Shown here: one piece after another, positions 1 to 64,000 of the stretch
Numbering within the stretch: position 1 is the stretch's first letter
Layout: every line of letters begins with the position of its first letter
DNA from: Fragilaria crotonensis
Lineage: Eukaryota; Bacillariophyta; Fragilariophyceae; Fragilariales; Fragilariaceae
Reading direction: 5' to 3'
DNA length: 64,000 bases
Assembly: GCA_022925895.1 (NCBI GenBank)
Contig: JAKSYS010000151.1
Span: 40,833-104,832, forward strand
The notes under the pieces: generated by a model
Told to the model about the DNA's origin: nothing
Databases searched by the model: none
The model's input: the letters and a program-made list of their open reading frames with translations, nothing else
Translations under genes and position numbers: made by a program

Positions 1-2
1 TC

Positions 3-599
3 GTTGAGACCACTCTGGCTCTGGACAATTATCGTCGAGCGTGTGATTGCGGGCGTGGAGCTGTTTTTCTCTCTGTTGCCAGAGGAAAGGTGTCAGAGGG
101 GATTAACTTTGATCGACACTACGGACGAGCTGTAATTATGTTTGGTGTACCTTTTCAGTATACGCTTAGCCACGTATTACGTGCCAGGCTGGAATACTTA
201 CAAACGCACTATCAGATTCGAGAGCAAGACTTCCTTAACTTCGATGCTCTTCGCCAAGCGAGCCAATGTGTTGGTCGCGTCATTCGAAGTAAGACTGACT
301 ATGGGCTTATGATCTTTGCTGATAGTCGATACAATCGTCATGATAAACGGTCAAAGCTACCCAAATGGATCCTCCAGTTCCTCTCGGACTCAAATTTGAA
401 TCTCAGTACCGACATGGCTATACAGCATGTCCGACAATTCTTGCGTCTGATGGGTCAACCCGTGGACCAGCTAGCTCTACAGAGTGTACTACTGACATTT
501 GAGGAAGTCGAACGCATGAACCCACCTCGTGTTCAGCAGACGGCCTCTGCTGGTGAGGGTGGCGCCATGATTGTTGAATCGACACAGAGTGACAGGTAA
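3..599 (+). CDS. XPD: XPD/ERCC2 DNA helicase of TFIIH, C-terminal fragment (5' end outside window)
   Basis: Open from the first complete codon at base 3 to a TAA at 597-599; the 5' part lies upstream of the window. The visible 198 residues cover the end of helicase domain 2. [10 protein letters not shown] is helicase motif V, the [10 protein letters not shown] stretch follows it, and Q-C-V-G-R-V-I-R is motif VI with its arginine finger. This order and wording match XPD, the 5'-3' Fe-S helicase of TFIIH used in nucleotide excision repair and transcription initiation in the nucleus. The Fe-S cluster and Walker A regions are not in the window. The stop codon lies 19 bp from that of the convergent ORC4 gene, so the two 3' UTRs must overlap. 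No frame break is seen. Confidence 0.93.
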
Positions 600-618
600 C
601 AGTAGTATGATGTATGAT

Positions 619-2061
619 CTAGTTTTCTTTCCTCCCCCACTCTTGAAGTGCTGTCGAACAATCCAGAAGCTGGTCCTTCAATGCTCTCGTCAATTCAGCT
701 TCCAGCTCGTAGGGTAGATGTAGGGGCATTTTTGAAAGCGATGTCGCATCCATGTCCTCCAAGGACCAACCATACTCATATTGTAGCGCCCCACCACCGG
801 AATGATCTGAGGATGGACGGAAGACATCCATCTCAAGCATTTGCGTAAACGATCGCAGCAGAAGCCTGATATCTCGATTGGAGTTGCCCCTCTTGAACGA
901 TTGGTATTCATTCAGAATTCTGTCGAAAGTCAATGGCTTGGGCACATCGGCCTTCCCATCTCTGGTGAGTAGGCGTCGAGCAGCCAATAGCAGGGAAACC
1001 TGGGGCTCTGATAAGTCCTTCAACACGCAGATTCGTGGCTCAGTGGCAGTAGATTCGTGCTCACCACCTGTTGTCGGAGCGTCCATGATTGACAGCGCCT
1101 CAATCAGATACTTTGGATGGAAGGCACAGGATGCAGTTTGAGCATTGTTTTCGTCGCTCAGGGCAACTCGAGCTTCTTCTCGAAAAAGCGCAAGCGCAAT
1201 TGACACGACTCGGGCAAACCAACGTAAGTCATTGCCTTTCATGTAGCTTCGTTCAAAACGTTGCCTCAGTTTGACGACCGCTGCGTCGTTAGTTTCGATT
1301 GTCATACTCAGCCAACCCTGCACCATGGACCTCAGTGCCCCCGCGCCGTCGAATTTTTGCATCAGTAATTCAATCAATGACGCGTATGACTCAAGGGTTT
1401 CACAAAATGGTCTTGGATGTCCCTCAGCTCGACTTCGGACTCGCTTCTCCAACAGGCTTATCGATTCCAGATGTGAAGAAATCCCGATGAAGCACAACGA
1501 CGAGCCTCGAGCGGCAACTCGATCTAGGATATGATAAAGTAAAAGCTGCCTGGTCGTAACGTCGAGGTGCGCGGACGACCCAGCAAATGCGTCCATCTCA
1601 TCCATGATAATCAGGATGGGACGGTTATCTACCCTGGCCAAGCGAAAGATCTCATCTAAAAGCTCCAGATTCCACGTGAAATTGGTCCGTTTCAATCGCA
1701 GCAAGTCAGAGTCCACTGCATCTACGAGAGCAAGTTCCGACAATTGGCGTACCAATTCAACCACTGCAGAACCGACGTCATTGCCTCGAATGACTAACCC
1801 ATTCAAACGCAGCGTGTGAAACTTGGATTGATCCATCCTTAACAGGCAGTTTTCCACTAAACGATTCTTTCCACATCCTCTAGGTCCCATGACAAACGCT
1901 GCCACGTTGTTGGTATGTTCGACAAGACATGGAACAAGCAAGCGATACAAGTCATCATCGGCTTTCGTCATTTCAGAGTAGACACGTTTGCGTCGGGAGC
2001 CGTCACCAAGGCGGTTGACGATGCCGTCTATACGTGAAAGCATGTTTTCATCAGATTGCAT
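619..2061 (-). CDS. ORC4: Origin recognition complex subunit 4 (AAA+ ATPase)
   Basis: 480 residues from the ATG at 2061; an upstream in-frame TTG at 2106 is an unlikely start. The protein has an AAA+ core: a Walker A-like loop G-P-R-G-C-G-K-N near residue 78, Walker B I-I-M-D-E-M-D, and the stretch I-G-I-S-S-H-L-E-S-I-S-L-L-E-K-R-V-R-S-R, which corresponds to the sensor-1 and E-K-R-V-x-S-R signature of ORC4. The C-terminal third is the expected winged-helix region. ORC4 is part of the six-subunit complex that marks replication origins. The residue after the Walker A lysine is Asn where Thr or Ser is usual. No intron is needed. Family assignment is firm; whether this subunit hydrolyses ATP is not shown. 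Confidence 0.88.
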   Translation of the reverse strand: MQSDENMLSRIDGIVNRLGDGSRRKRVYSEMTKADDDLYRLLVPCLVEHTNNVAAFVMGPRGCGKNRLVENCLLRMDQSKFHTLRLNGLVIRGNDVGSAVVELVRQLSELALVDAVDSDLLRLKRTNFTWNLELLDEIFRLARVDNRPILIIMDEMDAFAGSSAHLDVTTRQLLLYHILDRVAARGSSLCFIGISSHLESISLLEKRVRSRAEGHPRPFCETLESYASLIELLMQKFDGAGALRSMVQGWLSMTIETNDAAVVKLRQRFERSYMKGNDLRWFARVVSIALALFREEARVALSDENNAQTASCAFHPKYLIEALSIMDAPTTGGEHESTATEPRICVLKDLSEPQVSLLLAARRLLTRDGKADVPKPLTFDRILNEYQSFKRGNSNRDIRLLLRSFTQMLEMDVFRPSSDHSGGGALQYEYGWSLEDMDATSLSKMPLHLPYELEAELTRALKDQLLDCSTALQEWGRKEN

Positions 2062-2640
2062 CGTTATTCTTAACACCGGTAGCGCTTCCAGTTGGTCATG
2101 AATCAAGAATCATGAACGATAAACCCACGGAGCGACAACGCGACGACGCGACGACGCGCCGACAGATCGGACAAGATGTTTTGTTTTATGGAGTTGAGAT
2201 GTTCGCCCAGATCTCTTCAACAGTACGTACTGTACACTTCCGGTTCGCAGTACCACGGTATTTCCACTAGCTAGTAGCTAGTAGTTGACAACACTCTAAA
2301 CCCTTATTTGTTTTCCAATTAGCAAAACAAAACGTGAACTAAACTACTTTAGATTACTTCTACTAATCCTGCCAGACCTCTTGGTCTTCTCAAATTGATC
2401 TTGCTTCTTGGAAGTAACTTTCCTAGCCTTGTTTTTACCTCAATCCATTTGTCTTCATGATTATATTTCTCTCACCGTTGGTTCCTTTCGTTTCGATTGT
2501 ACTCAGTCAATCTTGCGTCTTGGACCTCATCCGTAGGAATTCGTATTCCATTTACGAATCCCGAATAAAAATTCTTGAAGTTAGAGGCTGGAAGTAGTGT
2601 TGACACAACTAGCACGTGGAACTACAACGGTGGGGTCAGG
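2062..2640. other. Intergenic, upstream of ORC4
   Basis: Non-coding by appearance. It holds the 5' flank of ORC4 and a short CGACG-rich run near 2130-2160. No other structure was recognised. Confidence 0.5.
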
Positions 2641-2665
2641 ATGAGGAAGACGAAGATGAAAGGAG

Positions 2666-3120
2666 ATGAAAAGTCAGTCGCAAAAGGATAGAGTACCTTC
2701 ACAACACACCAGCACTCACATTGTCAAACCTGCACGCATGTGGTGCTTGTGTGGTGTCTGGCAAGACACGTCATTGCCTTCTTGCCAATATGCGTGTGCA
2801 GTGCATTGCAAGTCAAGTCCGCGGACAAAATTGCATTCTTGCATACTACCTCATCAATGAATACTTCACCTTGGTTCTTGTGCAAACAACATTCACAAAA
2901 ATCTACCCAGTAAGCTTAGATACAGTGGCATACAACAGTGAAACGAAACCATTCTTTGGAAGCAAGCACCCTTCCACTCGGCCAAGAACGAAACGCATAA
3001 GGCAACGAAGTGTGTACTACGCAGCGTCTGAGGATTCGCCGATTACAGGTTCAAACTGTGGTCAAGCAGGACACAAGAAGAGACCTTGTTCTGCAAAAAC
3101 AAAAGATAAGCCAATAGGTA
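2666..3120 (+). pseudogene. MULE transposase C-terminal relic (SWIM finger and zinc knuckle)
   Basis: In the frame starting at 2666 the text H-I-V-K-P-x-x-x-W-C-L-C-G-V-W-Q-D-T followed by C-Q-Y-A-C-A-V-H is a SWIM-type zinc finger as found near the C-terminus of Mutator-like transposases. After a shift of frame around 2810-2850 the reading continues with a Tyr-rich linker, a basic R-P-R-T-K-R-I-R-Q-R-S segment and a zinc-knuckle-like C-G-Q-A-G-H-K-K-R-P-C ending near 3100, the usual order in this family. The same H/Y-I-V-K-P and C-x-C-G-x-W-Q-D words occur in the near-complete MULE at 24.6-28.6 kb, so the relic comes from the same family. The fragment ends against the RT remnant of the copia relic near 3120. 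No intact frame, hence a pseudogene. Confidence 0.7.
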
Positions 3121-6100
3121 TCACACAATCCAATACCATTACGGTCCTTGGCAATGCGTCCGGCTTGTGGCAGGCTGCCTGTACTCATATTTTGAATTTG
3201 ACGGAGACGTACCCGTTGTGAAACTATCAGATTGTATTGTTTGATGATTGCACCGGGCAGCATCCAAATGGGCACTCTCATGTATTCATATTGGGACATT
3301 GGGGTGCCAAGGTAAATATCCTTCAAGTCGGCGGTTAAGATTTCGCTTCGGGCGTGGAAAAGTCCCTGTTGATTATTTATTTGGCGGTCGTGAAATTGGC
3401 GGTTTTGGTGCTCACATCGAAGGGTAATCAACTTTGTTGCCACCGACAGACCACCTAGTAATATGATAAGGGTTGGCTTTTTCGGGGCGCATGGAAGTCA
3501 CGACGCGGAGGCAAGTGGCTTTGCGGCTGTTGGAGATGACGAGATGAATGACATGTGAAGGAAAAAGACGGTGTTAGTGCCTTGGCTGGATGGCAACAAA
3601 TCCTTGGGCGAGGCGTCCGATTTCATCGGTTGTTGATGCCTGCCGAATCAGCCATCGCTGCACTGACTGAGTTCACAATATTCGGCAATCAGGCCTGCGT
3701 CAGGGTTGATCGCATGGTGACCGTGTAGGGCGAAATGGGGCCGTACGGTGGTGGCGGGATCCATACAGGGAGGGGGGGCGCATGCTGTGTTGTCGAGCAT
3801 CAATGCACGAAAGCATGTGGCGACATGGTGCAGCAGATATTTGGATCATGTGACGTGAGGATGTTGCGCAACGACACGAGGGCGGTCGACGGTTGCAAGT
3901 TTGTTGGGGTGGACCATTTTGGACAGCCACTTCCTTGGTGGGGGTGCAGCAGCGTTGTTTGCCTGGGGCGCCGGTGTTGTTGGCAAACGATGCCCCTGTA
4001 GGCAATGGTAAAGGCACGAAGGCGACGGCTTCGCCGATGGACGGGAGCAGCACCCTCAGAGGTACATCGGCGAGAATCACGGTGGCTTGAGTGGTCGTGC
4101 GCTTACAACGACTGGTAGTAGGGTTGAGGCACCTCAGAAGGCAATGTATCCGGGAGTGGTTGTGGGTTTGGCACGGGCGCTGATGGCACAAGGGCGACGC
4201 GCCACCGGTGGTGCTAGAAACTCTGGTGCATGGCAAGAAGCGGTCGTAAGGAGAGGAGGGTTTTTAATTGCACCAATGTGTCATGGCGGTTGTCGGTCAG
4301 TGGTGCAAGGGGAGATCCAGTGGACAGATGCGGATGTAGTGAATGGATGATGTCGACTACCCTCAAGGATGAGGTGATTGGATGTGGCCAATGGCACCGT
4401 GGTTTTGGCTGGGAACTACGTCAGCTTGTTGCAAATGCGTTTCCTGTGTGTCGAGCCAAACGATGCATCACTGGGAGGATTCGAGGGCTGGACTGCCGGT
4501 GTATCACCAATCGGCACCGCGGGGTGATCATGTGGTATATTCACTTGGCTTGATGTGGAAAAGTATGCAAATGCTGGGGGGTGCCAATGGCATTCAATTG
4601 CAATCAACGTGTCCGTTCACTTGGGCGTGGGCGGAGAGCTTGGGGTTGATACACGAGCCGCAAAAGAGCTAGGTTCATGGTGAATTCAGCTTGGAGCAGC
4701 AGTTTGTCCTAAAATTGAAAAAATTGTTGACGCTGCACAGACCTGTAATTGAAAAAATCTGTAAACGCTGCACAGACCAGCGATGAAGTGGTTTTGAAAC
4801 GTGTATCACACGTTCTGCGGCGATGCAGCGATGAAGACTCGGCGGGATGAGGCTTGTAGTCAATGCAGGCGCTGCATAGGAAAGATTTGAGGGCAGCGGA
4901 GCAACCGTCGTCCAAGCAATGCAACTGTGGGCGCAGGCCCGCGGCAACTAAACAAGCATTGACGGCTTGGAATGTGGCCAGAATGCAAGGGCCGGTGCGG
5001 CTTCGCATGGGTTCCACAAGGATGCTGTTGCTGTTGTAGTCGTAGACTACCAGCACATAATTGTTTCCGGCACTGGAAGCAACAACAAACCTTGCCAGTT
5101 TGATCCAAATGCATTGGGCCGAAAGCAAGGTTCGAAGACGGCGGCAAAAGTTGCTCGGGGGAAAACATTGTCGGGCATGGACGCGGGATTGTGAATGGTC
5201 ACTGCCTGCGGGAGAATGCGCACAGATTTGGTGCTGGATTGCTGATTTTGTTGGGCCTGGTTGAGACGGAATTTGAGCACAGTGACCAAGTTTGAAGGGT
5301 CTTCTTATAATGTTTTGGCGGTGAGTCCCATAAAGTTTGGTAAGAAACCGCGTTCAAGGGCTTGCTTGATTGTGGACAACATGGGGAAACATAGCCAAAT
5401 GAGCAAATGCAACAAACTCTGCAGGTGTTTCCGATTGGCTAGATGACAGTGTAGATGTGATGTTAGAGTGGCTGAGGTGCTGTCTGGGGGCGACCAACGG
5501 GGGGCGTGAGCTGGCGGCTGCCAAAGCCAGGTTGCAGTTGTGCGCATGCATTGCACAGTTAAGCCATAGACAACAAAGATGAGGTGCGGAGGGCGCGGAC
5601 GATGTGTACGCGATGCACCGCAGGGGGTGTCAAGCTCGGCCTCATAGGTGGAATACATGATGGTGCCGTTAGGATTTGCGATGCCAATAGGGCGCGTCGT
5701 TGGGCGCTTGTTGATAACGGCGGTTGACACGGTACAAAAGTAGGCGGTGCTGCCACTGTCGGCGATACCGATAGAGTCAGGTGGAATGATAGTTGGGGGA
5801 ACCTACTAGTAGAACGGTATGTAAACTGAAATCCGAATCGTTAAACACGTAAGGCACAGTAAAAGTGTCGTCTACAGTGACTAGAGTAGGCCCCACGCCG
5901 TCAGTTGGTGGGCAAGGTGAGCTGGCGGGCGACCCGAAGAGATAGTGTTGTTCCTGCCGTGCATGCGAAAGTTGGTAGCGTCATCTTGTGACCTTCAGCA
6001 GCCTTATGCAAACACGTGATAGAAAGGTGACTGCAATGTGGGCTGAGACCATGGGTCCAACCATAGAACATTGCTTTTGCCTTCAACAGTGACATGACGT

Positions 6101-7011
6101 GCAGCAGGCGAATTACAGGCGAGGGCTTGATGGCTGCTGTGGCGACGGCAGTGGTTGCAGTGGATTGTGTAGCCTTTCCACTGTCAACTTTGTGAGTGCC
6201 ATGGAAACCAGCATCACAAGCGGTGAGGCGTCGATTCGTACGTCCTCGTTGCCGAGTTGAAGCTCGGAACAAAATATGGCAACCGTCCATTCGTCAAGCA
6301 GTTGAAGGCAAAACATTTCTAGTTGCTGTTGCGAGGAGGCCGGTTTTCTTGATCATCGCTAATATGAGCGTGATGATAGTGATGTGGGCAATGGCTGGGG
6401 ACGATACCAAAAGTTGCAATGCGCTGGATGTATGCTATTTTCGCCCGAAGATCCTTGATAGGTTAGTCAAGATTCGTTGGTTCCGATTAAGTTGCGTGAT
6501 ACTTCCCTAATTCTCCAGGCGTTAAGGTGCCGTGTTTGGCGCAAAGGTGCGTGAGCATGGCGCGAGGCGTGATGTTGCTAAATCCAAAGGCAAGGTCTTT
6601 GAGAGCACTGAGAAAGGACGCGTTGAGAGCAGTAAGAATTTGTGCTGTCAGTGCAGCACTAAAGTTATTGTAGAGTGTAGAGTGTAGAGTGTAGAGTGTG
6701 ACGTCATTCTTAAACACGTTTGCGAAGATGCGAAGGGCAACGGAAATGACGGCGGAAGTGACCACGGGTGGGGTCGATGGGTTGGGATGAGCAAGAATGA
6801 TAAAGGCAACGCCGGTGTGTACGAGATAATCGGCGTCGCGAGGAGCATGGCAAGATGGCCATGAATGCCGTCGCCACGTGAGGAAGGAACGGAACGAGCC
6901 TTGGTAGCAAACCGTTGACGTTGCAGTAACTGCAAAGAGGTGTTCGACAGCTTGCCAATGATGGGCATCCTCGTTTCATGAGGAAAAGTGAGTTTCAAAA
7001 CTGTAGTCATG
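3051..7011 (-). pseudogene. Degenerate Ty1/copia-type retrotransposon polyprotein (gag, protease, integrase, partial RT)
   Basis: Read on the minus strand, recognisable blocks appear in gag-pol order but in shifting frames with stops. Gag: start at 7011 with M-T-T-V-L-K-L-T-F-P-H-E-T, then the L-T-P-G-E-L segment near 6500 and the C/G-W-T-H-G-L motif near 6050. Protease: I-A-D-S-G-S-T at about 5760, followed by V-I-N-K-R-P-T-T-R-P-I-G. Integrase: A-G-N-N-Y-V-L-V-V-Y-D-Y near 5060 with L-V-E-P-M-R-S-R-T-G-P, then I-N-P-K-L-S-A-H-A-Q-V-N-G near 4640, where two or three stops interrupt the frame. RT: L-T-A-D-L-K-D-I-Y-L-G-T-P-M near 3340 and L-P-Q-A-G-R-I-A near 3170. The order protease-integrase-RT is that of copia elements. 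RNase H and both LTRs were not found; the RT end abuts the MULE relic, so the element is truncated there. Confidence 0.8.
6664..6701. repeat. Short tandem repeat (TAGAGTG)n
   Basis: Four copies of a 7-bp unit lie inside the gag part of the copia relic, where they interrupt the otherwise recognisable protein. The array is probably a later expansion. Confidence 0.8.
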
Positions 7012-9700
7012 GTGTGAGCGGCGGACGAAGTCGACGCGGGAAAAAGACGGGAACGGTTAGTGCGGATGAACAGCCATGAAATGACGGCGATCGTTATCAA
7101 CGCCGTTGGGTGAAGGTTTATGTAGCTCTGTTGAGTTGGTTCTTGTTGTTCAAACAATGACAGCATTCTTGCTGGAAAAATCAAACTCATAGCACCAGCA
7201 TTTTGTTCTTGTGTATCTGACAAGAGCACAGCAGAAAAGGTTGTTGACAATCATAATTGCCCATGAACAGGAAGTCCAATTGTTTTGAAATGATGCCAGA
7301 GAATGATATTGGACCCACAGAATTGGAAGCATAAGAGAAATTGAATGATCCAGTCATCATTTGATTGAAGACAGGTGAGTCAGATTGGCCTGGCATATCG
7401 TTTTGACTGAGTGTGAGAGGTGCTTGTAGACTGACAGAACAGTGGGAAAGGTGTGATGGAGCAACACGGAATGGAACACCAAAGTGCTCCAATAAATTGA
7501 CTGTTGAAGGCAACAAAAGAATAGAGACTGGAGAGATTGCATTATACAGTAGTGAGATGACATTGCAAGCACTAAGTACTAAACTTTTGGTACAGCAGTG
7601 AGATTGGTTGCCAACGCATGACGAAACCATTCATCCGTGGATCAAAGGTAACCTTTCATAGAATCATGACCGCCAATGTTGAATTGCCCTTGAATGATGT
7701 GGTGCTTGTGAATAGAGCACTGAGGAAACTGGTAGACTGAAGAATTCATATGGCTGGTAACCGACGCACACGTAACCAAGGAGAGACAAAGTGTATCAAC
7801 GGATAGTCTAGTATGGTTAGCAGGATGGTGGAAATGAGACCGGCAATATTTGTAACTGAGCGTTACATAAACAGGACGCTGCAGACAAAGCAGTGGTATA
7901 GAAGCAGTAGTTGTAGCCTGACAACATGCAAGCAAACATGGACGGTACGTTTCATAAGAAAATGTTCAAACACGGCAGTGAATGCTGGTGTTGTTGATCT
8001 CATAAATTGTCCGAGAATGCATGGAAGTTGAGCCAATAGAACAGTAGCTAGGAGTGTCTCTATTAGCCAGGAATGTTAGAACCAATGATGTGTTGTGGAA
8101 ATTCCTCTGCTCCTTGTTGTGCACAGAGTGTAGCAAGGACATAGGGAGAAATGATGATGACAAGAGAAGAAATGATATGATATGGTCATTTGGTAGTCAA
8201 TTTGAGAGGGGAAGAGCCTTGCGTATTGCCAAGAGTGCATTTATTTGCTGGGTATGACAGGGCAACACTTTGGATAGGAATCACACATACATAGAACCGA
8301 GGAGCACAATGAACAAAATCAGAGATTTGACTAAGTCCAGAAACACACTATTACAATTCCCAACAATAGTAGTACACAGAGCCACCACACAATGCGTAGC
8401 TACTGAGCAACAACTCGTAAAGATCCAGAGTAATGGTCTATCACAACTAAGCAACCAGTTTAATTGTGCCCAAGTCATGTCAAGTTCAAAATTTGAAGTA
8501 CTGGGCACCCACCAAGAGTAACCAAAATCCAGGGGAGTTGTGTGCATGCTGATTAGCATGGCATTATTTATATGGGACATACTACTCAATGGGTTATGGG
8601 TATGATGCAATGAGAAAATTGGACAGCATCATTGCCAGCACAAAATGAAGAGTAGGAGACCCAGAAAGAACCAATGTTTTCCAATTCCAAAATCTGACCT
8701 TCTTGTATTGCCCTTTGTTGCCTCCTGTAGGGCAGCAAAATAGGGCACATATGAATGGTAATTCTGAATTGAGCAATCATGGGACAGTGGCAGCACACAC
8801 ATGTTGATCTAGGAATTGGGAAAATCCAACTTCTAATGGATGTTTGGCACTGTAGTACCGCATAGAGTGCTAGTAGTTGTACTGGTGTACTTGTACACTC
8901 TCGGGAAGCAAAAGTTGGAGGAGGTGATGGCTTGCTTTACAATGTGATGTCAATTGATAAACACAGAATGATCAAACAAGCAAAGCAGAAACCTTCATCT
9001 TGAATGTCCATCCCCGAGCTTTAGGTATGCATTTGTGGGACTTCACCAGACCAGAATCCATAGATCAGTTCAGCAAGAACCAGTTCTAGGTAGTTCCAGA
9101 AAACTGTCATTTTCAAATCCCATCTGGTAGGTACTTTTTGGCATGTCTGAAGGACAACAAAGGACAGCCCTGCACCTGACACAACCTGACACAACCTGAC
9201 AGGCACAGAACTAACAATGCCAGTAGATACACCACTTACTAAGACAACGGCATTCCACTGACAGTCAGCCAGACAAAGCACAGACAGAGAAATTGGACAA
9301 CAGGACAAGACATGGACAAGACAAGAGGATGTGAACTCACCATCCTACCTGATTGCAAAACGAGACAACCACACCTCCTCTCCTGGCACCCACCAATGCC
9401 TTGGCTCATCGGCACCTTCTGGTGCCGCACACCTCCTGGCCATGTGCAGCATGAGGTGGAAACCAGGTCAACTGCCATTGATGCTGTAAGCAACCCCCGA
9501 ATGTTGACAATCAGGGGACCAACATTGCAAGATGCACCAGAAGAGAGATGCAAGAGATACTCCTAGAGCAGCAACATAGCATTAGTACTGGTGGTACGAC
9601 CAGGGCTACACGGTTCCGTTCATCAGAACTTTTGAACAACGACCTTAATTGTTGTCCCTCCATCACAGAATCTGGTGTATGATAGTAGTATGAACCACTT
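7012..9700. other. Unresolved 2.7-kb region upstream of the copia relic
   Basis: Frames of up to about 150 codons occur on both strands, but none reads as a recognisable domain and their composition is that of shadow frames. A 10-bp tandem repeat (acaacctgac) lies at 9177-9205. This could be the left-over leader or LTR of the copia relic plus another decayed repeat. I found no matching LTR copy in the window. Confidence 0.35.
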
Positions 9701-10670
9701 AATCTTCATCATGAGTTTTTTTATTACTACCGGTAGTCCGGACGCCGCTGCATACACACAGGTAGCTTGCACGCTTTCATATATTCTCTGCTGAGGTCAT
9801 AATCCGGAGTACGGAGTACTACGTAGTACATGGTACTACATACGTACGTACTGCGCACCGATCGGCACTATGCATATCCTACTATATTATAAATTAATTG
9901 TGTGCGTGTGTGCGTGTGTGCGTGTGTGCGTCTGTTACGGAGTATGACCACTCTGGGGTACTGGATCAAATGTTGCACTGTTACGTGGATTACATGTACT
10001 ACAGGTCTACAGTACATAAACGGACGGTAATTTATGTTGAAACGACAGTGTGTTACGTTACTGAACTACAATACTGTACGAATTCAAAGTTACTGGATGG
10101 AATACTCATTGAATTTGCTGTGAACAGGTTGCTTGACAAATGCTACTGTAAAATATACCGTGCGATGAACTGCAATACTGGGGCATGATAAGTACCAGGT
10201 ACCTGGTACTGTACTTCATGAAGTTTCCTACGTGGGTACCATGGTACTGCATACTGTAGGGGAAAAAGTAGTGATACGGAGTACGACCAGGTTGGGGGTA
10301 CTGTACGTCCAGTTTCCTGTAGTAGACACTCCGATCAAATGTGAGGCACCCACTCTAGTATGATAATAAATGAAAGACTTGAGTGAAAATTTATGTGTGT
10401 GTACTGGAACAGTAGAAAACTACTCGGAGTACCCTAATGGCCGTAACCGTCCTGGAGGATCACGTTACGCGACTGTCCTTGGTATAAATTTTGTGTACAC
10501 GCCACGTGACGAAATCTGTTCATATGGCTGGACGCACGTTTTGTGAATTTAGGGTAGCCTCAGTAGGACTGGTATGCTATTTTTTAGTTCCGAGCCGACA
10601 CACAATTGCTTAACTCGACAATCAACACACTTCATTGTTGTCGACATTGACGACCCCATATCTCGCGTTA
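9701..10670. other. Intergenic, GTAC-rich palindromes and (GTGTGC)n
   Basis: Contains a GTGTGCGTGTGTGCG microsatellite at 9899-9931, a perfect 20-bp palindrome at 10191-10210 and many GTAC words. No coding region is supported. Confidence 0.55.
10191..10210. repeat. Perfect 20-bp palindrome AGTACCAGGTACCTGGTACT
   Basis: The sequence equals its own reverse complement over 20 bases. Related but imperfect versions recur in intergenic DNA elsewhere in the window (for example near 12214, 13520 and 47050). Confidence 0.9.
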
Positions 10671-10673
10671 CGC

Positions 10674-10758
10674 TGTGTCTCCCGCGTGCACTGATAGCTC
10701 AAAAGCATCATCAAAGGCACCAAGAGCCGTAGCAATATCAGTGCACGCGGGAGACGCA
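10674..10758. repeat. Long hairpin: 20-bp perfect inverted repeat
   Basis: Arm 10677-10696 is the exact reverse complement of arm 10736-10755. The stem extends three more pairs outward (one wobble). Inside the 39-base loop a second short stem GCTC/GAGC (10697-10700 with 10724-10727) is possible. Transcribed in either direction it would form a stable stem-loop. Function unknown; a small-RNA precursor, a cruciform or a foldback remnant are all possible. Confidence 0.85.
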
Positions 10759-10847
10759 ACGGATCAACATTTATCTTGTCGTGTGCTGAGGCCTGTTAAG
10801 TGGTGAGCACAAGCCGTGGTGACATCTGCTCCTCGAACTAAAACCAA

Positions 10848-11570
10848 TTGGAGGGAGGTGTGGACAAGAATGCTTTCTCATGCAGAATCGAGAGTAATGG
10901 AATGAAGCCTCTGCTGACTCTTAAATTGTCGCACACCTTTACCGAAATCGATATCGTTGAGTCTCTTGCGGATGTCCTGTTGGATGTTATACTCCTCGAT
11001 AGAGATGATGGCAATCAAGTCCGCGCAACCAGAAATGCTCTTCAATTTTCCGTTTGCATGGCATCCTCTACCAAGAGCCTTTGAAAAGTGAAGCATTCAT
11101 ATGCAGCTTTGGCAAAGAACCTGTTCGCGGTTTCAAACAATATTGCGTTATCAATCATTGAGTCCAGAGATATTTCTTTTACTTGTGAGAGTCGCCTCCC
11201 GTGCTTCAACAATGTATACGCGAATGGAGATGAGTACCTCAACGCATTCCTGATGAACGTCACTTCCTCTTTGGTCACCAAGGCCGACCACGACAATGCA
11301 GCGAATCTTGGACGCGCACATCGCCGGGGGGTTCGCAAAAAGGCCGTCGACCTGGCGGAGCGGCATCAGCACCGCCAACCGGCCAAACAAGTCAAGTGCC
11401 TGTTCCGCCACAACCAAGCAGACCAACCCCAATTTAAGAGCCCATGGCAGCTTGTCCAACAAGTCTCACAAGTTGCAGACTGTGCGCAATTGGAGGGGTT
11501 GGCATCACCCACAGAGGGAGCGGAGAGAAGAATAATGTCCGATTCGAATGACTGCTGGATGTGGTCGTGA
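10848..11570. other. Possible degenerate coding segment, not recognised
   Basis: On the minus strand two frames (11338 to 11042, then 11096 to 10878) give protein-like text, for example C-A-D-L-I-A-I-I-S-I-E-E-Y and G-K-G-V-R-Q-F-K, joined only by a frame shift near 11045. The plus strand also has a 160-codon frame starting at 11088. I recognise no family. It may be an old retroelement gag or a decayed host gene; there is no proof that it is coding. Confidence 0.25.
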
Positions 11571-12700
11571 ATAAATTGCTATGTGGCGGGTGCCGTGTCC
11601 ATCTGCACACTCGGGAGAAACGAGAAAGTCTAGAGCGCTGGAACATGAAAGTGGAATATGGTATTGTGGTTGAGTAGTGGATGAAGTCTACACCGATGAC
11701 TATTGAAGGTGACATATATGTTCCGAATTCTGGATGATGCTACGGCCGATTATTATTCATTCTGCGGCTTCCTGGTTCTATAAACTACACACCTATTAGA
11801 AGAATCCTTTATTGGCTTGTCAAGGTGATTCTACATTGATCTGAAGTTCAGCACGAGTGCATGAAACGTTGGTGACGAGGTGAAGATGTAGTGTGCGTAC
11901 CGTGTGGTCTGTGATCATGTGAGATATTCCTATTTTGTACTGGTGCCGCAGACTGAATTTGTTATAGACAAAAAATATATCATACCAGACCGACGAAGGG
12001 CTACCCAAAGCACTTTTTTTCTGCATCCAGCCATAGAGAAAAGGAATCACCGCATTTTGCTGGAACCTGGCACTTCCCGAGATGGACATCTGCCTTTAGA
12101 AATCACCTTGACGTGTACTCAGAATACCCAGTACCCTGGTACTTCACAGGGTTTGTTGGATGTATGTCATACGTATGTGAAAATGCCATGCTGGAGTTCC
12201 GGAGTGAAGGACCAGGTACCTGGTATTCGGAGTACATGTACCACAGATACCTGTCATACTAAACTGGTGGAGGTTGAGAACTTAGGTGTCCTTCTTTGGT
12301 TACCAGGTAGTACCTGGTAGCCCCAGGTACTGGGGCATGGGACACTAAGCACGATACCAAGTTTGTTCTGGGTGTCTTTCATTGAAGGCAGAGGAAGCTC
12401 AATCAGTACCTCGTTATATACAGCGAGTACTAGGAGAACAGAAATAAATTGAAATCGGAGCAGTGGCATGTGGCATGGTGCATGTGTCCTATGAATATTG
12501 CATGCACACTGATTCAGTCAGTTCCAGAGCTAGCAACAACTTTCCTTGCAGGCGTTGAATTGTGTGGAAAATTCAAGTGGCAAGGACATCTGGTCAATTC
12601 CAACTGTACTGTCACTAAAAAACTGCAACCAGGAAACCTGGTCAATAATACTAAAAATTGAGTAAGGTGGCAAAGCTTGCGACGACGAAGCATTTTGAAC
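11571..12700. other. Intergenic, no gene seen
   Basis: Only short shadow frames. Palindromic CCAGGTACCTGG-type words occur at 12214-12230 and 12300-12335. Confidence 0.45.
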
Positions 12701-12712
12701 CAGGGAAGCGCA

Positions 12713-12902
12713 ACAATATATTGTATGTACAATATATTGCAATATATTGTTACCAATATATTGTATTGGTTCGTCTGACAATAGCAATATATTGTATTGG
12801 CGTTTCCAACAATACCAATATATTGTATTGGTAGGTCCAACAATAACAATATATTGTATTGGTAGGCCTAACAATAACAATATATTGTACAATATATTGT
12901 AT
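12713..12902. repeat. Tandem array of 31-bp repeat, array 1
   Basis: Units of exactly 31 bp begin with the palindrome CAATATATTG, continue TATTGG, then a variable stretch of nine bases, then CAATAA or a close variant. About four full units plus partial ones at both ends. The unit length is not a multiple of three, so frames stay open on both strands only because the unit lacks stops in several phases; these frames are not genes. Confidence 0.9.
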
Positions 12903-12990
12903 ATGTACAGTAAGACAGTAGTAGTATGATCTACTACTGCTGAGCAGCGTACCAGCGTGCCGTACGTAGTATGAAGTACTGCGAGTATGA

Positions 12991-13200
12991 ACAATATATT
13001 GCAATATATTGCAATATATTGTTATCAATATATTGTATTGGTCTGTCGGACAATAACAATATATTGTATTGGACTGTCTGACAATAACAATATATTGTAT
13101 TGGTCTGTCGGACAATAACAATATATTGTATTGGTTGGTCCAACAATAACAATATATTGTATTGTAAAATCAAAAACCAACAATACAATAACAATATTAT
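12991..13200. repeat. Tandem array of 31-bp repeat, array 2
   Basis: Same 31-bp unit and same orientation as the array 90 bp to the left, again about four to five units with different nine-base cores. It opens with three back-to-back CAATATATTG palindromes. The two arrays are separated by a GTAC-rich spacer. Confidence 0.9.
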
Positions 13201-14157
13201 TGTGCGCATCCCTGTTTTGAACATAGTGTAGTTCCTAGAATTCCGATCACCTGTCACCAAACTCTGCCGGATGAACTCAGACAACTTATGAGGGCCCAAC
13301 CGGCAGTGCCTGGAATTCTTAGCACCACCAGGTGTTTAGAGTACTACGGTTGCGAGCTCTCGGTCACTTATCCCAAGATCATCGCCTTTATCTGGAAACT
13401 ATCATGAGGTCTCCATTTTGTTCATAAAACCGTAACTCTCATCTCTCGACTCTAGTAGTAGTCGTAGTACAAATGAGAGGAAACAGAAAGATATTCAGAA
13501 GCACGTGTATTGTACCAGGTATAGTACCAGGTACTACATACTAGGTACAGAAGCACACCGATCGACGTGTTTTCGATAAATGCGTGATGTTCTACTGTGC
13601 GTAACTATTTGAACAGCTGTTTTCTGAGGTTCCCAGCATATGCAGAACCATGGTCAGACCTTTTCGTTAAATGCATACTACTACGAAGCACATAGTTGTA
13701 CGGTACTCTGAGGCCTGTATGCGCTTCGTTTTCCTCGGGGAGTCCGAAAGCGACGATGCAGGAGAGAAGTGGTTTTCCTATTTGGAGCAACGACACTCAT
13801 GGGAAGCCCGGACGGTCGCGTCTTAATTTTGATTGGCTGGTATTTCGTAGCGACGTGCGTACTCCAGGACTCGACAAGTTGAAACGGATGCGAAAACTCT
13901 TAAAAAATTTCAATGAGTAAACCAGCTCCACACTCATTGAATTTTATTTATCTACATACATAGATATTATTATCTTTGGAATTTCCGAAACACCCTCGAT
14001 AGCAATCACATGCATGCGTGTTGGATTGAGCATCGACCTTCGACAACACTTAACTTAAATCCACACAACAGTAATACTCAACAACCGAAAACGGCTGCAC
14101 TCTTGGACCACAGTAGAAGAAGGCCTCGTTGAGCAAGACGACAAGCAAATCTGAAGG
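13201..14157. other. Intergenic, upstream of bHLH gene
   Basis: Short frames on both strands with no recognisable product. The last 200 bp are the likely 5' flank of the bHLH gene. Confidence 0.45.
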
Positions 14158-15335
14158 ATGAACAATGAAAACCAGGATAAAGACGAAATGTTGGACGAGA
14201 GCTCTGACAATCTTTCAGCGGACGAGTCGACCAGACAGTCTATGGACAATCTAAATCAGTCAAAGACCAGCCTAAATAGTGATGCGTCTCAAGGACCCAC
14301 AGTGGGGGCTTCCATCGCAAATCTTGCCGCCCGCTTCCCTCACCGGACGGACAACACGACAGATGGTAGCGGTGATGAGCCGGACTCGTTTCACATCGCC
14401 GAAGAACGAAGCAGTACGAGGAAACGGCCGCTACTAGAAGACGAGAGCGAACTTCTTCCCATGCCACCGCCACCCAAGAAATCTGCTGCGACATCCGCGG
14501 AACACAAAAGAAACCGGGAGAAGCAAAGGCGGAGTGAGCTCAACGAAACGTTGGACGATCTTTCGGAGCTCGTGTTTCAGATCGACCCGGCGCTTCGTTC
14601 CGGTCGAGCAGAGGAAGTCGCTATTGAAGACCAGCGCATGATGTCGCCTGGGAGGAAAACACCATCACAAATCGAACGGAGCTCATCCAGTGCACAGTAA
14701 GGCTTCAAGCGAATTCATGCGCAGAATCAACAGAAGGATAAGATAATCGCAGATCTGGGTGGAGCACAACAGCAGCTTTCGTCACACGAGCAAAGGAAGG
14801 AGATGCGAACCCATCCCCGCGCTCTGACGATTCCAAACGCCGCGAATGTGACCGTTTCGCTGCAGGACCTTCGCCTGGAGATTTTGTCGGACGCATTGAT
14901 CCATCGGCTTCAATACTTGTTGGACCGCAGGCAGCGTACCAACAAAGGATGGTGGGACAGATGGGGTCGAGAAACCCGCCTACGGATGGGCATATACATT
15001 TCGGAGGCGGCCCAGCGGCCCTGCCAGGGCTTTTATTTCCAGGGGCTTTTCAAGGGTTACTTTCCGGGACCAGTGGGTCTGCATTCCAGGGAGCGCCGAG
15101 CCATCTGTTGTTTGGAGCAGCTGGCCAGCAGCAGCAGTCGCAACAACAAGGGCACACGAATCAATTCGCCCTGCCCGTCTCAAGCTCAACCGGGACACCC
15201 GTTGACTTCCGACCATTCCAGACAACGTCGGCTGCTCTCGGTCATTTTCCTGCTCCTGTCCGAACTCGGAAACGAGGGCAGAATGATGGCAAAGAAGGTA
15301 AAGATAATTCACGGAGTGATCAAGCAGGCAGGTAG
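14158..15335 (+). pseudogene. bHLH transcription factor gene with three or more frameshifts
   Basis: The start is the ATG at 14158. An acidic Ser/Asp-rich N-terminus of about 115 residues is followed by the basic region and first helix (E-H-K-R-N-R-E-K-Q-R-R-S-E-L-N-E-T-L-D), with the E-R-x-R-R-type DNA-contact pattern. The loop ends at about 14650. The second helix, T-I-T-N-R-T-E-L-I-Q-C-T-V-R-L, is in another frame (14658-14705) and the following coiled-coil segment K-R-I-H-A-Q-N-Q-Q-K-D-K in a third (from 14707). The Gly/Gln-rich tail is in a further frame, entered near 14795 and ending at 15335. Each break can be explained by a small indel, the first next to a GGG run. The whole domain is otherwise intact and resembles the second bHLH gene at 37.4-38.5 kb, so this is either a young pseudogene or a functional gene with sequence errors. 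Confidence 0.72.
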
Positions 15336-16340
15336 AGTCAACTCGCATCCCGAGTCTCGAGGTTGTCATCCTGTATACCCGACAGCTTTCGACCCTTCCA
15401 CCACTTTACGATGCGCACTGGTCGTGCAGTACGCAAGGTTGTCCCGGCGGTCGCCTGTTTGTTTATGGGGTACTACTAACTACGGGGCTCGCGTTTCACT
15501 TGCAAGTCTACTACTACTATAGCAAAAAGTTTGAGATTATTGGAAGATGACTGATACGGTCGAAATCATTTGGCGAATCCTCCAGCAGCGAAATAACAGG
15601 GCAATGCGGCTTTCTTCGGAGGATACCAAGACATCTTGGCGCCTGGCGCAGGGGCTGCACAAGAGTCGTCTCCTTTCCAATTGACGCGTCCGGAATAGAT
15701 AATTGTTGCTCCCCTTGGCGAGGGTTGCCATCATAACGCATCTCCACGAACCATCACTGTCCGACCGTCCTTGATGATTACTTGGCTGCACTTCGGGTTC
15801 AAGCCAAAGTGATGACATTACTCTGAAAATCATCTCTCGAGTTCCAATGGCTGCTACTATTAGTACTGCTCAAACAGTATGCGTCGTTGACACTTTCACG
15901 GCGAGAAAACTATTGTGTATGTATAATTCCGTGGCGCTAACGGGAGATAAGGTTAGGATAGGCACTTACTAAAGAGGAAGGAGGATAAGGAGATGAGAGA
16001 ATCCTAAGATTTGTGGGATGAGTCTAACGACCATCCCGTTTTCTCCTCTACTCCATCACCAAGCGCTACAAACACACAAAAACGGCTAGTACCAGTACTG
16101 TGACGTACAGTGCCAGTACGTCGCCAACCATCGCAGCGATCGCACCACAACCGGTATGCATACCTGGTATCATAGAATTGTTCATGTACTGTGTACTGGT
16201 ACAGAGGCCGTGTTGATCCGTGTGATGGTGCATAAAAACAGCCCCAGCCACGAAAATTACTTCCAGTCGAGCGTAAATCCAGTTACGCTGCCAGCCCTGC
16301 TGGATCTGAATACATGCCAAGCGAGTAGGAGGCTGTCGGA
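15336..16340. other. Intergenic, no gene seen
   Basis: Short frames only, with AGTACTG- and GTAC-rich words near 16090-16200. Nothing coding was recognised. Confidence 0.45.
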
Positions 16341-16343
16341 TCA

Positions 16344-16920
16344 ATGGCACATCAAGCTGACATCACGACCGGTGAAAGTGGAATGATAGCTGGATTTAAG
16401 AGGAAGGTTCGTGGTCCAGTTGTAACGAAGCAAAGAGGTTTTGGCGAGACGATGGCTGGGGAATCGGGTATCGGTCTTGATACAGCCCATGGCACGCTTG
16501 CAGCAATGATGCAGTTTTGTGTAAGGAGAATCTTGCATCTACAAGGCAACTGTATGTGTGTTCCCCTAAGTTAAGTATATGCAGCAGCCAGTTATATCAT
16601 AGTACTGATGCTACCACCAAGGTGCTCAGAGGCAACAAGAGTGCCAGGTGTTAACCACCAACAGGGTAGAGCAGTACAACCTCTTCTACCCATTGAAGAA
16701 AGAGGCACTGGCATCAGAAGCATTGAACAAGGTCATGCGGATGGTGGGAGTCCCCAAGGAACTCATCTCAAACAACGCCGCGCATGCGGAAATTCATGGG
16801 AGATTCGGAGTGGTGGCAAAGAAGTATCGGATCGTGCAATGCTTGACAAAGCCTTATAGTGGACAGAGGAGCATCCTAATAGCAATGCATAGTGCATGGT
16901 TGCCATACAGGCTTTGAAAT
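16344..16920 (+). pseudogene. Copia-type (CoDi-like) integrase relic
   Basis: Plus-strand text in changing frames: E-S-G-I-G-L-D-T-A-H-G-T-L-A-A near 16460, then Y-P-L-K-K-E-A-L-A-S-E-A-L from 16690, G-V-P-K-E-L-I-S-N-N-A-A near 16750 and Q-C-L-T-K-P-Y-S-G near 16840. This matches the integrase core of copia-like polyproteins of the diatom type, where the last block normally reads L-T-x-P-Y-S-x-W-Q-N. The second catalytic Asp position reads Asn. The relic is cut at about 16920, where a minus-strand non-LTR relic begins; its RNase H part reappears at 18.8-19.3 kb. Confidence 0.68.
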
Positions 16921-18530
16921 TTTTTGAGGAGTGGCTGGGTTGCAATTGCAGAGTATTGTCGAGGTGACAGGGAAATTTGTCACTGTTGAATTGAATAGGT
17001 TGCCCTGGGCATAGTAGGTTCTGATCTATGCAGGGGACAAGGGAAGGTCGGCTAGGATGATAGTCTTTCAGGATAGTGGTAGGCATTGTTTTCATGCTGT
17101 TTGCATCCTTACATGACTGACACATGGGTCAGAGTTTGAGATTCTCATCCTTGACAGTGGAATGTTGATACTGTCAATTGCCCAGTGGGAGGTTGTGGAT
17201 AAAGTTTATGGCCAGTCAACTTGAGAGTCAAGATTCCGAGTTGAGTGCAGAGCGAGGTCCAAGTTTAGACAAATTTCCAAGCTTTTGATGGAAGGGCATA
17301 GGAGGATGATGTGCAGCATTGCAGCAGCATACATTGTCTGATTAAAGGTTTTGATGTCTCTAATTATTAATCTGAGAGATCTCAGTCTAATGGCATATCC
17401 GTCTGCTTTTGTTTTGAGAAGTCTGAGTTGTTCTGAGAAGTTGCCACCACCTTGCGCGAGATAGTTGCCAATGATTCTGCTTGCAAGCTGAGAGGGAGGC
17501 ATTTGATGATGGAGGGAGCAGTTGTTCCTCCTTGTTACCAGATTGAGGGTTGGGTCCTCAGTGTCTATCAGTCAGAGACTCAGCCTTTGTTCTTTCTTAC
17601 AACAAGCCCAGTACATTATGTACCATGAACATAGTATGGATGGATTGCTTGAGTTCTGACCATTATCTTTTCCCACATCTGAGGGATATGATTCAATTTG
17701 GCCAACATTGTTTTCAGAGTTATCATTCCAGGGCCAAAAGACCCACGGGATGTATAGTCAACAAAATGCATCAATAGGCCAATCATGTTGCTGTGGTGAG
17801 TCAGGGACCGGAAGGTCATGCGCTTGGGTATGAGTCTGCCCAGCGTGTTCATTAGCACCACTACAAGAGTTAGCCACACGGCAGGGGATGCATCACTTCC
17901 TTGGCCTGAACGGGAAAAGGGCTCTAAGGTTATGGCATGAAAGTTGCCTTCAGAAATGCCATGAACACTTTTTTGTTTGTATGTAATGAGGGTGAGGCAC
18001 TCTGTATGGGTTTGATCTGCTGTTTCTGGTGTACCTCGTAATTTGCGCGCTGCCAACATTCCGAGGGTCACAGTTATCCAATCATATCATGCTCTTGCTT
18101 CATTGTCAAACCGTGCCAAGTTGTGCTTGGGGATGCTACAAATGTCTGTCATCAGTTGCATCAGCATTAGTATTGGATCAGTTGCTTTCCGTTGCGGAGT
18201 TGAGCCATGCTGTTGTCCATCATTGAGAAGTTTAACCCATGTCAGCTTCAGAAAACGATTGAAGTCAGCTTCAAATAAATAAATGATTCGCAGACTTGTT
18301 GTTTTTGGTTGGCCTGGATCTTTTCAATAGGATACAAACCGCGTTGCACTTCGCTCTGTGACATGCCGAAATGGTGGCAAGCAAGTGAGGAGGAGACTTT
18401 TTTGATAATAGCTTTGTATTGTTGTAGAGGTGGTATCTTTCCATATATAAATCCACAGCGGACATCATCCTCATTTATGTCTGTCAAGAATGCTAAGAGT
18501 GTCCGGTTTTGTGAATGACGTCAAAAAAAT
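16921..18530 (-). pseudogene. Non-LTR retrotransposon reverse transcriptase relic
   Basis: Minus-strand text in several frames with stops. Near 18100: F-D-N-E-A-S-H-D-R-I-I-G, corresponding to the RT motif A region with its Asp. From 18071: L-G-M-L-A-A-R-K. Near 17900: G-Q-G-S-D-A-S-P-A-V-W, the motif B region. Near 17770: H-F-V-D-Y-T-S, where the catalytic F-V-D-D pair has become D-Y. Then the thumb region L-K-T-K-A-D-G-Y-A-I-R-L near 17420 and T-M-Y-A-A-A-M near 17330. This order fits the LINE-like elements known from stramenopiles. It sits between the integrase and RNase H remnants of a copia relic on the other strand, as expected from insertion into that element. Dead by stops and the lost Asp. 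Confidence 0.62.
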
Positions 18531-18599
18531 CTCTTTAGTGTGGTGTCATCATGTGTAGGAGCTGAACACCTAGCTAGTACCCTGGAGCTTGAGTAAGTA

Positions 18600-19260
18600 A
18601 GTTCTATATTGATGGTGCCCGGGAACCCGAGAAACCTTGATGGCCAATGTCTTCTGAAATATATACCAAACAAGCAGTGTCAGAAGTCAATCGCTGTCTT
18701 CCAACGCAAATAATGATGCGTCTGTCCCAGGGCTTCCGCTCAGAGCACAATCAGTTGCGAGAACTCGATTCAAAGCAAGGGCAATATCATCCATACTATA
18801 TGAGTATCAAGATGAGTTTTGCAAAGTAGGTATAGTTTTTGATATCTATTGCCACCAAGGGAAAGGCGCTTCCAACAGATATTCCACTTGTTTGCATACC
18901 TTAAGCATCATTAGAGGTCGTGCATAGTTTTCAATGACACGGAACCAATCAATGATCCGAATGCCTTTAAGATGTGTGATAGGTTGGAGCAGTTATACCC
19001 ACAAGCAGAGGAGCACTTGCCACTCATGATTCTGCAGGAGCAAGGACACCACCAGGTGACAACATCTTGCTTTGTTGATGCCAATCACTCTGGTTGCAAC
19101 ACAGGTGTCTTCGTGCTCATTAACAAAGTTCCCATCCTTTAGTAGTATTCAATGGCAACAACCATGCAGGAAAGTATCCTCTGATCACTCTGCAAGGTAG
19201 AGGATACATGGATGAATTTTCAACAGTGCCTTGCCAAATTGGAACATAGTTTGCGTTATA
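18600..19260 (+). pseudogene. Copia-type RT/RNase H relic (second half of the interrupted element)
   Basis: Plus strand: Q-I-F-H-L-F-A-Y-L-K-H-H near 18870, V-F-N-D-T-E-P-I-N-D-P-N-A near 18930, then C-F-V-D-A-N-H-S-G-C-N-T near 19070 and V-F-V-L-I-N-K-V-P-I near 19110, followed by a stop within the usual W-Y-S motif. D-A-N-H is the first catalytic block of copia RNase H. Frames shift and stops are present. Together with 16344-16920 this gives integrase and RNase H of one plus-strand element with the RT body replaced by the minus-strand LINE relic. Confidence 0.62.
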
Positions 19261-19269
19261 CTCTTGTTG

Positions 19270-19970
19270 GTTGAGAATTTCATTGGTGATTGAATGCTGT
19301 CAATAATGTGTAGAACCACATTAATTTAAAACAGGCCACAATCAATGAGATTACCTTGAGTTGGACATGGGCAGTGCTTGACCTCAGTTTGGGGGCAACC
19401 TATCTTAAACTTAACATCACAGATAAAGTAAAGCAGCAAAATTAGTGAAATTCATTAAAAATACACAAACATGACTTGCCACCCATCGTCTCCTTGTCGT
19501 AGCTAGGTGTACTGCAATAATCCGTCAAGTCATAGTTCTCGATAAGCTTGTAGAACTCACCACCATGCATGTTCCAGTCAACTCAATCACAATGACAAGA
19601 AAGAAATGTGACTTATGAACCATTGGCACAACAAGCTTCCAACCCCTGGCAAGGGTGGTGCGTTGTAGCTCTTCAGGCTTGCTCGAATGATTTCAAGGCT
19701 CTTCTGTGATGTTGATTTGAGTTGCAGAATTTCCTTCTCAATGAAGAAAGTTGTAGCTAATCCAGCACCAATGTTCAATGGTGGTATGGAAATCTCTTCA
19801 TCCTGAGAGACAAGCAAAGGTGGTATGGGAGATGGAGCTCCTCTTTGGATCAAGAAGTCCAACAGGTTCGTACTCAGATAACATTCTTGTGCAGCGCCTG
19901 CACATCTTCTGCATGGGCCAAGAGAGCAAAGTGAACCTTGGTGGGTCTCCAGGAAAAAAGGGTTTCTCAA
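19270..19970 (-). pseudogene. Ulp1-like protease relic of a second MULE
   Basis: On the minus strand the text Y-L-S-T-N-L-L-D-F-L-I-Q-R-G-A-P-S-P-I near 19880 aligns by eye with M-L-N-S-C-L-L-D-C-L-L-Q-R-S-A-P-P-P-I of the protease in the near-complete MULE at 25.3-26.2 kb. Next come the catalytic His block K-S-H-F-F-L-V-I-V near 19600 and, after a frame shift, Y-K-L-I-E-N-Y-D near 19540. Past a non-coding stretch the Cys block reads N-L-I-D-C-G-L-F near 19350, with a stop directly after it, then V-V-L-H-I-I-D. So this is a degraded homologue of the same Ulp1/C48 protease family. No transposase part was seen next to it. Confidence 0.62.
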
Positions 19971-20269
19971 CAGCTTTTATAGTAGGGATTTTTTGTTACT
20001 AGCAGGTCATTCCCAAGAAATCTGAAGGCATTTGACAATGTGACCAAAATGTACCGGTGAGCACATGCAATGACCACATAGTTCTACTTCCTCACACCAT
20101 CATCCCATCACTTGTCAATAGCATAATACAGCTTATTTCATCAGTTGGGAACAAACAATACAGCTAAGCAATGCATGAGATCCTTGACTTTGAAATTATG
20201 TAAATGTGGTGGCATGGTACATTGTGCTGGGCTATGATAATGTGCATGGAGTTGAAATTGACACTTTCC

Positions 20270-20350
20270 AAACAGGTGTTATTGCGAATTGTAACAGATA
20301 TTATTACAATAGAAGGTGTTATTGAAAATTTTGAAATAGAAAATAGGTGG
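20270..20350. repeat. MULE-terminus-like GGTGTTATTG repeats
   Basis: AGGTGTTATTG at 20274, AAGGTGTTATTGAAAAT at 20313 and AGGTGGCATTGATG at 20345 copy the spaced motif seen in the terminal repeats of the near-complete MULE. They are probably the decayed terminus of the element that carried the adjacent Ulp1 relic. Confidence 0.5.
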
Positions 20351-20700
20351 CATTGATGTATTAAAGTTAGCATGCTATTATTGTTATTTGGGGGAGGGTA
20401 TTTTCATGTACTGAAACGGTGTGTTCTATTTTTGCATAGTTAAACATTAATAACAGGAGGTTCCGAATTTCGGCTCTTTATGTGTTCTCATACCTTTCAC
20501 GCAGATTATCTACCAGAAATATGTTCACGATCACCTAAATAATTCCACGCTTCAAAATGATAGAATGTCTTCTGTTGAATCACAATAATAAAAACCATGT
20601 TTAAGTTTTGGAACTTTGTTAACATCGTTTGTTATGACAAGCATGACATCGATTCAATGTCTTTGAACCCTAGTACTATGTAGGGATATTTGGAAAGACG

Positions 20701-20770
20701 TTGGCTCTGAGCCAGAGGCTCTGAGTCATTGGCCTTGAGTCATTGGTCTTGAGCCACTGGCTCAAGAGCC
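20701..20770. repeat. GGCTCTGAGCC-type palindromic minisatellite, copy 1
   Basis: About five degenerate units of 14-15 bp built on GGCTC(N)GAGCC. Each unit is nearly self-complementary. Confidence 0.8.
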
Positions 20771-20998
20771 AGTTTACTTCGTCGAACTAGTCGAGGAACG
20801 TGTTTTCCTTAAATGAGAGCTCGCCAAACGGGAGAACGAAAGAAATGACAGGTCATCTATGGTTGCTATATAGCATTTTCTGTAAGCATCGGCGAAACAA
20901 TATTCAAGTATGAAGAGAATACATTAAGCTTAATGACAAGCTCTATGACACACAAAAAGTGTGTTCTTGAGTTTGACTTCAGGGCTGTTGTTCAGCCG

Positions 20999-21077
20999 TT
21001 GGCTCTGAGCGTTGGCTCTTGAGCTAGCGGCTCTTGAGCCAATGGCTCTTGAGCCAGCGGCTCTTGAGACAACGGCT
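20999..21077. repeat. GGCTCTTGAGCC-type palindromic minisatellite, copy 2
   Basis: Five or so 15-bp units (GGCTCTTGAGCCAAT and variants). The same family occurs 230 bp to the left. It gives an apparent Ala-Leu-Glu-Pro repeat peptide, but there is no ATG start and I do not call it a gene. Confidence 0.8.
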
Positions 21078-21724
21078 GCCGACACTTCAAATGTCTTATA
21101 TCCTTACGTAGGATTTCATAAGACGTCGATTCCATTGTCGCAAAGTCTAAGCTCAAGTTCTTTACTTAAAGCTCAAAATTTGTCACGTCATGCAATTAAT
21201 GTACCTAATGATCCGGACATTTGAAGGGGTGATGGAACGTGGAATATTTGTCCGGCGTGATGAACGAAGTTGTAGAATTAGTACTGTATACGTAGCCACT
21301 ATACACTTAAAGGTAAAAGAGCCGAAATTCCGGAACCTCCAGTTGCTTGCACTGGAGTGCGCAATAGCATTTCCCCTACTAGTTGGTTTTTCCGCGTCGA
21401 AAACGATCATACTACCAACGTATTCGAGGACACCGAGTTTACTTGTAACTTGTATGTAGTGCAGTGGCCATGTCCTATAATGCACAATACACAATACACC
21501 CTATACCCTATACCCTATACCCAATACGTGTACCGTATGTATGCATACATCATACTGTACATACATCCATTCATCGCCACATCCTGTGTCATATGCGTAC
21601 TGTATATTGTATATGTGTTGTGAACTCCGAATCGTACTCGAATCTTCTCACAAGTTTGAGATTCGATGTGAGGCGTTTCATCTTTCATCACCTGAGCGAG
21701 ACTCCCACAAGAACGAGCCGAAGG
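21078..21724. other. Intergenic, upstream of transporter gene
   Basis: Contains a telomere-like run of CCCTATA units at 21499-21522 and is the likely promoter region of the transporter. An upstream open extension of the transporter frame to 21464 lacks an ATG at its head and is read here as non-coding. Confidence 0.45.
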
Positions 21725-23354
21725 ATGCAAAGCAATGACCTCGCCGCAAAGCGAACACGAAGACTCCAGGCAAAATATCTGAATAGGATAATTGTGATTT
21801 CTAGCCTCGCCTCTCGTCGAAGTGTGGCGTCCTTTGTTCCGACACCGAGCAGGGTGAAGCCATCGCCAAATCTATTAAGAGGACTGACGGACACCGCTAG
21901 GATTAAGGAGGACGCGATTGTTTCAAAGCCAAGCATAAGGAATGTCGATCAAAGAGGGCTCTTCTCTACCGACGCCATGGAATCGAAAGATCCCGTCCCA
22001 GGAACAAAGGCGCAAACGCCTGACCGTAGACATGCCTGGCCTGCAACGATCATGATACTTTGTTGGGGGGTCGCTTTTCTTTCAGCATTGGATAGAGTCG
22101 CCATGTCAGTAGCCATGATTCCGTTAGCCGAAGAGCTCGATTTCGCCGAATCGATGAAAGGTCAAGTCTCCGCTGCTTTCTCGGTAGGCTACGGATTGAC
22201 CATACTCCCTGTCGGGATAGCTCTGTCGAGAACATCGCCTCGCCTAATGATGGGGATGGGGATGACTCTTTGGTCGCTGGCAACACTGGTCACTCCTTAT
22301 ACTGCCAGTTGTGATACGATTGTACCACTTTTGATAGCACGCGGTACTGTCGGAGCTGCCGAATCGGTAGTGTTGCCCACAATTCATCGAATCCTTTCGG
22401 CATGGATACCATCGAACCGAAAAAGTGTGGCCACAGCGGTCGTCTTTTCCGGCTTTCAGGCTGGAACAATAGCAGCTTACATTGTTAGTCCGTATGTCAT
22501 AGCGTTGGCTGGCAGCTGGAGGGGAATGTTCTTGTCGTACGGTGCCTTCGGGTTGACTTGCTTGGCCCCATGGTATACCCTTGCCAAGGATTCACCAACA
22601 TGCGAGTCCACCTTCCATAGACAATATGCAGGTTTCGGGTACCGCAGAAGAGTCCCAACACGCTTTTCGCGACCCACAAACGATTCCAGTATCGTCCGCG
22701 ATCGCGTGCTTCCGGGCGGCTCCGCTGGGGGAAATGCTGTCGTCTCGTGGAGTACAAGGCATGACAATAGCGCACGCAGCAAACAATTGGGGGATGTACG
22801 TCATGCTGGCTTGGGTACCAACATTCTACAACGAGCAATACGGTTTGAATGTTAAGGAATCGACATTCTTTTCGGTTCTGCCCTCCCTTGGAGGCGCAGT
22901 TGGTGGCATTGTTGCAGGACTGGTGGCAGATGCTTGGATTCGAGGACACCCAAATTGCTCTGACGTTGGGATGACCCAACTTCGCAAAGTCTTTCAAGGA
23001 TTTGCTCTTCTCTGCCCTGCGGCTTTCCAAGCGATGCTTGCATTCGACATCCCGGATGAACCGTTGGTGGCGCAGTCGCTTCTGACAGGCACGATTGGAT
23101 TGCAAGCGTTCAACACCGCTGGATATGGAGCGGCGACACAGGAAAAGGCCGGAACCAAGTGGTCGGGACTGCTGTATAGCGTCTCGTCGCTGCCATGTGT
23201 CATGTTTGGCGCGCTTGGTGTTTATACAACAGGACGGATTCTGGAACAAACGAATCAAGATTGGTCTCTCGTGTTTGCCGTTCAAGCACTGGTGGACGTT
23301 ACGGGAGCGGTTGGGTTTCTAATGCTGTACAATGGTACCAAGGAGTTCGACTGA
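21725..23354 (+). CDS. SLC17/PHT4-like major facilitator transporter (one frameshift)
   Basis: About 542 residues if a single extra base near 22597 is ignored. Starting from the ATG at 21725 there is a basic N-terminus, then about 12 hydrophobic segments. W-G-V-A-F-L-S-A-L-D-R-V-A-M-S-V-A-M-I-P-L-A-E-E-L resembles the first helix of the SLC17/ANTR (plant PHT4) anion and phosphate transporters (usually Y-x-D-R-x-x-x-S-V-A). R-G-T-V-G-A-A-E-S-V-V-L-P-T is the helix 4 signature. The second half, N-N-W-G-M-Y-V-M-L-A-W-V-P-T-F-Y, is in another frame and also typical. S-V-A-S-F-V-P near residue 37 recalls the ASAFAP plastid-targeting motif of diatoms, but without a clear preceding signal peptide this is weak. 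The substrate cannot be read from sequence. The stop lies 33 bp from that of the convergent homocysteine methyltransferase. Confidence 0.78.
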
Positions 23355-23387
23355 CGTATTTGTAAATCACCTCATGCGCCATGCCTA

Positions 23388-24470
23388 TCACGTGGTTCCG
23401 TTCATGTCTGCTTCTCGTTGGTCAATCATGACGCGAAGTGCCAGAATAGTGGCAGGAGTTGTCCTGCAGCATCCGCCAATAATCAAGCGTGGCATAGGAC
23501 TTTTGATCACGCTATTCTTCGCCCATGTCTGTTCCACAATTTGGATAGCATGATACATTTCGTCCGCAAACTGATTCGGAGATGTTCCACCAGTTTCTGC
23601 TTTCCAATTCGCCTGGGTGGCATCCCACTCTTCGCCGCTGTTTGGGTAGACAACAATACCACGCTTGGGCCCATACGTTGCCATGTGGAGAGTTAATATT
23701 CGTAAAAGGTTCGACACAAACTTTCCATTGCAACAATTAAAGCCCACAGCGTTGATGAAGGCACCGGTGGGGTCAATTCTGTGAATTTCGTCGAGCACTC
23801 GTTCAAGTTCGGTACCATCATTGAGTTGATGATCATTCCTACATCCCAAGGATATCCACACAGCGATCGACGAAAGGGATGATTCTCGTACCAGTTCGGC
23901 CAAAACAATCACCTCATCCGCATTCGGCACTGTTTCAAAGGCAATCGCATCGGGGTGCTCAGGTGCAATGGCATCAATTCTTCTGAAATGAAAATCACGC
24001 AAAGCCTCCCGCGTGATGCCCTTGTAATCTCCTCGATATTCCGAACCATCGGCAAGTGCTGCGCCGTAACAACCCAGACTTGCTGCCACGTACGCGTTGG
24101 TGCGCTGCCTTGCAAGCACTACTCCTCGTCGCATGATGCCCGTCATGGTTTCGTCGTCAATGGGTTTGTGATTGAAAGAACACGAAGCTACTCCGAAGTG
24201 GCATTGATAGGTAACTGTAGACAATATGTCTGCTCCGGCAGCGGCAAACGCGTTGTGGCAGTCAACAACATCATCGTCAAGGCCATCTAATAGCAAGGAA
24301 GATGACCAGAGTTCCCGATGCGAGAAAACTTGATTTCTTTTTGCCAAGACGTGCTCTAGATAGGTACTCACTCCTCCATCCAGAAGGAGGATTGTGGGGC
24401 TGCCTTCACAGGCGAACCAGTCAAGAAGACTCAAGGAGGGGAGAGGATTGCTGCTGGATGCAGTAGGCAT
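23388..24470 (-). CDS. Homocysteine S-methyltransferase
   Basis: 360 residues, ATG at 24470, no intron, no break. The (beta/alpha)8 homocysteine methyltransferase domain fills the protein. L-L-D-G-G-V-S-T-Y-L-E near residue 30 is the N-terminal signature, and G-C-Y-G-A-A-L-A-D-G-S-E-Y-R-G-D-Y near 147 and F-E-T-V-P-N near 192 are conserved core motifs. The zinc-binding cysteines are seen in V-G-F-N-C-C (near 255) and G-G-C-C-R-T-T-P (near 335). The family moves a methyl group from S-methylmethionine or S-adenosylmethionine to homocysteine, giving methionine. No targeting signal is obvious, so it is probably cytosolic. It resembles the bacterial MmuM and plant HMT types and not the much longer cobalamin enzyme. 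Convergent with the transporter gene. Confidence 0.92.
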   Translation of the reverse strand: MPTASSSNPLPSLSLLDWFACEGSPTILLLDGGVSTYLEHVLAKRNQVFSHRELWSSSLLLDGLDDDVVDCHNAFAAAGADILSTVTYQCHFGVASCSFNHKPIDDETMTGIMRRGVVLARQRTNAYVAASLGCYGAALADGSEYRGDYKGITREALRDFHFRRIDAIAPEHPDAIAFETVPNADEVIVLAELVRESSLSSIAVWISLGCRNDHQLNDGTELERVLDEIHRIDPTGAFINAVGFNCCNGKFVSNLLRILTLHMATYGPKRGIVVYPNSGEEWDATQANWKAETGGTSPNQFADEMYHAIQIVEQTWAKNSVIKSPMPRLIIGGCCRTTPATILALRVMIDQREADMNGTT

Positions 24471-24613
24471 AGTGTCCCTTACTACTTGAAGCGCTTAGGA
24501 CATGCGTCTCCCAAACTATGGGAGGAGGTGACCGATGTTTAGATGCGCTTCTTGTATTAATAAGTGGAAATTGAGTAAACCTTATTCGGGCAATTCCTTT
24601 ATTATTTTATTTT

Positions 24614-25232
24614 AGGAAATTACGAAAACATCAAATACGTTTTCCATTTTCAATAACACCTAATGACCCTGTATAAACGAAAAAGCCCTTTGGTATTTCA
24701 CGAAAAATTTGCTCATTATTACAATAACACCAGATATCTTTGTCACGTTTTTACTATAACATCTTATTGATCTCAAACATTTACGATAACCCCATTTATT
24801 GCCAGCCATGCCAATTCTCCACAGACACATTAGTACACCGTTTCGTACCTATCATCAAAAATAAAGATCACATCCTGATTGCCATGGCCATTATCTCATT
24901 CCATGCATTATGATCAACTTTGAACCAAGGCAAGCATGTGCCTAATGTTGCATGAATAACAAAGCGTAGCGGCGGTCATAATTTGTTTTAGTAGGATGTT
25001 GTTGTTCTTTTAGATGCAATTCCGAGTCCATCTGCTTGATTGATGAATTGTTGGCATCACTGATGCCAGTACTTTACACAATTCCTCGTACCCAGTACCG
25101 TACGTTATCACATATTTTGTATCTTGAAGAGTCATCTTTATATCGCATGCTGATTCATTGCTGCATGTGCTGCATTGCCACAAGCAAGTTCTCACATACT
25201 CACCACCACTCTTCCTTGCTGGTGTGGCATCC
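24614..25232 (+). repeat. MULE left terminal inverted repeat
   Basis: Reverse complement of 27978-28590. Within the outer 180 bp the motif CAATAACACC, or close forms of it, recurs at 24651, 24721, 24757 and 24786, as expected of transposase-binding sites. The inner end is at TGGTGTGGCATCC. Confidence 0.85.
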
Positions 25233-25265
25233 ATTCCATCTCTTTCATGCACTTGTAACAACAAA

Positions 25266-26246
25266 ATGGCAAAGAAGAAAAAAGAGAAGAAATGTCACTT
25301 TCCAACCGATCCACGTTATGGCGTGAGGATCAATCCGACACGGAATGATTTGCAGGCACTTGGGGATCGGCAAATGTTGAACAGTTGTCTCCTTGACTGC
25401 CTCCTTCAGCGTTCCGCACCACCACCAATTGAAGACACTCCTTTTCAAGTTTATCTTGGAAGTCTCGAAACAAGATCATATCTGGAGAGTTGCAACGCTT
25501 TGGTACACGTTGCCCGTGAATCTGTTAAACCTTCCAACTGGAACCGGATCCAAGCCAAGATCAAAGGGATTCAGTCAACTTTTGCTGATCTTTTTTCTGA
25601 CATCAATGATGATGATACCACCAAGACTCTTATTATTCCAATTGTCAACGCAGTGCATTTCTTTGTGCTTGTGGTGGAATTCAATTTTGCATGCCGAGAA
25701 TTGTTTTTGCGTTTCGAATACTTCGATTCGTTGCGACGCGCTTCACGAGGAGTACATCCTGGAGTAATCCAAGGCACCCCTGCTTTTCTCATTGTTCGTG
25801 AGGTCAGGGATTTCTTTTTCAATTTTGTGTTGCATGGCAAGAACAAGTTGAACCATATCAGTCTTCCTTCGGATGACGATCTCATTCGCTTGGACATATT
25901 AGGTTTCCACCAATGTCCAGGACAGTATAATGACATTGACTGTGGATTATTCTGTATTGCTGTTGTCCTTCATTTGCTTGATTTCAAGCCTGTCACTGAA
26001 GACACCTTCAACTTCAACCACTGCATCCTACTTCGATCAAAATTGGCAGCCCATTTCAACCGCAAGAATGATGATGCCAATGAACAAACAAGTCAAGTTG
26101 TACGAGATTGCTTTCCAGAACTTAAGGGTACGACTATCCTCAGCAGCTATGGGGTTGAGGTCATTGTCACGGTTCCTGCTGCTGCCAAGACAAATGATGA
26201 TGACGACGATGATGATGTGATACTCATAAGCAGGGAAGATGCTTAG
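25266..26246 (+). CDS. Ulp1/SENP-like cysteine protease (C48) of the MULE
   Basis: 326 residues from the ATG at 25266, which opens M-A-K-K-K-K-E-K-K; the frame extends further upstream into the TIR but without need. The C48 peptidase fold is indicated by the catalytic His in N-A-V-H-F-F-V-L-V-V-E, the following acidic residue in E-Y-F-D-S-L, and Q-Y-N-D-I-D-C-G-L-F-C-I, where the Cys is the nucleophile and the upstream Gln lies in C-P-G-Q. The enzyme family cleaves SUMO-like conjugates. In plant Kaonashi MULEs a related domain travels with the transposase; its job there is unknown. The C-terminus is a run of seven Asp residues and Val. The TAG stop is followed at once by the ATG of the transposase in the same frame. 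The triad looks intact, so the protease may be functional. Confidence 0.82.
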   Translation: MAKKKKEKKCHFPTDPRYGVRINPTRNDLQALGDRQMLNSCLLDCLLQRSAPPPIEDTPFQVYLGSLETRSYLESCNALVHVARESVKPSNWNRIQAKIKGIQSTFADLFSDINDDDTTKTLIIPIVNAVHFFVLVVEFNFACRELFLRFEYFDSLRRASRGVHPGVIQGTPAFLIVREVRDFFFNFVLHGKNKLNHISLPSDDDLIRLDILGFHQCPGQYNDIDCGLFCIAVVLHLLDFKPVTEDTFNFNHCILLRSKLAAHFNRKNDDANEQTSQVVRDCFPELKGTTILSSYGVEVIVTVPAAAKTNDDDDDDDVILISREDA

Positions 26247-28148
26247 ATGGATGATGTAACAACCGAAGAAGCCAAGATGCCACCGACAAGAAATCTTCCT
26301 GATGACAGCTCAACTAATGGGGACAGTAAGCCAAGTGCTCATCCTAAACCTACCGCGGCGGCAACTGATGCAACAATTGATAGTCAAGGTTGTGTTTCTT
26401 CATTGACAAACAGCAAGAATGAGGACACATCTTTTCAAGATATTATGCGCCAACAAAACATTGTTGAATTTCCAAATTTGGATGATGTCAGTCCAGTCAT
26501 TGAGGCCTATGAGAAGAAATCAGGCAATCGGTTAGCCATTCGACGCAGTCTTGTTGGTGAGTATTGTCTTTACATCTGCAAGGAACATGTGAAGTGTACT
26601 TTTCAGATTTACATCGGGCGGCGCCGACTTAATGGTGTCTATGTTGTGAAGCGGAACATTACGTACCACACTGCCCAGCGATGCGAACCTGTTGCACGTG
26701 ATGGGCGTCAATGGAAGAAACAACAAGCTGGGAAACTGGACGAGATGATTGTTCAGGTTGTACGAACAAAAAAGGACGATCCAACTCCAGCTGATGTCAT
26801 AAAGACAGCTGCAAGTGTGGATGGTGAGGTAATCACTTACATGCCTGCATATCGCGCTCTGAACAATCAATCTCGTGCCCAGTTTTGGCAGAGTTCAAAG
26901 AATTTTGAACTACTGCCAGGGTACCTTGAGGCAATGAAACAGTTGAATGCCGACTCTGTCATTGGGTATTCATATGATAGGGAGAGATCCATTAAACATG
27001 TACATGTTTTCCCTCGTTTCATGAATACGGCATTAAAGTTTGCAAGACCAGTATTTCTCTGGATGCAGCACATTTAAGAGTACTTACAAAGGGACAATGT
27101 ATGTGGCTTCAGGAGTCCTTTCTGGAACAAATGAGGTGTATCCAATTGGATTCATGATCTCCTCTGGGAATGAAGATGGCAAGACGTGGACAACAATGTT
27201 GAAATACTTGAAGGCGTGCCCAATCATCTCTGAGCAGGGTTTTGGCAATGAGCGTGACAACGGAGAAATTCAGCATCCATTTCTATTTGTTTCCAACCGT
27301 GACAAGGGTCTGAAACTGGCCCTTCGAAATGTGTTTCCAAGAAATAAGGAAACGAGCTGTGCGAAACATATTGAAGCAAAGGTATGCCAGAAGTTCGGTC
27401 AACAATGTGCTCGATATGTGATGGCAATTGCAAAACGTTTCTCCTTCAGTTACTCAAATCACTTGATTGATCAAGTGAGGACCATCAAGCCGCAAGCTGC
27501 AGATTATATTGAAAATTTTGGCAACGATACCCTTTGGAGAAGTACGTCATGGCTAGATGAGCAGAATCCACTCCCACCGCATCATGGGATTGTAACCTCC
27601 AACACAAGCGAATGTGTGAACAACATGTTTGCACAGGCTCGCACTGTGGAATGGCTGGAGGCAGTAGAAAGCATTGTGGATGTAATGTCAACAAGAATTT
27701 CAACCTGCCAAACCAAGCACATTGATCGGGAGCCGGGAGAGGTTGTGCCTTGTGTGGCACAGATTCTGAAAAGGCGTTGGGATGCTGTGGCATCCATCAC
27801 AGTTGTTGAGTTGGTGCATGGGCGTGAGATTCAATGTTGTGGAGCCTTCGACAGTACAAGACTGACAAAGACCCTCACTTGCCCAGCATGCCATACAATG
27901 CAGGGCAACCAAACACTGTTTACATTGTGAAACCAGAGTTGCAGTGGTGCTCTTGTGGCATTTGGCAAGATGTTCAGGATGCCACACCAGCAAGGAAGAG
28001 TGGTGGTGAGTATGCGAGAACTTGCTTGTGGCAATGCAGCACATGCAGCAATGAATCAGCATGCGATATAAAGATGACTCTTCAAGATACAAAATATGTG
28101 ATAACGGGTAATGGGTACGAGGAATTGTGTAAGTACTGGCATCAGTGA
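26247..28148 (+). pseudogene. MULE transposase, frameshifted and with altered DDE site
   Basis: It begins with the ATG directly after the protease stop. Residues 1-70 are low complexity. An N-terminal Cys/His-containing DNA-binding region follows (C-T-F-Q-I to H-T-A-Q-R-C). The DDE core is split by two one-base losses: the first Asp block L-D-A-A-H-L at 27057-27075 is in its own frame, and from 27077 the text S-T-Y-K-G-T-M-Y-V-A-S-G runs on to 27930. The second Asp position reads F-V-S-N-R-D-K-G-L, where the family has S-D-R, so the catalytic Asp appears to be Asn. The Glu block S-N-T-S-E-C-V-N-N is present. A further one-base shift near 27909 leads to Y-I-V-K-P-E-L-Q-W-C-S-C-G-I-W-Q-D, the first half of the SWIM finger. 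The second half (C-x-H) is missing because the reading enters the right TIR. Not expected to be active. Confidence 0.8.
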
Positions 28149-28590
28149 TGCCAACAATTCATCAATCAAGCAGATGGACTCGGAATTGCATGTAAAGAAC
28201 AACAACATCCTACTAAAACAAATTATGACCGCTGCTACGCTTTGTTATTCATGCAACATTAGGCACATGCTTGCCTTGGTTCAAAGTTGATGATAGTGCA
28301 TGGAATGAGATAATGGCCATGGCAATCAGGATGTGATCTTTATTTTTGATGATAGGTACAAAACGGTGTACCAATGTGTCTGTGGAGAATTGGCATGGCT
28401 GGCGATAAATGGGGTTATTGTAAATGTTTGAGATCAATAAGATGTTATAGTAAAAACGTGACAAAGATATCTGGTGTTATTGTAATAATGAGCAAATTTT
28501 TTGTGAAATACCAAAGGGCTTTTTCGTTTATACAGGGTCATTAAGTGTTATTGAAAATGGAAAACGTATTTGATGTTTTTGTAATTTCCT
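27978..28590 (-). repeat. MULE right terminal inverted repeat
   Basis: Inverted copy of 24614-25232. Its inner edge cuts into the transposase SWIM region, so the last 57 codons of the transposase frame are TIR sequence. It carries the same spaced GGTGTTATTG words near its outer end. Confidence 0.85.
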
Positions 28591-31500
28591 TTAATGTACA
28601 CGCAAACCAAAATTACGAAAACGAAAAGGTTTTCGTTAAGAGCTCATTTACACGCCGTCAGCGGCAGCGTAGACGGAAGGGCGTCGAACCCGGACGAGCC
28701 AGCATCATGCGTCACCCAAAAGATTCGGTGACGCGCTCGAATGAGTGTGACACGGCCCCGCCTAGTGGACTACGTGCAAGCTACGAGAAAAAGAACATTT
28801 GGCACTTGGACAGAAAAACATCTATTCGCTCACGAGCTCATTGTTGGTCGAACCAGGTCCGAGGTCCGAGGAACCAGTACGGCAACAAGGCGAGACGACT
28901 CGCAAGCTTCATCGAGGGACCTGCTACAAGCCAGGTGTACCGATAAAGCGAACACGATAGTTTTATAAGCCCACCCGCCCACTCCGCACAGGACGGTAGG
29001 CACCACCACTACTACCCGGTGGCGCTAACGCCCCATGGAGATGAAGGGTACGGTAATCCTACGGTAGTAGGGTTGTCATTACCCCCATCAGTAGGCCATC
29101 TAGCACACTAACCAGTCCAGCACAGCGCACTATCTGGCGACCGTGACGTCGAGCAGCCACTGAGGCGGGAAAGCGTATGCATCCTGCCCTTTATAAATAC
29201 GACGAAAATGCTTGACGAAAACGCGATGCGTTGTCGTCAGGATTGTTCTGAATAACGGAACACTCCTCATTCCTCATTCCGTCGTTGGCTTGTTGCAGGT
29301 GTGACGCACTTGCACGAAAACTACGAAGAACTCTTTCTTAACTCATATTCTCTGCGTATACTCGTTATATTGCACAGCTGTGGGTTACTTTGATCACTGC
29401 CGGTGCAGTAGAGATTTCATAGTAAATTTCCTAGGACTGATTCAACCGGAGCTATCAATTAGGTGAAGGGAGAACAAGGAAAGGTCTTTGTCGGAACAAA
29501 GAGAGAGTTTCTTGAAGTTGGCAAATGAGCAGAGGAAAGTTCAGATGACGAATAATTTGTGAGGAGAGATTATTTTGATTCTAAAGTAGCTGGTACATTG
29601 GAATTTGCAGAGCTCCAGTAGCTTTGATATGAAGTGGTTAGTCATTGTAGTAGCTTTGCTATTGATATCAGTAGAAGTGTGAGTGAACGACGAGGTTCGT
29701 TCACTTGTTTGTATCCAATAAGAATGACCGCTGAAGTGTGATGGCAATCGAATCTGATGAAGAGTGATTCTTCGAGTAAGTGCCGGTTGAATAAATCTGT
29801 TCATTCACATTAAAACTCCGAGGCGGTGCGCAGTACGCGGTGCTGTCCTTTTCCGTATTTAAGTAGCACAGTAAAAAGTACAGTACCCCACAACAGCAAG
29901 TCATCAAACCAATTTTGCGCTGTTCCAACTGCGTGGAATATTAGATCAAGCAACGGAGCAAACGTCAACCGTCATTAGCCATAATTGTGGTGAAGCAAGT
30001 GGAAAAATGTTGTAGGAAGGGCTGGAGAGTGACAAGAAGTTATTCTGGAATGATGCTTCAAGTTGAGGATCAAATTTCTGCGCAGGACAGAGCTCACTTG
30101 CTTGCTTGATAGATTGTTGCGCTGGTTGTTAATAAGTATTGGAACCGCCACTTCTATGTGAAATTCATAGAGATTCCGCATCTTAAAAAGTTCCCGGGGC
30201 TTTATTGTCACTCTCATTTTGCATTTGCAGAGAAGTGATGAGTTACATGAATTGAGGGCGAGAGCTGGCACCATCACTTCTACAAGATGCTGATCTAACA
30301 GCAGGGCATGGATGGTATTGCCCGCCGGCATGGAGCCTTCTGGAATTGTGACAAGTACTGTATTCTGTTTGTGATTCCAGTTTGGACAGTTGTCTCACAT
30401 ATGTGATCCAATCTAATTCAAAAGTCCTACAATGGCAAATGAATGACGCAGTGGAGGATTGTATTCAGTGTACTAGATCTTCAACAGCACATGAATGCAC
30501 AACTATTACTAGTGAAACAATCTTCCACCTGCATGACTCCGACTAGACTACATGTAACCACTTTTTTCATAATGGGACGCTGCCTTTTATTTACAGGTCG
30601 TACCTACTCGGTACTGGTACTGCAGAGGATGCGCACCAAAACTGTGCGATTTGACCCCTCCGATTGAGATGAAGAACTTTTTCGTTTTCGCTACCAGGTA
30701 CTGTATAGCTGTTGTCGTGTAAGGGCGTAGCCGCGTAGCCCACGAAAACGCATCCCACGAATATAAAAATGTTTCCGTTTTCATTTTCGTTTTCCGTATA
30801 AGGAAAAGCCTTATGACGTGTTATTAACAGAAACGTGTTTTGCTCTATTGCAGACTACATTTTTTTCAATGAAACGGTGCAATTTTCAAAGTGGTTATAA
30901 TTTGGTTTAGCTGTCTTTCTTTGCAATTTTTTCAGTTATTGCAAAGGCTCACAGAGGTGAGCTTCTTGCACTTCAATTGAGATGTTAGTATTGTACACAA
31001 AAATCTGGTATGCAGGACAACACCAGAGGGAATTCCATTTTGCCAATTTTTCTTAAAGTTGCGTAACAGAAAAAACAACACTGAAAAAGCGCAATCGGGA
31101 GCACGCGTTTCTGGTCACCTATTGAGCCAGTCATTAGGTTGGTACTTGCAGTGAACAAATCATCCTGCAAAATAGAACGCCGCGTCTGTTTTGCGGAAAA
31201 AGGGTCCATTCAGGCCCCCAAACGGCCCAGCATTGTGGTGTGTTACCGGGGTCTCACAAAACGTAACAACCGAGTTTGTGTATGAGGTGCTACTACGTAG
31301 TTAGAACTCGGACTAGATGGGACAAGAAGAAGGCAGAGGACGATGTGGTACTACAGTAGTCTATGACTACTATGGAGTACAGTGCTGCAAGTTGTGGTAC
31401 GCGAACAGGCGTCTATTCTTGTCTTCGGAACTCATCTCACTGTCGTCGATAACCGCATCCGATAGAAAAGCTCGTCATTTGATCCGAGACGGTGAATCGT

Positions 31501-32000
31501 AGCATCCAAACGAAACGAGCGCCTGCTTTTCTTTCATGAGCCGCGCGACATGTTGTTGAGCGTTTCTTGGCTTTTGGTCGCTCCATTTGCTCATGACGGC
31601 AGAACTTTTGTCAAACGACGTGACATGTGACAAACAAGAGGACTGATCCACATGATAACTTTTGTACATTTTCAAGGTAACTACATTCAACGCCTGATTT
31701 CTTTTACACCACGTATTCATGTCAAGATAGTAAACACAAAATGCTCTCTTATTCCTTGGTTTGTATTTATTTCTAGGGAGTACGCCCGTAAGGACCATCT
31801 TCACATCTTCACCGAACAGAACGGTGCATCCGCAATCAAGGTAGTAAATATAAAATGCTCGCTGATTCCTCGGTTTTGTAGTTATTTCTAGGGAGTATGC
31901 CTGTAAGGACCATACTCCACATCCTCACCAAACAGAACGGTGCGTCCGTGTTGCGGAAAATGTTTCGTTCGCTGCATGCACCGGCCTTACTACCTGTAGC
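28591..32000. other. 3.4-kb intergenic stretch, no gene recognised
   Basis: Frames up to 133 codons but none with a recognisable domain. AACGAAAAGGTTTTCGTT-like inverted words occur at 28620-28640 and again, less perfectly, near 30676-30800. The part 28970-29320, with TATAAATACG near 29190, could be an old LTR or a promoter, but I found no partner copy. Confidence 0.4.
31727..31950. repeat. Tandem duplication of ~113 bp
   Basis: The segment with CTAGGGAGTACGCCCGTAAG (about 31727-31836) recurs with small changes at about 31842-31950, including the words GAACAGAACGGTGC and AAATGCTC. The two copies differ by a few substitutions. No coding function is seen. Confidence 0.8.
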
Positions 32001-32011
32001 AGAGTCCTCAT

Positions 32012-32094
32012 GGTAATTATGTCCCTACTGGATTACCCCTCCCACCGCGCCAGTGCACAGCAAGCTCCAGCATAAGTTTCTGGGAGTAGACAGA
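32012..32094. repeat. Direct repeat A (left copy)
   Basis: Imperfect direct repeat of about 80 bp. The shared core GTGCACAGCAAGCT, flanked by GGATTACCCCTCCCACCGCG on the left, recurs at 32513-32590 as GTGCACAGCAAGCTTCAGTATAAG. The copies lie just beyond the end of the DIRS-like relic and might be its terminal or internal repeats. Confidence 0.7.
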
Positions 32095-32512
32095 TGGGTT
32101 AGTTAAAACTAGACTCAATTCTCGCGGTGTGCAAGGCGCCTTGGTGGTAGCTGACACGGTCGTGGCCGGTGACCACTACTATTGTGCCTTTCATCTGCCA
32201 TCCGGATGCGGAGGTGTTGCGCCGTATCCAACCGAATGATGAGGCCAGAGTGGGTATCTGTTCACGACACTATTATTTCCTTTTGTTTACTTACGTTACT
32301 AGGGCTACCACTCACTATATGGAATGTTATGCGCTGCGTACTGGCCGATGTGTAGCATGTAGTGGGCCGCCATGCCATTCTGCACTACGCAGCAACTACT
32401 GATAGCAAGACTCTGAATCACTCTGCATCTGTTATCGCTGGTTACGTAGCATGGCGGATGCAGCGAGATTTGGTGTAGGAGTATTCTGCGGTGAGCAACG
32501 TTGAGGTGGTGG

Positions 32513-32590
32513 TAACGATGTCCTTATTAGGTTACCCCTTCCACCGCGGCAGTGCACAGCAAGCTTCAGTATAAGTTGCTTGGAGTGCTC
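32513..32590. repeat. Direct repeat A (right copy)
   Basis: Second copy of the 32012-32094 repeat, same orientation, about 500 bp away. Confidence 0.7.
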
Positions 32591-32639
32591 GAGAGCCAAA
32601 GGCAGACAAGGGCGGGGAAGCAGAGTGATGAGTGTGGGA

Positions 32640-35340
32640 TTAACCAGGACCGAGGCGATAGGTATCTCCGCAAAGCACGGGAGCAGAGAACCCGGTCATC
32701 ATGACGGGTTGGGTCTGGATGTGGAGGTACCGGTTGAGCTCACTGGAGCGCCACCGGCCGACCATTTTGACCTTGTTGTTCGGGATGCCGGTGCATAAGA
32801 TGGCCATGGCGCCGCCTGTTGGAACGGGCGGAGACGTCGGCGGCAGATAAAGCGGGATTGAGGTAGAGGGTGAGGGCCAAACGGAGGCGGTGAGTGCTGT
32901 CTTGGGGGAGGACAAACTGTACTGGGGCCCCGGGCCCGGCCGCGAAGGCGTTCAAAGGGGTGGTTGGGGGAATGTAGGGACGGCAATGCATGCGCGCTTG
33001 CGGTCAGGGCCAACACAGGACACAAGGTGGGGTGCCCGGAACGGCCGTGGCCAATCCGTTCATTGCGGACGAAATTCTTCTGACATATGAACGTCAGGGT
33101 GGCAAAATTGGCCGCGTACAAGACGCGGCGTCGTCCAATCAAGAGTTGGAGGTCTTTCAAGCGGAAGAGGTTATCAGCGGAGGTTGGAAGGCCGAGGTAT
33201 TCACCTGGCCACAGCAAGAAGTAGAAGTCAACGATGAGACATACGGCGGCTGCAACCGCAGTGCCTCCACTGAAGCCAGGTGGACCATGCGTGTCATCAG
33301 GGCCAATGGGGAGGGGCTTGACGCGTGACGGGGGTTCGTCCGTGGTGGCTCATGAGCAGTAGAGTGCGCGGAGCCGGAAATCAAGATGGCCAGCATGGCA
33401 GCCAAACAACGGTCCAGCCAGGGCCCCCATCCCGGCTTTCGTCTGGCCCACCAAATAAACAGCATCCTCCACCGTGCGAGAGCGGCCAGGGTTGCGGCTG
33501 GGGACAATGGTGCCAGCGCGGAGGCGCTGAGCGAAGATTTGGAGGAGAGGAACTGGGTCAGTGGGAAGGCAGCCGGTGTCGACGCCCAGGCTGTTGCAAA
33601 AGGCAACCCGCAGCGTCCAGGAGGAGGCGGAGGTGATGAATTGCGCACCAGACAAGCGCTGCTGGGTTGCTTGCAAAACAGAGCTCCAATCAGCACGGAG
33701 CTGGTGGCAGGTGGTACTGTCCAAACGCGCCACAGAAATTCCTGGGGGTAGTGAGTGTCAAAGCAAGTGCTGAGTGAGAAAACATGCATCAGGAGGCAGC
33801 ATTTTCAGATATTGCATTGGCAGTACCTGCAATGTGTGAGGTGGTGGGCACGTAACGATATCAGCGTTGATGGAGGGAATTGAGACACAGAAACTATGCA
33901 TGCAGACCCAGGGAGGCTGAGGAGCCTTTGGATGACCAGCAGTACACGGTGGCTGTATTGTCTGTCGCAACCCAGAGGGTACGCTCGGCCACATCGAGAT
34001 GGCAGGCGAGGACGTCCTTCTTGTGTGTGATCAGTGTGGTCATGAGCTCCAGCTCTGAGACGGAGATAGTGCCCCACGCGTTGTCGGTAGTGACAAAGGC
34101 CTGCTGCACATGCTTGGGAAAGGCCACGTGCCAAACCGTGGGGGGAAGGCGCTGGCATCGGTACTAGAGTTGAACCACATGCTGCCCATACCATGCCCAC
34201 TAGCGTCGCTTGCAGCAATGTAATGGGGGTCGCTAGGATGCAATTTGTGCAGGCATGTGGGCCGGTTCCAGAGCAAATCAGCCAGGTTCCAAAAGTCCGA
34301 TGCCATGTCTCACACGGTTCCCAGTGGCAGTGTGATGTGAATGTTGCAGGATGGAGAAGAAGCCCTTTGGAACCTGGCTAGTAAGCTGGCAACGTGGAGC
34401 ACAACTCCCCCAGCAATTTGTGCCAGAAGGCAATGGATGCGCGTTTTTGGGGAGGGTTGAGATGGCAGAGGAGGTCATGCAGGCGCTTGAGCTGGTGAGG
34501 CGGCAGTTGCATGGTGCCGGCGCGTGTATTGAAATCCCATCCGAGCATCTGTTTATGCCTGCTCTAGTACGCATCTTCCACGAGGCACAAAAAAGGATGG
34601 GAATTCCACCCACACCATGAATAATTCCAATGGAAACACCACAATTTGTGGTGCCCCAGGAAAAGTTGGCAAACAACTCCTTATTTAGGTATGTTGTAGA
34701 TGTTAAGCCAAATGCGGTGAAAAGCGTCGTCGGTTATGTCAATTTTAGACAGGTAGACAGGTCCGTTCCGAGGGTCACTCTCCACTAATGTTTGGAGACC
34801 CGTTGAAGTGCCTGTCCAAATTGCATCGCCTCTTTCGGTGCGAGCGCAAGAATCTTGTCCTTTGTGACCGAGAAGCTGTAGTCAAGGTTGTCGGTCACAC
34901 TGAGGCACAACCCACAGCCGTGACAAACGGTGGTTTGGCCAATCTTGGACACTGATGTACGGGAGGACCGCCAAGTATCCTTGGGAGCGAATCAAGCATC
35001 TCGGTGAAAACGAAGTCGCATTCCCCATGTGATGGCTTGTTTGGTCCCCTCCACATGGCCTGGTCCCGTTGCTCTAACGTCCACGGTGTGGTGGACGTCG
35101 GGACACTGGCTGGTGCATTCGAAGGTGGTTTAACGGACATGCGGCCTTGTGGGAAGATTTTTCACATGCGCTGCCAGGTTGGACGACCTCCGGGCATGTA
35201 CGACAAACGAGGACCAGCCGAGCAAATGGGGGGACAACGCGGTCCTCTGCGCTACCTTACCGAGTGGTCCCTCCGCCGACAAGATAGAGGTGACTTTCCC
35301 TTTCACTCCGTGCGACGTACGACTGAGTGCCATAGGAGGG
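32640..35340 (-). pseudogene. DIRS-like retroelement relic: RT, RNase H, tyrosine recombinase
   Basis: Minus strand, several frames. Leader: A-L-S-P-H-L-L-G-W-S-S-F-V near 35230. RT: R-D-Q-A-M-W-R-G-P-N-K near 35060, L-R-L-S-P-L near 34925, G-P-V-Y-L-S-K near 34770, and K-L-L-G-E-L near 34410. RNase H: Y-I-A-A-S-D-A-S-G-H-G-M-G-S near 34210, S-E-L-E-L-M near 34050 and W-V-A-T-D-N-T-A near 33970. Recombinase: D-F-R-L-R-A-L near 33370, L-L-W-P-G-E-Y near 33205, T-F-I-C-Q-K-N near 33090, G-H-G-R-S-G near 33050, D-V-S-A-R-S near 32850 and V-G-R-W-R-S-S-E-L-N-R-Y-L-H near 32750, which holds the H/W-x-x-R and Tyr nucleophile region of tyrosine recombinases. The RT-RNase H-YR order is that of DIRS-type elements known in stramenopiles. 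Stops and shifts make it dead. Confidence 0.7.
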
Positions 35341-37352
35341 GGACAGTAGCACAGTACGTAATGTACCGGTCTGTGGTCTGTAGCACCCTCCTTAGGTCAT
35401 GCATCGGAGTGCGGATTCCTGAAAGTCCTCTGGAAGTTTGAAAGTGTTGTTCTTCTTGCCTCTTGCTTGGACTGAAGATCTTTCTGTCAGACCTCTGTCA
35501 GCGGCCAGAAAGGGGTCAAGACCCAAGAGGAGGAGATATACTTGCTTGACTTGAGATAGATACTCCAATATCAGTATCTCTGAATCAATCAATCCAAGGT
35601 AAGGTCCTTTCGAGTCTGAGTCTCAGTAGATGAGCTTACAACCTGCCCGGACTTGGAACTCAAACCCCCACCAATGCGAAGAAGAAGCGTGCGGGAAAGA
35701 AAGAAGTGCAAGGGTTGGTGGTGGGTGAGGAAAAAGAAACTGCGTGATGATCTGAATAGCATAAGGCCAAGAGTGTACAGTCCAAGGATAAATGCTAGGA
35801 CCAAAAACAGTGAGCCTTTGCAATGCTCTATTGACGTTTCCTGAGTAACTGGTGAAAGTTATGATTCTCAGTTGCCGGTTTCATACGGTAAAAGCCAGTC
35901 TTCGAGATACCTGATGAGCTACAGTCGTCGTGGAATATCGTGACTCATCTCCGCCTCCAACAAAAATGATATTGATACAAAGCACCCGACTTGGAGCTGT
36001 CCGATTCTCCGGGGGCTGCCGATAATGAATTCATGTTGGCCTGGGGAGAAGATTCGTAGAATCACTCTGCTGAAGTTTTCACTTCCTTGTCTGTCATTTA
36101 ACCGTCATCCAAATTGACCCTTAGATACAGGCCGGGGTACTTGTACCCATATCGTATGGCGAGCAGACTGTATCTATATAACGAAGAAAAGAGGAGAAAG
36201 ATGTCTGCGGTGTTTCTTCTCAGTCAATAAAAACCGTCATCTAAATGAATAAGAACTGTCCGAACCACTGCAGTTTATACACACCCTTTCCATATCTAAT
36301 CAATTCTAGAACCTTGATGTCCCGTTGACGTGGCAATCTTAACCACGTAAGAGTCCTGTAGAAGATATAGTAGGATAGAATCTGAAGTTCAGGAAGTACA
36401 TATCCATATGTAATATGGAGTACACGTACAACGGTAGCAGCAATCATCAACGAAGTAATTGTCATCGGAGAGCAAGTGGTCTCTGAGTATTGGAGAACCA
36501 GTACGTCCTATGTACGGAGTGCAGTCGCTAAGCGACGTTTACCTCCCGGTATTAGTCGACTGCTATTCGGTACCGGTACTCGGAAATGCTCCAGAACGTC
36601 CAGGACACTAAATTAAATCAGTTTCATTTTGATTTCTCTTCTCTGTCTAGAGTGTGCACCGTCCTACTGAAGAGTAGGTACAATGGCGCGTGGTGTAGCC
36701 GAAAAAGTTCGGTATGGGCGGATGACGATTGTGTGACTAGGAGGGCACTTGTACCCATCCGTGTCTAGGCCCGTACTCTGCAGAATGTAATGCGTAATGC
36801 ATCTTGTATGCAACAAGAGTCACATATTGCCGTAGTCTATCGAATGTTTCCCTTTTTGGACTACCACCCATATACCTACGAGCTTGCCATGAACTCAACT
36901 GGAACACTCCATCATTCGCAAATGAGTGGACATCCATGACCCCGAGTGCTCTAAATTTCGATCGGAAAAACGTGCAGTATATAATGATATAATGATATAA
37001 TGATACTCCAAAATCCTGCTGACGCCAAATCACTCTGCCTCTCCTCAGTGGCGTGATTCTCCTAGACTCCATAAACCCTTGCAAAGACGACGTCTTGAAT
37101 GGTAAGACCGCAAAAAATGGGTTAATGGTAAATGTGCCTACGATCTCTGCATCTTCGCGCTTTTCGAATCAGTATTTCCTACACGCTACCAGGCGGTTCC
37201 TGTACCCTGGAGTACCTGGTTTTGAATCGAATGTTTCCTAAATCATCAGTCCCCTCGTCTCTTTCAGATCGGTCTGTCCTCATGTCGCCCGTCGCTGACT
37301 GAGGTATTATAGCCGAGCAATACTTTTCCAATACCTGAAACTGTACTAACTT
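35341..37352. other. Intergenic, no gene recognised
   Basis: Only short frames. A small ATAATGAT repeat (three units) lies at about 36980-37005. The last part is the 3' flank of the second bHLH gene. Confidence 0.45.
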
Positions 37353-38526
37353 CTATTTTTCTCGCCTCGTATCGTCAGCACGTTTTCTGCGCCTCGATTT
37401 CGGGGACGATACACTTTCGCCCAGCAGAGGCAACGTTTGGGTCGTGGCGCCAACAATGCTGTCGCGATGTCTATCAACGCCTCCTGACGGTTGGAGGAGC
37501 TGTTGATAGAGTGCAAATGCATGCGGATCTTGCCTTGCCACGCTGTCAACGCTCGGGTGGCCTTGTGCAGAAGTTACAATGTCTGCTGAAGCATGTTGGT
37601 ATGCAGAAGCTCTCTGCTGTTGCAGCAAGAAGGAAGTTCGTAACAACAAATCAGAGGGACCGCCAAAGTCGTTAGAAGTGCTGGTGTTCCCTGATGCAGA
37701 AAGTAGCGCTTCGAGGGTGGGGGGTCGCGACGAAGGACCGCTGTTCATATGTTGGGAGTTGAATCCAAATCCCTGTCGCACATTTCCAGTTACATCAGCT
37801 GCGAATCTTTGAAATGGGGAAGCGGCTGCAGAGTTGATTACGCCAATCGGATCGTGCAAACCCCTCACCCTGCAGCCATCGACTGGAAGTCCTCCGCTCA
37901 GCGTAGCCCTACTGTTCGCAAAGGCATTGACTTGTTCCTGCAGCAAACGACACTTAGTATTTGCTTCGCGCAGTGCCTCTGTGAGATTTAGAATCGTCGA
38001 TTGCTGTTGTGAGTGCTCTCGAATTAGGGCAGACATAGCATCCACAGCAGATTGCATAAGTTCACCGCGGTTTGTTATGGTTGTAAGCTTCGCATCACGA
38101 GCAATGTGGGCGTCACGACCCGAGGAAATGGAAGGGTTGACTTGAAAGACAAGTTCTGGACAGAGAGTGATAATTAAGTTAGCGTGTTGATGCTTGCGTA
38201 GGCGATGGGGGTTAACCTTCGCAATTTCCTAACCTACCGGCTAACCGCTCGAGCCCTTCGTTGAAATGATCCCTTCGCTTCTTTTCCCTGTTTCGCTTCC
38301 TCAACGTTGAAAGGTACACCTTCTTTCGTGGGCGTTGCGACGGGTGTAGGTGATCATAATTTGTCGCATCTCCCTCCGCATCCGATGACGCATCACTTGC
38401 AAATTCTTGTGACTCTGATACGCCCTCGGCGGCGGCTACCCCAGCGTCCTGCTTTTTGACGCTTTCGTCGGAAGACCCCTGCCGCAGCGGCTCAGCTCGC
38501 TGGTGGTCATTTTGTTGAGTATTCAT
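37353..38526 (-). CDS. bHLH transcription factor (two exons)
   Basis: Exon 1 is 38526-38238 and exon 2 is 38155-37353. The 82-bp GT-AG intron (38237-38156) splits the codon before E-L-V-F-Q. The spliced protein has 363 residues. An acidic, Glu/Ser-rich N-terminus of about 70 residues precedes the basic region and helix 1 (K-R-N-R-E-K-K-R-R-D-H-F-N-E-G-L-E-R-L-A-E-L-V-F-Q), then a loop S-G-R-D and helix 2 (T-T-I-T-N-R-G-E-L-M-Q-S-A-V-D-A-M), followed by a coiled-coil continuation (residues about 135-175) of leucine-zipper type. The rest is Ser/Gln/Pro-rich, with a basic tail S-R-R-R-K-R that may be a nuclear signal. The E-L-V-F-Q-[IV]-[DN]-P words are shared with the broken bHLH gene at 14.2 kb, so the two are paralogues. 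DNA target unknown. Confidence 0.82.
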
Positions 38527-40780
38527 TCCAAAAGAGTTGTGACTGGCTCTCGATTTAGAGGGTTGTTTCGGTGCGACGAGATGGCTTCAGTGTTTCAGTG
38601 GCACAAAACGAAATCTCTGGCCGAACTACGGTTTAAGCAGGTGTTGCATGGGTGTGTCCATGTGGTCTGAGATAAGTGCTATCCTCTGAAAATCCGGCTA
38701 AGTAGGCCTAAACGTGAGTCACCACATGTTTGAAATGTCTTCCAACACATCATCTAAAGATTGAATTTCTAGACTTCCTATAATTTAGCTCAAGGTTCAA
38801 GTATCGTTCCCTCTAGCTAACATGAGTATTTATCAGATCGTGTTCGTTTTATGCCTTGACGTCAAGGTGTCCAGTGCTTCTAAGTTCGTGGTGTTGTAGT
38901 CCAGGCATACTTACCATATGTCCTCTGTTTTCCCAGTAGAGTGAGTACTGGCTGAAGTACAGGGTTGCGATAACCAAATCCTACCTACGGTAGTCTCTAT
39001 CCATATAGCTAGAGAGTAGGAGTATAAACATATGCTGTTGCCTCGTAACAGTACTGGTAGCACCAGGTACATGTACTGTACCTCGCACTCAGAGTACTAC
39101 TTCTGTACGTATATTCTTAGTGAAATGGAGTGTTGAAGTCGCGCGAGAGTGACGACAGAGCTACTGTACGAGCGAAGGGTATTAGTACCTCGTAGAGAAT
39201 GAATTCGCCACATTGCTGACATCAGGGGCAGAGAGTGCCGGGTGACGGTGACGGTGACAATGTTCTGAGTTGGGTCCCAGGTGCCAGGCCGGGAACCGGG
39301 CACTATGCATTATACTTGGTCGATGGTTGACGACGGCAGCGTGACTGGCAGCTGGCAGGCTGTGTTGTCTACAGGGAACATTTTCCTTTTGCTACAGCGC
39401 GTATGCATGTAGTAGTACAAGGTACTCCTCTACCTAGTTCCGACGTAGCATAAAAGAAGAAGCATGCTCTCCCCCCCTTTTCAATCTTTCTCGAAACGAG
39501 ATAAACATATATATATATGCATACGCAGAAAAACAAAGAATCTCCCCGGAATGTCTTCAGGAATTGTTCTGAACCTCGAACCCTCGAAACCTCCAAACGC
39601 TCGACCCGTACTGACGAACCGACCTACCATTACTGTCTCAGATCATCAATGTATTGCAGACCTGTGTACAAATCACGTTCTGGAACTCAAATATAATTCC
39701 CGAACAAAGTTCAAAATGTCCCCAAATAATTTATTTTAGAGCATTGTGGGGTGAAATCTTGAAATAACACAGCCTGGTGATGAGTAAAAAGGAGGCCTCA
39801 CTGATTTCATTCGTTTAAGTTTTGGGAATATCTCCAAAATCATGGACTGAAAAACTCCCAAAAACAACAGCAACATGGCGGTTTTCCCTTGTACAACAAC
39901 ATGTTAAAAATGGTCAAAGGGATGATGATAAGGGCATGTACGTATTCTTGAATTCCATCAACATGATTGGGAGGTGAAGTGCTCGGTGCATATTAGCACA
40001 TGTGAGTATGTATCAACAGCTGTGTTGACCGTGGTAAGTTTGCCATGTGCAAACTTTGGCCTTATAGGAAAATATGATGGTACTCCTGAAAGCAATTGCA
40101 AGCTAGTGAAGATGGACATAAATGAAAACACCCACACAGCCCTTTATTGGCTCTGATCATCCTCAGAGGGTTCCGGGTTGTACACATACCATTTGCTTGT
40201 TGATACGACCCGCACAGTTTTAAATGAGTCCTCCGGAGCACTTTTGTAGCAGGATTTTTCACTGTACCAATTTTTGGTACAACTTGACAATTAATTGCAT
40301 ACTACCTGTTGTACATCTTTGTTACAACAACTGTATATTGTGCCGAATCCTGTTTCATGTATGTTTTGCTGTGACATAAATGTCACAGGGTCACACCAAT
40401 GATACACTGTGACCTTCAGATGGTGCCAATCTACTCTAGTGGGTAGTACTAGTTGCTGTGCCATCATATGAAAGTACAACTGCATTCTAGAAGCACATTT
40501 TACCTCAAAGTTACAGCAGTTCATCAACATTGACAGGCAAAAGGCAGGTCTCGGTTCACTTCCCACAACAATTTGTTCACCCCGACGGCCATTCTACCAA
40601 TTGTGTTTTTTATGACAGCAAATCCGACTGGTACTCCGCAACTATACCTCGCCTTGCGGCACCAACGGATATCACTGGGTGTCATATTTTTCAGGCATCA
40701 TCTGTAGTCTCATTCCCTACACAGGACATCCCGCTACAAAATTTCAGGCATGAATTCAACAACTAACTCTGGCAGAAAAG
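38527..40780. other. Intergenic, no gene recognised
   Basis: GTAC-rich segments at 39040-39110, a (GGTGAC)3 run at 39239-39257 and a short AT run at 39506-39520. Frames near 40290-40770 look like repeat remnants but match nothing I know. Confidence 0.4.
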
Positions 40781-40819
40781 AGACTTAGTATCTTGTCTGT
40801 TTCCTTTGCCATTTGCGAC

Positions 40820-42187
40820 GCCGAACAGACTCTTCTCCAGTATCTCCAAATCAACTGCACAATGTACATTGGGACCGACGAAAAAAACACCAGTGAGGCT
40901 CGTTCTCATGGATTGTATTCTCCCTAGGGAAGGAACACCTGGTTCTTAATGCCAGTCCGGTTGACGGCAGGCACAAATGCCAGAGCTCGCTCCGCAGTGC
41001 CGCCACTGCCCTTGCGTCAGCAACTCTATACTTGGATGAGCTTGCAACATACTACTGCACATTCAAACTCTTTGTTGACAGCTCCACCAGTGCTATCAGC
41101 AACGTCTCCGCCATCCGCGATCTGATTCCCAAACAAAAGTTTGCCAATAATGCCGATATTCTGAGCACACTTTGCGCTGCACCAGATGTCCTCAGTCACT
41201 TTCTTCTCTATCATGTCACCAGTCACCAAGACGCGACCACGGACTTTGACAGCCTCCCCTTTGAGGCACAATTGAACGTCCTCTTTGATTGCGTTGCAAC
41301 GGACCAACTAGCACGACAAGGCGTCAATGTAGGAGAGCGGACCCAATCCTGCTCCCATTGCCCAGCAAGCCATCTCCCCGTGGAGGTGTTTTTGGGTCAT
41401 CAAAACATTCAGTCGCACTACATCCCTCGTCTTCGTGATGCACTCAGCTCCGCAGGCATCGTGCTTTTCTACAAAAAAATATATTCGGAATGATTGCACC
41501 ACCGCAGCACTTGCTTGGGAGTCTCTCTCTTTATGTGGTCATCGCTCCCGTAGTGACAATGCACCGTCTCGATCAACGCTGGTCCACAACTGGCTAAACT
41601 TGGGAAACCAAAGAGCGAAACACAGCACAGTGAGGCCTGATACTCTCCAAGCGTGTCCATATTGTGCCTCGCCAGAAGACTTTGTTCATCTCCTTAGCTG
41701 CCCTGATCCTTGGGGGATGAAATTCCAATACGACGCCACAGTCGTGCTAAAAAAAGCACTCATGTATAGTGCAGGGAATTCCATTTTCCGTGCTGTCAAG
41801 CAATGGACACATCAGCCAATGGACAATCAAACCGTCCAATCATGTGCTCCTGGCTACCAGCTGGCCATTGACTGTGCAGTCCACTCTCAATCTGCTATTG
41901 GCTGGTCGAAGCTATTTCGCGGCCTCGTCAGCTTCCAGTGGGGGCATGTTGCCAACATCCCCGACCTCTCACACTCTCGGGAGCAGCGGTCACAGAAATC
42001 CATTAACCACCTGGCGGTGGTCATTCGCGCACTTCAGGATTACTCCCTTGCCTTATGGAAAAGCCGCAATGAAACTCTTCATCAGAATGTTGAGCGTAGT
42101 CAAGCTATTCTCCAGGCACAACTCAACCATGAGATCACCACCATGCACGATCTCCGAGATACATTCTCTCCCATCATCCAAAGCTAA
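40820..42187 (+). pseudogene. Non-LTR retrotransposon 3' part: RNase H and C-terminal zinc motif
   Basis: Plus strand. From 40860 the text resembles the RNase H domain of LINE-like elements: R-S-A-A-T-A-L-A-S-A-T-L-Y near 40990, K-L-F-V-D-S-S-T near 41070 and V-T-S-H-Q-D-A-T-T-D-F-D near 41215, then F-E-A-Q-L-N-V-L-F-D near 41265. At about 41473 an A7 run coincides with a change of frame, and the frame then runs without a stop to 42187, with C-P-Y-C-A-S-P-E-D-F-V-H-L-L-S-C (41662-41709), the C-terminal zinc-binding motif seen in these elements. The RT portion is missing. The second frame of 250 codons is long for a relic, so this copy is probably young. It is related in type to the minus-strand RT relic at 17-18.5 kb. 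Confidence 0.65.
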
Positions 42188-43747
42188 TTCTCCATGCCTT
42201 TGATTGAATGTCTCCTTTGCTCGTTCCGACAAAAACAACGATGGCTCCGACTTACCCGGTAAGCCACCTCACATGCACCATCGCAAGGTTCTCGGCAACA
42301 AGTGATATCGAGTTACTTCCACATGTGTCCTCCCGAACCATTACGACTGTCACACGAGATCCTACACCCACAATCGTTGACCCTTCCATACTATCAACCT
42401 TTCAACAGGTACCGATACGACAGTACCTCTCTATACCAGCAGAGCGCGATACTATCCCTCAACCTAACGTCTAACTTGTATTCCATACAAGTTCGTCCCC
42501 AGCTACCAGCCACTACAACATCCTCCCGCCTGTAAGGCTAGCAACATGAAATGCAGCTGCCTACTAGAAGTAGACATCTGATAAAGATGTAAGAAGAGTT
42601 TAGTATGAAAAGATTTGTAGCTTGATTGGTGGATGCAAACAAGCCGGCTAGGTTTTCTCCTCATGGTGAGTAAAAATTGCTGACCATCAGAAAATCTGGC
42701 TTGTCATAAAGAAGTTTTTGTGGACTCATAGTATGTTCTGAGGTAAGTAATTTTGTTTGACCATCAGCAATTTTTTATTGACCGTCTGCTATTTTTTACT
42801 GACCAATCACATCATCATAAGCTCACCAGCCTATGCTTTACATTGCGTCACCACGACTCAGAATTGAAACAATTTTCAACTCCAGGGTATCACGTGTTTT
42901 CTTCTTGTTCACGATTCCCTACTAGGTATGGCCGGACCTTCCGGCAGTGATAATTTGTATGGGTACAAATACAAATGGTAAGCCTGTTGACCAATGTACA
43001 GGGCCCAGCATTTACAACACATTCTTCACTTCCCAATGATGCTTTTGTATTAGATTCTGCAATGTCAACAATGTATGATGCATTCATGTTTTCATTATGC
43101 ATAACTTTTCACTGAATCATTGAAATTATTAGTTTGTGAATGTGAACAATGGCTGGTGCAATTTTAGTCTGCAATCAAGCTTTGTGACAGCAATTTTGAG
43201 GTGTGAACTTTGTGCTTTGGGCACCTCCATGGTATGCATAAGTGGAATGGATCTAATTGAAAGTAACTGAAACACTTAGATTACTGTTCATCACTCTTCT
43301 CAGTTACAAAAAGGGCAATATGATAGAGCAACAAGAAGCACAATCACGCATCCTTTTGAAGCATCATTTGCTCGGGAAGCCAAGCATTACTGTCCCTTGC
43401 AGCCTTGCAATTCCAAGGAGCAATCCCCTCAGGTTGTTGCTCCTTAAGATATGTTTATGCCAATCTGATATACTTGCTGTTTTCCTTGTTACAGGGTGCT
43501 GTCCTGGTTGCAAAAATTAGGGGTTAGGGGTTGCTTGGTTGTGTACCCCGAAATTTGTTCTTTACCAGTAGTCTACGCTAGTTGTAGTACCACATGGAAC
43601 ACGTTTCCGCATACTGCGAGACCCCTTATCGAATATACTCCGAATATAGTTTAGACTGAATACAGTACTGGTACTTGATGCTTGTACCGATGTTACAATG
43701 CTGCTCCAGTTCACACATTTGCAGGCATCCCCCGTGTCCTTGCTGCC
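42188..43747. other. Intergenic, no gene recognised
   Basis: GACCATCAG(A/C)A-type words repeat at 42683, 42762 and 42782. Nothing coding is supported. The last 200 bp are the 5' flank of the sulfotransferase gene. Confidence 0.45.
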
Positions 43748-44974
43748 ATGGGGACCTCGCCTAAGAAGAGAGGCTCCCATCCCAGTCAATGGAAGATTGA
43801 GAACTTGCAGAAGCTGTGCCTTGCTGCTGTTCTGTGCATTGTTGTGTATTTCGTAGCAAGACCGTCCAGCAATGATACGTCATTGTTGAAATCCGCTGGA
43901 GAGCACACTGTTGGTGGCATCAACGATCGATCCACGAATCACCTTGGCTTCTATATCATGCCGAAAGGAGGCGAATTCTCGCCTCAAATTGCCTGGCTGA
44001 TGAGCTTCCCCAACAGTGGTACATCGTTCACAATGACGTGCATTGAACGTACTTCGAATCTGTCCACCGCATCCAATTACGGAGATGAAGTCACTGCAAA
44101 CGATGCCTTCTCGCTTTCTATCTACCCGCGGCATCCCGAAGGCCCCTATTGGGAGGGTTTATCTGGAAAGCTGGGTTCCATTCGCCCCCTCCCGGAACAA
44201 TACGTTCTAGTGAAGACGCATTGTGGGAGTCGCTGCATCACCTGCCCCCCGAACGAGTATGTTGAAACATTTGAGAGCTATGTGGACGCCTGTCGATACT
44301 CCACGGCCCGAACTGCTCCGAATCGGACTTTCGAGGATTTCCTCTACCCTATGGATCGAGTCAAAAAGGCAATCCATTTGATCCGCAACCCGTTTCACAA
44401 CTTTGTGGCGAGATTCCATCTTGATCGTAAGAATGCCATGGCTCATGACAAAAAGAAGTGGTTGAAGATGCATCCATCCAACGCGGTGGGATTCCAGCGG
44501 TGGTGCTATGAGTCTGATGAGATGTACAAGAAGGAAGAGGACGAACTCTTCGAGCACGACATGATACGTCAGCTTCGTCTTTCCCCTTGCCACTCTGAAG
44601 TTTTCAAGTACATTCAATGGCACAATTTGGCTATTCAACTCACCACCAAGTACAAAATCGACACTATGGTAATCTATTATGAAGACTTTGCCGTCAAGTT
44701 TAACGAAACTGTGGACAAGATTCTCGACTTCTTGGAGCTTCCGCTCGTAAAGTACCAGGAGGGGTTCGAGGCTGGGCATGAGTATAACAAGTACTATACC
44801 AATCTCGACAAGCGACGCATAGGGCTTCTCGCAAAGGAGCTCGCAAGCGAAGAGACCTGGAGTCGCATTGAGCAATATTTTGACAAAAGCAAGTCTACTT
44901 TCTTTGATACTGATTTGTCCGAGGACAGGATCCCACCGGACGTGAAGAAGCTTCCAAAGCAATCGTCACCTTGA
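43748..44974 (+). CDS. Golgi-type sulfotransferase (type II membrane protein)
   Basis: 408 residues from the ATG at 43748; the open frame upstream to 43682 has no ATG. A short basic cytosolic tail is followed by one hydrophobic segment (residues about 22-37, L-C-L-A-A-V-L-C-I-V-V-Y-F-V-A), a signal anchor of a type II Golgi protein. The lumenal domain opens with the PAPS 5'-phosphosulfate loop W-L-M-S-F-P-N-S-G-T-S-F-T near residue 85. The 3'-phosphate motif I-H-L-I-R-N-P-F-H-N-F near residue 215 follows at normal spacing. Y-Y-E-D-F near residue 312 fits the later conserved region. The enzyme should transfer sulfate from PAPS to a carbohydrate or a tyrosine; the acceptor cannot be read. N-glycosylation sequons are present in the lumenal part. 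No intron. Confidence 0.82.
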   Translation: MGTSPKKRGSHPSQWKIENLQKLCLAAVLCIVVYFVARPSSNDTSLLKSAGEHTVGGINDRSTNHLGFYIMPKGGEFSPQIAWLMSFPNSGTSFTMTCIERTSNLSTASNYGDEVTANDAFSLSIYPRHPEGPYWEGLSGKLGSIRPLPEQYVLVKTHCGSRCITCPPNEYVETFESYVDACRYSTARTAPNRTFEDFLYPMDRVKKAIHLIRNPFHNFVARFHLDRKNAMAHDKKKWLKMHPSNAVGFQRWCYESDEMYKKEEDELFEHDMIRQLRLSPCHSEVFKYIQWHNLAIQLTTKYKIDTMVIYYEDFAVKFNETVDKILDFLELPLVKYQEGFEAGHEYNKYYTNLDKRRIGLLAKELASEETWSRIEQYFDKSKSTFFDTDLSEDRIPPDVKKLPKQSSP

Positions 44975-45164
44975 ATGCATTCCTAAGGAGCCTGTTAAAT
45001 GCTAGACAGTGCGACAATTTTGATCATGATGAACGCTGTTTGGGTCAATGTTCCCCCGATCTATTTGTTATTTGACCGACCAGGCTAGTAAGAAGGCCCT
45101 CATAAATAGAAATGACAATAACTGAATATCACTATTACGCCCTTTCGCTATCCTGAGGTACAGA

Positions 45165-46715
45165 TCATTCACCACCAGCCACTGCCTTTGCAGCCTCAGC
45201 TTCATCCTGTTTCTTTTTCTCCTTCTCCAACTTCAATTTGATTTGGGATGCTATCACCTCCTTGAGAATCGCCTTTCCTTCATCTTCACGACCAACTTTC
45301 TTCAACGCGAATGCTCGGGCACGCTTGGCACCATCCACCATGCCACTTCCGTCGTTCCTGCTACCTTCTTCTTCTTCCAAATGATCCCTACCAAGTTTCT
45401 CAGCCAGCTTGAACTGTTCATCCGCCAACTCGAAGTCCCCGGACCGGCTGAAGGTATTACCAATGTTGATAAAAAGCGAGAAGCGCTCCCAGTCAACGCG
45501 TGCACAACGAGGCTCATCTTTTACAAGAGGAAATACTTCTTCGTAGGATATACGTGCGTCTTCTTGTCTGCCAAGGGCAGCCAAGGCGTTTCCTCGTTGT
45601 AGCAAGGCCGAACGTTTGCAAAGGTACGAAACGCGAATAGGAAGCAACTTGAGTGTGGTTTCGTGGGCCAATCCCGGGGTTGTGGCGTTCTTTTCATATT
45701 TTGCGCCAACTGACGGTTCGTCCTCAGCCTTTAAGATTCAGTCAAACAAAAAAGTCAGTCGACGATCGATGATTGACCGAAGAAAACAATGCGCCACTTT
45801 AGAGCTTCGTTGACACTCACCTCAATGGCAACATCGTCGCCGTCCCAGAACCCGTCACCGGCAATCTCAAGCGCTTTGTCGGCACATCGGAGAGCATCTT
45901 CCGCGCCGGCCTTACCTTTCAACGACAACAGTCGCTTGCATATTTCCGAGAGAGAGAGTGAAGCACATGCGGCTTCACGCAGTAAGAGCGACAGGCGCAA
46001 TGCGGCCTTTGCCTGGGCGAGGCGAGTCTGTCGATGCTGGACCGTTTTTTCGTCATCCTCGCCATCGACGACATCCGTAAAGACTTCTGACGGACCTCGG
46101 TCTTCAGCCTCATCGTCTTCCGAAAAGAGCAATTGTGCCAGACTGACCTTCTGTTCTCGCCGACTCATCTTGGCCATGGGACCTTTCGTGGCCCTCGGAA
46201 GCAAATCCGCCTTGAGAGCCGTGAAATACTCATTCTCTCCACGACGACGCCTCTGGACACTGTCTTCCAAGTCGATCAAGAGACTGAGATCTGCGACTCC
46301 ACCGTCGTCATAGCCGTGTCCACCGAGGACCTTGAAGCCAGTTCCGGGCAACGAAGGAGCGTCTAAAACCTTGGCCGATCCGAGCTGTCAGGTTGGTGAA
46401 AGGAAATATGTATGGACAGTTAGGGGTGAGTTGAATGTCAGAGTGTCATGGTCATGGAGATAGGTTCGGGCTTTGGTTCTATTATCAATCAGTGCCACTG
46501 TACATTCTACGAGAAAGTGTATTATAGACAACATGGGTATTCGAGAGTGGCACCAATGAAGGTTGTAGCACGTTTCTCACCTCTTCAGTTGGGGGGAGTG
46601 GAGCAGGAGGGAGGGTTGACTTGTCCACCTTACGGCTTTGAGCCTTCTGAATGCCTGACGCGGTTCTTGCTTTCTTTCCCATTATCTCAGTTTCTTCAGC
46701 ACCGATGGAATCCAC
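45165..46715 (-). CDS. TPR-containing protein (three exons)
   Basis: Exons 46715-46581, 46384-45821 and 45728-45165, with GT-AG introns of 196 and 92 bp, both phase 0, give 420 residues. The ATG at 46715 opens [10 protein letters not shown]. Exon 1 encodes a Lys- and Pro-rich head. Exon 2 holds an acidic region and helical segments with the look of TPRs ([14 protein letters not shown]). Exon 3 has clear TPR-like helices ([15 protein letters not shown] and [22 protein letters not shown]) and ends in a charged Lys/Glu coiled coil. TPR proteins act as scaffolds, often with chaperones; no partner can be inferred. Convergent with the sulfotransferase gene, 190 bp apart. Confidence 0.75.
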
Positions 46716-48688
46716 TCTGAGTGAGAATAGACTTTCGCTTTCACCAGTGTCGTTAATATTTTTTCAAAAGCCCGACGTCAAAATTGTTTAGAATACAATC
46801 CTGGTAGACACACACACACTGACTACTGTGAGTCTACGGAGTAGTTGTACCAGGTACAAGGTACACAGGTTGGGGCGCAGGCGTCATCGTTGATGGTTGA
46901 CGGTTGACAGTTGACAGTTGACACCTCACGGCCGAGCACCGCACAATCCAGTCCGACGTCCGTATGTCCTACGTGTCGAACACGTGGAAACCTGCTTCAT
47001 TTCAATCACGGACATCCCAGATACACCTTGTAATTTACACGTATTGTACCTGGTACGCATACCAACTACAGTACCGGTCCTCGTAGTATCATAGTACTGT
47101 ACTTGTTCGGGATTCGGGAACCAAAGTGCATATGGATACTCGTACCGTAAGACATGCTTCCGGTAGTGCCCGTACCGACAGTAACAAGTACTTGTACTGT
47201 TGTACCGTATAGTCCTTTTTCCGGTTAAGCAATTAAACTTTCAAGTCATAAAAAGGCTTGGGCATAATTAAGCATTTCACGATGCTAAGTTCAGTTGTGC
47301 ATGCCAAATATTTGACAGCATGTGTTATGAGTTCATTGCCATCATCAAAATAATTCAGCATGACTGATCTTGCTTGATCATGGATGTTCACAATAGTATA
47401 GTTATTGTATTGGTGGTTTTGAATTTGAATAATTATAAACTGCAATCCACTTTACCACCAATACAATACATTGCCATATTGGTCATCACCAATAAAATTA
47501 TATTGATATTGTTGAACTAACCAATACAATAAATTGCAATTCATTGTCCTGTTTACGATGGATTTTTCCCCAACCCCACAATTGGATTAGATGCATCAAG
47601 CCAAATTAAGGTGGTGTTCAACCTTTGCTCCTTTTCAACATCGAGAAGACTTTGAGGTTGATTGCCCAGTGAGGTTGTGCAAAAAAAGTTCCCATAAGAG
47701 GTAAACCTGTATAATTTATTCCATTTTTTGGAAGTGGCTGGTGAACGATACATTTTTATATTGTCAGAGTTAACAATACATTGTATTGTTAAGCTCAACA
47801 ATACAATATATTGTTATTATTGTTAGACAGACCAATACAATATATTGGTATACAATCTAGTATTGCTGTGCATCACTGGTGGAATTGAACCATCTTCAAT
47901 GCCTTGGATTCTTGACGTGTTTGATTATCTGGATTTCTTTGAGGACCTGCTCATTTTATTGTACTGGCTGCTGCCAATATCCTCTACATAACTAGACCAA
48001 ATCTTCTTCCAAATAGATGCTTGCAATGTTTTGATCGGTCTTGTGTTGCGTTTTCATCATGAAGACTCATGAAGATGCAAGATTTAAGCCTTTGTTGAGA
48101 TTTATGCTTGATGTGCCTCTGCTGTGATCAGTTGCCTGTCTTGCATTGAGCGCCTGCTGTATGGAATGGTGTGCCCCACCTGATTCACCATCTTTTGCTT
48201 GAGCAAGAAACCAACTTGACAGGTGCAAAAGTGATGGCACCAAACTGTCCAAAATTAGAAATAGCACCACTTCTGGGGATTGGGGATGCTTAAATGCTAT
48301 TAGAAAAGCATCAATTCCAAATGCATTAGTAAGATGAGACATATGACATATTGCACGTAGCATCTCATTTCACATTTCCCTTCGATATGAGCACGCCCCT
48401 ATCTCGATGTCGTATCATGATGAGATTAGAGCGCCATTTTATTGTTAATCGGATCGGAGTCGATATATTGTACTAGTACTGGTACCGGTAGGTTGATGTC
48501 TCAGTGATAGTGCAACTACTGCGTACCGCAAATGCTTGTATCCGTCGAATTCCAAGCACACCAGTTAGTAGAAGTAAGTGGCATTGGCCATGGCTGTGAT
48601 AGCGATGTCGACACCTTGATTGCCATTCGGCCTTCAAGGTTCTGCACCATAGTTTACTAGCCACTATGGTTGCTGCTTTAGGATGCTC
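46716..48688. other. Intergenic with repeat remnants
   Basis: A tandem 7-mer GTTGAC(A/G) run lies at 46890-46923 and GTAC-rich palindromes at 46840-47220. CAATATATTG/CCAATACAAT words at 47455-47870 are related to the 31-bp repeat at 12.7-13.2 kb. No gene is supported; a 98-codon minus-strand frame at 48067-48363 has no recognisable content. Confidence 0.5.
47455..47870. repeat. Diverged copies of the 31-bp CAATATATTG repeat
   Basis: At 47821-47847 the reverse complement of a full unit frame (CAATATATTGTATTGG with a nine-base core) is present. Diverged units flank it at 47461-47545 and 47770-47815. Orientation is opposite to the two arrays at 12.7-13.2 kb. Confidence 0.65.
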
Positions 48689-50215
48689 CTACCTAGGCAA
48701 AATCCGCACTTTGACACCTCCCAAAGGCAATATTGTGAACCCTGCCTGCATGTCCTGATAGAGGTCGGAAGGATTGATGTCCTCGCGCAGTCGGTTATCC
48801 ACAAACTTCACGGACTGGACCAGTCTTCCTAACAGGATCCGCAACCAAACGTGCGCCATTGGTTGCCCTAAGCAGTTGCGGGGGCCCGCACAAAAGGGCA
48901 TGAACGAAGCCAACTCCAATTCACTCGGTCCATCGATCCACCGCTGGGGATCAAACCTGTGGGGGTTATTCTTCCAAACGTCAGGATTTCGATGCAGACC
49001 GTACACCCAAATGCATGCCAGTGCATCACGTGGGAGTGTGACTAGGGGTGTCGCAATATCATGCACGATGCGCCGCACGACAAAGGGAGCGACTGGATAG
49101 AGTCGCATGGATTCCCTCAGGACAGCATCTAAATACGGTACTTTTGAAAAGTCAGTAGCCCCCTTCACTTCCTTGGCCAAACGTTCTTGTACCTGAGGAT
49201 GCAGACTCAGCAAGTGCAGCGTCCACGATAGGGTAGCGGCTCCAGTGTCCTGCCCGGCGAAGAGCAAAGTAATAGCTTCATCAAGCAGGGCTTGCTCTGT
49301 TCCGTGACTTGATGTCTTGAGTCGGAGTAGCGCCAAAGGCGAACCAGGTTTTGCTTGGTACAACGCTCGTGACGCGAAGGCTCGAATGGGCTTCATCACC
49401 GCTTCTTCGTGTCGGTACATGTTAGAAAACCACTCGTAACACCATCGGGGCAGCAAGAACCATAGGGATCTGGATTGCGCCAAAAGTATCATTCTTATTT
49501 TGATGATAGCACCCAAATAAGATTCCACGTCTGAATCTGGCACTGACAGAGTCAGGTATCGATAAATCAAGCAGAGCGTAGACCGTTGCAGTATGGGGAC
49601 AATGTCGACAATTTCACCATTTTGCGCCAAAAGGCAATCGGTAAGCGTTTGCGCCGCAAACTCCGCCTCAGTTTCGATCCGATTTCCTTGACGCAGCAAG
49701 GTGTGCAACACGGAAGCGCGTTTTGCTTTCCACTCGTCGTCGTCGGCGGAGAAGACTCCGTGACCACTAAAGTTTTTAAAGTGATTATAGGCAGGCGCCT
49801 TAGATGCTCCGGAAGTCTGAGCTATCGACGACCTCCCTTTCAACGCCATGGGCAGTTGCATCGCAGGAGCATCTTGCAAGACAGCGTGAGCCGGTATTGG
49901 GTGAGCAATGTGTATCACCGGGGTCGAAAGACCATAGACAGTACCATAACACCCATATGGCCCTCTTAGCTTAGCCATACGAGGGAGCACGTTGGTAATG
50001 GTGGACGAAGGCATCTTTCCGTCATCACCGTATCGGTACGCCAAGAACTTCGGACGCCATAGTACGGTAGGGAAGCGCCTCAAGATTCGCTTGGTTTGCC
50101 ATCGCCTGAACAATATCCGACAGAACGCAAGCACAAGCAGTGCTATGACTGCAATCAGGGTATTCAGCCGCCAATCAAGCCGCGCAAACCGATAAACATT
50201 GAGTCGAAGCAACAT
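48689..50215 (-). CDS. Cytochrome P450 monooxygenase
   Basis: 508 residues from the ATG at 50215; a GTG 48 bp upstream is in frame but unlikely. An N-terminal membrane anchor (residues about 18-35, L-I-A-V-I-A-L-L-V-L-A-F) suggests an endoplasmic reticulum enzyme. The I-helix A-G-Q-D-T-G-A-A-T-L-S (near 322) has the oxygen-activating acid-Thr pair. The K-helix E-x-x-R reads L-R-E-S-M-R-L-Y-P (near 370). R-F-D-P-Q-R-W is the P-E-R-F-like meander. The heme loop F-C-A-G-P-R-N-C-L-G-Q (near 445) carries the Cys ligand. All hallmark residues are present. The subfamily and substrate are not clear; the heme-loop wording is like the CYP4/CYP97 side of the family. No intron. Confidence 0.93.
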   Translation of the reverse strand: MLLRLNVYRFARLDWRLNTLIAVIALLVLAFCRILFRRWQTKRILRRFPTVLWRPKFLAYRYGDDGKMPSSTITNVLPRMAKLRGPYGCYGTVYGLSTPVIHIAHPIPAHAVLQDAPAMQLPMALKGRSSIAQTSGASKAPAYNHFKNFSGHGVFSADDDEWKAKRASVLHTLLRQGNRIETEAEFAAQTLTDCLLAQNGEIVDIVPILQRSTLCLIYRYLTLSVPDSDVESYLGAIIKIRMILLAQSRSLWFLLPRWCYEWFSNMYRHEEAVMKPIRAFASRALYQAKPGSPLALLRLKTSSHGTEQALLDEAITLLFAGQDTGAATLSWTLHLLSLHPQVQERLAKEVKGATDFSKVPYLDAVLRESMRLYPVAPFVVRRIVHDIATPLVTLPRDALACIWVYGLHRNPDVWKNNPHRFDPQRWIDGPSELELASFMPFCAGPRNCLGQPMAHVWLRILLGRLVQSVKFVDNRLREDINPSDLYQDMQAGFTILPLGGVKVRILPR

Positions 50216-51078
50216 GGTTACGAGGATCCTGCAGGAACAACGCCAATCGTCCACCACTGTCACCTTCGAAAGACTTTCGTCAGGGTTCTAGTTGAGTTAA
50301 ATCGAGAACACTGTGGAAGTCGCCAACTCTACAGCTCGAGGGAATGATAATATGTTGACTATACTCCAGGAATCCAGGTATAGTAGAAGCACAGAACTAG
50401 TAGCAGGTGCCCCACCGATGATGATCCGGGAAAGTGGATAAAACGAAGGTGACGACGACAAATCCTATCAATTTTTTCGGAGTAAAAGCATTACATCACC
50501 TCTTGTCGTTGATGGGTGCTCTGTGCTCTTTGTCCAGAGCGCTAGTAGCTAACTGGTACTGGTACTCCAGTACTAATACGTACCTAGTACCGCTACTAGC
50601 GAGTACTCCAGTAGACTCGATTGACAGCAACTGGCGACCACTGGCGACTGGCGCCTGGCGACTGGATTTACTGGAGTATTACAAGCTACAAGTACTGCAT
50701 TGTGCAGTTGTTTCTCTGTTGCTTCTGTATGATAGCTGCCAGCCACGAGGAACAACTACTGTACTGGTAGAGTAGTAGCAAGGTACTGTACACGTGCACT
50801 GTACCATGTAGTACTACAATTGTACACGCACCAGCTATCATGCAGGCAGGCGTACTCTAGTACATGGTACTGCGTAGTAGTACTTGACACTTGTTGTGGA
50901 TGAACAGTATCATACTCGTACCTGGTACTCGTACTGGTAACAAGAGCAGAATGTGAAGTCGCCTCCTGTTGAGAATCCCAGATATCGTGAGCGCGGTACC
51001 ACAGTACTTGCTCTGGTTATGGGGTGATAACTGCAGTTGTCAGGCCTTGACAAAATCAGCAAAGTAAAAGTTATGAGT
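50216..51078. other. Intergenic, GTAC-rich
   Basis: A (TGGCGAC)n run lies at 50628-50666 and dense AGTACTGGTAC-type words at 50540-50950. Nothing coding is supported. Confidence 0.5.
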
Positions 51079-51477
51079 TTAGGTTCTAACTAAACTCCTC
51101 TTCCAGGTTCCCTTCTCTGTCTCTCCAGAACCTTCCTCTGTCTTCTTCCTTCCTTGTGTCTCCTTCTTGTTCTTCCCAGTTCTTTTATAGTGGACTTCTG
51201 TCCAATCTCCTACATGTTTAATGTTTTCCTCCAACTTTCCATAGTTTTCGTCCTCCGATGGAATCTTGGTTTGTTGGACTCTTTGGAAATCCGTAGCGCG
51301 ATTAATTTCGAATTCTTTATCCCAGTTCATTCGTGTGTTCAATTCCGAGTTCACGTCTGACTCGAATCTGACATTCCGTCCGAACGTCGAATCTCTCTCA
51401 GCTTCGCCAACGACAGTATTCACTGTCTCACCGGTACTGGACTTATCCAGTAGCCTACTATCCTCGACAGCCTCCAT
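51079..51477 (-). CDS. Small hydrophilic protein, unrecognised
   Basis: 132 codons with an ATG at 51477, divergent from the NPRL2 gene with 110 bp between the starts. The product is highly charged, with D-W-T-E-V-H-Y-K-R-T-G-K-N-K-K-E near the end and a Lys/Glu-rich tail. It has no signal peptide or membrane segment and no domain that I know. It could be a short host gene or the end of a decayed retroelement ORF. Confidence 0.3.
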   Translation of the reverse strand: MEAVEDSRLLDKSSTGETVNTVVGEAERDSTFGRNVRFESDVNSELNTRMNWDKEFEINRATDFQRVQQTKIPSEDENYGKLEENIKHVGDWTEVHYKRTGKNKKETQGRKKTEEGSGETEKGTWKRSLVRT

Positions 51478-51587
51478 CAGTGTTTAATCTGTACCCACTG
51501 GCTTGATGGACGACAGATGTGATGACTTGACTTAACCATGTCGAAGAGAACTTGAGTCTAAAGCACTGAATCATTCCGTCCACTAAA

Positions 51588-53069
51588 ATGAGTTCCGATG
51601 ATGCTTCAATCCATGATAGCCCACCATTCGGAATGTCGGTGGCGATGGCGCGCGCATTCCTAGACCAGCTCTCTTCACCATATTTGCCAGCGCCATTACC
51701 GCCAAAGCGGTGTCCTCTACTTTGTTGTTTCTATGCCGAATTCGATAACATTGTGGGCCCTCAAATTGTTCACCAATCGCCACCCAATTTTATGAGCCAG
51801 CTTATGGATGTGTCGCTAGATCAGATCCACTCATTACTGAAGGAAACATTCACCAAAGGAGTTCTAGACGGCGAACCAGTCAGCACTAGGACAACCACCC
51901 AAACTGACGAGGAATCTATTTTCGGTTCGACTTGCGACTACATCATCACTGGTAATGAGTTGGCTGGCGAGATCATCAACCTTTCAACCCACAACATGCA
52001 CATTTTAGCCAGACCTACTGTCATATCCAATGAACGATACGAACGCAATTCCCTTTTATTCTGTGTTGGCTTCGTATTGAGAAGGACCGAGGACCCTCGG
52101 CCCTTTCGTCCTGTCTTGAGCAAGTGGGCCGATACCTTACTCCGACTCGAAGTGGAGGATTTCTATCTGACGAATCACAAGTCGCAATTGCAAGCGGTAC
52201 TAATGGGGTTACTGATTCGGCTCAACAGCGGCGAATGCACCCTTCTGTTGCACAACGACAGCGCCCTACATTTAAAACTCTACCGACCCCTCAAAACAGT
52301 TGCCGCCCCAGTCTCCGATCACGATGTGCCTGTCCTTCTTCGCAAGGATTGGCAGGTCCAAATGTTTGATTGGGACTTGGCAATTAACTGGGTCGTTAAC
52401 AACATTGACGGTGTTTGTCATGCCAAGGCTCTTTCGTCGAAATCCGAAGTGGAGCCAGAAATGGTGCGGGCCTGTCTCCGCGTTTTGCGCCATCATAATG
52501 TCGTGGCACTCGTGGACATGTTCTTTTATTCCAATCGGTACGAGCCCACTGGGAAGCAGATGGATGGTCGTTTCTTGCAGGAAGCCATGGATTACGTTTG
52601 CAAACGACGAGGAATCGACGATTCTGAAAAATCACTCGTTTGGGGAGATGCGCCGCATCGAGGGGACTGGAAGAAAGGCAAGGTGGCACTAGCGGAACTC
52701 TACAACAGTTTTGACGGCAACGAGACGCTCGCGGGTGTCTTTTGTCAAAAAGTTAAAGAAGCTACTCAGCCTGATGACACAAAAACCCGGCGTTTAGAGT
52801 GGAAGAGCATTCTTTCTGAAATTGATCATCGCCGCTTCGTCACCTTCGGTATCATACATGGTTTGATTAAGCGAGTTCACAACTATCCATTTGCAGTTGT
52901 GTTGAATAAGCGTAATGGTACCCATAAGGACAAGGCGTACCAAGTGGCCAGCCAAATGAACGGCCGTACGTGCGACGATGCTCTCGTAAGTGAATTTGAG
53001 CGACCCATCGGCGAGCTCATTCAATTGGCCCGCAGTGTGGGAAGTGTCGCTGAGCTGTATGCAACGTGA
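51588..53069 (+). CDS. NPRL2: NPRL2-like subunit of GATOR1 (nitrogen permease regulator 2)
   Basis: 493 residues, ATG at 51588, no intron. C-C-F-Y-A-E-F-D-N-I-V-G-P-Q-I-V-H-Q-S-P near residue 45 is the opening of the NPR2 longin domain (typically F-x-E-F-x-x-x-x-G-P-x-I). Y-I-I-T-G-N-E-L-A-G-E-I-I-N-L and R-Y-E-R-N-S-L-L-F-C-V-G-F-V follow at family spacing. The C-terminal half has the winged-helix-like region with V-R-A-C-L-R-V-L-R-H-H-N-V-V-A-L-V-D-M-F. With NPRL3 and DEPDC5 this protein forms GATOR1, the GTPase-activating complex that turns off Rag GTPases and so TORC1 when amino acids are scarce, at the lysosome or vacuole. The length is slightly above the human protein owing to loops. 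Its presence fits a conserved TORC1 amino-acid branch. Confidence 0.86.
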   Translation: MSSDDASIHDSPPFGMSVAMARAFLDQLSSPYLPAPLPPKRCPLLCCFYAEFDNIVGPQIVHQSPPNFMSQLMDVSLDQIHSLLKETFTKGVLDGEPVSTRTTTQTDEESIFGSTCDYIITGNELAGEIINLSTHNMHILARPTVISNERYERNSLLFCVGFVLRRTEDPRPFRPVLSKWADTLLRLEVEDFYLTNHKSQLQAVLMGLLIRLNSGECTLLLHNDSALHLKLYRPLKTVAAPVSDHDVPVLLRKDWQVQMFDWDLAINWVVNNIDGVCHAKALSSKSEVEPEMVRACLRVLRHHNVVALVDMFFYSNRYEPTGKQMDGRFLQEAMDYVCKRRGIDDSEKSLVWGDAPHRGDWKKGKVALAELYNSFDGNETLAGVFCQKVKEATQPDDTKTRRLEWKSILSEIDHRRFVTFGIIHGLIKRVHNYPFAVVLNKRNGTHKDKAYQVASQMNGRTCDDALVSEFERPIGELIQLARSVGSVAELYAT

Positions 53070-53320
53070 CTATCTTCGCATTCTCTGTTGTTGATGCCGA
53101 CACTCTTATAGGATGATTCGATGAATGAAAACAGTAAATCTATTCTCTACTCTCACGTGATCGCCTATGAATGCGACCCGCTTCGTCCGTACAGTGGACT
53201 GCGGTAGTCGCAATCGGAGCTGTGATCCACAAATGACGACTTTCGAAGTACTGAAAGGGCGAACTTTTGGATTTAACTACGAAAGAGGCAAAACACGTAA
53301 TTCCATTGGACGACGACTCT

Positions 53321-55002
53321 TCACTCGAAGCATGCATCACAAAGCCGTCCATCACAGGTACAGATCGAACAATTCGCTGCAAGGTCTATCAAGACACCCT
53401 CTTGGGTGATGTCAAGTTGGCAGAGCGAGCTGTCCAGAGCGGAAAAATCGTTCCCCTGAAGTTGGAGGGTCGACAGGTAGTCCTTGCTAAAATCAGTCGG
53501 TACAACTCCGGTGAGAAGATTGTGGTCCAAGAACAAGTTCTCAAGCTGCAATAAAGCGAAGGCTCTTGGGATTTCACCCCGGAATTGATTGTGGGACAAG
53601 TACAGGTGACGAAGGCTGAGTGACGCAGCATTCGATGGGAGTGTTCCTGTAAGGGCATTAAAAGATAGATCGACGTAGAAGCGATCGTTTGGCTTCAGGA
53701 AGTTATTTGGCAATGCGCCAGCAAGGTCGTTTTTGTAGACACTTATATGCCCTGGAAGAATATGAGAAATTTGTTAGTCGGTTAGGATAATGGAGAAAGC
53801 TTGCAAGGTGAACGAGACAACGTACGCAAAGTGGATGGCAGAGTACCCGGAATCGCTCCCGAAAACTGATTTTTTCCTATATATAGATGCTCCAACTGTG
53901 TCATGTTGTTGATTGATGGATTGATCGTGCCGATCAATTGGTTGCTGTCCAGGTAGATGAATTTCAAGGCCGTCAGAGTGAAGAATTCCTCCGGCAAGGA
54001 GCCTCGAATAGAATTGGAAGCCAAGTCCAATTTGATCAATCCCTGAAGATGGGAAATCTCTGGTGGAATCTCTCCTTCGAGTTCCATTCGAGCCATAGCT
54101 AGAGCTGTGACGCGACCAGATGAAGTGCAGGTGGTGAAGGTCCAATCACATTCATCCTGGTGAACAATGGAATTCATATCCTTGATGAGTAGGGAGCCTA
54201 CCATGGTTAGCATGGCATATCTCTGAATCGTTTTCGCTTCGTCGACGTCGCTGTCGCGCGTTTCGTTTGATAGAATCGATGCAGCATTGTGTTGTGGGGA
54301 GTCTGGGTCGTCAAGTCGGGAGCCTGAAATATTGCGCAGGAGTTGAATTAGCGCTTCTCCGTTTGTAGGTGACGAAACCGGAGACGACGTCGGTGCGGGT
54401 AGGGGTGTCTCGGCCGAGCTATTACCTTGATTGCCGTATTTGACACCAAAGATAGATCCAATGACAATGGTCAACAGAACAAAAGCGGAGCAAAGTAAGC
54501 AAAAGAGACGCTTATACCTGCGGTTGGGAGGAAAGTGCCACGACTGTTGCTGTTTGTACATGATTTCTTGCCCGGTTTCTTCGTCATATGCTTCTTCAAC
54601 AACTTGGTACACATCCTCCGACTTTTGTGTTTCGATCGTATGAGATGGCATGATAGCATAATAAATATCTTTCGCTTTCTGATCGTCATGCTTGGTCAGA
54701 TAGGGAGATTGAACGATAGTGCTTGACATGACTCCAGCATTGCCGTTGTCTTCAAGTGTGGTGTCGATCATTGCAACCTCTTGACCGTTTTCACCTTCAT
54801 CATGTGGTATTTCGTTGATTCGCTCAGTCGATTCTCCATCCTGGTCAGTAGGATCAACTACAGGAAACGGCGCATTGATCCCATCGCCGTCGACGTGTGC
54901 TTGTCCGGAGGTAGCGTCCGTCTCATCGAAAGGCTTTGATCGAGCGTCGTCGAAGAGCTGCGCGTCGCTTAGGTCGTTAAGAATACTAGTTGTCGTCGCC
55001 AT
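53321..55002 (-). CDS. Single-pass membrane leucine-rich repeat protein (two exons)
   Basis: Exon 1 is 55002-53826 and exon 2 is 53751-53321. The 74-bp GT-AG intron splits an Arg codon. The protein has 535 residues. About 165 acidic residues with no signal peptide (cytosolic) precede a basic R-R-Y-K-R and one membrane span (residues about 171-190, L-L-C-S-A-F-V-L-L-T-I-V-I-G-S-I-F-G). A Pro/Ser linker follows, then an LRR N-terminal cap with W-T-F-T-T-C and plant-type repeats, e.g. L-E-G-E-I-P-P-E-I-S-H-L, L-K-F-I-Y-L-D-S-N-Q-L and L-R-H-L-Y-L-S-H-N-Q-F-R-G-E-I-P. The end is Cys-rich (C-S-I-C-T-C-D-G-R-L-C-D-A-C). The layout fits the LRR membrane proteins common in diatoms, with ligand and partner unknown; there is no kinase domain. 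Confidence 0.83.
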
Positions 55003-55615
55003 ATTGCCGAATTGTATGGAGTCCAGCGTTGAATGTCACTCTCAATCAGTGATCTTCATGTCAATTATGAATGTCGTGAGCAGCTCAAGTCCTCCGTTTC
55101 GAAATTACTATTTCATTACTGCGCAGGCCAATCGTTCCTGTGATTTGAACTTTGAACCGGGAGTTCAACTGCCCTGTGACAGAATTCAAATAGAGTCATC
55201 GCATTTAAAGTACTTAGAGTCCATATATAATGAAATGTTGTCCACAACCCGAAACCAACTGTCGGATCGTCGGAAGTATCATTGAGCCGTTAGACTTTGT
55301 GGGACTTTGCGTGCGCCGTACATGTACTAGTACGTAGACCTAGGTATATCTCTTTCAGTTAACAAGGTTACAATTTCGGCTGCCGGCGTGTCTTATATAG
55401 CGAAGTATCGGTTTCAAGAATCAAATAACGTGTCGGCATGCGCAGGTTGGGCTCGTTCAACATCATTGTACACTGTACAGTGTACAGTACTCTAGTACCG
55501 GAATGTTTTAAAAGTTTAAATCCCCTGACCCAAATTCGAGGATTCGAGAACGGATTTAGATCTATTGAAACTTGAAACAATCGCACTAGCGGTAGTTCAC
55601 GACGGCGCTGGAACC
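55003..55615. other. Shared 5' region of the divergent LRR and Cys-rich genes
   Basis: 613 bp between two divergent starts, which may form a two-way promoter. It contains GTACTAGTAC-like words near 55320 and a TACACTGTACAGTGTA palindrome near 55469. No binding site is named. Confidence 0.4.
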
Positions 55616-56108
55616 ATGAAGTCTATCCTACCAATATTGCTTGCCCTGGTGGCATCCCAGGTTGCCTGCGAGGTACGACCGTTCCCTGTCTGCATCACGA
55701 TCATGGATTTACTTCTGCCGCGACTAATTCGATGCTCGCGTTTTACAGACATACGACAATGACCGAGCATTGCAACTCCTTGGCGAGATCCCATATGACC
55801 CAAGCGTCGACTATTGCAAGATTGGCGAGGCTGACGATGGACAAAATCAGTACGGCGATTGCAATCCGGAAATTCACTTTCCGACCTGCGACAGTGATTC
55901 CAAGCATTGCTACCATCGAACCAATCGCCGAGATATGTGGTACGACGACGACAAGCAGCAACCTCACTATTACATTGATCCTCGACGCGTGATATGTGTT
56001 CTCAATCGTGTTCAGTGCATCACATGTACGCCAGGTCGATACTGTCTTTCGAAAATGCGCTGTATCTTGGATGATGAAAAGTACAGCGATTGTGACACAT
56101 GGTATTGA
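55616..56108 (+). CDS. Small secreted cysteine-rich protein (two exons), unrecognised family
   Basis: Exon 1 (55616-55672) encodes exactly the signal peptide M-K-S-I-L-P-I-L-L-A-L-V-A-S-Q-V-A-C-E. A 76-bp GT-AG intron (55673-55748, phase 0) follows, then exon 2 (55749-56108). The total is 138 residues. The mature part is acidic, with about ten cysteines in two groups (D-C-N-P-E-I-H-F-P-T-C-D and V-I-C-V-L-N-R-V-Q-C-I-T-C-T-P-G-R-Y-C) and a Tyr/Asp-rich middle (R-R-D-M-W-Y-D-D-D). The Cys count suggests a disulfide-bonded extracellular or cell-wall protein. I do not recognise the family. The intron placed right after the signal sequence, the standard intron length and the uninterrupted exon make the gene model good. 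Confidence 0.72.
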
Positions 56109-56872
56109 ATCCGCTCAAGCACGTTGGTTTGATACGCTGTCTTGATCATGCGCGTTCATCCTGCGAGGTTTAGAATTGTATGTCGTCGACGTATCCCACA
56201 ATCTTCTTTCCTTAGTGCTTCGACGGGAGCATGCGTTTGTCAAGCTTGCTCCGAGTTAGCTGGTAATGTTCCTCTGTTTCCAGTTGACCTATTGTGAGGG
56301 TAGACCACTTGTACAGATTTTTAGTAGGAAAGTACTCCTAAGTTATTTCAATTGTTAAGCACTCCATTATCGTCTAATAGAGCGAAGTATGACGTACTCG
56401 CACTGCTGAATTAAAGCAAAAAAGGCCCATCATATAGTTGAGTGAATAAAAACGCCATCGCAAGAAGGCGCAGATTAGTCTGGACAAAGTACCAACTCAG
56501 TCATGAATCGTCATACCCCACAAGTTTTGTTTACTGAATAAAGTTGGAAATGCTCCAGTATTCAGCATGCTGTCGACTCCAAAAACATTTTGAAAAAGGC
56601 ATCACTGCCACTGAATGTGGATGCAATGGTGATTTCTAGTCTTAGTCCCAGATTAATGGTTTAACCTTCGTAGTGGTAACACATTGGACAAGAATAGTTT
56701 TGACCCTCTACTAGATGGCTCCAGAAGTGGTTTGTACGTTGGCCATTCTTGATCTCCTGGCATTGCAATTTGCTCTTCAACAACTTTTAACTTACACAAA
56801 CAAAGCAAAGGAAAGGTTTGTGCCAGCTGTTCTTCCGTAGTAAGCGAATGTGATGATGGGAGTACTACAGTA
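56109..56872. other. Intergenic, no gene seen
   Basis: 3' flank of the Cys-rich gene and 5' flank of the kinase gene; only short frames. Confidence 0.5.
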
Positions 56873-57976
56873 ATGTTACGTAGCAGTAAAGTAGTTGAGT
56901 ACATGTACTACAGACCGGCAGGACCCCAACCCGTGACAAATGTAATACAATCTTCTCACACGATGACCAGTCAACCAGACCGCCCCGGGAAACGCAAACG
57001 ACTTCCTAATGTTGCTGACAAGAGAGATTCTGTGAAATATAGCCATGGAAGGTGCTCAAATGTGGGAGACCGATATGAGAAGTTGGCGAAGGTAGGGGAA
57101 GGAACTTACGGCATAGTCTACAAGGCGAAGGAAAGGGTTTCGGGGGACTTAGTAGCCCTAAAACGCTGTTTGCCACACCATGAATCAAGTGACGGCTTCC
57201 CTGTGACTACATTGAGGGAAATATCGACCTTGAGACAATGTCGGTCGCACCACAGCATCGTTCACCTTCACGAAGTAGCAGTTTCGTTATCTCGTAGTGG
57301 TGTATTTCTTGTCTTCGAGTACTGCCCACACGACTTAGCCAACATTGTTGACAAACACTACGCTATTTCCAAGAAGTCGCCCTTTAACGAACCTCAAGTC
57401 AAGAGACTTATCTCTCAACTTCTATCGGCGCTCAATTATCTTCATTCTAGAAAGATTCTACATCGTGACTTGAAGCTAAGCAACATGCTCTACTCCGACA
57501 AAGGAAATCTCAAGCTGGCAGACTTTGGTTTGTCGCGCAGGTATCTACCGAACATGACTCCAAAAGTGATGTCGCTCTGGTATCGACCTCCAGAACTTCT
57601 GCTAGGTGCGACTTCGTACGGTTTTGAGATTGACATGTGGGGAGCTGGGTGCGCCATGGCGGAGCTGCTCTTGGGGCGTCCGCTCTGCAATGGAACGACT
57701 GAGCTCGAGCAACTGAATAAAATCATCGATATCCTGGGGACGCCCCCTGCCGCCCTTTTGCAGTTGCCGCTTCTGCGAGACGGAAGTGTTCGTCTACCAC
57801 AGAATAAACGGAACCAGTTGTGGGACTTATTTCAAGACAACAAAGGCTTGGCTCTCCTGTCCGGCCTGCTAAATTTCGATCCCACCAACCGAGTGACGGC
57901 AGAAGCAGCGCAAGAAGCATCCTACTTTACAACATGGCCTCTTCCAGCGACGAATATGCCATCATTTCAATCGTGA
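56873..57976 (+). CDS. CDK10/CDK11-like cyclin-dependent kinase
   Basis: 367 residues from the first ATG (56873); the later Met at the M-T-S-Q-P-D-R segment is an alternative start. The basic N-terminus G-K-R-K-R may be nuclear. The kinase domain is complete: G-E-G-T-Y-G-I-V-Y-K loop with the inhibitory Thr-Tyr pair, V-A-L-K-R Lys, and a cyclin-binding helix F-P-V-T-T-L-R-E-I, a variant of the PITSLRE/PISSLRE motif of CDK11 and CDK10. Then come H-R-D-L-K-L-S-N and D-F-G-L-S-R-R-Y, followed by M-T-P-K-V-M-S-L-W-Y-R-P-P-E with the activating Thr. M-T-P-K-V before W-Y-R is typical of the CDK10/11 branch, which works in transcription, splicing and the G2/M step. The cyclin partner is not known. 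No intron. Confidence 0.88.
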   Translation: MLRSSKVVEYMYYRPAGPQPVTNVIQSSHTMTSQPDRPGKRKRLPNVADKRDSVKYSHGRCSNVGDRYEKLAKVGEGTYGIVYKAKERVSGDLVALKRCLPHHESSDGFPVTTLREISTLRQCRSHHSIVHLHEVAVSLSRSGVFLVFEYCPHDLANIVDKHYAISKKSPFNEPQVKRLISQLLSALNYLHSRKILHRDLKLSNMLYSDKGNLKLADFGLSRRYLPNMTPKVMSLWYRPPELLLGATSYGFEIDMWGAGCAMAELLLGRPLCNGTTELEQLNKIIDILGTPPAALLQLPLLRDGSVRLPQNKRNQLWDLFQDNKGLALLSGLLNFDPTNRVTAEAAQEASYFTTWPLPATNMPSFQS

Positions 57977-58160
57977 TTGCTTCCTGCAACGACGGTGGGT
58001 TATGCTTTCCGACGGATCATACATCCCGTTCGTCGCCCTCGCCGTGACCGATGTGCCTCTTCGTTTTGGTGAAGGCGCTCCAGCTCGTCGATGCCTTATG
58101 CCTCGTCAGGGATTCTTGATAGCTACGACACTAAGATAGGAATAAACTTTTAGGCTCACA
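57977..58160. other. Short spacer
   Basis: 3' flank of the kinase gene; no structure seen. Confidence 0.4.
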
Positions 58161-58758
58161 ATGGATGGCACCTTAGATCCTCAAAACTTCAATCTAGCTT
58201 ACGGCCTTCAGCTGTCAACCTATCCTCACAACGACCGGTCCCTCAATTTTGACGAGAAGTTACCTCGCCGTCCACTCCGACGGTTTGCCGAAGTACTGAA
58301 ACGACTCAGATCCTACCATCGATCAGGGTTTCCAAGGACATCAGCTCATGTCGTTTTAATAGCTATGGAAAAAATGGAGAAACTATGGACCACTGTAGCA
58401 AAGTGAGTTGTGTCGCTCAATATCTGCTTGTTGCTCAAATTATGAGCCTAAAATGATGCTTTCTTCCGGAGCTATTGTTAGTCGGAACAATCCGATATCG
58501 AATTATGGGAACTTAAAGCACGCACCAACAAGTCCAATACTGTGGAATATCTCACATGACGAAGACAAACGTGGACGCTGGAAAGGGAAGCGCAGGGTGA
58601 TCGTACGTCATGAAGCTGACCCATTGTATCCTGTTGCAAAGGTAGTTGCCATAGTGAGTGTAAGAGGACCAAATGACACATTTGGCAGCGGGATGATAAC
58701 ACCTTGTGATCAGGACGCTCATCTCAACTCCTCTCAGCTTGCAGGTACTCAGTACTGA
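58161..58758 (+). CDS. Hypothetical two-exon gene, unrecognised
   Basis: Exon 1 58161-58402 and exon 2 58482-58758 join in frame over a 79-bp intron with a GTGAGT donor and TTAG acceptor, matching the size of the other introns here. The 172-residue product has no signal peptide. It contains R-R-P-L-R-R-F-A-E-V-L-K-R-L-R-S-Y near residue 36 and a basic K-R-G-R-W-K-G-K-R-R-V-I-V-R-H segment near 115. No family was recognised. The splice model is my inference; a third exon or a non-coding transcript are possible. Confidence 0.38.
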
Positions 58759-58975
58759 TGGACAAGAGTTAGAGTCACAGCTGTCTCCCAGTAGGCGCGC
58801 TGCTGTGTGACAAAGATTTCGATATGAGAAGCGTCCGTGAAGTATAAAACGTACTCCAGTACAAGGTACTCTACTAGAGTACTAATATATGAATAATAGT
58901 TAAGTAGACTTGTGTAAGTCTCCTGAACGTCAAAATAAATGAATTTCGATTCTTTTCTGCCATGGTAGGTATTGC

Positions 58976-61900
58976 CTACGGCGGTGAACACTTCGGCTGG
59001 TACGCTACCACTGGCTTACCGAGCAAGAGGTCGCATTGCTCTTGTCCCGAAAGGGCACCGAATCCACTAAGAACACCTGGGACTGGAGTTTTGGGTCCGC
59101 CGTACGGTTCACCAGCTTCGCTCCAGAGTCGACCCAGGAAACAACTGTCGACGCACCCTTTGGAGTCCACTTTGGCGGCGCAATGACGCAAGCCATTCAT
59201 GTGATTTGCAGAGTACTCCTGCACGAACACTTTGTTGCCGACAACAAACATGTCGATACGGATGTAGACACCAATCTTCTCCCCCAATGCGAGGGCAATG
59301 TCGTTCATTTCCTGAAGCAGGCATGCATCCAAATCAGGGACGTCCACACACAAGTACAAATCCCTCTTGACAGGACCTTTCTTGACCTTGCCCGTGGTAA
59401 AGTCAATTTCTGTACATTGAGTGACGGGGTCTACCATTTCGACACCGCCTGGTTCGAAACAACCAAATCTGTCGAGGCGATTCCAGTTCGTGTCCACGAC
59501 AGCATAACACGGACAACTGGTGCCACGTCCTTGAATGATATCGATTGCAGCCACAGTTCCGTTAACAACGTGGAATTTGTACTCCGTAGGGAGAGTGGTA
59601 CCAATGAATTCTTCAACAATGATCTTGGTGACCTTCAACATAGAGAGCTGCGTAATAATATCAGTGAACGACACATGAGTTCCGGTTATCAAGTCCAAAG
59701 GATTCACATCCTTCGGATCCGGAACTAGAACATACACCCCCAGGCTGGAATGGAGGTTCGTTGCCTTGACAACAATGCCGCCCTCGGACGAAGCATTGTA
59801 CGCACTGGTCAAACAAGCAGCCAGCTCTGTAACATTGGTCACGCAGCAGAAGATCTCAGGCGCCGGAGCATTCTCGGTGAGAGAGAGCATGTAACCAGCA
59901 ATCTTGTCTTCCAAGTAGTGGAACCAGTAGCCCTCAGTTGCCAAGCTCGCGGCGCCATCGGCGGTACGGAATGCGTTGGTGCGATTTTGAATGAGGGTCG
60001 GCAATGATTCACTAGGCTTGCAGAAATCTGAACGAGGAGTGAGCAAAACGAAGACAAGGAGCCCACACTGTTTCCCAACGATTCGAACAAGACTTACCAG
60101 TGGAGCGGAATGGGACACAAAGTGTGCAGTTCGACGTAGTGACAACCTCGCAGAAATCAGGAAATGAACTAGGGCTGCTCGATGGAACGGGTAGGGAATC
60201 CAGAGGGGTTTGTTTTCTGGTTGGCGTCACGCTTGGTATCGAGCTAGGGCCTGCAGATGCCACCTTCGACGGTTCGTTGCTTGGTGATGGACTTGGAACC
60301 TCGCTGCGTACCACCGAAGGCTTCCTCGACGGTGAAGAGGAAGGATCTCTCGAAGGCGCAACACTTGGACTTGAGCTTGGAACAGTGGACGCCACCTTCG
60401 ACGGTACGTCGCTTGGTGATGGACTTGGAACCTCGCTGCGTACCACCGAAGGCTTCCTCGACGGTGAAGAGGAAGGATCTCTCGAAGGCGCAACACTTGG
60501 ACTTGAGCTTGGAACAGTGGACGCCACCTTCGACGGTACGTCGCTTGGAGATGGACTTGGAACCTCGCTGCGAACCACGGACGGTTTCCTCGACGGCGAA
60601 GAGGAAGGATCTCTCGAAGGCGCAACACTTGGACTGGAACTTGGAACAGTGGACGCCACCTTCGACGGTACGTCGCTTGGTGATGGACTTGGAACCTCGC
60701 TGCGTACCACCGAAGGCTTCCTCGACGGCGAAGAGGAAGGATCTCTCGAAGGCGAAACACTTGGACTGGAGCTTGGAACAGTGGACGCCACCTTCGACGG
60801 TTCGTCGCTTGGTGATGGACTTGGAACCTCGCTGCGTACCACCGAAGGCTTCCTCGACGGCGAAGAGGAAGGATCTCTCGAAGGCGCAACACTTGGACTG
60901 GAACTTGGAACAGTGGACGCCACCTTCGACGGTTCGTCGCTTGGTGATGGACTTGGAACCTCGCTGCGAACCACGGACGGTTTCCTCGACGGCGAAGAGG
61001 AAGGATCTCTCGAAGGCGCAACACTTGGACTGGAACTTGGAACAGTGGACGCCACCTTCGACGGTTTGTTGCTTGGTGAAAAACTTGGACCCTCGCTCTT
61101 AACAACCGATGGCTTCCTCGATGGCACAGAAGAAGGATCTCTTGAGGGTGCGCCACTGGGGTGCGCACTAGGTTCCGATGAAGGGATCAAGCTTGGTCGA
61201 CGAGAAGGAGATTCACTTGGAGAAGAGCTCGGAGCATTGGTATCGACGAAGTTGTTGCCAGCGTCCACTTCCGCGGGTTTCAAATTCACCTTAATGACGT
61301 TATCTACCGCTGTGTCGCCGTCGAATTCGTCGCCGTCGCCTTCAGCATCATAATCACTCACGTCAAGTGCGAAGAATGGAGAATTTTGCTCCTCGACGGT
61401 GTAGTTGCTAGGACCGAGGTCACTGAAGACATACTTTCCGTTCGAGTCGGTTGCAGTTGTGGCAACTACCGTGCCGTTGGAGGTCTTCAGAGTCAGCAGC
61501 ACCGACGGAATAGGATTGCCACTTTCGTCCTCGACATCACCGGATATGCTACCGCGGCGCTCATCAACGAAGTCATTACCGATGGAGTCGTCACCTCCGA
61601 TGACTGAGACTGTGATCTTGTTCGCATCACCTCCGTCCTTATCTTTCACGTCCTTGTATGAAGCATCCAAATTCACTTGCCCGACGGAATATGTTCCAGC
61701 AGTCAGGTTCACAAACTTGTACGCACCATTGGAGTCCGTGAGCGTTGTTGCAAGGATGGCATTAGTTTTCCCGAAAAGAATGATTAGCACTCCTGGCAAA
61801 ACGACGTCGCCGTTGTCGTCATTGTTGATATCTTCAAAGACAGTGCCACTGATTGTAGCAAGGATGACTGGGGTTGAAACAGTTACAGTCCTATTTGGAA

Positions 61901-63766
61901 ATGATTTCACAACCATCTTCGCTGTGTTCTCAATGTCATTGACACCGAACTTGATCTTCTTCGTGATGTCAGCCGCCTGGGATGTGTACGATCCGCGATA
62001 GGTAAACGTTTCTCCTCGGCTTAGAATTCCAGGGGTATCATCAAAGGATTCAAATGGGCCCGTCAGCTCTCCTCCGGAATCAGCAATTAACGGGTCTAAG
62101 ACGAGAACGTTGGTAGCCAAAAGATCAGAGAACCCCGCGTTGGTCACAGTGATCTCATAGTAGATAGTGTCACCGACTTCATCGACCAGCAGCCTTTCGT
62201 CTGGTGAACCATCTGGGTTAGTCACGTTAACGACGTTCTTGCTGAGAAAAGGATTTGGCAAGGGAACAACGACAGTCCCCATATCTAATCCTTGCGAGTC
62301 CTGCTGACCAGAGCGAATGGGATCCTGCCCCCAAGCCACTGCAATTCTTACTGGCGTTCCAGTGGGCTTTTTGTTGAGGCCTTGATTGGTAAAACTGGCG
62401 ATAATGGCGCCTGTCATGTCCTTGTCAAGGTTCTTGGTATCGACGAGTCTTAATGCGTCAAGAGCGCCAACATCAAACACATCGTCGAAGACACCGTCGC
62501 CATCGTAGTCAACAAAAATCTTGGAATCAGCGACAGGCGTAACCCAGATCACACTGCGTTCAGCTTTACTAGCGTACCTCGGGTCGTCACAGGAAGGGGT
62601 GGTACATCCCTTCCCCATGCCGATTAGAACTTGGGAAGTGAGTTTATTCGACGGAATCAAGGGAAATCCCCAGTCAAAGATCGTTCCGTCCAGGGAATTA
62701 CCAGTGGTATCGGCATCAATCTGGGCAAGGACGTAGAACTTGCTGGTTGAAAAGAACCGCAAACCAGTGTAGTACGCCGTTTTAGAACCCACTGTAGTGT
62801 TAGATTCAGTGCCGACTTGAATGGCGTCCGCACCAGCCGTCGTCTTCGCTTGCAGGAACTTTCCACCACCCGGAGGAATCGTGATTGATCCTGGAGACAC
62901 AAGGTTGCCACCATCGTAGTCGACGGTGATGGTCGCAGTTCCTGGATTGTAGAACCAGAAGCCAGTGTTTCCAAGAGTTTCAGCAACAGGCGAGTAGTAC
63001 TCATTGGTGAAATCCTCAGACGGCACCAACGCATACCATCGTAACTCGTATTGACTGTTAGCATCGCCACCAATTACATCTACTTGGATCGGACGGTTGG
63101 AAGTTAGAGACTGTCCTCGCACAAGAGGACGGAGGAGCAAGGTTTCTCCAGCAGAAAGCTCGGTTGTGTTCCCCTTGTACGTGACTTGAGTCTCGTCAAA
63201 ACCAGCCATGACGCTGAAAACAGCATACTCGAAAGGGTTCGTTCCTGCCGATTCTTGCGAGATGGGGGAAAGGAATTCAGTTCCCCAGGTCTGAACGGCG
63301 AAGACTTCGACAGCACCTGCCAGCAGCGACCCAGGAGAGTTGGGATAGGCAGAACGAGTGACAGCAATTGGAAGGGTGGCCGAGATGCGATCAGCGCCAT
63401 CGTACCGGATGACACTTGATCGATTGCCCGAAATGGGGACAACATTTTCCAATACGACAGCATCACCTCCATTCAAAACTGGACGAGGTCCACTCCCCGC
63501 ACCCCAAATCTCAGTTGTCGGCTGGACAGGTTCGAAGGATCAAGTTCATATCCATCCTCCCAATGATCCCAGTATATGACAGTGTTGTTCGCAGCAATTG
63601 CAACTGAAATGATGGTCGTAATAGGTCCCTTGACTGCAGCGTTAATCCCTTTAAAAGTTGTGAATAGCTCTTCTTCCGGAAAAGGGATGAAGTACGTCTG
63701 GACAATGGAATCACCAGAGGCCAACGCGAGCGCGCTCAGAATGAGAGAGGCAGTAAGGAACTGCAT
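58976..63766 (-). CDS. Large secreted protein: SdrD/Cna-B-like repeats, Pro-Ser repeat stalk, C-terminal ATP-grasp-like domain
   Basis: The ATG at 63766 opens a signal peptide M-Q-F-L-T-A-S-L-I-L-S-A-L-A-L-A. W-D-H-W-E-D-G-Y-E-L follows, then a one-base shift at about 63529 (a CC that reads as CCC in the expected frame), then a long frame to 60098. A 70-bp GT-AG intron (60097-60028) joins C-V-P-F-R-S-T to D-F-C-K-P-S and exon 60027-58976. In total there are about 1570 residues. Domains: an N-terminal beta-rich region of about 470 residues with a D-Y-D-G-D-G-V-F-D-D-V site, a DUF11-like segment, two SdrD/Cna-B-like repeats (V-F-E-D-I-N-N-D-D-N-G-D; T-D-S-N-G-K-Y-V-F-S-D-L), a P-S-x-x-P-S stalk, and an ATP-grasp-like end with I-I-V-E-E-F-I-G and Y-I-R-I-D-M-F-V-V-G-N-K-V-F-V-Q-E-Y-S. 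It is probably a wall or surface protein. No sortase motif was seen. Confidence 0.75.
60250..61110 (-). repeat. 132-bp coding tandem repeat (44-residue Pro-Ser unit)
   Basis: About six and a half units of exactly 132 bp encode a 44-residue unit of the type S-R-D-P-S-S-S-P-S-R-K-P-S-V-V-R-S-E-V-P. The copies differ mainly by synonymous or single-residue changes (D-E-P/D-V-P, V-A-P/V-S-P), so the array has expanded or been homogenised recently. Because the unit length is a multiple of three, several other frames on both strands are also free of stops. Confidence 0.92.
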
Positions 63767-64000
63767 CCCTTGATTCAATTGGTGGGCTGCGATCGGCGAT
63801 GCGTGGGGTAAGAACACACGTAGCCAAGGGACAAAATAAGAGGCGGAAGGGGAATTCGGTGTGCTGAATGTTACGATTCCTAACTGCACATCGACAAGCG
63901 ATAACCTTCAGGATTGCAGATGAACAGCTCAAAGACTCACAAAGACGAAAGGTGCTCAGAGTGCCAAGCCCTGAAGATGTGAACTATTCCAAAGTACTCC
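63767..64000. other. 5' flank of the large secreted-protein gene
   Basis: Upstream of the ATG at 63766 the frame stays open to 63889, but the ATG followed by the signal peptide is the natural start. No other feature is seen. Confidence 0.4.

Follow-up and report, generated by a model that had tools for sequence, protein, structure and literature searches.

The window, by which we mean the whole 64,000-nucleotide stretch of diatom DNA that was analysed, contains a Mutator-like element (MULE) at 24615-28589, in which terminal inverted repeats (TIRs) enclose a protease of the C48/Ulp1 type together with a MULE transposase. Silicon transporters in the genome mark it as that of a diatom. The features of the element are as follows:

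24606-24614, no strand: left flank TTTATTTTA, a weak candidate for a 9-bp target duplication, read by eye and imperfect (7/9 against the right flank)
24615-25232, + strand: left TIR, beginning GGAAATTACGAAAAC (sister copies begin GGGGAAATTAC)
25266-26246, + strand: Ulp1/C48 protease part of the predicted fused protein, 326 codons followed by TAG (PF02902)
25656-25658, + strand: codon of catalytic His131, placed, like the next three, by alignment of the family proteases
25725-25727, + strand: codon of catalytic Asp154
25923-25925, + strand: codon of Gln220
25941-25943, + strand: codon of catalytic Cys226 (in DCG)
26244-26246, + strand: TAG in the window copy, GAG in C330, C149 and C80 by sister-copy comparison
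26247-27077, + strand: linker and MuDR-type DNA-binding region in the protease frame, without a Pfam match in the window copy
27037-27930, + strand: MULE (DDE) transposase core, frame-shifted relative to the N-terminal part (PF10551, PF00872)
27828-27976, + strand: remnant of the C-terminal part with the first half of a SWIM finger (CSC), in the third frame
27977-28589, - strand: right TIR, whose inner stretch (27977-28089) duplicates 5'-side sequence and replaces the 3' end of the gene
28590-28598, no strand: right flank TTTAATGTA, candidate target duplication, read by eye and weak

The two repeats (24614-25232 against 27977-28590) share 619 aligned bases at 97.1% identity, with 13 mismatches and 5 gap positions; the similarity is also visible without gaps, and its length is far beyond chance. 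The right repeat of the window copy is longer than that of its sisters, since it takes in about 113 bp of sequence from the 5' side at a point where the sisters have roughly 450 bp of gene end. In the relatives C49, C875 and C54, the TIRs measure 493-594 bp. Among the four copies with both flanks comparable, all read by eye, the 9-bp target duplication was perfect in C875 and C49 and imperfect in the window copy (7/9) and C149 (6/9). The sister pairs C509/C49 and C875/C54 stop matching each other no more than a few bases from the end of the left repeat. This parting at the repeat end, together with the duplications, indicates that the relatives are mobile.

For the transposase, Pfam matched PF10551 (MULE, E=2.6e-6) and PF00872 (E=3e-6) in 27037-27927, both over their cut-offs. 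With its MULE-type DDE domain and long TIRs, the window copy belongs to the MULE superfamily. Candidate D, D and E residues, which we take to be the DDE triad, were invariant in all four relatives compared, and PF03108 matched weakly in three of the five relatives scanned (E=0.0022, 0.0027 and 0.081). The window transposase carries two frame changes and lacks its 3' end. Introns were rejected as an explanation for these shifts, since the C330 copy reads the same core part within a single 522-aa open frame.

The open reading frame (ORF) at 25266-26246 matched PF02902 with E=1.2e-4 and 22.4 bits, over the cut-off of 20.7. His131, Asp154, Gln220 and Cys226 were invariant in 12/12 aligned family proteases, a set chosen among open copies in which several are near-copies of one another. 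By analogy with Ulp1/SENP, Gln220 presumably occupies the oxyanion-hole position. The solved structures nearest by sequence were SENP1, SENP2, SENP7 and Ulp1, SENP1 being the best (E=1.1e-7), and structure prediction for the window protease alone gave a mean pLDDT of 38 and no usable model. The profile match and the His-Asp-Gln-Cys set place the protease in C48 of the Ulp1-SENP kind, with a predicted SUMO-type activity. A preliminary description of this locus, which reported inverted repeats of about 615 bp around a MULE transposase and a C48-type protease with His, an acidic residue, Gln and Cys, was accurate on these points.

The same description took the protease and the transposase for separate genes, and on this it did not hold. 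In the window copy, the protease and the following transposase part share one frame, and the sole separator between them is the TAG at 26244-26246. This stop is private to the window copy among four copies, the three sisters carrying GAG. Across the family, the junction was open and in frame at 19 of 30 loci, and both C48 and MULE were found by Pfam within one ORF in 5/5 ORFs scanned. Two separate genes in one element, with the TAG as the true protease end, might explain the in-frame ATG that directly follows the window TAG as at a gene boundary, as well as the 11 of 30 loci where the junction is not open; nevertheless, the GAG in every sister copy, the open junctions and the shared ORFs make this reading highly improbable, and we rejected it. 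The family is thus predicted to make one fused protein, consisting of Ulp1, an acidic linker, a MuDR-type DNA-binding region, DDE, SWIM and CCHC.

We quantified how often the two parts occur together from all rows of four match lists (104, 130, 44 and 91), merged by script into loci; the counts below are lower bounds. A same-strand upstream protease was found at 52 of the 73 window-type transposase loci within 2.5 kb, and at 54 of them within 6 kb. By contrast, it was found at 0/43 loci of other MULEs, that is, those of the 91 PF10551 loci without overlap to a window-type locus; six of the 43 had an opposite-strand protease within 6 kb. Some counts go against a lasting pairing. No same-strand protease lay within 2.5 kb of 21 of the 73 transposase loci (19 within 6 kb), and of four among these 21 that were inspected, one is cut off by the contig end, two lack their 5' part, and in the fourth, C89, the DNA-binding region is nearly complete but the protease was not found. 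Likewise, 25 of 82 protease loci, five of them host-type genes, had no MULE match within 6 kb. The window repeat gave 25 matches on 16 contigs (both window arms counted), and a protease match lay within 4 kb on six of these contigs; the ten others include C361 and C787, where transposase pieces adjoin the repeat. Relatives numbered zero among 49 pattern stretches in viral contigs and zero among 57 in bacterial and archaeal genomes, a result that bears on those groups and not on other diatoms. Within the diatom genome, the fusion has spread through several lineages.

The distances among proteases followed those among transposases. The Mantel correlation was r=0.87 (p=2e-4) over 30 loci, which are those of the 34 protease loci with at least 190 protease and at least 110 transposase residues, and r=0.69 (p=4e-4) over nine distinct representatives. 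Regarding selection, five pairs joining C87 or C131a mutually or to C707/C305 had protease dN/dS of 0.05-0.10 at dS of 0.03-0.13, which we read as evidence that a few young copies have kept their protease under purifying selection. On the other hand, 15 of the 21 pairs in the C87 group had dN/dS of 0.34-0.82. In the window subfamily, whose four copies are all broken, dN/dS was 0.76-1.24 for the protease and 0.30-0.59 for the transposase part. In the tree, the proteases of 12 elements split from three host C48 genes with support of 99/98 on a branch of length 2.64, for which the program issued a long-branch warning.

These data bear on whether the element recently picked up a host SENP gene as its protease, carried as a passenger without a role as in Pack-MULEs. 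MULEs are known to capture host genes (PMC13317346, PMC2528002), and the dN/dS of 0.76-1.24 in the window-family protease would suit a passenger. However, the co-variation of the protease with the transposase, the invariant catalytic residues, the split from the host genes (with its long-branch warning) and the low dN/dS in 5 of the 21 young-copy pairs all argue against it, so that we regard recent capture as very unlikely and rejected it. The preliminary description had named grouping with host SENP genes and absence from other repeat-sharing copies as marks of a one-off capture, and the outcome was mixed without overturning its view: the element proteases part from the host genes, and a protease is present in all three other near-complete repeat-sharing copies (C330, C149 and C80), but the ten repeat-bearing contigs without a nearby protease match stand on the other side. 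Given the pairing contrast (52/73 against 0/43), the Mantel correlation over the 30 loci, the invariant residues and the purifying selection in young copies, the protease is not a one-off capture, and both parts have been carried together for a long time.

The linker is acidic, with 13-27% D/E among eight lineages (one linker per lineage). SUMO-binding-like motifs were present in the linkers of 2/8 lineages, which is not above chance (p=0.14), and were rejected as a functional signal. The N-terminal position of the protease and the acidic linker raise another scenario, in which the protease is a self-processing module that releases the transposase by cleaving the fusion, similar to polyprotein proteases. 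Gly-Gly is indeed present in 3/8 linkers. Yet this frequency is at chance level (p=0.28), and the dipeptide in C509 (GG) is not shared by its close relative C49 (GA). Cleavage at the linker Gly-Gly was set aside at this chance level, and self-processing in general seems unlikely.

We conclude that the window element is very probably a defunct, non-autonomous member of a diatom MULE family with a fused Ulp1-transposase, whose protease would act at the element ends. By binding the long repeats, the transposase would carry the protease to these ends. There, the protease might free the transposase itself, host chromatin or repair proteins of SUMO or of a tag resembling it, and removal of the tag could ease silencing or the repair of the break. 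SUMO removal at the element ends is our favoured guess for the role of the protease in transposition. A tenable but doubtful alternative is that the protease counters host silencing in trans, outside the strand transfer steps, like VANC/KIU in Arabidopsis. Ulp1-carrying VANC genes in VANDAL elements induce hypomethylation, the role of Ulp1 itself being given there as unknown (PMC13317346), but the diatom protease is part of the transposase.

Ulp1 domains recur in several unrelated transposon groups, where the passages cited here call their role unknown or merely suggest one. Here, a transposase with the protease fused to its N-terminus recurs across a wide radiation within one genome, its catalytic residues are intact and some young copies show signs of purifying selection, all of which argues for a benefit of the protease to the element. 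Since both activities lie in one predicted protein with identifiable catalytic residues, its role can be tested by single-residue changes. More speculatively, a whole MULE radiation in this diatom might rely on a transposase that incorporates a SUMO-type protease, selected because the transposase delivers the protease to the ends, which the protease unlocks; in a further transfer within this genome, an unrelated MULE lineage might have acquired the protease and the DNA-binding half in opposite orientation, independently repeating the layout of plant Kaonashi. We hold this extended scenario to be possible rather than probable.

The locus had been described as a stramenopile counterpart of Kaonashi. 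An Ulp1-type protease as a lasting part of a MULE is borne out, but the identification with Kaonashi is not. The Kaonashi or KI-MULEs and KIU genes of Arabidopsis (VANDAL group) also represent a multi-copy MULE with an Ulp1/C48 domain. However, Kaonashi MULEs are described as non-TIR elements whose protease runs opposite to mudrA (PMC2528002) and is one of three genes (PMC13317346). Compared by description, the diatom family differs in its TIRs of more than 500 bp, in having both parts on the same strand and in the N-terminal fusion of the protease; because of these long repeats, the shared strand and the fusion, the diatom element is not a Kaonashi by layout. The statement that Ulp1-carrying MULEs are known from plants was also too narrow, as the Mutator elements of hydra and lancelet also have Ulp1 domains (PMC2836005), in addition to those of grapevine, melon, rice and maize (PMC2528002, PMC2836005). 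These elements resemble the diatom family by description only, in a different host group. One legend in PMC2836005 refers to an alignment of Ulp1 domains from "Mutator TPases", and fusions like the diatom one may therefore exist in those hosts.

Ginger1 DNA transposons also carry a DDE transposase fused to an Ulp1 or OTU protease (PMC2836005). There, the transposase is Gypsy-integrase-like and the protease C-terminal, whereas the diatom family joins a MULE transposase to an N-terminal protease. MULE-Diatoms (group 37, Dupeyron et al. 2019) are likewise diatom MULEs with a SWIM finger. Their entry in Table 1 gives a TIR of 123-124 bp and no further motif, and "ulp" and "protease" have 0 occurrences in the main text (PMC6446971); by description, these short TIRs without a listed protease contrast with the 619 bp of the window copy. 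A second composite in the diatom genome (C20, C346, C137, C313 and C579) has the protease on the opposite strand to the MULE and comes nearer to the KI elements, in strand layout alone.

The element in the window carries long inverted repeats around a C48-type (Ulp1) protease and a Mutator-like (MULE) transposase, as the preliminary description had held; its arms are 97.1% identical across 619 bases.

24615-28589, Mutator-like element, inverted repeat arms matching each other
25266-26246, protease open reading frame (ORF), PF02902 match
27037-27927, transposase region, Pfam matches to the MULE and Mutator transposase families

In a search of its own genome (62.1 Mb), the repeat gave 25 matches on 16 contigs, the window's two arms counted.

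The window protease stops at a TAG at 26244, followed by an ATG with the frame unchanged. On contigs C330, C149 and C80, all three near-complete sister copies carry GAG at the position of this TAG. Among the 30 loci in which both halves are readable, the stretch from protease to transposase is open and in frame in 19, and the other 11, the window included, contain stops or frame changes. Both domains fall within a single ORF in all five ORFs scanned with Pfam, three of which (C165, C49 and C875) start within the protease, whose beginning lies in a different frame. A sixth ORF, on C873, runs for 1042 residues from the protease start through the CCHC knuckle. The order is Ulp1, an acidic linker, a MuDR-type DNA-binding region (a weak PF03108 match), MULE, SWIM and CCHC. 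The two had been taken for separate genes; the sister GAG codons and the 19 open junctions argue that the window-type protease and transposase are one protein.

The distribution of the protease likewise indicates that it is part of the element. In 52 of the 73 merged loci with a window-type transposase, a protease lies no more than 2.5 kb upstream on the same strand (54 when the limit is 6 kb); this holds for none of the 43 other MULE loci (PF10551) in the genome. Four of the 21 window-type loci lacking a near protease were inspected: one lies at a contig end, two are truncated and one has no recognisable protease. Counted from the protease side, 25 of the 82 loci lack a MULE match in the surrounding 6 kb, and five of these 25 are host-type genes. 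Protease and transposase distances co-vary across 30 loci (Mantel r=0.87, p=2e-4) and among nine representatives (r=0.69, p=4e-4), and the protease His, Asp, Gln and Cys are unchanged in all 12 aligned open copies. Separately, two host C48 gene pairs (C460/C52 and C493/C232; loci L072, L074, L075 and L076) are near-identical on different contigs, which suggests that the assembly holds both haplotypes; copy counts may therefore be inflated.

Only some young lineages show selection on the protease. In the C87 group (seven copies, 21 pairs), protease dN/dS is 0.05-0.10 at dS 0.03-0.13 in five pairs (C87-C131a, C87-C707, C87-C305, C131a-C707 and C131a-C305), one pair has no replacement changes at dS 0.01, and the remaining 15 range from 0.34 to 0.82. 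In other lineages, close pairs range from 0.17 to 0.66, and between-lineage values of 0.12-0.27 are near saturation because dS is 1.5-2.9. No selection on the protease is visible among the dead copies of the window's own subfamily, with dN/dS of 0.76-1.24 for the protease and 0.30-0.59 for the transposase part.

Judged from its sequence, the window copy is dead. Besides the nonsense codon, its transposase has two frame changes, where C330 carries the same part in one 522-residue frame; C330, C149 and C80 are likewise broken. Past 27976, the 3' end of the gene is missing over about 450 bp, and about 113 bp of repeat sequence from the 5' side stand there instead. The right arm therefore exceeds the roughly 500-511 bp of the sister copies, and the 615-bp repeat length is a peculiarity of this copy. 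The first bases are GGGGAAATTAC in the sister copies and GGAAATTAC in the window. Target duplications are perfect over 9 bp at two relatives, C875 and C49 (TTATTTGTA and TTTAAAAAA); the flanks agree at 7 of 9 positions in the window, a weak match, and at 6 of 9 in C149. The relatives have moved, since the sister pairs C509/C49 and C875/C54 diverge within a few bases of where the left repeat ends, and the right limits of C873, C22 and C165 coincide to within two bases.

As to origin, the best solved relatives of the protease profile are SENP1, SENP2, SENP7 and Ulp1, and the host's own C48 genes fall into at least three kinds, named from sequence as SENP1-like, SENP6/7-like and NEDP1-like. The grouping with host SENP genes raised in the preliminary description was not recovered: in the tree, a branch separates the 12 transposon proteases from three host C48 genes (support 99/98, with a long-branch warning). 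At the catalytic His, the transposon proteases read HFFV or HFYV versus HW in these three host genes.

A second arrangement occurs in other MULEs: 37 of the 43 loci lack a protease, and at the remaining six, spread over five contigs, one lies within 6 kb on the opposite strand. There the protease ORF lies tail to tail with the transposase of the other lineage:

C20, L042/L068
C137, L031/L062
C313, L032/L063
C346, L036/L070
C579, L040/L069

A DNA-binding region follows the protease in frame in C20, which is also one of the 19 open loci and has a 795-residue transposase ORF, and with broken frames in C137, C313 and C579; none was found after the protease of C346. The left end GCGGATCCGATTAACTGTCACC is common to C346, C20 and C193 within two bases, C579 runs to its contig end at that position, and C346 showed no target duplication. 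Two long other-lineage ORFs, of 985 and 1116 residues, gave no C48 match with Pfam. These composites, whose layout resembles that reported for Kaonashi, suggest a second acquisition of the protease, by another MULE lineage.

The sequences show the fusion, the co-variation, catalytic residues that are intact in open copies, and relatives that have moved. In the proposed mechanism, the transposase part would bind DNA and so deliver the protease to the repeats, and SUMO or a similar tag would be stripped off there; tag removal could spare the transposase, relax silencing or aid repair. Such deSUMOylation in cis is a tentative reading. Slightly less probable is that the protease acts in trans as an anti-silencing factor. 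That it is a self-processing module is improbable. In the linkers, neither Gly-Gly nor SUMO-binding motifs exceed chance.

A MULE carrying Ulp1 is an already known kind, and the present form seems new against the portions of the literature covered (PMC13317346, PMC2528002, PMC6446971 and PMC2836005). The excerpt of PMC5735166 mentions neither Ulp1 nor C48. Among the open-access matches listed (titles and abstract beginnings), we recognised no report of a Ulp1-MULE fusion in diatoms.

Several further features were recorded in the window and the genome. The element lies on the upstream side of a homocysteine S-methyltransferase gene, about 145 bp from its start codon, and the ORF at 60012-63209 contains a 132-bp tandem repeat encoding PS-rich stretches.

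23388-24470, minus strand, homocysteine S-methyltransferase gene (PF02574, E=7.2e-56)
60012-63209, minus strand, 1065-residue ORF with SdrD_B-like domains

At C862:52649-53328 (L014, L019), the element's repeat occurs twice, back to back, at 74-77% identity, and forms a short element some 0.7 kb long. The silicon transporter family has 19 matches in the genome, ten with E below 1e-100, which identifies the host as a diatom; on two contigs its domains stand in tandem within single open frames.

C97:29749-33762, three silicon transporter domains, 1456-residue frame
C771:21664-24330, two silicon transporter domains, 1008-residue frame
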